A stretch of 52,218 nucleotides of DNA from Pseudomonadota bacterium (GTDB lineage Bacteria; Pseudomonadota; Alphaproteobacteria; Rhizobiales; Beijerinckiaceae), in assembly GCA_021777915.1 (NCBI GenBank), contig JAJYCZ010000003.1, positions 1-52,218 of the forward strand, read 5' to 3'. Within the stretch, counting starts at the first letter, position 1. Every line of letters begins with the position of its first letter. The notes below the pieces were generated by a model. It worked only from the letters and a program-made list of their open reading frames with translations. It did not search any database and was not told the DNA's origin. Made by a program: the position numbers and the translations under genes. Below are positions 1-52,218 of the stretch, in pieces.

Positions 1-356
1 ATAGGCTTCAACCTAAATCTCCGGCAACGCGAATCCACCCTGGCAAAACCCGCCAGAGAACCCCTCAAGGCTCAAATGAAGACGCGCCAGCGCCTCGCCG
101 CTTTCCCCGCGGCGACGCCGTCGATGCGCGCCTTATAAAGCCGCCTTCCGCCAAACGTCAATAACGTTTTTGGAAAAAACCGATATTTTTGGATTTCCGC
201 GAAATTTCATAGGATTGTGTTCAACCGGCGGGCGGGCGCTCATTCGCGGCCGCCCCATTTGAGCCATTTTTCCACAGTCTATCTCAAAAACCTTTCCGGG
301 CCGGCCGCTTGGCGAGATAGAATCCAATCCGGCTCTATCTCCTGTCTTGTCCATCC

Positions 357-2423
357 TTGGAGTCCAGTTCGACCTTGCGAGCCGTTGCCCTAGGCGCCAT
401 CCGACCCTATCGATCCGGCAAGCGCGGATCGCTGTTCGCCGCGATCGGCATGGAGCCGCCGATCGTCGCGGAGGGCGACCGTCTCGGCATGGAGAGCCAG
501 CGCCGGGTTTCGCCGCGCTGGCTGGCGGGGACGGCGCTTACCGGCCTGATCGGCGCATGCCTCCTCGGGGGGACGATTTACGCGGCGTTCGACCGCCAGG
601 CCTATTTCGCCGAGGCGCCGACCCGCGCGATCCTGGCGCGGCGCGAGGCGTTCGAAGATTCCGGCGTCAATCCCAAGAAGGGCGACCGCCTGCTCAAGGC
701 GGTCGATATCGTCGCCGCCAAACAGACTTTCAAGGCGCCGATCGCGATCGAGGCAGGCGACAAGGAAGTGATGCGGACACACGTTTTCACGCGGGTCGCC
801 ACCACCTTGACTCAGGCCGAAACAGGGCTGGCGAGCGACGTGCCGGCTTTCAACCCGCTCCAACTGCTGGCCGATTCCCGCAATCCGCCGCCGGACGGCA
901 CAGAACCGCCGCCCGACGAGCAGGACTCGGACGTCAGCTTCACCTCTGGCGACCTCTATCCGGTTTCGCTGGCCGGGCAGAGCGCGACGCTTTCGATCGA
1001 CGAGGTGCGCGACCAGATCGCCGAAACCGTCAGGAACGCCCAGAGCAGCGGCGCGGCGGCGCCGTTGCCTTTGCCGCCCCAACTGCTGCTGATGCGCACC
1101 AGCCGCGCCGGCCTTGAAGCGGGCGGGTCCGATCTCGGCCTCGGCGTCGTCGCCAACACCACGGTCAATTCGCCGTTTTCGGCGATCGAGGTGCGAATGG
1201 TGCCGGAAAATGTGACTTTAGCGCCGCGCGGCGCCATTTCGGCTTCGAGCCCGGATCGGTCGCCGCTCGGCAATCAGAAGCTGATCACCGTTGGCCATGG
1301 CCAGACCGTCGAGGACGTTCTTGCAGGCGCGGGTCTGGACAAGGACGTCACAGCCAAGATCAAGGCCGGATTCGCCGGGACGAATCTCTCGACGCTGCTC
1401 GCCGAAGGCCGGCGCGTCAAATTGTCCTTCGCCGACGCCGAACAGAGCGAGGGGGCGATCCTCGCGCGTCTGAGCGTTTATGACGGCGACAGTCTCAAGG
1501 CCTCGGTCGCGCTGGCCGACGACGGGCATTACCAGTTGCTCGCCAACGCGCCGATCGAGCAAGCCAAGGCGCGCCGGCAGCCGGGCGAGGACAATTCCGA
1601 CGAAAGCGACGATGACGCGAGCGCCATGCGCCTCTACAATTCATTCTACGAAACCGCGCTGAAACAGGACATCCCGCGCCCGATCATCGACCAGATGGTG
1701 CGCATCTTCGCCAATGACGTCGATTTCCAACGCGCCGTCTCCCCCGGCGATACGGTCGAGGCCTTTTATGACGGCGGCGATGTGGCGAACGCCAGCCACC
1801 CCGAACTGCTCTACGCTTCAATCACGGCGCGCGGCGAGACTTATCGCTATTACCGCTTCGAATCTCCGGACGACAAGAACATCGATTTCTTCGACCCGGA
1901 TGGTCGTTCGACGCGCAAATTCCTGCTGCGCAAGCCGATGGCGACCGGCGAATTCACGTCCGGATTCGGCATGCGCTACCATCCGATCCTCCATTACACC
2001 CGCCCTCATAACGGCGTGGACTGGGCCGCGCCGATCGGCACGCCGATCTTTGCCGCGGGCAACGGCGTCGTCCAGAAGGCGGGCTGGGACGCAGGCTATG
2101 GCCGCCGAGTCGAAATCGAGCACGCCAACGGCTATGTGACCACCTATAATCACATGTCGCGCTTTGGCCGCGGCGTTGCCGAGGGCGCCCATGTCCGGCA
2201 GGGCCAGATCGTCGGCTATCTCGGCGCAAGCGGCCTGGCGACCGGCCCGCATCTTCATTACGAGGTCGTCGTCAACGGCCATTACGTCGATCCGATGCGG
2301 GTGAAACTGGCGCGCACCCGGCAGCTCGACAACCAGGAACTCCCGCTGTTCGAGCGCGAACGCGACCAGATCAACGGCCTGATGGCCAAGGCCCCGACCA
2401 CGACGCGCGTCGCCGGACAATAG
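357..2423 (+). CDS. M23-family metallopeptidase (LytM-like), membrane-anchored
   Basis: C-terminal FGMRYHPILHYTRPHNGVDWAAPIGTPIFAAGNGVV...GPHLHYEVVVNG typical of peptidase M23; N-terminal hydrophobic segment (TALTGLIGACLLGGTIYAAF). Start may be 450 or 489 instead of 357. Confidence 0.9.
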   Translation: MESSSTLRAVALGAIRPYRSGKRGSLFAAIGMEPPIVAEGDRLGMESQRRVSPRWLAGTALTGLIGACLLGGTIYAAFDRQAYFAEAPTRAILARREAFEDSGVNPKKGDRLLKAVDIVAAKQTFKAPIAIEAGDKEVMRTHVFTRVATTLTQAETGLASDVPAFNPLQLLADSRNPPPDGTEPPPDEQDSDVSFTSGDLYPVSLAGQSATLSIDEVRDQIAETVRNAQSSGAAAPLPLPPQLLLMRTSRAGLEAGGSDLGLGVVANTTVNSPFSAIEVRMVPENVTLAPRGAISASSPDRSPLGNQKLITVGHGQTVEDVLAGAGLDKDVTAKIKAGFAGTNLSTLLAEGRRVKLSFADAEQSEGAILARLSVYDGDSLKASVALADDGHYQLLANAPIEQAKARRQPGEDNSDESDDDASAMRLYNSFYETALKQDIPRPIIDQMVRIFANDVDFQRAVSPGDTVEAFYDGGDVANASHPELLYASITARGETYRYYRFESPDDKNIDFFDPDGRSTRKFLLRKPMATGEFTSGFGMRYHPILHYTRPHNGVDWAAPIGTPIFAAGNGVVQKAGWDAGYGRRVEIEHANGYVTTYNHMSRFGRGVAEGAHVRQGQIVGYLGASGLATGPHLHYEVVVNGHYVDPMRVKLARTRQLDNQELPLFERERDQINGLMAKAPTTTRVAGQ

Positions 2424-2441
2424 ACTTTCGACGCTTAACCT

Positions 2442-3218
2442 TCATCCGCGCCGGCGCGCGGCGTCGCGCCGCGGCCCGAGCCCGAACGGACCCGGCGTGA
2501 GCGCGGGCGCGAGCGCCGGAGCGAGTTCCGGCAGGCCGCGCCGCGAACGCCGGGCGCCGACCAGCCGATAGAGCTGCTTGGTCGCCTCGACCACGATGAC
2601 GCCGGCGCCCGGCAAAGACAGTTTCCCGCTGACCCGCTCGACCGCCGGCGCGAATTTCAGCCAGCCGGCGCGCTGAACCGGCGGCGTGTAAAGCGCCTCG
2701 CTCCAGTAGATCGGCGAAAACAGCGATTCACGCATCAGGTCCATCAACTGGCCGCGCGAATAGGGCCGGCCGTGGCCGAAAGGCGTGGTGTCGAGCCGCG
2801 CCCACAGGCCGGAACGGTTTGGCGCGACCACGATCAGCCGGCCGCCCGGGGTCAGCACCCGCCAGACTTCCGAAAGCAGCTCGCGCGGATGTTCGGCGTT
2901 TTCCAGGGCGTGCGTCAGCAACATGCGGTCGATGCAGGAATCGGGCAGCGGCAGCATCGAATCGTCGATGAGTGTGGACGACGACGGACCCGAAGCCGGC
3001 CAGTTCACGACGCCCTGCTCCGCCGGCATCATCGCGATCAGGCGCAAGGGATGGTCGCGGAACATTTCGAGATAAGGCGTCGCATAGCCGAGGCCGCCGA
3101 TCGAAAGGCCGGCGACGGAATCCCAGCGTCCGGACAGGATCGCGCCGACGAACCGGCGCGCCGTATCGCCCAGCGGCGAGGCGTAAAAGCTCCGCAAATC
3201 GGTGACATCGAGGGCCAT
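2442..3218 (-). CDS. class I SAM-dependent methyltransferase (Methyltransf_11 type)
   Basis: Translation from internal start MALDVTDLRSFY; LLSEVWRVLTPGGRLIVVAPNRSGLWAR motif. The upstream ORF extension to 3323 overlaps the divergent gloB start and is unlikely. Confidence 0.85.
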   Translation of the reverse strand: MALDVTDLRSFYASPLGDTARRFVGAILSGRWDSVAGLSIGGLGYATPYLEMFRDHPLRLIAMMPAEQGVVNWPASGPSSSTLIDDSMLPLPDSCIDRMLLTHALENAEHPRELLSEVWRVLTPGGRLIVVAPNRSGLWARLDTTPFGHGRPYSRGQLMDLMRESLFSPIYWSEALYTPPVQRAGWLKFAPAVERVSGKLSLPGAGVIVVEATKQLYRLVGARRSRRGLPELAPALAPALTPGPFGLGPRRDAARRRG

Positions 3219-3321
3219 GCGCCAAGATCGGCGAAAATCGCCTTGCAAGCAAGCGCGAGCCCGCCAAACTAGGAAGCCATGCGCGGTGCAGCCGCGAATC
3301 GGATCGAACCGGGAGCGCGAC

Positions 3322-4092
3322 ATGGCGGTCGAATTTCACCAGTTCCTTTGCCTCAACGACAATTTCGGCCTCCTCGCCCATGACAAAGCCTCGGGAGCGA
3401 CGGCGGCGCTCGACGCGCCGGAGGCCGAACCGATTCTGGAGGCCCTCGCCGAGAAAGGCTGGACCTTGACCGATATCTGGCTCACCCACCATCATCACGA
3501 TCACATCGGCGCGGCGGCCGAGCTGAAGGCGCGGTTCCCCGAGGCGCGCGTGGTCGGGGCCCGCAAGGACCAGCGCCGCCTTCCGCCGCTCGACCTCGCG
3601 GTGGGCGAAGGCGATTTCGTCAGGCTCGGCGAAAGCGGCGCGCGGGTGTGGGAAACACCGGGCCACACTTTGGGCCACCTCGCCTATTATTTCCCGGACG
3701 ACGGCGCGGTGATCGTCGGCGACACCTTGTTCTCTCTCGGCTGCGGCCGGGTGATGGAGGGGACGATGCCGATGATGCACGAAACCGTGACGCGGCTCGC
3801 CCATCTGCCGGGCGAGACCCGTATCTATTGCGGCCACGAATATACCGAAGCCAATGCAAGGTTCGCGATCCTCGTCGACCCCGAAAACCCCCTGCTCCGC
3901 GAACGGGTCGAGGAAGTCGCCGCCTTGCGCGCGCGCGGCGCTTTCACGCTGCCGACCACCGTCGCGAGGGAACGCCAGACCAATCCCTTCCTGCGCGCCG
4001 CCGATCCGCAGCTCCAGAAGGCGATCGGCCTGGATCACGCGAATCCGGTCGAGGCCTTCACGATCCTGCGCGAACGGAAAAATCGTTTCTGA
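3322..4092 (+). CDS. gloB: hydroxyacylglutathione hydrolase (glyoxalase II)
   Basis: Metallo-beta-lactamase motif THHHHDHIGAAAEL, GHTLGHLAYY, GDTLFSLGCGRVMEG, CGHEYTEANARFA; start MAVEFHQFLCLNDNFG. Confidence 0.93.
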   Translation: MAVEFHQFLCLNDNFGLLAHDKASGATAALDAPEAEPILEALAEKGWTLTDIWLTHHHHDHIGAAAELKARFPEARVVGARKDQRRLPPLDLAVGEGDFVRLGESGARVWETPGHTLGHLAYYFPDDGAVIVGDTLFSLGCGRVMEGTMPMMHETVTRLAHLPGETRIYCGHEYTEANARFAILVDPENPLLRERVEEVAALRARGAFTLPTTVARERQTNPFLRAADPQLQKAIGLDHANPVEAFTILRERKNRF

Positions 4093-4171
4093 TCGCGACA
4101 TAAACCCGGAATTAACAGCTCGTACGCAGATTCGTCGGAACTGACATTCCGGCCTTTCTGGAAAAGCGCCC

Positions 4172-6067
4172 GTGCAACTCCGCTATTTCGCGGCCCCCCC
4201 GCGGAAAGTCGCCGTAAAGGGGGATCGCCCACCTGAACCGGCGATCGAGCGTCGCGATGAGCCGTCCGCCCTGTTCGCCGTCCCGCCGCCGGTCGAACTG
4301 GCGGCGGCCGCGCGCGCGGACTCGGCGTCGCCCGGGGCCGGGGCCGGCAAGACGGCGGCGACCGGACCGAACGAAGCCCATGATCGCGGCGGCGCGCCCG
4401 ATCCGCGCGCCATCCTCGATTCCATCGGACAAATCGTCTATGACTGGGATCTGGACTCCGACCAGATCACATGGGGTCCAAACGTCGAATCCGTCTTCGG
4501 CTTCCAGAACATCGCCGCGCTCTCGACCGGCCGCGGCTACGCCGAATGCCTGTCCCACGACAGCGAAAGTTCGCCTTACCAGGCGATCGCGCGCTCGACC
4601 GCCGTGGACCAGGGCAAGGGCGCGCCGTTCGAGGTCCGCTATGGAATCAATCCTCCCGACGGCTCCCGCGACGCGACCGTCTGGATCGAGGACTCGGGAC
4701 GCTGGTTCGCGGGGCCGAATGGACGCCCGGCGCGCGCGCACGGCCTGATTCGCGTCGTCACCGACCGTTTCCGGCAAGAACGGCAATTCGCCTTCACGTC
4801 CCGCTTCGATCCGCTGACCGGCGCGCTGAACCGCGCGAGCCTGCTGGAGCAGACCGGTCATTTCTTCGCCGCCGCGGCCAAGCACAAGCAGCCTTTCGGG
4901 GCGCTCCTGGTGAGCGTGGACAATCTGTTCATGCTCAACCGCACCTATGGCTACGATGTCGCCGACCAGGTGATCGCCAGCCTCGCCAGGCTGCTGCGCG
5001 CCAACTGCCGCGAGCGCGATCTTCTCGCCCGCTACGCCGGCAACAAGTTCGGGCTCATCATACACAATGCCGACGCCGAACCATTGACCGCCGTCGCCGA
5101 ACGGCTGATCGAGGCCGCCGCCACGACGCCGTTCGAGACCAGCGCCGGGCCAGCCCCGGTTTCATTGCGCATCGGCGGCGCCGTGGCGCCCCGCAACGGC
5201 CGGGCGGCGCATGTTCTGTTCCAGCACGCCGAGGAGGCGCTGGATCTCGCCCGCCAGCCCGGCGCGGCGCGTTTCGTGCTCTACGAACCCTCGCTGGCGC
5301 GCGAAGATTCGCGGATGCGGGCGTTGAAAATATCGGACGAAATCGTCTCCGCGCTGAATGAAGACCGAATCCTCATCGCGCTCCAGCCTCTGGTCCGCGC
5401 GACGACCGGCGAGGCCGAGCTTTACGAGGCCTTGATGCGTCTGCGCCGTCCCGACGGCTCGCTGGTCGCCCCCGCCAGCGTCCTCCCGACGGCGGAGAAG
5501 TCGGGATTGATCCAGATGATCGATCAGCGCGTGCTCGAACTCGCCCTTAAAAAGCTCGCGGAACATTCCGAGATGCGGATCGCCGTGAATGTTTCCGGCC
5601 AAACCCTGCATGAACCCGATTTTTTCTCGCGCCTGCGCGTTCTGCTCGACCCAAATCCGGATCTCGTCCACCGACTGACCATCGAACTCACCGAAACCTG
5701 CGCCATCGAAGACGTCGAGGCGACCATCAGGGCGGTGTCGGGCCTCAAGCAGTTCGGAGCCAAGGTCGTGATGGACGATTTCGGCGCCGGCCACACCTCG
5801 TTCAAAAACCTGCGTCGCTTCAACTTTGACATGGTCAAGATCGACGGCGCTTTTGTGCAGAACATGGCGCGGTCGGAAGACGACCGCTTTTTCGTGCGCA
5901 CCCTGATCGACCTCGCGCGCCATGTCGGCATTCCGGTGGTGGCGGAATGGGTCGAGGACAAGGCCACCGCCGACATGCTGCGCGACTGGGGCGTCGACTA
6001 TCTCCAGGGCGATTTTTTCGCCGCGGCGACCTTGCCGACCAGCCGGTCCGTCGCGGCCGACGGCTGA
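4172..6067 (+). CDS. PAS-like/GGDEF/EAL domain signalling protein (c-di-GMP), GGDEF degenerate
   Basis: FDPLTGALNRASLLEQ, RYAGNKFGLI in place of GGDEF; EAL region LYEALMRLRRPDGSLVAP, ELTETCAIED, DDFGAGHTSFKNLRRFNFDMVKIDG. Confidence 0.88.
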   Translation: MQLRYFAAPPRKVAVKGDRPPEPAIERRDEPSALFAVPPPVELAAAARADSASPGAGAGKTAATGPNEAHDRGGAPDPRAILDSIGQIVYDWDLDSDQITWGPNVESVFGFQNIAALSTGRGYAECLSHDSESSPYQAIARSTAVDQGKGAPFEVRYGINPPDGSRDATVWIEDSGRWFAGPNGRPARAHGLIRVVTDRFRQERQFAFTSRFDPLTGALNRASLLEQTGHFFAAAAKHKQPFGALLVSVDNLFMLNRTYGYDVADQVIASLARLLRANCRERDLLARYAGNKFGLIIHNADAEPLTAVAERLIEAAATTPFETSAGPAPVSLRIGGAVAPRNGRAAHVLFQHAEEALDLARQPGAARFVLYEPSLAREDSRMRALKISDEIVSALNEDRILIALQPLVRATTGEAELYEALMRLRRPDGSLVAPASVLPTAEKSGLIQMIDQRVLELALKKLAEHSEMRIAVNVSGQTLHEPDFFSRLRVLLDPNPDLVHRLTIELTETCAIEDVEATIRAVSGLKQFGAKVVMDDFGAGHTSFKNLRRFNFDMVKIDGAFVQNMARSEDDRFFVRTLIDLARHVGIPVVAEWVEDKATADMLRDWGVDYLQGDFFAAATLPTSRSVAADG

Positions 6068-6070
6068 ATT

Positions 6071-6373
6071 TCAGCCGCGGCGCAGAGCCTCGACCGCGCG
6101 CGCGACAAAGGCCAGAGCTTCGTCCGGCGAAGGAAAGCTCGACTCCTCGACGCCGCTCGACTCATAGGTCGCGAGAATGGCGTAAGCGCGGCAGTTTCCG
6201 CCGCCCTCCTCCTCGCGAACGACGAAGCTCGGGCCGCCGCCGCAGCCGCGCGAAAAAGCGACATAGCGGCTATCGGCCCCCGCCGCCACGCCGTGCGACA
6301 GCTTGTCCTGCGCCATGCCGCGCAAGACCCGGTAGAGCCGAACCGGCTCGGATTCGCTCTCACGCCAGAACAA
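6071..6373 (-). CDS. conserved hypothetical small protein
   Basis: 100-aa ORF filling the gap between the EAL gene and phaR; plausible composition, no recognised domain. Confidence 0.5.
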   Translation of the reverse strand: MFWRESESEPVRLYRVLRGMAQDKLSHGVAAGADSRYVAFSRGCGGGPSFVVREEEGGGNCRAYAILATYESSGVEESSFPSPDEALAFVARAVEALRRG

Positions 6374-6404
6374 TGCGCGCGTCTCCCTTCACGCGGAATT
6401 GGTG

Positions 6405-7013
6405 TCAATCCTTCTTGACCAGCCCGTCGATGCGCTTCTGCATTTCGGTGAGCTGCGCCCGCATCTCGTCGAGCTCGTTCGACGGCTGGGCCGGCGCCCG
6501 CGCCGCCTTGGCGGCTTCCGCCGCCGCGCCGAAAGGCGAGAACATTTCGAGCGCTTCGCGGAACATGGCCATGTTCTTGCGCGCCTGCTCCTCCATCGAC
6601 TGGAACATCTGGCGCGACGGGCCGGCGAGCGGATTGGCGCTCATCGCCGCCTCGAACTGATCGCGGAATTTCTGGCTGTCCTTGGTCAGCCGCTCGATCG
6701 AAAATTCGAGATAGCTCGGCACGAACATCTGCATGCTGTCGCCATAGAAGCGGATCAGCTGGCGCAGGAACCGGATCGGCAGCAGGTTCTGCCCGGTCTT
6801 GCCTTCCTGCTCGAAAATGATCTGCCCGAGGACGGACCGGGTGATGTCGTCGCCGCTCTTGGCGTCGAAAACGACGAAATCCTCGCCGATTTTCACCATT
6901 TCGGCCAGGTCTTCGAGCGTCACATAAGTGCTGGCGCCGGTATTGTAGAGCCGCCGGTTCGCATATTTCTTGATGGTGACGGGTTGCTTCTCGTTCGTCA
7001 TTTTCGTTCCCAT
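6405..7013 (-). CDS. phaR: polyhydroxyalkanoate synthesis repressor PhaR
   Basis: VTIKKYANRRLYNTGASTYVTLEDLAEMVKIGEDFVVFDAKSGDDITRSVLGQIIFEQE is the PHB/PHA accumulation regulator DNA-binding domain. Confidence 0.95.
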   Translation of the reverse strand: MGTKMTNEKQPVTIKKYANRRLYNTGASTYVTLEDLAEMVKIGEDFVVFDAKSGDDITRSVLGQIIFEQEGKTGQNLLPIRFLRQLIRFYGDSMQMFVPSYLEFSIERLTKDSQKFRDQFEAAMSANPLAGPSRQMFQSMEEQARKNMAMFREALEMFSPFGAAAEAAKAARAPAQPSNELDEMRAQLTEMQKRIDGLVKKD

Positions 7014-7286
7014 GCGCGCCGGCCGCCGCTCCGCCCTGCCATAAGGCGCCAGCCTCCGCCCGCGCCCGTGGCGCGAAACGATAGCCCCGGCGATCCCAAA
7101 GGCAAAGCGCCTTCTTCGTCAAGCCCCGAATCCCGACCGTCTACAACCAAATGACCATGGTCCGGCGCGCCGGGCGCCTTGACCGGGCCCAAGCGGAAAT
7201 GGTCAAACTAGCGCCCACATCGCCATACTGACTAAGGCATGCCAGCCGCGCCAAAGGGGCGGCGGCCAAGTTCCGGAGGATTTTCC

Positions 7287-8462
7287 ATGTCGACCGATGT
7301 CGTGATCGTTTCCGCCGCGCGCACTGCCGTGGGCTCCTTCAACGGCGCTTTCGCCAATACGCCCGCCCATGAGCTCGGCGCCGCCGCCGTCAAGGCCGCG
7401 CTGGAGCGCGCCTCCGTCGCCGCCGGCGATGTCGACGAGGTCATCCTCGGCCAGATCCTCGCCGCCGGCGAGGGCCAGAATCCCGCCCGCCAGGCGGCTC
7501 GGGCCGCCGGGATTCCCGACGAAAAGACCGCCTTCGGCATCAACCAGCTCTGCGGCTCGGGGCTGCGCACGGTCGCGCTCGGCCTGCAGCAGATCGTCAA
7601 TGGCGACGCCAATGTCATCGTGGCGGGCGGCATGGAGAGCATGTCCCAGGCCCAGCACGCGGCTTATTTGCGCTCCGGCGTGAAAATGGGCGAACTGAAA
7701 CTGATCGACACCATGCTCAAGGACGGCCTGACCGACGCATTCCATGGCTACCACATGGGCAATACGGCGGAGAACGTCGCCACCAAATACCAGATCACCC
7801 GCGAGGAGCAGGACCGTTTCGCCGTCGCCTCGCAGAACAAGGCGGAAGCCGCCAAGAAGTCGGGCCGCTTCAAGGACGAGATCGTTCCCTTCACGATCAA
7901 GACCAGGAAAGGCGACATTGTCGTCGACACCGACGAATTCATCCGCGACGGCGTGACCTATGACGCGCTCGCCAAACTGCGTCCGGCCTTCAGCAAGGAA
8001 GGCACGGTGACGGCCGGCAACGCCTCCGGCATCAATGACGGCGCCGCCGCCATGGTCCTGATGACCGCCGCCGAAGCGGCGCGCCGCGGGCTGACCACCA
8101 TCGCCCGCATCGCCTCCTGGGCGACCGCCGGCGTCGATCCGGCGATCATGGGCACCGGGCCGATTCCCGCCTCCCGCAAGGCGCTGGCCAAGGCCGGCTG
8201 GAACGTCCAGGACCTCGACCTCATCGAAGCCAACGAGGCCTTCGCCGCCCAGGCGATCTCGGTGAACAAGGAACTCGGCTGGGACGTCGCCAAGGTGAAC
8301 GTCAATGGCGGCGCCATCGCCATTGGTCACCCGATCGGCGCTTCGGGCGCGCGCGTGCTCGTGAGCCTGCTGCATGAAATGCTGAAGCGCGACGCGAAAA
8401 AAGGCCTCGCCACTCTGTGCATCGGCGGCGGCATGGGCGTCGCCATGTGCGTCGAACGCTGA
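7287..8462 (+). CDS. phaA: acetyl-CoA C-acetyltransferase (beta-ketothiolase)
   Basis: [72 protein letters not shown]. Confidence 0.96.
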
Positions 8463-8480
8463 ACATTTTCTGATCAATGA

Positions 8481-8509
8481 GCGCCGGCCGTCGAAGGCCG
8501 GCGCTTTTT
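8481..8509 (+). terminator. Rho-independent terminator or attenuator between phaA and phaB
   Basis: GCGCCGGCC-gtcgaa-GGCCGGCGC followed by TTTTT (9-bp perfect stem). Confidence 0.8.
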
Positions 8510-8542
8510 CTTCTCAACAGAAAAATTCCAAAGGGGAACAAC

Positions 8543-9268
8543 ATGTCTCGAGTCGCACTCGTCACCGGCGGCACGCGCGGCATTGGCGCCGCCATTTCCA
8601 GGGCCCTGAAGGCGGCCGGCCACAAGGTCGCGGCGAGCTACGCCGGCAACGACGAAGCCGCCAAGGCCTTTCACGCCGAAACCGGCATCCATGTCTATAA
8701 GTGGGACGTGTCCGACTATGACGCCTGCGCGGCGGGAATCGCCAAGGTCGAGGCCGATCTCGGCCCCATCGACATCCTGGTCAACAACGCCGGCATCACC
8801 AAGGACGGCATGTTCCACAAGATGACCAAGGAGCAATGGTACGCGGTCATCAACACCAATCTGAACTCGCTGTTCAACATGACCCGCCCGGTATGGGAGG
8901 GCATGCGCGCCCGCAAATTCGGCCGCGTCGTCTGCATTTCCTCGATCAACGGCCAGAAGGGCCAGATGGGCCAGGCCAATTATTCCGCCGCCAAGGCCGG
9001 CGACATCGGCTTCGTCAAGGCGCTCGCCCAGGAAGGCGCGCGCGCCGGCATCACCGTCAACGCCATCTGCCCCGGCTATATCGCCACCGAAATGGTCAAG
9101 GCGATCGACCCGGCCGTGGTCGAGAAGGCGATCCTGCCGCACATCCCGGTCGGACGCCTCGGCGAGCCCGAGGAAATCGCCCGCGCGGTGGTGTTCCTCG
9201 CTGCCGACGACGCCGGCTTCATCACCGGCTCGACGCTCAGCGTCAACGGCGGGCAATATATGATTTAA
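8543..9268 (+). CDS. phaB: acetoacetyl-CoA reductase
   Basis: SDR fold MSRVALVTGGTRGIGAAIS, NNAGITKDGMFHKMTKEQW, YSAAKAGDIGFVKALAQE, ITGSTLSVNGGQYM. Confidence 0.95.
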   Translation: MSRVALVTGGTRGIGAAISRALKAAGHKVAASYAGNDEAAKAFHAETGIHVYKWDVSDYDACAAGIAKVEADLGPIDILVNNAGITKDGMFHKMTKEQWYAVINTNLNSLFNMTRPVWEGMRARKFGRVVCISSINGQKGQMGQANYSAAKAGDIGFVKALAQEGARAGITVNAICPGYIATEMVKAIDPAVVEKAILPHIPVGRLGEPEEIARAVVFLAADDAGFITGSTLSVNGGQYMI

Positions 9269-9397
9269 CCATATATCGGATAAGGGCTTTCGACCGCGCC
9301 GATACAACCGGCGGGTGGGTGTCGTCACGCTCCCGACCCAGCTACATTGACGTTACGGCCGGAGCGGATCCGGCCGTTTCGTTTCGGATTGCCGGGA

Positions 9398-10417
9398 ATG
9401 AGCTTTCGGGTCTGGGCGGTCCGCGCCGGCGGCGACAGCGAGGCCGACCCCCTGTTCATCGAAAATGGGCAGATCGCGGTCAGCTTCCGCGACGCCAACG
9501 AGGATTTGAGCGCGGTGCCCGCCCAGCGCGCCGCCTTCAAGGATATGGTTGCACGCACGAATAGCGAAACGACGCCCGGCGCGGTTCCGATCCAGGCCGG
9601 CCAATTGTTCCGCTTCGTCCACGAAATGAAGATCGGCGACCGCGTGATCTATCCGCGCAAGCCCGACCGGACCTTGATGTGGGGCGAAATCTCGACCCCC
9701 TATTTCTACGACGCCTCCGGCAACGCCAATTTTCCCCACCGCCGCGGCGTGCGCTGGCGCGCCTCGCTCAGCCGCGACGTCTTTTCGCAGGGCGCGCTTT
9801 ACGAACTGGGATCGGTGCTGACCCTGTTCGAGGTGCGCAACTTCGCGGGCGAATTCATCCGCCGCTTCGAGCCGCCTTCCGACGCAGGCCCGGCCAGCTC
9901 GTCCAGCCTGACCGAGGACGAGACTCAGGTTCGCGTGGCGCGCGACATCGCCGAGACCACGAGGGATTTCATCTCCAAGAAGATCAAGACCGATCTGAAA
10001 GGATTTGCGCTCGAACCTTTCGTGGCCGACCTGTTCCGGGCGATGGGCTATAACGCCCACGCCACCCGGGCCGTGCGCGACGAGGGGATCGACGTGATCG
10101 CCCATCGCGACGAACTGGGCATCGAACCGCCGATCCTGAAAATCCAGGTCAAGGCCCATGACGGCAAGATCGGGCCGGACCTGGTGAAAGCCTTTTACGC
10201 CATGGTCCATGACCGCGATGTCGGCATTTTCATCACCACCGGCGGCTATACCGCCGCGGCGCGGGACTTCGCCCGCACCAAGGGCAATCTGAAACTGGTG
10301 GACGGCGTGGAGTTCGTGAGCCTGATCGAGAAATATTATGACGGGCTCGACGTGAAATTCCGCAAGCAGATCCCGCTGCGCCGGATGCTGGCGCCCGACG
10401 TGCTTCCAGACGATTGA
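9398..10417 (+). CDS. Mrr-like restriction endonuclease family protein
   Basis: C-terminal GFALEPFVADLFRAMGYNAHATRAVRDEGIDVIAHRDELGIEPPILKIQVKAHDGKIGPDLVKAFYA...GIFITTGGYTAAARDFA matches the Mrr_cat (PD-(D/E)xK) pattern. Start MSFRVWAVRAGG or upstream at 9347. Confidence 0.82.
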   Translation: MSFRVWAVRAGGDSEADPLFIENGQIAVSFRDANEDLSAVPAQRAAFKDMVARTNSETTPGAVPIQAGQLFRFVHEMKIGDRVIYPRKPDRTLMWGEISTPYFYDASGNANFPHRRGVRWRASLSRDVFSQGALYELGSVLTLFEVRNFAGEFIRRFEPPSDAGPASSSSLTEDETQVRVARDIAETTRDFISKKIKTDLKGFALEPFVADLFRAMGYNAHATRAVRDEGIDVIAHRDELGIEPPILKIQVKAHDGKIGPDLVKAFYAMVHDRDVGIFITTGGYTAAARDFARTKGNLKLVDGVEFVSLIEKYYDGLDVKFRKQIPLRRMLAPDVLPDD

Positions 10418-10470
10418 GCCCCGACATCACGCGAGCGGTTGGCGGACGCCAGAGCGAGCGCGCGCCCAAC

Positions 10471-10494
10471 AAAAAGGCCGGCGCGAGGCCGGCC
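10471..10494 (-). terminator. terminator downstream of rpmF
   Basis: On the minus strand GGCCGGC-ctcgc-GCCGGCC-TTTTT, 25 nt after the rpmF stop. Confidence 0.75.
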
Positions 10495-10518
10495 CTTGAT
10501 CAGCGGAGCGCCGAAAGC

Positions 10519-10707
10519 TCAGTCTTCCTGGGACTTGACCTTGAGGACCTGACGGCCCCTGTACATGCCGGTCTTCAGGTCAACGTGGTGCGGACGGCGC
10601 AGTTCGCCCGAGTCCTTGTCCTCGACATAGGTCGGGGCGGCCAGCGCGTCGGCCGAGCGGCGGAAGCCGCGCTTCATCGGCGAGGTTTTTCTTTTCGGAA
10701 CAGCCAT
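10519..10707 (-). CDS. rpmF: 50S ribosomal protein L32
   Basis: [55 protein letters not shown]. Confidence 0.97.
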
Positions 10708-10831
10708 TTCAAAACTCCAGTCCAGCCGCGCCGCGAGCCGAAGACGACCGTGATAGCGCGCGGAAAAATTCGAGAGCGGGTTCCATACAGGCAAAAAGCC
10801 GAAAAGGCTAGAGCCGCGCGAAAAAAAGGAA

Positions 10832-11200
10832 TCAGACAAAAAGGTCGAGCTCGAAGGCCCCCGGGGCGTGGCGCGGCAGGCGGCCCGGCGCGACCAGAAC
10901 GGCGTCGCCGCGCAGGGCGCAATCGGCCGCGAACGGATTGGCCGCGAGCCACACCCGGGCGGCGCGGGAAATCCGCGCGATCTTCCGCGCATCGATCGCG
11001 ATCCGCGCCGCCTCGACGGACGGCCGCGCCTTGACCTCGACAAAGACCACCAGATCGCCGCGCCGGGCGATCAGGTCGATCTCGCCGCCGGCGGCGGAAT
11101 AATTGCGCGCCAGCACACGGAAGAACTGGAGCCGGAGCCAGAAGGCGGCAAGAACCTCGGCGCGCAGGCCGAAGGCGCGAGCCGCGACGCGCCTTCTCAT
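10832..11200 (-). CDS. YraN family protein (UPF0102, putative endonuclease)
   Basis: [33 protein letters not shown] motif; adjacent to rsmI as in many bacteria. Confidence 0.92.
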
Positions 11201-12120
11201 TCGTCCTGCGCGGCGCCGGACAATTCCAGCGCCCTCGCGTAAACCTTGCGGCGCGGCTGGCCGGTTTCGGCGGCGACGACGCTGGCCGCGTCCTTGAGCG
11301 AGAATTTTTCCAGCGCGGCGCGAATTTTCTGGTCGAGCGCGGCGCCGTCGAGCGCCGGCGCGTCGTCGGCGGGCGGCGCCACCAGCAGGACGATCTCGCC
11401 CTTGGGCGGCCCGTCGCGCTCGTAATCCGCCGCCAGCGCGTCGAGGCCGCCGCGCCGCACCGATTCGAAATGTTTGGTCAGTTCGCGCGCCACCGCCGCC
11501 TGACGCGACCCCAGCACAGCGGCGAGATCGCCAAGAGTCTCGGCGAGGCGTCGCGGCGATTCGAAAAAGACCAAAGTGCCGGGAATGGCGGCCAGTTCGG
11601 CGATCCGCGCGCGCCGGGCGCCGCTTTTGGCCGGCAGGAAACCCTCGAAAAAGAAACGGTCGGTCGGCAGACCGGCGACGACAAGGGCCGCGAGCACCGC
11701 GGAGGGGCCGGGCGCGGACGTCACCGGCAGGCCGGCGGCCAGCGCCTCGCCGACCAGCTTGAAGCCCGGATCGGACACCAGAGGCGTGCCGGCGTCGGAA
11801 ATCAGCGCCAGCCTTTCGCCCTTTTTCAGCCGCGCCAGCAGGACCGGACGCATGGCCTCGGCGTTGTGCTCGTGATAGGCGATCAGCGGGGTCGCGATGC
11901 CGTAATGGGCGAGCAGGCCCCGGCTGACGCGGGTGTCCTCGGCGATCACCGCGTCGGCGGCGGCGAGCGTCGCCAGGGCGCGCAAGGTGATGTCGCGCAG
12001 ATTGCCGATCGGCGTCGCCACGACATGAAGCCCCGGCGCGATCGGCTCCGCTTCGGCGCGCAGGCCGAAGGCGACGAAAGAGGCGGGATTTTGGGGAGAG
12101 GAAGGCGCAGATTGCGCCAT
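11197..12120 (-). CDS. rsmI: 16S rRNA (cytidine(1402)-2'-O)-methyltransferase
   Basis: [46 protein letters not shown]...[18 protein letters not shown]...[27 protein letters not shown]. Confidence 0.95.
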
Positions 12121-12352
12121 TGGCGCGCCTTTCGTTCGATAAAACTTATTTTCGTTCTGTTTATAGAACGCCTTATAGCGAAACGCGCGCCTGTCCGCAA
12201 GACTTGAGACAGACTCGGGACGGACTCGGGACCGCCTCGCGCGATGTTGCCAGAACCGGCGCCTTTGCCTTAAGACAATGCCCAGGGTTTCGCGGGCTGA
12301 AACGCATTTTCGGCGCCGCGGCGCGGGTGGTGGGCGAGAGAACATATTGCGC

Positions 12353-13528
12353 ATGCCAAAAACTCCTTTCGCCGCGGGCCGGCGTTTTTTTCTGCGCGCG
12401 GCTTTGCTGGGCGGAGCGGCAACCCTGTCCGCCTGCTCGATGACGGGCCTCGGTCCTTCCGAACGACCCAACGCGCCGCCGCCCGCGGCGCCGGACGCGG
12501 CCAGCTTTGGCAGCGGCCCGACCAAGGTTGCGCTGATCCTGCCCCTGACCCAGGGCGCGGGCCAGAGCGCCGTCGGCCTGTCGATGCGCAACGCCGCCGA
12601 ACTGGCGATCCAGGATTCGGGCGGGAACGACATCACGCTGATCGTCAAGGACGACCGTTCGACCCCGGACGGCGCGCGCGACGCCACGCAAGGAGCGATC
12701 GGCGAAGGCGCCGCGCTGATCCTCGGCCCCCTGTTCGCCGCCGACGTTCGCGCCGCGGCCGCGGTCGCCCGTCCCGCCGGCAAGCCGATCATCGCCTTTT
12801 CGACCGACCTTTCGATCGCCTCGCGCGGCGTCTATCTCCTGTCCTTCCTGGTCGAAGGCTATGTCGACCGGATCGTCGATTATGCGGCCGGGCAGGGCAA
12901 GAAATCCGTCGCCATTCTCGCGCCCGAGAACGATTACGCCAATGTCGCCACCGCCGCCCTGCAACAGGCGGCCGCCCGTCGCGGCCTGCGCGTCGAACTC
13001 ATCGAGCGCTACAAGCCCGGCGCGGTGAAAGCCTCCGTCGCCCGTGTGGCGGCCCTCGGGCCCCAGATCGACAGCCTGTTCATCCCCGAACAGGCGGCGG
13101 CCATGCCCGAGGTCGCCCAGGCGCTGACCGCGGCTGGTCTCGATTCCCGAAAAGTCCAGATCCTCGGCACCGGCCTGTGGAACGACCCCCGGGTGCTCAG
13201 CCTGCCGGCCTTGCAGGGCGCCTGGTTCGCCACGCCGGACACCGCCGGCTTCACCGCCTTCGCCCAGCGCTATCGCGCCAAATACGGCGCCGATCCGGCG
13301 CGCGTGGCGACGCTCGCCTATGATTCGGTCTCGCTCGCCGCGGCGCTGGCCCGCACGCAAGGATCGCGCGCCTATAGCGACGACGTCCTGACCAATCCGA
13401 CCGGCTTCAACGGCGCCGACGGCGTGTTCCGCTTCAGGGCGGACGGCGGCAACGAGCGGGCGCTCGCCGTGGTGCAGATCAGCCATGGCGCGACCTCCGT
13501 CATCAGCCCGGCGCCGCGCTCGCTTTAA
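12353..13528 (+). CDS. penicillin-binding protein activator / periplasmic ligand-binding lipoprotein (LpoA/LppC-like)
   Basis: Lipobox-like LLGGAATLSACS; GPTKVALILPLTQGAGQSAVGLSMRNAAELAIQDSG...; divergent from rsmI. Confidence 0.82.
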   Translation: MPKTPFAAGRRFFLRAALLGGAATLSACSMTGLGPSERPNAPPPAAPDAASFGSGPTKVALILPLTQGAGQSAVGLSMRNAAELAIQDSGGNDITLIVKDDRSTPDGARDATQGAIGEGAALILGPLFAADVRAAAAVARPAGKPIIAFSTDLSIASRGVYLLSFLVEGYVDRIVDYAAGQGKKSVAILAPENDYANVATAALQQAAARRGLRVELIERYKPGAVKASVARVAALGPQIDSLFIPEQAAAMPEVAQALTAAGLDSRKVQILGTGLWNDPRVLSLPALQGAWFATPDTAGFTAFAQRYRAKYGADPARVATLAYDSVSLAAALARTQGSRAYSDDVLTNPTGFNGADGVFRFRADGGNERALAVVQISHGATSVISPAPRSL

Positions 13529-13558
13529 CCCGCCGTTTCTCCATATTTTCCGCTATGA

Positions 13559-16063
<2,505 letters not shown>

Positions 16064-16139
16064 GCGGCTGGCTGAATGGGGCGCTCGATGGCGCGAGCTG
16101 GCCCGGCAACGCCCTCGATTTGACCGGCGCGACGAACTA

Positions 16140-16157
16140 GACTAATGAGACTTAGTC
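16140..16157. promoter_or_regulatory. candidate operator upstream of Phd-type antitoxin
   Basis: Perfect inverted repeat GACTAA-tgagac-TTAGTC ending 16 nt before the antitoxin ATG. Confidence 0.45.
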
Positions 16158-16173
16158 AAATAAGAGCCCGTTC

Positions 16174-16419
16174 ATGCGCCAAGTCAACATCCACGAAGCC
16201 AAGACCCATCTGTCCCGCCTGGTCGAACAGGCGGCGGCGGGGGAGTCCTTCGTCATCGCCAAGGCGGGCAAGCCGCTGGTGAAGGTGACCGCGCTCGCCG
16301 CGCCGGAGGCGAAGGCGATGCGCCGAACGGGTTTCTTGGCCGGAGAAATCGCCGTGCCGGAGGATTTCGACCGGATGGGGGCGGAAACAATCGAAAAAAT
16401 GTTCGGCGGCGAGGCGTGA
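16174..16419 (+). CDS. Phd/YefM-type antitoxin
   Basis: MRQVNIHEAKTHLSRLVEQAAAGESFVIAKAGKPLVKVTAL; overlaps the downstream PIN toxin. Confidence 0.92.
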   Translation: MRQVNIHEAKTHLSRLVEQAAAGESFVIAKAGKPLVKVTALAAPEAKAMRRTGFLAGEIAVPEDFDRMGAETIEKMFGGEA

Positions 16420-16802
16420 AAGTCCTTCTCGACACCCATTTGCTGCTCTGGGCGGCTGGCGCGCCCGAAAAACTCCCTGACGCCGCGCGAAAAATCATCG
16501 AGGACCCGGGCGTCGAACTGTGGTTCAGCGCCGCCAGCCTGTGGGAAATCGCCATCAAGCGCGGGCTCGGGCGTGCGGATTTTCGCGTCGATCCGCGCCT
16601 GCTGCGGCGCGGCCTCGCCGAAAACGGCTATGTCGAACTGGCGGTCACGGGCGCCCACGCCGTCGCCGTCGACCTTCTGCCGCCTTTGCACAAGGACCCG
16701 TTCGACCGCATGCTGGTCGCCCAGGCCATTGCGGAATCGATCACGCTTCTGACCGGCGACGCGCTGGTGGCGCAATATCCGGGGCCAATCCGGCAGGTTT
16801 GA
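16416..16802 (+). CDS. VapC-like PIN-domain toxin
   Basis: KVLLDTHLLLWAAGAPEKLP...SAASLWEIAIKRGLG...PPLHKDPFDRMLVAQAIAESITLLTGD; GTG start overlaps the antitoxin stop. Confidence 0.92.
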   Translation: MKVLLDTHLLLWAAGAPEKLPDAARKIIEDPGVELWFSAASLWEIAIKRGLGRADFRVDPRLLRRGLAENGYVELAVTGAHAVAVDLLPPLHKDPFDRMLVAQAIAESITLLTGDALVAQYPGPIRQV

Positions 16803-16971
16803 TACGGCGTCCGAATGGATCATTTGGAAGCCGTACCACGCGCCGATTCCATAAACTCGGCAACGCGTTGGGAATCCCCCCCGAGACGCCCGAGAAAAAA
16901 CGGCGACTCAGCGTCGCACTCCGCCAGTCGAGCCCACGCGCGCCCGGGCGCCGCGTATCAAATTCGGACCA

Positions 16972-18402
16972 TCAGCCGGCGCGGGCAGCCGCTTCCTTCT
17001 CCAACGCCGCGACAAAATCGTCGATGTCCTCGCGGCGGGTGCGGTGATTGACCACGGCGCAGCGGATCACCGGCTCGCCGTTCAGCATGGTCAGGGATGG
17101 GGCGGCGGCGCCGGAGAGATGCAGGTTTTCGACCAACGAGCGGTTGCGCGGGCCGGGGTTTTCGCCGCGCAGACCGAAACAGACGATGTTCAGGGTCACC
17201 GGCGCCTTGACCTCGAATTTTTCGCCTTCGCTCAGGCGTTGCGCGAGATAAAACGCGAGATCGCACGTGTCCTCGATGGAGCGGCCGAGCGCCTCGGTTC
17301 CGAACACTTTTATTGTGAACCAGACCTTGAGCGCCTGAAAGCCGCGCGAGAGATCGGGTCCGTAATCGCAGGGCCAGAAGTCGCCCGCCGCGAGGCCGCG
17401 CGCCGCCCGCGTCAGATAGGCGTTGGAGCTGACAAAAGTCTTTTTCTGCATCGCGCCGTCGCGGGTGAGGAGAAAACCCGCCGAATAGGGAACCTGACCC
17501 CATTTATGGAAATCGAAGGCGATCGAATCGGCGCGCTCCAGGCCCTTCAATAACGGCGCGAGGCGGGGCGAAAAAGCGGCGAGCGCGCCGAAGGCCCCAT
17601 CGACATGAAACCAGATTTTTTCTTGCGCCGCGAGATCGGCCATCTCAATCAACGGGTCGAGCGCGCCGAGATTGACCGTGCCCGCCGTCCCGACCAACAG
17701 GAACGGCGTCGCGCCCCGCGCCCGATCCTCCGCGATCATCGCCCGCAGAGCTTCAACCTGCACGGCGCCGTCCGGGCCACAGGGCGCGCGGCGCAGATTG
17801 TCGGAGCCTATGCCCGCCATTTCCATCGCCTGGGCGATGCAGCCATGGGCGGCTTCGGACGTATACGCGCGAAGCTTGAGGGACGCCGGCGCGCCGGAGC
17901 GCCGGACTTCGTCGCCCAACAGGGCGAAGCGGGCGATCAGAACCGCGAGGAAATTGGCCATCGAGGTCCCGGTGACGAAAAGCCCGGCGGAAGTTTCGGG
18001 AAAGCCGAAAGCCTGGCGCATCCAGTGCGTGATCTGGCGCTCGACCTCGACGCCGATGTGGTCGCGGCCGCCGCAATTGGCGTTGAGCCCCGCGCTGAGC
18101 ATTTCCGCGACCATGCCGACCGGCGTCCCGGCGCCATGAACCCAGCCCATGAAGGCGGGATGGAGATTGCCGGTGGAATAAGGCTTGATCGCCTCGTCGA
18201 AAATTTCGAGCGCCTCGGCGAGAGAAGCGCCTTTTTGCGGCAGGTCGGCCGCGAAGCGCGCGCGGATTTCCGCCGGCGCGGGGGTCCAGACCGGACGCTC
18301 CCGCACTGTCCTGATATGGTCGATCATGCCGTCCAGCGCCTCATGGGCGAGGGCGCGGAATTCTTCCCAGTCGTCAGGGTCGAGCTCTGAGCCCGCCGTC
18401 AC
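16972..18402 (-). CDS. pyridoxal-dependent decarboxylase (aromatic-L-amino-acid decarboxylase-like)
   Basis: PAFMGWVHGAGTPVGMVAEMLSAGLNANCGGRDHIGVEVERQITHWM; WFHVDGAFGALAAFSP; SIAFDFHKWGQVPYSAGFLLTRD (PLP Lys). Confidence 0.9.
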   Translation of the reverse strand: MTAGSELDPDDWEEFRALAHEALDGMIDHIRTVRERPVWTPAPAEIRARFAADLPQKGASLAEALEIFDEAIKPYSTGNLHPAFMGWVHGAGTPVGMVAEMLSAGLNANCGGRDHIGVEVERQITHWMRQAFGFPETSAGLFVTGTSMANFLAVLIARFALLGDEVRRSGAPASLKLRAYTSEAAHGCIAQAMEMAGIGSDNLRRAPCGPDGAVQVEALRAMIAEDRARGATPFLLVGTAGTVNLGALDPLIEMADLAAQEKIWFHVDGAFGALAAFSPRLAPLLKGLERADSIAFDFHKWGQVPYSAGFLLTRDGAMQKKTFVSSNAYLTRAARGLAAGDFWPCDYGPDLSRGFQALKVWFTIKVFGTEALGRSIEDTCDLAFYLAQRLSEGEKFEVKAPVTLNIVCFGLRGENPGPRNRSLVENLHLSGAAAPSLTMLNGEPVIRCAVVNHRTRREDIDDFVAALEKEAAARAG

Positions 18403-19667
18403 GAAGCCGCCCTGACGCGGGGCGCGGCGCGGCGGCGCAGCATGTCCTGGAAGGCGGAGAAAATTTTCGTCATCTGCGGCGGCTTGTAAGGAAAGAGGTG
18501 TTGCGGATCGAGCGCATGGATGATCATCGCCGTCCCGGCCTCGAAGATCAACAGTTCGCCGTCGCGGGTCTCGGCGCAGTCGAGCAGGACGTAATCGAGC
18601 CCGGCGCGCCGCGTGACCTCCTCGAAAGCGCGCGCATGGCGGCGGGCGAAACCGGCGTTGAAATTCGCCATGAAACGCGCCTCCTCCGCGCGGTGGGCGG
18701 GATTGTCCATCATGTCGGCGTTGAGATAATGGACCATCCAGCGCGGCGAGACCGCCATGTGGACGGGATGAGGCGCGCCTTCGATCAGGACGACGCGCGT
18801 TTTGCGGAAAAGCCCGTCCGCGCCGCTGTAATCGACAAAGGGCGCGACATAATGGGCCGGGCCATCGGTTTCGGCGAGATAAAGATCGAGATCGGAACGG
18901 TTTTCGATCTTGCGCAGGCCGTCCCCGGCATGAGAGCCGGCTGGCCGGGCGATGAAGGGAAACCCCATCCCCTCGATTTTCGCCAGCGCCGCCCGTTCGA
19001 GCCGGCGCGTCGGCGGGACAAGAACGCCGGGCGCGTCGCGCATGAGGACGGAAAAGCCGTCGCGGGTCAGGGCGGCGATCTTTTCGGGGGCGTTGACCAG
19101 CGGGCGCGGCCAGAAGGGCGCCGCCGCCGCGAGTTTTTGCAGCAGCGGCAGATTGGCGTCGGATTCCGCGACCGCGACAAAGGCGATGTCGTGCTCGGGA
19201 AGCTTTTCGGGCAAAGGCTCGTCGGGCGGAAGATAAAGCGCGTCGAGGGCGACGTCGCTGTGTTCGAGCAGGAATTCCAGCGGCGTATTGGCCATGAAAT
19301 CGCCCGGCGCCGTCAGGGCGAGCAGGCGCAGGGGCGCTTCCGCCCTCTGTGCGTGGGTGAAATGGCGGGCGCGGCGCAAGGCGTCGGCCTGGAGCGCGAT
19401 GCGATTGGCGCCGTTGCCCAGCACCTGCTGGACCGTCGAAAGATCGAGCCAGGCCGCCGCGTCGTCACTGTTCCGCTCGATCCGCGCGACGAGTTGGGAA
19501 ACGACGGCTGTGAAATCGCCGCCCTGCATGGCGTGGCGGGTGATCGCCGCGAGACCGGCCAAAGGCGCCGAGGTCGTCGCGACGCCGGAATTGGAAATCG
19601 AAAAACGCAAAAAACTCTCCCTCGTTTCGCCGCCCGTCACGGGCGCGCGTTCAACAAAAAGGTCCAT
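18399..19667 (-). CDS. ATP-grasp domain protein with helical (TPR-like) N-terminal part
   Basis: FPFIARPAGSHAGDGLRKIENRSDLDLYLAETDGPAHYVAPFVDYSGADGLFRKTRVVLIEG...ARRHARAFEEVTRRAGLDYVLLDCAETRDGELLIFEAGTAM resembles RimK/glutathione-synthase-type ATP-grasp. 4-bp overlap with the downstream decarboxylase. Start MDLFVERAP chosen over the longer ORF. Confidence 0.75.
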   Translation of the reverse strand: MDLFVERAPVTGGETRESFLRFSISNSGVATTSAPLAGLAAITRHAMQGGDFTAVVSQLVARIERNSDDAAAWLDLSTVQQVLGNGANRIALQADALRRARHFTHAQRAEAPLRLLALTAPGDFMANTPLEFLLEHSDVALDALYLPPDEPLPEKLPEHDIAFVAVAESDANLPLLQKLAAAAPFWPRPLVNAPEKIAALTRDGFSVLMRDAPGVLVPPTRRLERAALAKIEGMGFPFIARPAGSHAGDGLRKIENRSDLDLYLAETDGPAHYVAPFVDYSGADGLFRKTRVVLIEGAPHPVHMAVSPRWMVHYLNADMMDNPAHRAEEARFMANFNAGFARRHARAFEEVTRRAGLDYVLLDCAETRDGELLIFEAGTAMIIHALDPQHLFPYKPPQMTKIFSAFQDMLRRRAAPRVRAAS

Positions 19668-21106
19668 TTGGCGAACAGAGCCGAGAGATCGGCGGCAAGA
19701 GGCGCCAGCGCGCGTTCGAACGGAACGCCCGAGGCATGGAGCGCGGCAATGTCGCTGATCGTCGGCGCGCCGAGGCAGACCCGCAGGGCCTGATCCGGTC
19801 CGACGGCCACCGCCTGGCCGACATGAAAGATGCGCGCGGCATTGCCCCAGGCGCCGGCCGGCCGCCGCAGGGCGCGCTGGAGCCCAGCCGCCTGTTCGGC
19901 CGAACCAGGCGCGGCGATGGACAGGATGGTCCGCGCCCAGTCCGATCCTTCGCTCGGCTCGTCGAGGAGTCTCAGCCCGGCCCGGCGGGCGCGCTCGACC
20001 GCGAGCATGCGAAAATCCCGCGCGATGTTTTCGGCGAGCGCCGGAGGAACAGCGGCAAAAGACTCCATTTCCGCGAGCGCGGCCTCCCAGCGCAGGCCGA
20101 GCCCGATATTGGCGTGACTGGCGAAACCTTCCGAGCCGGCGCGCAGAAAGGCAGGCCAGTCGTAAAGAGCGGTTTGCGCGGCCAGTCCCTCGGGCAAGCG
20201 AAAATTTTTCAGCCGCGCGCGCAAAATTTCTGGAAGGAGCAGCGCGCCGCATAAGGGCGGTCCGCAGAAAAATTTGGAGCCGGTGACCGCGACCAGAAAG
20301 CCGCAATCGAGCAACTCGCCGACGCGCGATGGCGGCCCGCGCATCTGACAGCAATCGGCCAGCACGAAAATCTTTTCGGGCGCGCGGGCGCGCAAATCCA
20401 GCGCCGCGGCGCGGGAGAAACCGGAAAGGCCGGTCTTGGACACGTCGAGCAGGTGGGCGATGACGGCGCGGTTTTCCGCCAAAGCGGCCTCGGCCCTGGC
20501 GCGGACCTCGGCGTCCACGGCGCCGGCCGGGCGGGCGGAACCGTCCGGGTTTCGGATTTCGACGGTCTCGACCGCGATGTCATGATCTTCCCAGCCAGAG
20601 AGCCGGCCGCGGGGTGCTGACGACTGGAAATGCAGGCCGCCCGCCGCCAGCGGAACGCCGCGCCCGGTCTCGCCCGGTCCAACCACGATATTGGTGAGCG
20701 GCCGGGCCGCCGCATCGTCCGCGATCGCCAGCGCCACCAATTCGGCGTCGGCGCCCGAGGCGGTCAGGATCGCCTCGCCCGCCCCGGTGAAAGCGGCGAT
20801 GCGGCGACGAATGTCTTCGAACCAGGCGGGAAAGTTCTGGCGCTCACGCGGGTCGTCGGAACTGAGCCGCCGCCACGCCGTTGCGGCGGCTCGCCAGCCG
20901 CGCGGGGCGATCGCGGAAGCGGTCGAGGAGGAAAAGAAGGTTTCGTCCGGGGCGGGCGGCGCGGTCAGGCCGTAACGATTGCGTCCGCTGACCGGATCGG
21001 CGGCGAGGCGCTCATCGCCGCCGGAGACAAGCGCGGCGGCAAGGCTCGCGTCGCGTGCGCGCCTCGGTTCGCCCGGCGCGGGGGTCCTTGTCGCGGTGAG
21101 AAGCAT
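19637..21106 (-). CDS. class-V aminotransferase-fold PLP-dependent enzyme
   Basis: TASGADAELVAL, VIAHLLDVSKTGLSGF, KIFVLADCCQMRGPP, LVAVTGSKFFCGPPLCGALLLPEI (candidate PLP Lys in GSKFF). Overlaps the ATP-grasp start by about 31 bp. Confidence 0.72.
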   Translation of the reverse strand: MLLTATRTPAPGEPRRARDASLAAALVSGGDERLAADPVSGRNRYGLTAPPAPDETFFSSSTASAIAPRGWRAAATAWRRLSSDDPRERQNFPAWFEDIRRRIAAFTGAGEAILTASGADAELVALAIADDAAARPLTNIVVGPGETGRGVPLAAGGLHFQSSAPRGRLSGWEDHDIAVETVEIRNPDGSARPAGAVDAEVRARAEAALAENRAVIAHLLDVSKTGLSGFSRAAALDLRARAPEKIFVLADCCQMRGPPSRVGELLDCGFLVAVTGSKFFCGPPLCGALLLPEILRARLKNFRLPEGLAAQTALYDWPAFLRAGSEGFASHANIGLGLRWEAALAEMESFAAVPPALAENIARDFRMLAVERARRAGLRLLDEPSEGSDWARTILSIAAPGSAEQAAGLQRALRRPAGAWGNAARIFHVGQAVAVGPDQALRVCLGAPTISDIAALHASGVPFERALAPLAADLSALFAKWTFLLNARP

Positions 21107-21181
21107 TTTCGCCGGTTCCGTCGCGACGCGCCGCGATGGATCGGCCGTCCTTCCGCTCGAGAAGAACGCGGCAGACTTGTG

Positions 21182-21745
21182 TCAGGCTGTCGGAGAAGGC
21201 TTCCACTTGATCGAGCAGCCGATCGACGGCGTCTGATCGGCCGGGATTTCATTGGCCGCCGCGATCCCGCGCATGGCGACGAGCAATTCACGGCGCGCGC
21301 CGGGCGGCGGCGGGTCCCTGCGGCCCTCGTCCAGACGGCCGCGATATTTCAGCTGGCCGTCGGCGCCATAGCCGAAAAAATCCGGGGTGCAGACGGCGCC
21401 ATAGGCCCGCGCGACCTGCTGCGATTCGTCGTGCAGATAGGGGAAGGGCAGCGCGTGCTGCTGGGCAAATTCCTTCATCTTGGGAAACGAATCGTCGGGA
21501 TAGGCCGCGGCGTCGTTGGAGCAGATGGCGGCGAAGCCGATCCCCTCCGCCATCAGCGCGCGGGCGTCCTTCACCAGGCGGTCGAGAACCGCGAGCACAT
21601 AGGGGCAATGATTGCAGATGAAGACGACCACGGTTCCTTTCGGGCCGGCGATATCGGCGAAGGCATAGGTCTTGCCGTCGACGCCGGGCAGGGAAAAAGC
21701 GGGCGCCGGAATATCCAGCTCGATGTCGGTGGGACTGGCGGCCAT
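21182..21745 (-). CDS. thioredoxin/redoxin family protein
   Basis: PAFSLPGVDGKTYAFADIAGPKGTVVVFICNHCPYVLAVLDRL; C-terminal PSIGCSIKWK. Confidence 0.88.
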   Translation of the reverse strand: MAASPTDIELDIPAPAFSLPGVDGKTYAFADIAGPKGTVVVFICNHCPYVLAVLDRLVKDARALMAEGIGFAAICSNDAAAYPDDSFPKMKEFAQQHALPFPYLHDESQQVARAYGAVCTPDFFGYGADGQLKYRGRLDEGRRDPPPPGARRELLVAMRGIAAANEIPADQTPSIGCSIKWKPSPTA

Positions 21746-21756
21746 CAAGCGCTCCA

Positions 21757-21769
21757 ATATTCGGAATAT
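21757..21769. promoter_or_regulatory. inverted repeat ATATTC-g-GAATAT (within CCAATATTCGGAATATCGG)
   Basis: Directly upstream of the redoxin start; palindrome read from sequence. Confidence 0.35.
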
Positions 21770-21857
21770 CGGTGAGATTGGCCTTTTCCGCATGGGGAAT
21801 CAACCCATCGCGCCGTGAGCTGCGATGCAGAACGCCATTCGAGTAATCGGAAAAGCA

Positions 21858-21879
21858 GATTAAAAAATCATTTTTAATC
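21858..21879. promoter_or_regulatory. candidate operator in the redoxin-katG divergent intergenic region
   Basis: GATTAAAAA-atca-TTTTTAATC, 9-bp perfect arms in an otherwise GC-rich genome. Confidence 0.45.
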
Positions 21880-21926
21880 GGTTGGCGTGCAATCGCCGGC
21901 CCGTGTCACTGTATCGCCAGCATTGA

Positions 21927-24176
<2,250 letters not shown>

Positions 24177-24201
24177 CCGGCGCGGAGACTCCGGAAATGC
24201 A

Positions 24202-24238
24202 GGGCGGCGTTCCACGATGATCTGGAAAGCCGCCTTTC
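24202..24238 (+). terminator. terminator downstream of katG
   Basis: GGCGGC-g-TTCCA...TGGAA-a-GCCGCC hairpin followed by TTTCCTT. Confidence 0.55.
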
Positions 24239-24310
24239 CTTGTCGAAAAGGTCAAACTTTCGGACGCTCCGGCGCGTAGACTATGAGTCGAAACGCCGGA
24301 AAGGGGACGC

Positions 24311-24865
24311 ATGATGAAAAAGCTGGTCGCAGGAGTGCTCGTCGGCCTGCTGTGCGCGACCGCGAGCCGGGCGGAAATGAAGGCCGGCGCCATGGCGCCC
24401 GATTTCACCCTTCAGGCCGCCGTCGGCGGCAAGACCTTTTCCTTCCATCTCGCCGAGGCGCTGAAGAAGGGCCCGGTGGTGCTTTATTTCTATCCCAAGT
24501 CCTTCACCCCCGGCTGCACGATCGAGGCGCATGAATTCGCCGAGAACGCGGCCAATTTCGCGGAAGCGGGCGCGAGCCTGATCGGCGTCTCGAACGACAC
24601 GATGGCGACCCAGATCGATTTTTCCTCGCGCGAATGCCGCGACAAATTCCCGGTCGGCGCCGATTCCGACGGCAAGGTCATTCGCGCCTATGATTCGCAG
24701 ATGCTGAAGCTCGGCGGGCTGGGGCCGTCGATGGCGAGCCGGGTTTCCTACGTCATCGCGCCGGACGGCCGGATTCTTTATGTCTACGAGGATTCCTCGC
24801 CCTACAGGCATATCGCCAACAGCCTGGCGGTCGTGCGCAAGTGGCGGGCGGATCATCCGAATTGA
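24311..24865 (+). CDS. exported peroxiredoxin (AhpC/TSA, Bcp-like)
   Basis: Signal-like MMKKLVAGVLVGLLCATASRA; MAPDFTLQAAVGGKTFSFHLAEALKKGPVVLYFYPKSFTPGCTIEAHEFAEN. Confidence 0.9.
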   Translation: MMKKLVAGVLVGLLCATASRAEMKAGAMAPDFTLQAAVGGKTFSFHLAEALKKGPVVLYFYPKSFTPGCTIEAHEFAENAANFAEAGASLIGVSNDTMATQIDFSSRECRDKFPVGADSDGKVIRAYDSQMLKLGGLGPSMASRVSYVIAPDGRILYVYEDSSPYRHIANSLAVVRKWRADHPN

Positions 24866-24999
24866 GCCCCACCGGTCCCGGCGCGGTCAAATCCCGCCAA
24901 CGGGAGCCTGACCGGGTCGAGGGCTGACGCCGGCCGACTCCTGGTCTATGGATCGGCCCGAACCACAACAGCGAAGATTCGGGACGGAGAACCGGGCCC

Positions 25000-25899
25000 A
25001 TGACCGGAGATTTGGCGGCCGTCGAGGCCAGCGATTTCGCGATGCGCAACTGGAAGGCGAAGGACGCCGGCCCGATTCGGATCGGCTCGCCCGAACATCT
25101 GCGCATGTTCGCGCAAATGCTGCTCGACACCCATAATCCCTACAAGCCGGCAGTGATCGAATGGCCGAAACTGGCGCCGGACGCTTTGGCGCGGGTGACC
25201 TCGCTGCCGATCTGGGACATAGCGGTGCAAACCGAGGGCCGCGCCTCGATCCGGGTGAAAAGCTTCGCCGCCACCGTGGCCGAGCCCCTGCTGCGCCAGG
25301 CACTGGAGATGGATGCGGGCGAAGAGGAGCGTCACAAGGTCGTGCTGTCCAAACTGGTCGAGGCCTATGGGATCAAGCTCGCGCCCGAGCCGCATTACGC
25401 CGCGCCCAAACATGCGCTCTGGGCCTGGCTGGTGACCGGCTACAGCGAATGCATCGACAGTTTCTTCGCCTTCGGCCTGTTCGAGACCGCGCGCCGCTCC
25501 GGCTATTTCCCCATTGAGCTGGTGGAGACCTTTGAGCCGGTGATCCAGGAGGAGGCGCGCCATATCCTGTTTTTCGTCAACTGGGTCGCCTGGCGTCGGC
25601 GCAACCTGCCGATCTGGAAGCGCCTGTCGTTCCGGCTGACCGAAATCGCGGTCTGGATGTTCCTGATCTATGAACGGATCGGCATCGCGCGCGGCATAGA
25701 CAGCGCCGGCGACATGCAGGACGCCAATTTCGCCATGCAGGGATCGGGCGCCCTCGGCGTGGACCTGTCGCCGGCGGAGCTGATCGATCTCTGCCTCGCC
25801 GAAAACGACCGCCGCATGGCCGGCTATGATGAAAGGCTGCTGCGCCCGAAACTGGCGCCGACGCTCGCGCGCTTCGCCCGGCGTTTCGTGAAAGGCTGA
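25000..25899 (+). CDS. ferritin-like (probable di-iron) protein
   Basis: Helical protein with paired GEEERH and QEEARH motifs typical of carboxylate-bridged di-iron sites. Confidence 0.65.
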   Translation: MTGDLAAVEASDFAMRNWKAKDAGPIRIGSPEHLRMFAQMLLDTHNPYKPAVIEWPKLAPDALARVTSLPIWDIAVQTEGRASIRVKSFAATVAEPLLRQALEMDAGEEERHKVVLSKLVEAYGIKLAPEPHYAAPKHALWAWLVTGYSECIDSFFAFGLFETARRSGYFPIELVETFEPVIQEEARHILFFVNWVAWRRRNLPIWKRLSFRLTEIAVWMFLIYERIGIARGIDSAGDMQDANFAMQGSGALGVDLSPAELIDLCLAENDRRMAGYDERLLRPKLAPTLARFARRFVKG

Positions 25900-25994
25900 T
25901 CATTTTCACCTCGCGAAGGCGCCGCCGGTGGGAAGGATTCCGCGCGGCGGGGTATTTTCATTTTGTCGCATTCGAATATGATGGTGCGTAAATA

Positions 25995-26008
25995 TAAGCT
26001 TGAGCTTA
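25995..26008. promoter_or_regulatory. inverted repeat upstream of sat
   Basis: TAAGCT-tg-AGCTTA, about 90 nt before the sat GTG. Confidence 0.3.
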
Positions 26009-26096
26009 GCCTTTAGCGCGGCCGCTGGGCTGGCCGCGGAGCGCGAGCCGAGACTTGTCGGCACGGAGATGCCGGCACAACAACGGAGGAAACTAA

Positions 26097-27302
26097 GTGG
26101 TTAATCTTATTGAACCTCATGGCTCGAAAGAGCTTCATCCGCTCTTCGTCGCCGACTCGGTCGAGAACGAGAAGCTGCGGCAGGAGGCGGAAAGCCTGCC
26201 GTCGATCGTCGTCAGCTCCGCCGCCGCCGCCAATGCGGTGATGCTGGGCGCTGGCTATTTCAATCCCTTGACCGGCTATATGAACAAGGCGGACGCCCTC
26301 TCCGTGGCCCGCGACATGAAGACCGCCAAGGGGCTGTTCTGGCCGGTTCCGGTCCTCAATCTGCTCAAGGACGCCTCGACCGTGAAGGTCGGAAGCCGGA
26401 TCGCGCTGCGCGACCCCAATGTCCCGGGCAATCCCGTTTTGGCGGTGATGGACGTCGAGGCCATCGAGACGCTGAACGATGAAGATGTCGCGCTGATCAT
26501 CGAAAAGGTCTACCGCACCTCGGATCCCAAGCACCCCGGCGTCGCCGCCTTCGAGGCGCAGGGCCGCGCGGTCGTCTCCGGCCCGATCAAGGTTCTGAAT
26601 TTCAGTTATTTCCAGACTGAATTCCCCGACACGTTCCGCACGGCGGTTGAAATCCGCAATGAAATCAAGGAGCGCGGCTGGAAAAAGGTCGTCGCCTTCC
26701 AGACCCGCAACCCGATGCACCGCGCCCACGAGGAACTGTGCCGGATGGCGATGGAGCGCCTCGGCGCCGACGGCCTCGTCATCCACATGCTGCTCGGCAA
26801 GCTCAAGGCGGGCGACATTCCGGCCCCGGTGCGCGACGCCGCGATCCGCAAGATGGTCGAAATCTATTTCCCGCCGAACACGGTGATGGTGACGGGCTAT
26901 GGCTTCGACATGCTCTACGCCGGCCCGCGCGAGGCGCTGTTGCACGCGGTCTTCCGCCAGAACATGGGCGCGTCCTATCTGATCGTCGGCCGCGACCACG
27001 CCGGCGTCGGCGATTATTACGGCCCGTTCGATGCGCAGACCATTTTCGACGAGCTTCCGCCCGGAAGCCTGAAGATCGATATCTTCCGCGCCGACAATAC
27101 CGCCTATTCGAAAAAACTGAACAAGGTGGTGATGATGTGCGAGGCTCCCGGCCACACCAAGGAAGACTTCATCGCTTTGTCGGGAACCAAGGTTCGCGAA
27201 ATGCTCGGCCAGGGCCTCGCCCCGCCGCCGGAATTCTCGCGCGCCGAAGTGGCCGAAATCCTGATCGGCTATTATCAGGAGCTGGACAGCCGCGTCAGCT
27301 GA
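26097..27302 (+). CDS. sat: sulfate adenylyltransferase (ATP sulfurylase, monofunctional dissimilatory type)
   Basis: FQTRNPMHRAHEE (QxRN + HxxH), IVGRDHAGVGDYYGPFDAQ, LSGTKVREMLGQG; GTG start with GGAGG upstream; no APS-kinase domain. Confidence 0.96.
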   Translation: MVNLIEPHGSKELHPLFVADSVENEKLRQEAESLPSIVVSSAAAANAVMLGAGYFNPLTGYMNKADALSVARDMKTAKGLFWPVPVLNLLKDASTVKVGSRIALRDPNVPGNPVLAVMDVEAIETLNDEDVALIIEKVYRTSDPKHPGVAAFEAQGRAVVSGPIKVLNFSYFQTEFPDTFRTAVEIRNEIKERGWKKVVAFQTRNPMHRAHEELCRMAMERLGADGLVIHMLLGKLKAGDIPAPVRDAAIRKMVEIYFPPNTVMVTGYGFDMLYAGPREALLHAVFRQNMGASYLIVGRDHAGVGDYYGPFDAQTIFDELPPGSLKIDIFRADNTAYSKKLNKVVMMCEAPGHTKEDFIALSGTKVREMLGQGLAPPPEFSRAEVAEILIGYYQELDSRVS

Positions 27303-27347
27303 AGCCAGAGCGGCTGCGCATCACGTTGACGCGCCCTTGAAAACCCG

Positions 27348-27382
27348 GCGCCTGGATTTTTTTCAAAATCCAGGCGCTTTTT
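27348..27382 (+). terminator. strong Rho-independent terminator downstream of sat
   Basis: GCGCCTGGATTTT-tttc-AAAATCCAGGCGC (13-bp perfect stem) + TTTTT. Confidence 0.9.
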
Positions 27383-27422
27383 ATTTTGAGAATGCCGCGC
27401 GATCCGCGAAAGGAGCCTGAAA

Positions 27423-27932
27423 ATGACCACCGCCCACCGCTATTGGGTCCGCTCGCCCGACGGGCGCGTCGCCTATGGCTTCGAGCGCGAACAGGTCGCG
27501 ACCTCGGTCGCGCTCGAATATGGGGTCGGCGCGGCGCTCATCGACACCCTGGCCCAGGCCTATATGCCGATGCTGCAGGTCGTCGAGCGCTGCGACGGCG
27601 AATTGCGCCTCGTGCTCGGGCCGGTCGGCGGCTGGGACACCGGGCGATTCGGCCTCGACCGCGACCTGATCGAGGCGATCAAGAAAGGACGGGTGGAGAT
27701 CGTTCACGCTTTCCTCGCCAAGGGCGCTTCGGCCAACGCCGCCGACAACAAGGGCGGGCGCGCCCTGCATTGGGCGGCGTCGCGCGGCGAAGCGAGCGTC
27801 GTCGACCTGCTGCTGAACCAGGGCGCCGACATCGCCGCGCTCGACGCCTCGGGGCGTTCGGCGCTCACGGTGGCCGAGGCGCGCGGCAAAAAAGAGGTCG
27901 CCGATCTGCTGCGAAGCCGCGGCGCGCGTTGA
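27423..27932 (+). CDS. ankyrin-repeat protein
   Basis: DLIEAIKKGRVEIVHAFLAKGASANAADNKGGRALHWAASRGEASVVDLLLNQGADIAALDASGRSALTVAEARGKKEVADLLRSRGA. Confidence 0.9.
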   Translation: MTTAHRYWVRSPDGRVAYGFEREQVATSVALEYGVGAALIDTLAQAYMPMLQVVERCDGELRLVLGPVGGWDTGRFGLDRDLIEAIKKGRVEIVHAFLAKGASANAADNKGGRALHWAASRGEASVVDLLLNQGADIAALDASGRSALTVAEARGKKEVADLLRSRGAR

Positions 27933-28386
27933 CCGCATCGTCCGGCGCCCGATTTCGTCGAAATCCTCTTGCCTGTTTTGCGGACGGCATTATCCTGCGC
28001 GGGCTATCAGCGATTGTTCTGCCCGCTGGACGCGGCTCCGTTCTGGAACTTTGCGCTTTTAGAATAACTCTAGATTACGCGCACAGGTCTCAACAGCGGA
28101 GGCGAAGTTTTCCTTGATGAATAATTTTTGATGATTTGATCGCTTTTTCAGAAACAATTTGCGGCGCCTTGCGCGGAATCAAGGGTTTTCGCGGCATCTA
28201 CTCAAACCGCGGCCGCGCCAACGCTCCACAAGCGCGATCCGGGCATATATTCCAACATTGTAATATCCTGTCCCCATGATATAAGCGACGCTGCGATGCG
28301 CGGTCCGGGCCTTCACGGGCTTGGGTGGCGCGCCCGCGCGAGTTCACTTATGAAGCGCCAAACTTAAATGAGTTGGGAGGACAACG

Positions 28387-28812
28387 ATGCCGACTTTTGT
28401 ACACACGGACAAGTGTGACGGCTGCAAAGGGGGACAGGTCACTGCGTGCATGTATATCTGCCCGAATGATCTGATGAAGCTCGACACAATACGCATGAAG
28501 GCGTTCAACCAGGAGCCGGATCAGTGCTGGGAATGCCAGTGCTGCGTCAAGGCTTGCCCGCAGCAGGCCATCGAGGTCCGCGCCTTCCAGGATTGGGTTC
28601 CGATGGGCGGCGCCGCGATCCCGCTGCGCACCGACAACGCCATCATGTGGACCATCAAGTTCCGCGACGGCGAGATCAAGCGCTTCAAGTTCCCGGTTCG
28701 CACCACCCCGGTCAGCTCGATCGACCCCTACGGCAACAAGCCGGCCCCGGGCGACCTCAACGACCACCGCTTCTTCACCGAGGAAGGCAAGGAACTGCCG
28801 CGCATCTCGTGA
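28387..28812 (+). CDS. aprB: adenylylsulfate reductase, beta subunit
   Basis: MPTFVHTDKCDGCKGGQVTACMYICPNDLMKLD...QCWECQCCVKACPQQAIEVR (two 4Fe-4S) and the AprB-type C-terminal tail. Confidence 0.97.
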   Translation: MPTFVHTDKCDGCKGGQVTACMYICPNDLMKLDTIRMKAFNQEPDQCWECQCCVKACPQQAIEVRAFQDWVPMGGAAIPLRTDNAIMWTIKFRDGEIKRFKFPVRTTPVSSIDPYGNKPAPGDLNDHRFFTEEGKELPRIS

Positions 28813-28915
28813 GGCACGGCTGCTGATTATCCGCGAAACAAGAACATCATCTGACTTGAGCGCGTGGGTCCGGCTGCATTGTGCCGGGAGTCGCGTTACG
28901 GGAGTTTAGTGAAAA

Positions 28916-30868
28916 ATGAGCGAACCGAGCTTTGGCAATCCCGAGATCGTTGAGATCGAAACCGACATCCTCCTCGTTGGCGGCGGCATGGCCGCTTGCG
29001 GCGCCGCCTATGAGGCCAAGCGCTGGGCCGGCGACAAGGTGAAGATCACCCTGGTCGACAAGGCCGCCATGGACCGCTCCGGCGCGGTCGCGATGGGCCT
29101 TTCGGCGATCAACACCTACCTCGGCCAGAACACCCCGGAAGACTACTGCCGCTACGTTTCGGCTGACCTTATGGGCATCACCCGCGACGACCTCGTCTAT
29201 GACGTCGGCCGTCACGTCGACGATTCGGTGCACCTGTTCGAAGAATGGGGTCTGCCGGTCTGGAAGGAAATGGAAGGCGGCCGCGTCGATGGCGCGAGCT
29301 GGCAGAAGGCCGGCGGCCTGTCCCTCAAGGACGGCGGCAAGCCGGTGCGTTCCGGCAAATGGCAGATCATGATCAACGGCGAAGGCTACAAGCCGATCGT
29401 CGCCGAAGCCGCCAAGAAGGCCCTCGGGATGGAGAACATCTACGAGCGCGTCTTCATCGTGAAGTACCTGCTCGACGCCAACAACCCCAACCAGGTCGCG
29501 GGCGCGGTCGGCTTCTCGGTTCGCGAGCACAAGCTCTATGTCTTCAAGGCCAAGGCGATCCTCAACGTCGCCGGCGGCGCGGTGAACGTGTTCCGTCCCC
29601 GCACCACGGGTGAGGGCATGGGCCGCGTGTGGTATCCGGTGTGGAACGCCGGCTCGACCTACGCCATGGCGGCGGAAGTCGGCGCCGAACTGACCATGAT
29701 GGAAAACCGCTTCGTCCCGACCCGCTTCAAGGACGGCTACGGCCCGGTCGGCGCGTGGTTCCTGCTGTTCAAGTCCAAGGCGACCAACGCCTTCGGCGAG
29801 GACTATGTGGTCAAGAACGCGGACATGCTCACCGCCTTCGCGCCCTACGACAAGGCGGTCGTGGTGCCGTCCTGCCTGCGCAACCACGCGATGCTCAAGG
29901 AAATGAAGGATGGTCGCGGCCCGATCCTGATGGATACGCCCGCAGCGATGAAGAAGCTCGCCGAGACCCTCACGCCGAAGGAAGTCAAGCACCTCGAAGC
30001 CGAGGCCTGGGAAGACTTCCTCGACATGTGCATCGGCCAGGCCGGCGTTTGGGCGGGTCTGAACATCCGTCCGGAACAGCAGGTTTCCGAACTGATGCCG
30101 ACCGAGCCCTATCTGCTCGGCTCGCATTCCGGCTGCTGCGGCATCTGGGTGTCGGGTCCGTCGGACATCGCGCCGCCGGAATGGCAGTGGGGCTACAACC
30201 GCATGACCACGGTCAAGGGCCTGTTCACCGCGGGTGACGGCGTCGGCGCCTCGGGACACAAGTTCTCGTCGGGCTCGCATGCCGAAGGCCGCATCGCCGG
30301 CAAGAACATGGTCAAGTTCTGCCTCGACCATGCCGACTTCAAGCCGGAGCTCAAGGGCGACATCAAGGCGATCACGGAAGAGATCTATCGTCCGGTGCGC
30401 AACTACTTCGAGCACAAGGACAAGACGACCGCCGAAGACATCAATCCGTTCTATATCACGCCGCGCATGTTCCAGATGCGTCTGCAGAAGATCATGGACG
30501 AATATGTCGCCGGTGTCGCCACCTACTACCAGACCAATGGCGAAATGCTGAAGAGGGCGACGCATTACCTCACGATGCTGAAAGAAGACAGCATCAACAT
30601 GCGCGCCAAGGATCTGCATGAGCTGATGCGCGCTTGGGAGAATTACCATCGGTTGTGGACCGGCGAGGCGCATATGCGCCACATCCAGTTCCGCGAAGAA
30701 ACCCGTTATCCGGGCTTCTATTATCGCGCCGATTATCCCAATCTCGACGACGCCAACTGGAAAGTGTTCGTCAATTCGCGCTTCGACCCCGAGACCAAGA
30801 CCTGGAGCCTCAAAAAGGTTCCGCACAAGGATCTTGTGCCGAAGGTCTATGGCGCAGCCAAGCACTAA
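28916..30868 (+). CDS. aprA: adenylylsulfate reductase, alpha subunit
   Basis: EIETDILLVGGGMAACGAAYEAKRW...MDRSGAVAMGLSAINTYLG...FTAGDGVGASGHKFSSGSHAEGRIAGK; follows aprB. Confidence 0.97.
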   Translation: MSEPSFGNPEIVEIETDILLVGGGMAACGAAYEAKRWAGDKVKITLVDKAAMDRSGAVAMGLSAINTYLGQNTPEDYCRYVSADLMGITRDDLVYDVGRHVDDSVHLFEEWGLPVWKEMEGGRVDGASWQKAGGLSLKDGGKPVRSGKWQIMINGEGYKPIVAEAAKKALGMENIYERVFIVKYLLDANNPNQVAGAVGFSVREHKLYVFKAKAILNVAGGAVNVFRPRTTGEGMGRVWYPVWNAGSTYAMAAEVGAELTMMENRFVPTRFKDGYGPVGAWFLLFKSKATNAFGEDYVVKNADMLTAFAPYDKAVVVPSCLRNHAMLKEMKDGRGPILMDTPAAMKKLAETLTPKEVKHLEAEAWEDFLDMCIGQAGVWAGLNIRPEQQVSELMPTEPYLLGSHSGCCGIWVSGPSDIAPPEWQWGYNRMTTVKGLFTAGDGVGASGHKFSSGSHAEGRIAGKNMVKFCLDHADFKPELKGDIKAITEEIYRPVRNYFEHKDKTTAEDINPFYITPRMFQMRLQKIMDEYVAGVATYYQTNGEMLKRATHYLTMLKEDSINMRAKDLHELMRAWENYHRLWTGEAHMRHIQFREETRYPGFYYRADYPNLDDANWKVFVNSRFDPETKTWSLKKVPHKDLVPKVYGAAKH

Positions 30869-30879
30869 TGCAATAAAAG

Positions 30880-30915
30880 TTCGGGGCCTGGTTCAACCGG
30901 CCCCGAATTTATTGT
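30880..30915 (+). terminator. terminator downstream of aprBA
   Basis: TTCGGGGCC...GGCCCCGAA stem followed by TTTATT. Confidence 0.75.
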
Positions 30916-31052
30916 TCGCATGCACGCTCTCTGCCGAAATTGCGCCACGTTTTCGTGTGGCAATGTAAGCGCCTAGAGTTCGGGACCGGCTGAATACTAA
31001 AACAAAAATAGAGCCAGGCGGGACCGTGACGTTATGACTGGGGGATATCGTC

Positions 31053-31487
31053 ATGAAAGTCGTCAGTTTTCTGCAAGCCGAACAGCAAAAGCTCACCACC
31101 TGCGCGCCCGAGGAAACGATTGAATCCGTCGCGAAGCGGTTGAGCGCGCTCAATATCGGCGCCCTGCCCGTTTGCGGCGCCAATAGTTCGCTGGTCGGCG
31201 TCATTTCCGAGCGCGACGTCGTCCGTGGCATGGCCAAGGATGGCTGCAAGCTCGCCGAGCGCCGCGTCCGCGATCTGATGACCCGGGAAGTGGTCGTCTG
31301 CGACCAGAACACGACCATGGCCGAGGCTGAAAAGCTGATGTACCAGAAGCGCGTGCGCCACCTGCCGGTCGTTGACGCCGGAAAAGTGGTCGGCCTGCTG
31401 TCGATCCGCGACGTGATGGCCTGGCGCATTCAGGAAACGAAAGTCGAGTTGAACGTCCTGCGCGACATGGCGATTGTCTCGCGCTGA
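31053..31487 (+). CDS. CBS-domain-pair protein
   Basis: APEETIESVAKRLSALNIGALPVCGANSSLVGVISERDVVRGMAKDG...VRDLMTREVVVCDQNTTMAEAEKLMYQKRVRHLPVVDAGKVVGLLSIRDVM. Confidence 0.93.
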   Translation: MKVVSFLQAEQQKLTTCAPEETIESVAKRLSALNIGALPVCGANSSLVGVISERDVVRGMAKDGCKLAERRVRDLMTREVVVCDQNTTMAEAEKLMYQKRVRHLPVVDAGKVVGLLSIRDVMAWRIQETKVELNVLRDMAIVSR

Positions 31488-31530
31488 ACGCGCGAGGTCG
31501 CGATTGTCTCGCGTTGAACGCGACGGTTCA
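31471..31530. repeat. imperfect 30-bp tandem duplication spanning the 3' end of the CBS gene
   Basis: gcgattgtctcgcgctgaacgcgcgaggtc / gcgattgtctcgcgttgaacgcgacggttc (25 of 30 identical). Confidence 0.8.
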
Positions 31531-31678
31531 CGCGCCGTTTCGGCGCGCCTGCAACGGATTGAACGGCCCCGGGCCTGAACGCGTTTGCCGAACGGATGTT
31601 CGTCGAGCGCGTTTTGGCGTTATATGAGACCATATTGCCCCCCGCGAACGGCGCGCCGCGCCGTCGAGTAAAAAGAGT

Positions 31679-32659
31679 GTGAGGACGCAAGTGCCGACTA
31701 AACCTGACGACGACGATTTGACCAAGAACGCGGCGGACGCCGATCTCGAATATCGGCAAGAGGAAGAGCGGCGCCGGCAGGCGGAATCCGACCTCGACGT
31801 GCCGATCGTGTCGGCCATTCGCGGCGCCGCGGACACCCCCGTCGTGCCCGTCCGGCTGACCGGTTCGGCCTCCTTCTGCTTCCATTGTCATCCCGGCGTG
31901 TCCTGCTTCAACGAATGCTGCCATGACACCGACATCACGCTGACGCCCTACGACCTTATTCGCATCGGGCGGGCCGTCGGCATGTCTTCCGGCGAGGCCG
32001 GCCGCATGTTCGGGACCGAGGCCGTGCATGAAGCCTCCGGCATGCCGATCCTGAAATTGAAGCGCGTCGACACGGGCGAGGAAAAACGCCCCTGCGTCTT
32101 CCTCGATCCGGAAAAGGGCTGCACGATCTATGGCGACCGCCCGGCCGCCTGCCGCTATTACCCCCTCGGCCTTGCTTCGGTGAAAATGAAGGGCCATGAC
32201 GCGCCGGAGGATTTCTATTTCCTCGTCAAGGAGCCGCATTGCAAGGGCCATGAGGAAAACCGCGAGCAGACCGTCGCCGAATTCCGCGCCGACCAGGGCG
32301 TCGAAATCTATGACGAGCGCAATCGCAGCTGGATTCACATCCTGATGAAGCTCGCCTCGTGGAAGATGCTCGGCGGCCCCTTCGGCAAGGAGACGGACGA
32401 GCGGACGAAGAAAATGTTCTTCATGGCGACCACCGATCTCGATGCGTTCCGCAAGTTCGTTTTCGGCACCTCCTTCCTCCAGCGCTATGCGATCGATCCC
32501 GAGATGCATCAGAAGCTGCAGGAAGACGACGAGACCTTGCTCCTCCTGGCGCTCGACTGGCTGCGCACCATCCTGTTCAACGAGCCGACCCTGCCCTTGC
32601 GCGAGGAAGTCCTGCAGGACTCCATCGCCAAGGCCCGCGCGGGCCTCGGGGGGACGTGA
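31679..32659 (+). CDS. YkgJ-family Cys-cluster (Zn/Fe-binding) protein
   Basis: CFHCHPGVSCFNECCHDTDITLTPYDLIRIGR...PCVFLDPEKGCTIYGDRPAACRYYPLG. Start GTG at 31679 or 31691. Confidence 0.82.
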   Translation: MRTQVPTKPDDDDLTKNAADADLEYRQEEERRRQAESDLDVPIVSAIRGAADTPVVPVRLTGSASFCFHCHPGVSCFNECCHDTDITLTPYDLIRIGRAVGMSSGEAGRMFGTEAVHEASGMPILKLKRVDTGEEKRPCVFLDPEKGCTIYGDRPAACRYYPLGLASVKMKGHDAPEDFYFLVKEPHCKGHEENREQTVAEFRADQGVEIYDERNRSWIHILMKLASWKMLGGPFGKETDERTKKMFFMATTDLDAFRKFVFGTSFLQRYAIDPEMHQKLQEDDETLLLLALDWLRTILFNEPTLPLREEVLQDSIAKARAGLGGT

Positions 32660-32676
32660 TTTCCCCTTACCCCCGG

Positions 32677-32701
32677 CCCCTCTCCCGCAAGGGGAGAGGG
32701 G
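32677..32701. repeat. GC-rich stem-loop of the dispersed CCCCTCTCCC type
   Basis: CCCCTCTCCC-gcaag-GGGAGAGGGG between the YkgJ and phosphoesterase genes. Confidence 0.7.
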
Positions 32702-32733
32702 CGCCTTTGCCGGCGCATTAGAGGAACCCATCG

Positions 32734-33249
32734 GTGATTTTTTTCACTTCGGACACGCATTTCGGCCATCAGTTCGCGCTGACCAAGCGCAAGCGCCCCT
32801 TTCCTTCCGTCCAGGCGATGGACGAGCATCTGGTCGCGCGCTGGAACGAGACGGTGGGCGTGAATGACGAAGTTTTTCACCTCGGCGACGTCGCCCATCT
32901 CGAACATGACGGGTTGCCCGACGTGCTGGCGCGGCTCAACGGGCGTCTGCACCTCATTCTCGGCAATAACGACCGCCGAGAGGCGATGGAGGCGACCGGG
33001 CGCTGGGAGACCACCGCCGAAATGCGCGAGCTGACCATCGGCGACCAGCGTGTGTTCCTCTGCCATTATCCCTTGCGCGAGTGGCCCAACGCCTGGCGCG
33101 GCGCGTGGCATCTGTTCGGCCACGTCCACGGCAAATACGATCACGATCCGCACGGCCTGAGCATGGATGTCGGCGTCGACAGCCATTTCTATGCGCCAAC
33201 ATCCCTGGAAGCGATCACGAAACGCCTTCGGCGCGCCGCCGCCGCCTGA
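32734..33249 (+). CDS. metallophosphoesterase family protein
   Basis: IFFTSDTHFGHQFALTKRKRPF...DEVFHLGDVAHL...LILGNNDRRE...CHYPLREW...HLFGHVHGKY. Confidence 0.92.
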   Translation: MIFFTSDTHFGHQFALTKRKRPFPSVQAMDEHLVARWNETVGVNDEVFHLGDVAHLEHDGLPDVLARLNGRLHLILGNNDRREAMEATGRWETTAEMRELTIGDQRVFLCHYPLREWPNAWRGAWHLFGHVHGKYDHDPHGLSMDVGVDSHFYAPTSLEAITKRLRRAAAA

Positions 33250-33348
33250 CGCGGCGCGACTGAACCTTTTCTCCGCACCGCGCGTATTCCCTTTGCGCTT
33301 GCCGCGCAGCCGGTGAAATATTTTGCGTCGAAAGGGCGGGAGGAGAAA

Positions 33349-34617
33349 ATGTCGACGGATTTCATGCTCGATCCGGGCGCGGCCGCGTCCGGCGCGGACC
33401 AGCAGATCGTGTCGGAGGACGGCCTGGCCGATCTCGAATTCGAACTGAACTGGGTGGGACCCGACGCGCGCCATGTGGACCGGCGCCGCGCCTTCGGCGT
33501 GAACATGTGGCGCGACTTCCTCCCGCCCGGTCTCGACGCCGCCCTTTTCGGCAGGACGGTCGGCGAGACGGTCTCCCTCGAATTCGCTCCCGGCGCACTG
33601 GTGGAGGATCGACGCGCGACGCTGGCCCGCGAAATCCCTTTGGCGTCCTTCGATCCCCCCGCCGCCGGCCTCGCCGATCCACGCCCGGCGCGCGGGCGCT
33701 TCCTGCCCCAAGGGGTTTTGCACAAGGCGGGAATTGCGGGCGTGCACAGCAGCAACCGCCGGCCCTTCCGCGTGCTCGACGTCGGCGCCAATGCCTTTGC
33801 CGCCGACCTCAACCACCCGCTCGCGGGAACAAGACTACGACTCTCCGCGAAAGTGCTCGGCGCGCGGAAAAAACGGTCGGAAGTCGGCGGGCGCAGCCGG
33901 GATTTGATCGCTGACCTGACCGACGGGCCCGGCATTCAGATGCGCGCCGGCGGCGCGCCCACCGATTTTTTCGCGCGCGGCTGGTCCGCGCGCGCGGTCG
34001 AGGACGACGACGCGGTTTTTTACGCGGTCCCGCGCATGGTGGTTCACCTCGACCGGCGCGCTTTGGAGACGATTCGCGATCTTTACGCCGATCTGCTGCC
34101 CCGCGCAGGCGCCGTTCTCGATCTGATGAGCAGCGTCGAATCCCATTTGCCCGAGGGGCGGAAATTCGATCGCGTCGCTGGCCTCGGGCTCAACCGCCAG
34201 GAACTCGACAATAATCCCGCATTGACCGAACGGATCGTCCAGGACCTCAATACAACTTCCGTATTGCCCTTCGCCGACGCCAGTTTCGACGCCGCCTTGT
34301 GCACGGCCTCGATCGAATATCTTACGCAACCGGTGGACGTCGTCCGCGACGTCGCGCGCGTGTTAAAACCCGACGCGCCTTTCGTCGTGACCTTCTCCAA
34401 CCGCTGGTTTCCGCCCAAGGCGATCCGGGTGTGGAAAGACATGCATCCCTGGGAGCGACTCGGCTATGTGCTGGAGCTGTTCCTGCGCAGCGAAGCCTTC
34501 ACCGACCTCCATACCTTCAGCCTGATGGGCGATCCGCGTCCGGCGGACGACGCGCATATCCGCGAAACCGATCTTTCCGACCCGGTTTTTGCCGTTTGGG
34601 GAAGACGCAAAGCCTGA
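33349..34617 (+). CDS. FKBP/SlyD-like domain fused to a class I SAM methyltransferase
   Basis: N-terminal VGETVSLEFAPGALV and ADLNHPLAGTRLRLSAKVLGARKK resemble SlyD/FKBP (NHPLAGxxL signature); C-terminal LPRAGAVLDLMSSVESHLPEG...DLNTTSVLPFADASFDAALCTASIEYL...VLKPDAPFVVTFSNRWFP methyltransferase. Confidence 0.75.
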   Translation: MSTDFMLDPGAAASGADQQIVSEDGLADLEFELNWVGPDARHVDRRRAFGVNMWRDFLPPGLDAALFGRTVGETVSLEFAPGALVEDRRATLAREIPLASFDPPAAGLADPRPARGRFLPQGVLHKAGIAGVHSSNRRPFRVLDVGANAFAADLNHPLAGTRLRLSAKVLGARKKRSEVGGRSRDLIADLTDGPGIQMRAGGAPTDFFARGWSARAVEDDDAVFYAVPRMVVHLDRRALETIRDLYADLLPRAGAVLDLMSSVESHLPEGRKFDRVAGLGLNRQELDNNPALTERIVQDLNTTSVLPFADASFDAALCTASIEYLTQPVDVVRDVARVLKPDAPFVVTFSNRWFPPKAIRVWKDMHPWERLGYVLELFLRSEAFTDLHTFSLMGDPRPADDAHIRETDLSDPVFAVWGRRKA

Positions 34618-34738
34618 TCCGGGCGTGAATTCGCGATGCACGCTGCCAAAAAAGATTTGGCGCGAGGCTCCACGCAGTCCCTGCTGGAGTCTCACGCCAT
34701 GAAAAAAGGAACGCCGCACGGATGTCGCGGAACGCGGA

Positions 34739-35650
34739 TCATTTCTTCTTCGCCATGCCTTCCAGCTTTTCCGAGCGGATGGTGTTGCGCTGGAGCGCGG
34801 CGTCCTTTTCCCCGTCCATGCCGAAGGCCACCGCCATCAGCTGGGAATAGAACACCACCGGAATATGGTAATCGGTGCCAAACTTCTCGTTGATCAGCGG
34901 CTGGTACATTTCGACATTGGTCTGGCACAGAGGACAGGGCGTCGAAATGACATCGGCGCCCTGTTTCGCGGCCTCTTCGACGATCGCCTTCATCAGATGC
35001 AAGGTGCGGTCGGGGCTCATCACCGCCACCGAGCCGCCGCAGCACGAGGTCTTGTGCTTGAACGGCACCGCCTCGGCGCCGCAGGCCTTGGTGAAATCGT
35101 CGAGGAAGGTCGGATCGTCATAGGCGTCGTAATCGCCGCCGGCTTCGGTGCCGGCGAAGGGCCGCACCGTCTGGCAGCCGACGTAGCCGGCGACCTTGAG
35201 GCCCTTGAGCGGATTGGTGACCCGCTTTTCGATCGCTTCGACGCCGACGTCATTGACCAGCACTTCGCAGGCGTGACGCACCTTGAGATCGCCGTCATAG
35301 CTCATGCCGGCTTCGGCGAGGGCTTCGTTCACCTCCGCCTTTTTCTTCACATCGGCCTTGATCTTCTCATTGCCGCCATGGGTGTTGAGATAGCAGGCGG
35401 CGCAGCCGGTGATCACGTCCTGCGTGCCGCGCTTGCGCGCCTGGGCGAGATTGCGCCCGGTCAAGGCAAGATTGGGCAACTGCCCGCCGCCGATATGGCC
35501 GATCGAGGCGCCGCAGCAGTTCCAGTCCTCGATATCCTCCATCTCGATCCCGACTTCGGGCATCACCGCGCGCAGGGATTCGTCGAGATGCTTCCCGCTG
35601 CCCTGGGACGAGCAGCCGGGATAATAGGTCATGGTCTTTTTCTCGGTCAT
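34739..35650 (-). CDS. hdrB: heterodisulfide reductase subunit B-like (CCG domains)
   Basis: YYPGCSSQ...WNCCGASIGH...GCAACY and GYVGCQTVRP...KTSCCGGSVAV...CPLCQTNVEM: two complete CCG cysteine sets. Confidence 0.92.
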   Translation of the reverse strand: MTEKKTMTYYPGCSSQGSGKHLDESLRAVMPEVGIEMEDIEDWNCCGASIGHIGGGQLPNLALTGRNLAQARKRGTQDVITGCAACYLNTHGGNEKIKADVKKKAEVNEALAEAGMSYDGDLKVRHACEVLVNDVGVEAIEKRVTNPLKGLKVAGYVGCQTVRPFAGTEAGGDYDAYDDPTFLDDFTKACGAEAVPFKHKTSCCGGSVAVMSPDRTLHLMKAIVEEAAKQGADVISTPCPLCQTNVEMYQPLINEKFGTDYHIPVVFYSQLMAVAFGMDGEKDAALQRNTIRSEKLEGMAKKK

Positions 35651-35668
35651 GTCCTTTTCCTCAGCCGC

Positions 35669-36268
35669 TTAATGCCGCGCTTCGATTTCGCGCGCCTTGG
35701 CGAGAATCGCCTTCAGCCCCTTGCGCCCCTTGGTCATATGCGGCAGGCCGATATGCATGCGGCCGGTCTTGACCATGCCGAGCGCAACCTTGAGATTGGC
35801 CATGGCGCGCTTGAAACCCTCGCCAAGGCCGAGCGAGAAGAAATAGCGCATGGTGACGAGACGCTCGTCGGTCCGCCCGAAAGTCGCCGCCGACCACCAG
35901 AAGGACTGGGCGAAATTCTTGTTTTCGTGTGGTCCCTTGGCATAGCCGAATTCGGCCGATTTGGCGGCCAGATCCTGCAAAATATAGGTGACCGGCACGC
36001 CGCGCGGGCAGCGCACCACGCAGCGATAGCAGCTGGTGCAGTTCCACTGGGTGTTGGCGGAGAGCACCTCCTCCTTCATCCCGGCGCGGATCATCATGAA
36101 CAATTTGCGCGGACCATAGTCCATCTGGACGCCGATCGGGCAGGAGCCCGAGCAGGCCCCGCATTGCATGCACAGGTTGAGCTTGTCGCCGCCGTTGATA
36201 TTGTCGCGGACCCATCGCGCGAAGGACAGGTCGTAGGTCTTGCCGGCGGCCGGGGCGGGAGTCGTCAT
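35669..36268 (-). CDS. hdrC: heterodisulfide reductase subunit C-like ferredoxin
   Basis: NLCMQCGACSGSCPIGVQMDYGPRKLFMMIRAGM...WNCTSCYRCVVRCPRGVPVTYILQDLA; no obvious transmembrane helices. Confidence 0.92.
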   Translation of the reverse strand: MTTPAPAAGKTYDLSFARWVRDNINGGDKLNLCMQCGACSGSCPIGVQMDYGPRKLFMMIRAGMKEEVLSANTQWNCTSCYRCVVRCPRGVPVTYILQDLAAKSAEFGYAKGPHENKNFAQSFWWSAATFGRTDERLVTMRYFFSLGLGEGFKRAMANLKVALGMVKTGRMHIGLPHMTKGRKGLKAILAKAREIEARH

Positions 36269-38551
36269 TTAGAACCCCTTCATCGGATTGGGCGGCAGAT
36301 CGCCGATCAGTTTGGCGAACGCGTCGAGAACCGTCGGGGCGCGGCAGGAATCCGCGATCGACATTTCCTCGAAAGTGATGCGCTCCTGTTCGAGCGCCAG
36401 GCTCTTCAGCGTCTCGCCGACCTTGCTCAGGCGCTCCTTGGCCAGGGCCGAGCCCTTGACGAAATGGCACTGATAGTCGTCGCCCGACTTGCAGCCCATC
36501 AGCATGATGCCGTCATAGCCCTTCTGCAGCGCGGTCGAGACCCATTGCAGCGTGACCGAGCCGAGGCAGCGCACCGGAACGATGCGCACGAAAGGCGACC
36601 AATGCGAACGGGCGATGCCGGCCATGTCGATCGCGGGATAGGCGTCGTTCTCGCAGGCGAGGACGAGGATACGGGGCTTTTCCGAGAATTCGTCTGGAAT
36701 CTCGTTGGCCTCGATCATGTCGTTGACCATCTGCGGATTGTAATTGTCGAAGGTGATGGTCTGGACCGGGCACGCGCCCATGCAGGTGCCGCACCGGCGG
36801 CAGCGGGCGAAATTGACCACCGGACGGCCCTGCTCGTCCTCGTCGATGGCGCCAAACGGGCATTCCACCGTGCAGCGGCGGCATTTGGTGCATTTCTCGT
36901 GGCCGATCTTCGGATAGGTCAGGTCGCCGACGCGCGGGTGAACCGCGGCGCCGACCGCGCCGCCTTCGAGCGCCTGGATCGCCTTGAGCACGGCGCCGGT
37001 CGCGTCTTCCGCGCTTTCCGCCATGTCCATCGGACGACGGACGGGGCCGGCGGTGTAAATGCCGGTGCGGCGCGTCTCATAGGGGAAGCAGATGTAATGG
37101 CTGTCCGAAAAACCGTCGGCCAGGATCGGAATATGCGGGCCCTGGCGATATTGCAGGTTGAGGATCGGGCCGCCGGGCGGAATGCCTTTGTCGATGTGGG
37201 GCCAAGGTGTTCCCTCGCCCTTGGCGTAGCCAGCGACCGCGATCGGCGCGACGGGATTGATGTCGTCGGTGAGTTGCGCCTTGTCTTTTTCCGGATCGGC
37301 GGCGGCGGGCGCGTCGACATTGGTCGAGTTCGGGACCATGCCGGTGGCCAGAACGATCAGGTCGAGCCCGCCGAGCGGAACCTCCTGGCCGAGCAGCTCG
37401 TCGGAATAGGACACGGTCATGGCCTTGCCGTCGACCGAGGTCGCCTTGCCCTTCATGAAGACGACGCCGTTGCGCTGGGCCTCGCGATAGAATTCCTCGG
37501 CCGTTCCCGGGGTGCGCAATTCCTCGTAGACGATGTAGGCCATCGCGTCCTGGTCGCCCTTGACCACCTGCAGAGCCTGTTTGATCGAGGCGGTGCAGCA
37601 GACCGACGAGCAATAGGGCAGATGGTTGGGATCGCGGCTGCCGGCGCATTGCACGAAGGCGATTGTTTTGACCGGCGCGCCGTTGGACGGCTTGACCGGG
37701 GCGCCCTTGGCCAGCATGGCCTCGAATTCGATGCCGGTGACGACGTCGGGCGAGGCGCCATAGCCGAGATGGGTCAGCTTGGTCGCGTCATAGGGCCGCC
37801 AGCCGGTGGCGACGACGATGGCGCCGACCTTTTCCGTGACGTCCTGGCCGCCGTGCGAAATGACGACGTCGAAGGCGCCGGGCTGGCCCGAGGTCTTGGC
37901 GACGGTGGCGTTGGTGAGGATGCGGACGCGGCCGTTCGCCTTGACCTTGGCGATCAGAGCCTCGATGTCGTTGCCATAGATGTCGCGATAAGGCGGCGCA
38001 TGCGGGGCGCGCATTGGCCATTTGCTCGACCAGCCGCCGAGCGCGTCGCTCTTTTCCACCACCAGGGCGTCATAGCCGGACTGCGCCGCTTCGAGCGCGG
38101 CGGTCAGGCCGGTGACGCCGCCGCCGACCACCAGAATGGTCCGCGAAACCTCGCCGAGCGCGGCAGGGGTGGGCTGCTGGGTCTTGGCGAGCTGCGCCGC
38201 CGCCATGCGGATCGAGTCCGCGGCGAGCATTTCGGTGTCTTCCTCATGGGCGGGCTGCGACCAGGCGACCTGTTCGCGCAGGTTGGCGCGCACCACCGGC
38301 ACGCCATCGAAGCGGAATTTTTCCGCCATGACGCGCGGCGAGCAGGCGCCGACCACCATGCGGTTGACCGCGCCGTCGGCCACGTCCTTCTGCATGGACG
38401 CCACGCTTTCGGGGGAGCAGAGCGCGTCGCTCACGACGCAATGCCCGATGCGGAATTCGTTCTTGCCGACCTTTTCGAGCGCGCCTACATCCACGGCGTC
38501 AGCAATGCCGCAGCCCTTGCAAAGATAGACGCCCGGTTTTTTCTCGGACAC
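36269..38551 (-). CDS. qmoB: quinone-interacting membrane-bound oxidoreductase subunit B-like (HdrA/MvhD fusion)
   Basis: FAD motif TILVVGGGVTGLTAALEAAQSG; CTKCRRCTVECPFGAI and CRRCGTCMGACPVQTI; C-terminal MvhD-like VRCLGSVTLQWVSTALQKGYDGIMLMGCKSGDDYQCHF. GTG start at 38551 with a GGAG upstream. Confidence 0.9.
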   Translation of the reverse strand: MSEKKPGVYLCKGCGIADAVDVGALEKVGKNEFRIGHCVVSDALCSPESVASMQKDVADGAVNRMVVGACSPRVMAEKFRFDGVPVVRANLREQVAWSQPAHEEDTEMLAADSIRMAAAQLAKTQQPTPAALGEVSRTILVVGGGVTGLTAALEAAQSGYDALVVEKSDALGGWSSKWPMRAPHAPPYRDIYGNDIEALIAKVKANGRVRILTNATVAKTSGQPGAFDVVISHGGQDVTEKVGAIVVATGWRPYDATKLTHLGYGASPDVVTGIEFEAMLAKGAPVKPSNGAPVKTIAFVQCAGSRDPNHLPYCSSVCCTASIKQALQVVKGDQDAMAYIVYEELRTPGTAEEFYREAQRNGVVFMKGKATSVDGKAMTVSYSDELLGQEVPLGGLDLIVLATGMVPNSTNVDAPAAADPEKDKAQLTDDINPVAPIAVAGYAKGEGTPWPHIDKGIPPGGPILNLQYRQGPHIPILADGFSDSHYICFPYETRRTGIYTAGPVRRPMDMAESAEDATGAVLKAIQALEGGAVGAAVHPRVGDLTYPKIGHEKCTKCRRCTVECPFGAIDEDEQGRPVVNFARCRRCGTCMGACPVQTITFDNYNPQMVNDMIEANEIPDEFSEKPRILVLACENDAYPAIDMAGIARSHWSPFVRIVPVRCLGSVTLQWVSTALQKGYDGIMLMGCKSGDDYQCHFVKGSALAKERLSKVGETLKSLALEQERITFEEMSIADSCRAPTVLDAFAKLIGDLPPNPMKGF

Positions 38552-38656
38552 GCTTCCATCTCCATTTGTCACGCGCCGTTCGCTCCGGCGCTCTTGTTCC
38601 TGGCCGCGCTCGCCCTTCACAGGCAAGCGAGGCGCTTCAGCTTGGTTCGCGGCGCC

Positions 38657-39940
38657 TCAGGCGTTCCTGACCGCCTGAATGGCCTTCAACGCGGCGGCCG
38701 TGGCCGACTGCACCGACATCGACACATCGAGCGGCCCGGAGGCGACGCCGGCCGAGAACATGCCCTCGCCGTCGCCTTCAACCGGCACGAGGAAGCCGTA
38801 TTCGTCCGCGACCAGGCCCATCGTCGGGCGGTAGCCCGCGACGGCGCTCGGCTGCATGCCGGTCGCCAGAACCACGAGATCATAAGGCTCGGCGTAGATT
38901 TCGCGGTCGATCGTGCGCTCACCGTGGAGCATCGGCCGGCCGTCCTCCCCGACGCGGATATGCGCCGGCTTCGACTTGACGAATTTCACCTGCGGGTCGG
39001 CGCGCACGCGGTCGTAAAAGGCTTCGAGCTTATCGTGGGCGCGAATGTCGATGTAATAGATATGGACTTCGGCGTCCGGATATTGTTCGCGCACATAGGC
39101 CGCGTGCTTGAGCGAGCCCAGGCAGCAGATGCGCGAACAATAAGGCAGGTGGTTGAGGTCGCGCGACCCGGCGCATTGGATCAGCGCCACCTTTTTCGCC
39201 GGCTCGCCGTTCGACGGGCGCAGGATCTTGCCATGGGTCGGGCCGTCATGCGCGGCCAGACGCTCCATTTCGACATTGGTGATGATGTCGCGGCTGTGGA
39301 CGTAGCTGTAGACGTCGAGCTTCTTGGGATCGTAGGGCTGCCAGCCGGTCGCCCAGACCACCGCGCCGACATGGAGATCGAAGGTCTCGCCCTTGTCGTC
39401 GGGATCGAGGGCGCCATAGGCGCAGGCGGCCTTGAGCTTCTCGCCCTCGCCGGCGGCGATCGCCTCGGGCGCGACGACATAGCGCATGGGGAACGCGTGT
39501 TCGTGCGGCAGATAGGCGGCCTTGACCTTGTCGAGACCGTAATTGAAGGGATTGTCCACCATCATTTCGGTGGCGTTGGCGCAGGCGCCGCAGGCGGTGC
39601 AGCGTTCGTTGACGAAACGCGGATGACGCTGGACCGAGACTTTATAATCGCCGCGGCCGCCGGAAATTCCCTGAACCTCGCACATGGTCATGACGCGGAT
39701 GCGCGGATTCTTGCGGATGCGCTGGTAATTGATCTCCAGGCCGCAAGTGGGATGGCAAAGTTTTGGGAAATAGCGGTTCAATTTCGTCACGCGGCCACCG
39801 AGCGCGGCGTCGCGTTCGATCAAGATGACGTCCTGTCCGGCTTCCGCCGCTTCCACGGCCGCCGTGACCCCGGCGATTCCGCCGCCGACGACGAGAATCG
39901 TTTGACTCGCCGGACCGGCGCCATTCTGACCCGCCGCCAT
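38657..39940 (-). CDS. qmoA: quinone-interacting membrane-bound oxidoreductase subunit A-like (HdrA-like flavoprotein)
   Basis: QTILVVGGGIAGVTAAVEAAEAGQDVILIERDAALGGRVTKLNRYFPKLCHPTCGLEINYQRI; start MAAGQNGAG with GGAGGTAGAGGA upstream; first gene of the qmoA-qmoB-hdrC-hdrB operon. Confidence 0.9.
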   Translation of the reverse strand: MAAGQNGAGPASQTILVVGGGIAGVTAAVEAAEAGQDVILIERDAALGGRVTKLNRYFPKLCHPTCGLEINYQRIRKNPRIRVMTMCEVQGISGGRGDYKVSVQRHPRFVNERCTACGACANATEMMVDNPFNYGLDKVKAAYLPHEHAFPMRYVVAPEAIAAGEGEKLKAACAYGALDPDDKGETFDLHVGAVVWATGWQPYDPKKLDVYSYVHSRDIITNVEMERLAAHDGPTHGKILRPSNGEPAKKVALIQCAGSRDLNHLPYCSRICCLGSLKHAAYVREQYPDAEVHIYYIDIRAHDKLEAFYDRVRADPQVKFVKSKPAHIRVGEDGRPMLHGERTIDREIYAEPYDLVVLATGMQPSAVAGYRPTMGLVADEYGFLVPVEGDGEGMFSAGVASGPLDVSMSVQSATAAALKAIQAVRNA

Positions 39941-40289
39941 TCCTCTACCTCCCTGCCGGCCTGTTCCTGCCTTCATCCCCGTCGCTGGCCAGCGGTTCGC
40001 TTGTCGTTGAACGACGGAGAGCAACGGCCGCGCTTCGCCTTTTCACCCGTCGGGGGGCGGACGCAAGCGGCCTGCCGCATCTATACTTCAATGAATGCGA
40101 ATATGTCTATCCTCCTAGATCAAAAAAGCGACAGCCGCAAAAGTCCGGCGTTTTCGCGCAGCTAAGTCTCTGGCCTCTTGCAAAGAATCCGCCTTTTTGC
40201 CTATCAGGTCGGGACCTTTCCAGGCGCGCGGCGCGATTGCCCGCGCGCGCCTGTTTCCAACCCGCTGCGTCTTTGACTGACGAGGACCC

Positions 40290-41684
40290 ATGGCCCGCCC
40301 TTTCCGAATCGACCTCCGCCGCCTGCGCGCTAGCCTGCTGATGTGGCTGTCGGGCCGGCATTGGCGGCGGCAGACCGTGTTTTTCGGCGGCGGACTGACG
40401 GTCGGCGCCGTGGCGGTGGCGCTGGCCAAGGGCGCCGACGCGGCGCAATGGGCGCTCGACCGGATCCTGGCCGGGCAGCCGGCGGCGCCGCTGGTCATCA
40501 CGCCGCTGGGATACGCCGTCGCGGCTTATGTCACCATGCGCTGGTTCAACGGCGCCCAGGGCTCCGGCATTCCCCAGATCATCGCCGCCAGCGAACTCCC
40601 GTCCACATCGAAGACCCGCGGCGACATGGTGTCGATGCGGGTGGCGATCGGCAAGGCCTTTCTCCTCATTTTCCTGCTGGTCTGCGGCGCCTCGATCGGG
40701 CGCGAAGGCCCGAGCGTCCAGATCGGCGCCGCGCTCATGCTGTTCGCCGGCCGGCTCGGAGGCATTCGCCGCGAGGGCGCGCTGCTTCTCGCGGGCGGCG
40801 CGGCCGGCGTCGCCGGGGCCTTCAACACGCCGCTGGCCGGCGTGGTTTTCGCCATCGAGGAACTCGGGCGCCGTTTCGAGCAGCGCACCAACGGCACGGT
40901 GATTCTCGCCGTCCTGCTCGCCGGCGCCGCCTCGGTCATGCTGGCCGGAAACTACACCTATTTCGGCGTCTCGACCGCCAATCTCAGCGGCTGGCCGGAC
41001 ATTCTCGCCGTGGTCGTCTGCGGTGTCGCCGGCGGGGCCTTGGGCGGCCTGTTCAGCCAGTTGCTCATCTGGGGAATCGTCAATCTTCCCCGCCTGTGGG
41101 GCGGCTGGACCTATAAAAGAATGGCTTTTTTTGCCGGAGCATGCGGACTGGCGGTGGGCGTCATCGGCCTGGCCACGGGAGGCGCGACGTTCGGGACAGG
41201 CTATTCCCAGGCGAAGGACATCATTCAGGGCGCCAGCCATCTGCCCTGGTATTTCGGCCCTCTCAAACTGATCGTCACCTTGCTTTCCAGCATGTGCGGC
41301 ATTCCCGGCGGCTTGTTCGCGCCCTCGCTTTCGGCCGGCGCCGGCTTCGGCCATGCGTTGGAGCCGTTCCTGCCGATGGTCCCGCCCGCGACCGTCGCCC
41401 TGCTCGGCGTGGTCGGCTATTTTTCCGGGGTGGTGCAGTCGCCGCTGACGGCTTTTGTCATCGTCATGGAAATGACCGGCGACCACAACATGATGCTGCC
41501 CCTGATGGCGACGAGCCTTCTCGGCTTCGCCGTGTCGCGGATGGTGTGCAAATATCCGGTCTATCACGCCATCGCCCATTCCATGGTCGCGAAGGCCATC
41601 ACGAGCGAAGGACTGATCAGCCGGCGCGCAAGACCGGACAACCCCGACGGATCGGCGGATCAAGACCGATCGGCGCTCATGTGA
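40290..41684 (+). CDS. ClC-family chloride channel/antiporter
   Basis: GSGIPQIIAASE, GREGPSVQIGAALM, GIPGGLFAPSLSAGAGFG motifs. Confidence 0.95.
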   Translation: MARPFRIDLRRLRASLLMWLSGRHWRRQTVFFGGGLTVGAVAVALAKGADAAQWALDRILAGQPAAPLVITPLGYAVAAYVTMRWFNGAQGSGIPQIIAASELPSTSKTRGDMVSMRVAIGKAFLLIFLLVCGASIGREGPSVQIGAALMLFAGRLGGIRREGALLLAGGAAGVAGAFNTPLAGVVFAIEELGRRFEQRTNGTVILAVLLAGAASVMLAGNYTYFGVSTANLSGWPDILAVVVCGVAGGALGGLFSQLLIWGIVNLPRLWGGWTYKRMAFFAGACGLAVGVIGLATGGATFGTGYSQAKDIIQGASHLPWYFGPLKLIVTLLSSMCGIPGGLFAPSLSAGAGFGHALEPFLPMVPPATVALLGVVGYFSGVVQSPLTAFVIVMEMTGDHNMMLPLMATSLLGFAVSRMVCKYPVYHAIAHSMVAKAITSEGLISRRARPDNPDGSADQDRSALM

Positions 41685-41691
41685 CAAAATT

Positions 41692-41709
41692 GCAATATTC
41701 TGATATTGC
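41692..41709. promoter_or_regulatory. inverted repeat upstream of the DUF202 gene
   Basis: GCAATAT-tctg-ATATTGC, 7-bp perfect arms, A/T-rich core in a GC-rich context. Confidence 0.4.
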
Positions 41710-42155
41710 GATATGAACTCACAACCAATCCCGGGCCGCCGCCACCGGCAGGCCCTGATCTGGCGTCGGGGAGAACGGAGCCGTTGAGCAGATTGCCCTA
41801 TGACAATTACAGCGCCCATGAATTCATCTTGCGCGACTGGCTGGCGCTGGACCGGACCGTGTTGGCCAACGAGCGCACCTTTCTCGCTTACGGGCGGACG
41901 TCGTTGGGGCTGTTTCTCTCCGGCGTGACCCTGATCAAGGTGTTCAAATCGGATTTCGCCATCGGAACGGGCTGGGTCTTCGTCTTCACGGCCGTTGGGG
42001 TCTTCCTTTACGGATTCCGCCGCTTCCGCAAGATGCAGAGTCATTATCGGGGGCTTTCGGCTCTCGAAGAGAAGATTCTTCCAGAGGAACTGGAGCGGGA
42101 GTTCGCCGCGGAGGCGGCGCTGGAAAAAGAACGAGCGGAATCGCCGTCCGCTTGA
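41706..42155 (+). CDS. DUF202 family small membrane protein
   Basis: RDWLALDRTVLANERTFLAYGRTSLGLFLSGVTLIKVF; two further TM-like segments. The real start may be the TTG at 41784. Confidence 0.85.
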   Translation: MRYELTTNPGPPPPAGPDLASGRTEPLSRLPYDNYSAHEFILRDWLALDRTVLANERTFLAYGRTSLGLFLSGVTLIKVFKSDFAIGTGWVFVFTAVGVFLYGFRRFRKMQSHYRGLSALEEKILPEELEREFAAEAALEKERAESPSA

Positions 42156-42374
42156 TCCGGGTCGGGCGAGGATGTCGTGGCGGCCGGGCGGCTGCAAAAA
42201 AAACAAAGGCCGGCGCGAATCCCGTTTGGCCCGCGTCGCCGGAATGAATATGAAGTAAGCCAAACGATATGAGGGACGGCGCGGCTTGGCTGGGCGGCGC
42301 CGCTTGGCCGGGCGGCGCGGAGCCCTGTCGGGATAAAGAAGACCAACAAGCCGGAGGAGGTTCGAATTTCAACC

Positions 42375-44213
42375 ATGACGCAGGCTGATACAGCATCCGC
42401 GCGCCGGTTCGGGCCAGCGACGATCTTTCCCTTCCTGTCCTGGGGGTCCCTGTTTTCCGGCGCGCAGATCCGGGCCGACCTTCTCGCCGGCCTCACCGGC
42501 GCCCTGGTCGTGCTGCCGCAGGGCGTGGCCTTCGCCACCATCGCCGGCATGCCGCCGCAATATGGCCTTTACGCCAGCATCGTCCCGACGGTCATCGCCG
42601 CCCTGTTCGGCTCCTCCCGCCACCTGGTGGCGGGGCCGAGCACGACGGCCTCCCTCGTGCTCTTCGCCTCGCTCTCCGCCTTCGCCACCGTCGGCAGCCA
42701 GCATTACGTTGAGCTGGCCATCACGCTGGGCGCCATGACCGGCGTCATGGAGCTGGCGCTCGGCGTCTTCCGCCTCGGCGCGCTGGTCAATTTCATCTCC
42801 CATACCGTCGTGGTCGGCTATACCGCGGGCGTCGGCATCCTGATCATGACGACGCAGATGCGCAATTTCCTCGGCCTCCACATTCCGCGCACCAGCATTT
42901 TCGTCGAAGCTGTCGTCGGCACGATCCGCGCGGCCCCGACTCTGTCGGTCGAAGTGACTCTCGTCGCCCTGGTGACGCTTGCCGCCGGCGTCATTTCGCG
43001 CCGCCTCACCGCGAAAGTGCCCTATATGATACCGGCGATCCTGGCCGGCTGTTTCGCCGGCGTGATCGCCAATCTGATTATCCCGAATTCCGTCTCGACC
43101 GTCGGCGCCCTGCCCCGCACCCTGCCGCCGCTTTCGGCGCCGAGCTTCGATCCGGCGACTTTGGGCATGCTGCTGCCGACGGCGCTCGCCATCGCCATTT
43201 CGGCGCTCAACGAAGTGGTGTCGATCGGCCGGGCGCTGGCCATCCGCTCGGAGCAGAGGCTCGACATCAACCAGGAGTTCATCGGCCAGGGCCTCGCCAA
43301 TCTCATCGGCTCGTTCTTCTCAGGTTATGTCGTCTCCGGCTCCTTCAACCGCAGCGCGCTCAATTATGAATCGGGCGCGCGCACTCAGGTTTCGGCCGTA
43401 TCCGCCGGCCTGATTCTCGCCGGCGTCCTGGTCTTCGCCGCGCCGCTCGCCGCTTATCTGCCCCATGCCGCCATGGCCGCCTCGCTGGAGCTGGTCGGCT
43501 GGAGCCTGATCGACCGCAGGAGCCTGCGCGGCATCTGGCGCAGCGGCTGGGCCGAGCGCGGCGTGCTGCTCGCCACCATCGGCGTCGCTCTGTTCATCCA
43601 GATTCAGGCGGCGATCCTCGCCGGCGTCGCGCTGTCGCTGGTGGTCTATCTCTACCGGACGTCCAACCCCGAGATTCGTCCGCGCGTCCCCGATCCGGCC
43701 GACGAGAACCGCAAATTCGTCGACGCCGGCCCGGGAAAACCGGAATGCCCGCAATTCCGTCTCGCCCGCCTCGACGGCTCGATCTATTTCGGCGCCGTCA
43801 ATTCCTTCCGTGACGCGCTCAACGCCTTCGAACGCGAAAGGCCGAACTGCAAGCGCTACGGGATCATCATGCGCGGCGTGAATTTCATCGATCTCGCCGG
43901 CGCCGAGGCGCTGGCCATCGAAACGCGGCGGCTGCGCGCCAACGGCGGCGACCTTTATCTCATCAACATCAAGGAGCGGCCGCTGGAATATCTCGAAAAG
44001 GGCGGCTATGTCGATCAGATCGGCCGCTCGAATATTTTCCTCGGCAAGACCCGTGCGCTGACGGAAATCACCAAGAAGCTCGACCATGACATTTGCAGCC
44101 GCTGTTCGCTGCGGGTATTCAAGGAATGCGCGCTTTACGGAATGGCGGCGCCTGACGCGAAGACCGTCGCGAGCAGCGCCTCGACCACCGCGCCCGCGCC
44201 GGGACAAGCGTGA
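42375..44213 (+). CDS. SulP-family anion (sulfate) transporter with STAS domain
   Basis: ADLLAGLTGALVVLPQGVAFATIAGMPPQYGLYASIVPTVIAALFGSSRHLVAGPSTTASL; STAS region RLDGSIYFGAVNSFRDAL...GVNFIDLAGAEAL. Confidence 0.94.
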   Translation: MTQADTASARRFGPATIFPFLSWGSLFSGAQIRADLLAGLTGALVVLPQGVAFATIAGMPPQYGLYASIVPTVIAALFGSSRHLVAGPSTTASLVLFASLSAFATVGSQHYVELAITLGAMTGVMELALGVFRLGALVNFISHTVVVGYTAGVGILIMTTQMRNFLGLHIPRTSIFVEAVVGTIRAAPTLSVEVTLVALVTLAAGVISRRLTAKVPYMIPAILAGCFAGVIANLIIPNSVSTVGALPRTLPPLSAPSFDPATLGMLLPTALAIAISALNEVVSIGRALAIRSEQRLDINQEFIGQGLANLIGSFFSGYVVSGSFNRSALNYESGARTQVSAVSAGLILAGVLVFAAPLAAYLPHAAMAASLELVGWSLIDRRSLRGIWRSGWAERGVLLATIGVALFIQIQAAILAGVALSLVVYLYRTSNPEIRPRVPDPADENRKFVDAGPGKPECPQFRLARLDGSIYFGAVNSFRDALNAFERERPNCKRYGIIMRGVNFIDLAGAEALAIETRRLRANGGDLYLINIKERPLEYLEKGGYVDQIGRSNIFLGKTRALTEITKKLDHDICSRCSLRVFKECALYGMAAPDAKTVASSASTTAPAPGQA

Positions 44214-44965
44214 GTTTTCGATCTCGGACCTTGGATCCAGCGTTTGGATCGGGGCGCAGCCGGAACACAGCCTTGACCGACGTTGAAACAGGCCCGGATT
44301 TCGCCGAGATCGGCCGCAAACTCTTCGCCCAGCCGTGCGACTTCGTCTGGGCGGCGGGAAAAATCGGCGATCTGCCGCCGATTGGGCCGGCGGAAATCGC
44401 TTTCGCCGGCCGCTCCAATGTCGGCAAATCCTCCCTGCTCAACGCCCTGACCGGCCGGAAAACCCTGGCGCGGACCTCGCACACGCCTGGCCGCACCCAG
44501 CAGCTCAATTTCTTCGCCCTCGGCCCGGACCCCACGGCGCCCCTGCTGCGGCTGGTCGACATGCCCGGCTATGGCTATGCCGCCGTCTCCAAGGAGAAAA
44601 TCGCCGGCTGGACCAGGCTGATGCAGGATTTTCTGCGCGGGCGGGCGTCGCTCGCCCGGGTCTTCGTGCTGATCGACGGGCGCCACGGGATCAAGGACGC
44701 CGATCGCGACATGCTCAAGCGCCTGGATCAGGCGGCCCTGTCCTATCAAATCGTGTTGACCAAGCGTGACGAAGTGAAAAAGAGCCTGATCGAAAAGACC
44801 GTCGCCGAGACGAACGCGGTCCTGCGCGGCCATCCCGCCGCCCATCCCGACGTCATTTTCCTGTCATCGCACCAGGGCGAAGGTCTGGCCGAGTTGCGCG
44901 CCACGGTCGCGCGGCTGCTCCATGAACGCGACAGAACGATTTTCGCGCCGACGCAAATCGGCTAA
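44210..44965 (+). CDS. engB: ribosome biogenesis GTP-binding protein YihA/YsxC (EngB)
   Basis: [41 protein letters not shown]...VDMPGYGYA...LTKRDEVKK. Start may be downstream (about 44273). Confidence 0.95.
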
Positions 44966-45008
44966 ACAGCCCAAAATTGCTCCAAAGAGTTCCCCAAGAG
45001 GCAGCAAA

Positions 45009-45914
45009 ATGAGCGACACGCCGGCCAAATCCGCCCCCCTCAGCCAAGCCGCCGCGATCGAACAGGCGCGAATCCTGATGCAGGCGCTGCCCCATATGCT
45101 GCATTACGACGACACCGTCGTGGTGGTGAAATATGGCGGCCACGCCATGGGCGACGAAGCGACCGCGCGCGATTTCGCCCGCGACATGGTCCTGCTCGAA
45201 CAATCCGGCGTCAATCCGGTCGTCGTCCATGGCGGCGGCCCGCAGATCGGCGCCATGCTCGGCAAGCTCGGCATCAAGTCGGAATTCGCCGACGGACTGC
45301 GGGTGACCGACAAGGCCACGGTCGAAGTGGTCGAAATGGTGCTGGCGGGCTCGATCAACAAGCAAATCGTCGGCTTCATCAACAATGCCGGCGGGCGCGC
45401 CATCGGCCTGTGCGGCAAGGACGGCAACATGGTCACCGCCCGCAAGGTCGAGCGGAGCGAAAGCGACGGCAAGCCGGCGATAGATCTCGGCTTCGTCGGC
45501 GATCCAGCCAAGGTGGACGCGACCGTGCTGGAGCAGGTGCTGGGCCGCGAACTGATCCCCGTGCTCGCGCCGGTGGCGCTCGGCGCCGAGGGCGAGACCT
45601 ATAATGTCAACGCCGACACTTTCGCGGGCGCGATCGCGGGCGCCTTGAACGCCAAGCGTCTGCTGCTGCTGACTGACGTTCCCGGCGTCCTCGACAAGGA
45701 CAAGAACCTGATCAAGGAACTGCGGATCAGCGAAATCCCGGCGCTGATCGCCGACGGGACGATTACCGGCGGCATGATCCCCAAGGTCGAGACCTGCATC
45801 TACGCCATCGAACAGGGCGTCGAGGGCGTCGTCATCCTCGACGGCAAGATCCCCCACGCCGTGCTGATCGAACTGCTCACCGACCACGGCGCCGGCACGC
45901 TGATCACAAGGTGA
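45009..45914 (+). CDS. argB: acetylglutamate kinase
   Basis: [52 protein letters not shown]...[12 protein letters not shown]...[14 protein letters not shown]. Confidence 0.97.
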
Positions 45915-46645
45915 GCAACCCGCCCACGACCGACCGGCGCGACCTGGCGGATGTCCGCCGGGTCGACGTCTTTCGGCATGTCGACACCTGGGTTTTCGAC
46001 CTCGACAATACGCTCTATCCGCCGCACAGCGACCTCTGGCCGCGGATCGACGCCCGCATCACCGCTTACATGATCGCTTTGTTCGGGCTCGACGGCCAGT
46101 CCGCGCGCGCCCTGCAGAAACACTATTACCGCGTCTATGGCACGACGCTCGCCGGCCTGATCCGCGAATACGGCGTCGCGCCGGACGATTTTCTTCATTT
46201 CGTCCATGACATCGACCGCTCCGCCCTCGATCCCGATCCGGCCTTGGCCAAGGCCATCGAGGCCCTGCCCGGCCGCAAGCTCATTCTCACCAACGGCTCG
46301 CACGGCCATGCGCTCGCCACCGCGAAACAGCTCGGAATCGACCATCTGTTCGAAGGCATGTTCGCCATCGAGCACGGCGACTATTTGCCCAAGCCGCATC
46401 TCGAAACCTATCAGAAATTTTTCGCGCGCCACGCCATCGAGCCGTCGCGCGCCGCCATGTTCGAGGACATTGCGCATAATCTCGCGGTTCCCCACGGCGC
46501 CGGCATGCTGACCGTGCTGGTGCGGCCGAAGGAAGGCGCCGACGACCATCGCGAGGCCTGGGAAAAGCACGACGACACGCCGCCCCATGTCGATTTTGTG
46601 ACCGACGATCTGACGGGTTTTCTGGAGGGATTGGTCCGACGTTAA
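45911..46645 (+). CDS. HAD-family pyrimidine 5'-nucleotidase
   Basis: [28 protein letters not shown]...[21 protein letters not shown]...[11 protein letters not shown]; overlaps the argB stop. Confidence 0.93.
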
Positions 46646-47061
46646 GGCCCGACGCTGTCGCGCAGGCCGAACAGCAGGGCGCTGTCGATGAATTCGTGCG
46701 CCTCGACCACAGCATCGCCTTCGAAGCGGATGAAGCTCAGGCCTTGCAGGACATTCTCGCGGCCGGTCCCGCGATGACGCAATTCCATTTCATAGCGGAC
46801 GCAAGCCTGCTCGCCCTCGATCAGCATTTCGTGAAGCCGGAGGGTCTTCTGCTCGAATTCGACCGAAAAAGCCTTGAGATAAGCGAGGATCGACTCCCGG
46901 CGGCAACGCAGGCCGGCATAGGCCCAATGCGCCTGATCGCCGTTCAAGGTCCACTCGGCCTCGGGCGCGAACAAGGGCGCGAGCCGCGCGGGATCGCCGC
47001 GGCGGTCGAGCAGGGACGCGACGACCTGCTCGAAGCGCAGCCGCGTGATCGGGGGAGCCAT
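46642..47061 (-). CDS. nuclear transport factor 2 / SnoaL-like protein
   Basis: VVASLLDRRGDPARLAPLFAPEAEWTLNGDQAHWAYAGLRCRRESILAYLKAF...FIRFEGDAVVEAHEFIDSALL. Confidence 0.75.
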   Translation of the reverse strand: MAPPITRLRFEQVVASLLDRRGDPARLAPLFAPEAEWTLNGDQAHWAYAGLRCRRESILAYLKAFSVEFEQKTLRLHEMLIEGEQACVRYEMELRHRGTGRENVLQGLSFIRFEGDAVVEAHEFIDSALLFGLRDSVGP

Positions 47062-47166
47062 GCTTTCGCTGTCGCCGCTCACTTTTCGTCTCCGTCGCTT
47101 TCGCAATAGAGGGTCCGAGCGGTTGACGCAAGTTGCGCGCCCAGTCGGGCGCGCTCCGCGGAAAAA

Positions 47167-48246
<1,080 letters not shown>

Positions 48247-48311
48247 TCATAAAGCCGGAAAATGGTCTCGTCAAAGGAAAGTGGACGGAAGGCGGGAAAC
48301 CGCCCGCCTCG

Positions 48312-49556
48312 TCACGAGAACAGGCCGGCAAGGCCCGAATAGACGCCGAAACCCGCCGAGAGGGCGATGATCGCGGCGCACAGCGCGGCATAGCCGCCGC
48401 GCAGGCGATAGGGCTCCGGCAGGCGGCGCGCGAGAAGGTAGAGAAAACCGAGAACCGTCGGCAGCAGCATGGCGTTCATGACCTGAACGCCGACGCTCAA
48501 CGAAACCAGATTGGCGCCCGAGGCCACGGTCGCGGCGCAGCCGATGAGAACGACCGTATAGGCGCCGTAGAACCAGGGCGCCTCGCGGGGGGAATGGTCG
48601 AGGCTGCAATTGACCTTGAGCGTTTCGCCCAGGGTGCGCGCCGCCGTGACCGTCACCACGATGGCCGCCACCAGGGCCGCGCCGGAAAGTCCGAGGCCGA
48701 ACAGAAGCTTGCCGGCGAACCCGCCGAGGAAGGGCGTGATCGCCTCGGCGATCTGCTGCACCGTGTCGAGACTGCCGCTTTTGCCCGCCGCCCCCAGCGT
48801 CGCCGCGGTGGCGACCAGAATGGCCGCCATGATGATCTGAGTCAGAAAGGAGCCGATCACGGTATCGAGGCGCGCCGCGCCCAGACTCTCCACGGTCAGC
48901 CTTTTCTCGACCACCGCGCTCTGCTGGAAGAACACCATCCAGGGCATGATGACCGCGCCGATATTGGCCGCGATCAGGTAGAGATATTTGGGATCGCGAA
49001 AGGGAATGTCGACTGCCTGCGCCGCGATCGCGGCGGGATCGGGGCGCGCAAGGACCGCCACGACAATGAACACCAGTTCGAAAGCGCCGACGCCGATGGC
49101 GATGCGCTCGACCGTGAGATAGGAATGGGTATAGGCCATCACCAGCAGCGACGAGGCGACGAGGACCATGGTGAGCGGCGCCGACAGGCCCATCAGGGCG
49201 CCCACGCCGGCAAGTCCGGCCAGTTCGGAAAGCAGCGCGCCGGCGCAACTGAGCAGCAGGGTCAGGACCGAAAACCAGGCCCAGAAACGCCCGAAATGTT
49301 TTTCAATCAGTTGCGCATGGCCCTGGCCGGTGACCAGGCCGAGCCTGACCGTCAGCTCCTGAACAATATAAAGGACGGGAATCAGCGCGACCTGCAGCCA
49401 GAGCAGGCGGTAGCCCCAGGCGGCGCCGCTCTGCGCGGCGGTGATGACGCTGCCGGCGTCGGTGTCGGCGAGCATGACCACGAGACCCGGCCCCGCGACG
49501 GCAAGGAAATTCCGCAGCCTTGCGCCGCGCGGGGTTGCTACGCTCAGATCGGTCAT
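48312..49556 (-). CDS. Nramp-superfamily divalent metal transporter, divergent binding motif
   Basis: VAGPGLVVMLADTDAGSVITAAQSGAAWGYRLLWLQ (TM1) and NIGAVIMPWMVFFQQSAVVEKRLT (TM6). Confidence 0.88.
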   Translation of the reverse strand: MTDLSVATPRGARLRNFLAVAGPGLVVMLADTDAGSVITAAQSGAAWGYRLLWLQVALIPVLYIVQELTVRLGLVTGQGHAQLIEKHFGRFWAWFSVLTLLLSCAGALLSELAGLAGVGALMGLSAPLTMVLVASSLLVMAYTHSYLTVERIAIGVGAFELVFIVVAVLARPDPAAIAAQAVDIPFRDPKYLYLIAANIGAVIMPWMVFFQQSAVVEKRLTVESLGAARLDTVIGSFLTQIIMAAILVATAATLGAAGKSGSLDTVQQIAEAITPFLGGFAGKLLFGLGLSGAALVAAIVVTVTAARTLGETLKVNCSLDHSPREAPWFYGAYTVVLIGCAATVASGANLVSLSVGVQVMNAMLLPTVLGFLYLLARRLPEPYRLRGGYAALCAAIIALSAGFGVYSGLAGLFS

Positions 49557-49645
49557 AGTCCGGCGTCCTCGAAAAAGCTCATGCGCCCTCTCTTGGCGCC
49601 GCTGGCGGCGACTGGCAATCTCGACATGCGCAGTTTAGACGCGTT

Positions 49646-49855
49646 TTAATGTTTGGCGTCCTCCCGGACCATCTCGCCCGTGGGCGAAGGCGAGGTTTCG
49701 TCGTCGATCGCCTCTCCGGCGATGACATAGGCCCCCTTCATCCAGCGATGCAGATCGACATCGGCGCAGCGTTTCGAGCAGAAGGGCCTATAAGGCGCCG
49801 CCGCCGGCTTGCCGCAGATCGGACAGGACGGCGCGTGTTTCGTCCCCCGCGCCAT
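49646..49855 (-). CDS. yacG: DNA gyrase inhibitor YacG (zinc-binding)
   Basis: [38 protein letters not shown]; adjacent to maf. Confidence 0.93.
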
Positions 49856-50502
49856 CAGCCTCGCTCCTCGGGCGCGGCCCAGAGTTCATGGGCGCGATAG
49901 CCAAGCCCGTCGAGCAGGGTCATGGTTTCGTAAAGCGGCAAGCCGACCACGGCGCTGTAGGAGCCGACCAGCTTGACCACAAAGCCGCCAGCCAGCCCCT
50001 GGATGGCGTAGCCGCCCGCCTTGCCATGCCACTCGCGCGAGGCGAGAAAGGCGGCGATTTCGCGACCCGACAGACGCTTGAAACGCAACCTTGCCTCCGC
50101 CAGGCGCGAGCGCTCGCGGCCCGAAGGGTCGATCACCGTGACGCCGGTATAGACGCGATGAGCGCGGCCCGACAGCAGCCGCAGGCAGTGATCGGCCTCG
50201 TCGACAGATTCGCATTTCGGAAGGATGCGTCGGCCGACGCAGACCACGGTGTCGGCGGCCACGACATAGGCGTCCTGCAATTCGGGGCGCATCCGCGCCG
50301 TCTTGGCCCCGACCCGGGCTTTTTCGAGCGCCAGCCGCGCGGCGAGCTTGCGCGGCGATTCGTTGCGGCCTGGCGATTCGTCGAGATCGGCGGGCAGGAG
50401 CGCGTCGGGTTCGATCCCGATCTGCTGGAGCAGGGCCAGGCGGCGCGGCGAGCCGGAGGCAAGCGCGAGGCGCGCGGCGCGGGGTTTCGGCTCTGCGTTC
50501 AC
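49855..50502 (-). CDS. maf: Maf-like nucleotide pyrophosphatase
   Basis: [32 protein letters not shown]...[17 protein letters not shown]...[30 protein letters not shown]. Confidence 0.95.
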
Positions 50503-50528
50503 GGGCGGTCGGGACTCAAGCGTTGCGG

Positions 50529-50747
50529 TTATTTGAATCGATATGTGATTCGCCCCTTGGTCAGGTCATAGGGCGTCATTTCCACGAGCACGCGGTCTCC
50601 CGTGAGAACGCGAATGCGGTTCTTGCGCATCTTCCCCGCCGTATGGGCGATGATTTCATGGTCGTTTTCGAGTGTCACCCGAAAAGTGGCGTTAGGCAGC
50701 AGTTCGCTGACAACGCCGGGAAACTCCAACAGTTCTTCTTTCGACAT
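50529..50747 (-). CDS. infA: translation initiation factor IF-1
   Basis: [72 protein letters not shown]. Confidence 0.98.
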
Positions 50748-51030
50748 CTGAATCCTTGCAGTGCTGGCGACTCCGCGCCGGACCGCGCCATTTCGAGCAG
50801 ATGGCGGACTGGGCCGGAAGTCGCCTTGCCATTGCGGTTGATTTCGATCAAACAGGCGAAACAGCCATCCGGTCGCGTCCGCGATGGCGCGATGAATAAT
50901 ATCCGCGCTTTATATGGTTCGTCGGCAAGGCCGGGAAACCGTGCGCGCTATAACAAATTACGGCGCGTCTGCCAATGGCGCGACGGGGGCGACGCCCGAG
51001 ACTTTTCGACAACAGACGAAGGTTCCCGGG

Positions 51031-51429
51031 ATGATTGATTTTTTAGACCTCCAATTTCGCCTCTGGCGGACTTGGCTTGAGTTCGTCGACGTCTATTTCG
51101 CGACCGTCGCGACGATTTCGGCGCGTCTGCCGATCGTCGCGCAGGCCGCGACGGGCTTCGGCGATCACGATGCGCGCCGGGAGGCGCAGACGATGGTGAC
51201 CGAAAAATGGCGCGCGGCCGCCGCGGGCGCCGAGGCCGGCGCGCTCGAAACCGCCAAGGCGGCGCTGAAGGTCATGACCGGCCAGACGCACCCGGTGGCC
51301 GTCGCCGGCCATATGATGGACGTCGCCGCCGCGGCCACGCGGCCGGCGCGCCGGAAAGTCCGCGCCAACGCCCGCCGACTCACCCGGCCACGGCCCGCGC
51401 AAAGCCCCGGGCGCGACGCCGAATCCTGA
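51031..51429 (+). CDS. small helical protein, possibly phasin-like
   Basis: MIDFLDLQFRLWRTWLEFVDVYFATVATISARLPIVAQA...EAQTMVTEKWRAAAAGAEAGALETAKA. Phasin-like composition only; weak call. Confidence 0.45.
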   Translation: MIDFLDLQFRLWRTWLEFVDVYFATVATISARLPIVAQAATGFGDHDARREAQTMVTEKWRAAAAGAEAGALETAKAALKVMTGQTHPVAVAGHMMDVAAAATRPARRKVRANARRLTRPRPAQSPGRDAES

Positions 51430-51534
51430 AATCGCGCCGCCTCCGACCGCCGCCGAACTTGCCTATTGCCAAGTCCCCCGAGAGCAGCTAAACAGCGCGC
51501 CACTGTCGCCGGGCCGTCGAGCCCGCCGCACAAC

Positions 51535-51611
51535 GCGCCCGTAGCTCAGCTGGATAGAGCACCAGACTACGAATCTGGGGGTCAGAGGTTCGAATCCTTT
51601 CGGGCGCGCCA
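51535..51611 (+). tRNA. tRNA-Arg (anticodon ACG)
   Basis: GCGCCCG acceptor pairs with CGGGCGC; AGCTCAGCTGGATAGAGC D-arm; CCAGA-CTACGAA-TCTGG anticodon arm; GGTTCGAATCC T-arm; encoded CCA. Confidence 0.95.
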
Positions 51612-51722
51612 TTAAAATCAATAAGTTGCATCTGTTTTTGCGACGCTTGGTGTCTAGAGGTTTCGCTCCGGTAAGCATCCGGTAAGCAGAAATCCCGGTT
51701 CGGCGCGCCTTGCATCCAATGC

Positions 51723-51932
51723 TCAGCGGTCATCGTCCGAAGGCTCGTCATCGCAGTGAACATCATATGGCTGCGGCATCCCCTCGGGAGGCTGTAGCTC
51801 GTGCGTGCGCGGCACCATCTCGCAATTCCGCGCGTTGGCGTCGGCCGACAAGAGCGCAGCGAGCAGCAACAATCTCTTCGTGGCAAATTCCTTCAAAGAA
51901 AACGCCTTCGCCTTCGGACGATGGCGGACCAA
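51723..51932 (-). CDS. small putative secreted protein
   Basis: KEFATKRLLLLAALLSADANARNCEMVPRTHELQPP: basic + hydrophobic N-terminus then a polar tail. Weak. Confidence 0.35.
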   Translation of the reverse strand: MVRHRPKAKAFSLKEFATKRLLLLAALLSADANARNCEMVPRTHELQPPEGMPQPYDVHCDDEPSDDDR

Positions 51933-52078
51933 AAACCTAATTTAGAAAAGCCGCCGGTAAAAGTCCGCATGGGCCGGGGCGGGGTCGTCGGCGCGATTTT
52001 GGAAAGCCGCCGCCTGGAAGTGTCGAAAGCGAAGGCCGGGGGGTGGGCGGCGCTGTTTGCAGCCTTCCCGGCTTCCCC

Positions 52079-52218
52079 TCACGCCGCCAGCGCGGCCTTG
52101 ATCCGCTGAACCGTTCCGACGCCGACTTTATGCTTCGCGGCCAGCTTCAAAATCCCTGCGGTTCCGGCCTTCAAGTCGGCGCGGATCGCGGCCTCTGTCT
52201 CTGGACCAATGCTCGGCC
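52079..52218 (-). CDS. C-terminal end of a serine recombinase/resolvase-like protein (truncated by the window)
   Basis: Minus-strand translation PSIGPETEAAIRADLKAGTAGILKLAAKHKVGVGTVQRIKAALAA* resembles the Hin/resolvase C-terminal helix-turn-helix. Confidence 0.65.
   Translation of the reverse strand, partial: PSIGPETEAAIRADLKAGTAGILKLAAKHKVGVGTVQRIKAALAA

Follow-up and report, generated by a model that had tools for sequence, protein, structure and literature searches.

A three-gene operon in the window (the whole stretch of 52,218 nucleotides that was analysed) encodes a PLP-dependent enzyme (V), a protein with TPR and ATP-grasp domains (G) and a PLP decarboxylase (D), which form a conserved, co-evolving set whose member G is tied to flagella by both linkage and co-occurrence. 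We give about an even chance to the operon being an amide-decoration module for the flagellum, in which an amine supplied by V and D would be amide-linked by G to a flagellar component.

Results

Organization of the operon

The three minus-strand ORFs reported by the first-pass annotation were all found in place (Table 1). As to the overlaps it had described, that between G and D is exactly 4 bp, is consistent with translational coupling of the two genes and corresponds to the commonest D–G spacing among relatives (−4), while the 31-bp overlap between V and G requires G to start at ATG 19667, giving a protein of 422 aa. This ATG is poorly supported: it is not preceded by a Shine–Dalgarno sequence, the first 14 residues that it adds are disordered in the AF2 model of G (pLDDT<50), and the corresponding ATG of a relative (G123) is out of frame. 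Since a strong Shine–Dalgarno sequence followed by TTG is present in the window (GAGGGAGAG), in its sister genome G033 (GAAGGAGAG) and in G123 (AAAGGAGAG), the true start of G is most likely TTG 19610, located 26 bp past the stop codon of V, and the 31-bp overlap is probably not real.

Table 1. Features of the V–G–D operon
Feature	Position	Strand	Description
V	19637-21106	−	489 aa; fold-type I PLP-dependent enzyme
G	18399-19610	−	403 aa from TTG 19610; TPR-like helices N-terminal, ATP-grasp C-terminal
D	16972-18402	−	476 aa, GTG start; group II (AADC-like) PLP decarboxylase
Putative Shine–Dalgarno sequence of G, GAGGGAGAG	19615-19623	−	5' of TTG; kept in two relatives; predicted from sequence
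G/D stop/start overlap, GTGA	18399-18402	−	exactly 4 bp

G, V and D belong to known superfamilies, while their closer affiliations are distinct

The AF2 model of G (pLDDT 91.9), analysed with Foldseek, presented a TPR plus ATP-grasp architecture, in agreement with the earlier description of an ATP-grasp protein with a helical N-terminus. Its top structural matches were LysX/ArgX (5k2m, 3vpd) and Ddl, and the top ones among 453 PDB structural matches at E≤0.001 were ATP-grasp ligases; a viral structure library returned generic ATP-grasp proteins only. Profile searches matched TPR proteins at about 19–95 and, weakly, a RimK/LysX entry at about 167–305 (E 0.0015). Residues R241, K289, D363 and E376 were kept in 75–77 of the 77 aligned G proteins. 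The fold and these nucleotide/metal residues place G in the ATP-grasp superfamily, while by sequence profile it does not belong to the RimK/LysX family; judged from its model, G is thus LysX-like by fold, yet no member of that family. The proposal of a RimK-type carboxylate-amine ligase is borne out at the level of the predicted fold. G had no Pfam or NCBIfam match, and no ATP-grasp model was found among Pfam matches up to E=10, including ATP-grasp_4 (PF13535), the family of SfmE and CDR20291_0245.

The likely PLP-binding lysine of V is K278 (TGSKF), kept in at least 90% of the rows in the alignment of V relatives, and D251 and Q254 lie within an ADCCQ motif. The nearest folds to its AF2 model (pLDDT 94.0) were BioF, SHMT, SufS and C-S lyase, with identities of 12–18% (Foldseek probability 1.00). 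Fold and lysine assign V to PLP fold type I. No Pfam match was obtained up to E=10, including the class V aminotransferase family PF00266, and no NCBIfam match; a sequence search of the PDB gave chance matches only. The model therefore suggests a fold-type I enzyme without a close subfamily, so that of the former label 'class-V fold PLP enzyme' the fold type stands, while strict class V membership does not and the label is approximate.

D matched Pyridoxal_deC (PF00282; 5e-57, 193.7 bits against a cutoff of 27), and H186, D268, K300 and the loop tyrosine Y329 were conserved in the alignment of its relatives; profile and catalytic His/Asp/Lys/Tyr make it a group II PLP decarboxylase, as the previous term 'AADC-like' implied. 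None of the named NCBIfam equivalogs (DABA, MfnA, PanP, TyrDC, GAD) applied, the best being NF052646 with 156 bits against a cutoff of 900. D is homologous over its full length to group II aromatic amino acid/tryptophan decarboxylases (4obu, 7xin, 1js3) and shares their catalytic His, Asp, Lys and loop Tyr, but it forms its own subfamily, with an invariant NxNxGGR (N107–R113) in place of an AADC segment that we take to help form the aromatic pocket. Because of this replacement, aromatic amino acids were not adopted as its substrate.

V, G and D are conserved together

To evaluate the conservation of the trio, relatives of G were collected from GTDB genomes with an alignment of a closer subset of G proteins as query. 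Among the best 80 loci, D adjoined G in 66 and V was nearby in 50, so the arrangement exceeds chance. G loci span Alpha-, Beta- and Gammaproteobacteria, Planctomycetota, Geobacter and Riflebacteria; the G–V–D operon is also carried by a Rhizobium tumorigenes plasmid, and hundreds of genomes carry the trio, among them those of cultured Duganella, Janthinobacterium, Cupriavidus, Methylobacter and Methylocystis. Across 199 genomes of the family to which the window belongs, co-occurrence held even where the genes were unlinked (G–V in 18 genomes, p=1e-11; G–D in 23, p=4e-12; V–D in 22, p=1e-13), and 17 genomes contained all three. The divergences of V, G and D were correlated across 42 complete loci (Mantel r 0.72–0.82). 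The first-pass annotation had staked its proposal on conserved co-occurrence of the three genes, which these counts confirm, and had assigned them to no named pathway; we matched none either, and searches of an open-access library gave no published description of the trio. In two loci, the gene after G codes for a class-V (SerC-like) aminotransferase and not for V. TPR proteins, one with a weak GT9 match, adjoin G or the trio in loci L062/L144 and L131.

G is associated with flagella

The flagellar marker PF00460 was present in 50/50 distant G genomes tested, a figure that overstates independence because most of them are Proteobacteria, where flagella are common. Within the window's family, it was found in 30/31 G-positive against 126/168 G-negative genomes (p=0.004). 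Flagellar genes lay near G in 35/93 loci, compared with 2/40 control 20-kb regions (p=5e-5), and near none of 19 V/D loci lacking G, indicating that the flagellar link is a property of G and not of V or D alone. Pfam-confirmed neighbours were FlgM, FlgN, FlgA, FliK, an FlhB-tail protein, flagellin, FlgK, FlaG, an FlgE/F/G-family protein, an FliI-type ATPase (T3SS_ATPase_C), CheX and a TPR protein with a weak GT9 match, and G adjoins flagellar genes in independent lineages.

The single exception among the 31 G-positive family genomes is the window's own MAG. No flagellar genes were found in the window, which is why the association was invisible to the first-pass annotation, or in the rest of the MAG. 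One of its contigs (C236) is colinear with the sister genome G033 and stops about 1.2 kb short of flgE in the G033 flagellar cluster; because its end falls just where that cluster begins, the bin probably lacks the cluster, which need not have been deleted. We did not adopt the reading that this genome truly lacks a flagellum, since the end of C236 points to a missing contig, although it is not proof of one.

Discussion

The trio probably makes a small amine and attaches it to a part of the flagellum, because its genes recur together, are nearly confined to flagellated bacteria and often lie by flagellar genes. In the proposed mechanism, V and D would form an amine from an amino acid or from its keto or phosphorylated precursor, and G, as a LysX/RimK-like ligase, would spend ATP to join it to a carboxylate on a flagellar component, with its TPR domain serving as a docking domain. 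The likeliest acceptor would be flagellin or its glycan; that V and D make the amine used by G, that G forms the amide and that flagellin is the target over another flagellar part are steps that we infer. Weighing against the proposal, the tie to flagella is confined to G, V and D also occur apart from flagellar genes, and the operon of the window has no flagellar genes near it.

The principal alternative, to which we give roughly a one-in-four chance, is that the product of the operon is a free small molecule of the amide type (a signal, an osmolyte or a siderophore-like compound) and that the operon travels with motile environmental bacteria, leaving the flagellum unmodified. Small molecules are common substrates of ATP-grasp ligases, GGDEF or EAL genes recur in the neighbourhood, and relatives of V adjoin an NRPS on an S. 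medicae plasmid and D-aminopeptidase (D-amino-acid/peptide) genes on a rhizobial plasmid (Neorhizobium). V and D also occur where G and flagellar genes do not: nine family genomes have D but gave no match to G or PF00460, and three genomes of one genus-level group (g22; G165, G178 and G191, 81–84% complete) keep V and D, with G and flagellar genes not found. However, no conserved transporter, receptor or export gene lies beside the trio, unrelated lineages repeatedly show G linked to flagellar genes, and its TPR domain suggests that G has a protein as partner. Of the functions first suggested, the flagellar link favours modification of a peptide or protein tail over a free small-molecule system.

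Within the flagellar reading, the target carboxylate could belong to a glycan (as a uronic or nonulosonic acid in the flagellin glycan or in some other surface polysaccharide) instead of to a protein side chain, a version that we hold to be possible but rather unlikely. A parallel is the Campylobacter jejuni capsule, where a PLP decarboxylase (Cj1436) and a PLP aminotransferase (Cj1437) yield ethanolamine-P and serinol-P and the C-terminal ATP-dependent amide ligase of Cj1438 amidates capsular glucuronate (PMC11800397). In their described roles, Cj1436–Cj1438 combine two PLP enzymes with an ATP-dependent ligase, as is proposed for the trio; the Cj1438 ligase is fused to a GT2 domain where G carries TPR, and the phosphatase Cj1435 completes the C. 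jejuni pathway, while no such neighbour was seen at the trio. The SerC-like replacement of V and the TPR proteins, one of them with the weak glycosyltransferase-9 match, would also suit a glycan, but no conserved sugar-nucleotide genes lie beside the trio and the LysX/RimK fold has a protein-substrate precedent.

LysX/ArgX and RimK ligate amino acids to protein Glu. By fold, they match the ATP-grasp part of G best (5k2m, 3vpd; 16–20% identity) but, unlike G, lack a TPR domain, and a LysW carrier and lysine/arginine pathway genes were not seen near G. Tentatively, with about a one-in-four chance, we put forward a version in which G, docked through its TPR domain, would join the amine made by V and D in amide linkage to carboxylate side chains of flagellin itself; this would be a widespread modification, conserved across Proteobacteria, Planctomycetota and Riflebacteria.

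We consider it improbable that the main role of G is that of a flagellar chaperone or assembly factor acting through its TPR domain, with secondary ATP-grasp activity and V and D in a separate amine pathway: in one genus (g42) the metal-binding Glu (E376K) and the glycine-loop motif are gone from the G copy that lies in the flagellar cluster, and V is missing from most of these genomes, but the ATP-grasp residues are kept in 75/77 aligned G proteins, and G–V and G–D co-occurrence and the tight operon spacing argue for shared chemistry.

ATP-grasp proteins have been associated with flagella before. In Shewanella oneidensis, loss of SfmE (SO_3265, 412 aa, ATP-grasp_4), encoded in the flagellin modification operon sfmABCDE, shifts flagellin mass, and the operon is described with a PseI-like protein, a reductase and a methyltransferase, with no decarboxylase or aminotransferase mentioned (PMC3765264); SfmE thus resembles G in its flagellar association but belongs to ATP-grasp_4, while G matches no Pfam ATP-grasp model. 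In Clostridioides difficile, CDR20291_0245 (ATP-grasp, PF13535) and 0246 act in type B flagellin modification; CDR20291_0245 is co-transcribed with flagellin-modification genes and flagellin is altered in the mutant (PMC5207246). Its ATP-grasp family and its partner genes differ from those of G.

The proposed flagellar modification by V, G and D is not yet described, and for two of the three protein families (G and V) no Pfam or NCBIfam model gave a match. Filament assembly, motility, adhesion and immune recognition are all controlled by the modification of flagellin, for which the known cases are mostly sugars or methyl groups. If the proposal is true, the trio would add new chemistry, a predicted amide-forming step, to the flagellar surface.

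Operon layout and protein families

The three minus-strand genes, whose predicted products are a pyridoxal phosphate (PLP) enzyme (V), a TPR/ATP-grasp protein (G) and a decarboxylase (D), are co-directed in the window. The 4 bp overlap of G with D described in the first-pass annotation was upheld, and −4 is also the commonest D–G spacing in relatives; the 31 bp overlap it described between V and G holds only if G starts at ATG 19667. The window (GAGGGAGAG) and the sister genomes G033 (GAAGGAGAG) and G123 (AAAGGAGAG) share a strong Shine–Dalgarno sequence ahead of a TTG in the equivalent position, G123 has the upstream ATG in another reading frame, and the AlphaFold2 model of the long form shows its first 14 residues as disordered. 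The start was therefore placed at the TTG, which would leave a 26 bp gap from the V stop codon.

Genes of the operon in the window
Gene	Position	Strand	Basis
V	19637-21106	-	ORF
G	stop ends at 18399; start placed at TTG 19610	-	ORF, Shine-Dalgarno
D	16972-18402	-	ORF, PF00282

Just downstream of the operon and convergent with it lies a Phd/YefM-type antitoxin and PIN-domain toxin pair (16174-16802, + strand). Upstream of V, 21182-24865 carries a Redoxin gene (−) and then genes for the catalase-peroxidase KatG and a second peroxiredoxin (+), the latter two also being close to the trio in G033 and G123.

D matched the group II PLP decarboxylases in Pfam (PF00282, 5e-57), with tryptophan, DOPA and tyrosine decarboxylases as its closest PDB entries. 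Alignments showed that the PLP lysine (HKW), the stacking His, the Asp and the catalytic loop Tyr are retained, and D fell below every NCBIfam cutoff for a named decarboxylase. G and V had no matches among Pfam or NCBIfam models and were modelled with AlphaFold2 from alignments of their own relatives (pLDDT 91.9 and 94.0, respectively). The G model has a helical TPR-like N-terminus followed by an ATP-grasp domain, and its best matches among solved structures were LysX/ArgX and D-Ala-D-Ala ligases; in an independent profile search, the N-terminus matched TPR proteins and the C-terminus a LysX entry. V is predicted from its model to be a PLP fold type I enzyme without a close subfamily.

Conservation of the trio

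Among the 199 Beijerinckiaceae genomes, G was found in 31, V in 26 and a close D in 43. All three genes are linked in only 4 of these genomes, yet they co-occur across the family (G–V, p=1e-11; G–D, p=4e-12; V–D, p=1e-13; the genomes are non-independent and part of the V counts are paralogues lacking the PLP lysine), and the 7 genera with V all fall within the 10 with G. From a scan of GTDB species genomes, which yielded 512 G relatives, the 80 best were kept with flanks of up to 10 kb. In these 80 loci, D adjoined G in 66 and V was near G in 50, usually in the order D-G-V, and these arrangements were spread over Alpha-, Beta- and Gammaproteobacteria, Planctomycetota, Geobacter and one Riflebacteria MAG. 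A Rhizobium tumorigenes plasmid bears a G-V-D operon. Pairwise divergences of V, G and D were correlated (Mantel r 0.72–0.82, 42 complete loci), with a contribution from species relatedness.

Beside the trio in a Nitrosomonadales MAG there is a further TPR/ATP-grasp relative (L114:13311-14570, − strand), which is highly divergent (24% identity). At locus L132, G groups with betaproteobacterial sequences, and the record's title, Klebsiella pneumoniae MAG, is probably a submission mislabel.

Association of G with flagellar genes

Clustering of the neighbours revealed flagellar genes surrounding the trio. When 14 flagellar profiles made from the neighbour clusters were applied to G loci of at least 8 kb, 35 of 93 contained flagellar genes, as compared with 2 of 40 control 20 kb regions from G-carrying family genomes (one a weak match, probably F1-ATPase) and none of 19 V/D loci without G, a comparison tilted somewhat toward G because the profiles came from the same loci. 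Pfam checks, free of that bias, verified FlgM, FlgN, FlgA, FliK, an FlhB C-terminal protein, flagellin, FlgK, FlaG, an FlgE/F/G-family protein, a FliI-type ATPase and CheX as neighbours in various lineages. The flagellar rod/hook family PF00460 was present in all 50 distant G-bearing genomes and, within the family, in 30 of 31 G-positive versus 126 of 168 G-negative genomes (p=0.004).

The sole G-positive exception is the window's own MAG, in which PF00669, PF00460 and PF00771 were not found. Its contig C236 (L234) runs colinear with G033:C81 (L226-L228) until it stops, roughly 1.2 kb short of the position of flgE in that sister genome's 40 kb flagellar cluster; absence of the cluster from the bin is thus more likely than its deletion.

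The flagellar association is that of G. Some genomes carry V and D without G and had no flagellar genes detected, and V relatives adjoin an NRPS in one setting and D-aminopeptidase genes elsewhere. V and D may therefore have functions beyond the flagellum, to which G would recruit them. The NRPS case is an unassigned natural-product cluster on Sinorhizobium medicae plasmid pWSM1115_3 (L185), where the V relative (8938-10473) immediately follows the genes for an NRPS and an AMP-binding protein; a nitroreductase and a 4'-phosphopantetheinyl transferase are encoded close by.

Variants of V and G

In genus g42 of the family, G within the flagellar cluster lacks the metal-binding Glu and V is absent from most genomes, so that in this genus V and the catalytic function of G tend to be lost jointly, although D is kept. 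The g42 copies at L019-L022 and L025 (e.g. L157:8267-9475, L158:7810-9018) carry E376K and have lost the glycine-loop motif; several sit inside flagellar clusters, and they are apparent pseudo-ATP-grasp proteins. V paralogues with the PLP lysine motif TGSKF replaced, mostly by SGSTF, occur at L050, L051, L053, L054, L055, L058, L059 and L060 (genomes G158, G184, G119, G155, G028, G123, G197 and G033, respectively), in certain genomes alongside a normal V elsewhere; given the replaced motif, they are probably not PLP enzymes.

In two different betaproteobacterial families, a class-V (SerC-like) aminotransferase directly follows G in place of V (L182, 9938-12303, Paraburkholderia sp. FT54 plasmid; L116, 9992-12342, PF00266). 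This swap fits an aminotransfer role for V and suggests that the amine could come from a serine-like precursor.

Proposed role

LysX/RimK-fold ATP-grasp ligases couple an amine to a carboxylate. Two flagellin-modification operons are already known to contain an ATP-grasp gene, sfmE in Shewanella (PMC3765264) and CDR20291_0245 in C. difficile (PMC5207246), although both genes belong to another Pfam family. For the capsule of C. jejuni, an ATP-dependent amide ligase receives small amines from two PLP enzymes, a decarboxylase and an aminotransferase (PMC11800397). By analogy, V and D would produce an amine, which G would attach to a flagellar protein or glycan. The trio is a real, conserved and uncharacterised module, and its most likely role, with a roughly even chance, would be amide decoration of the flagellum.
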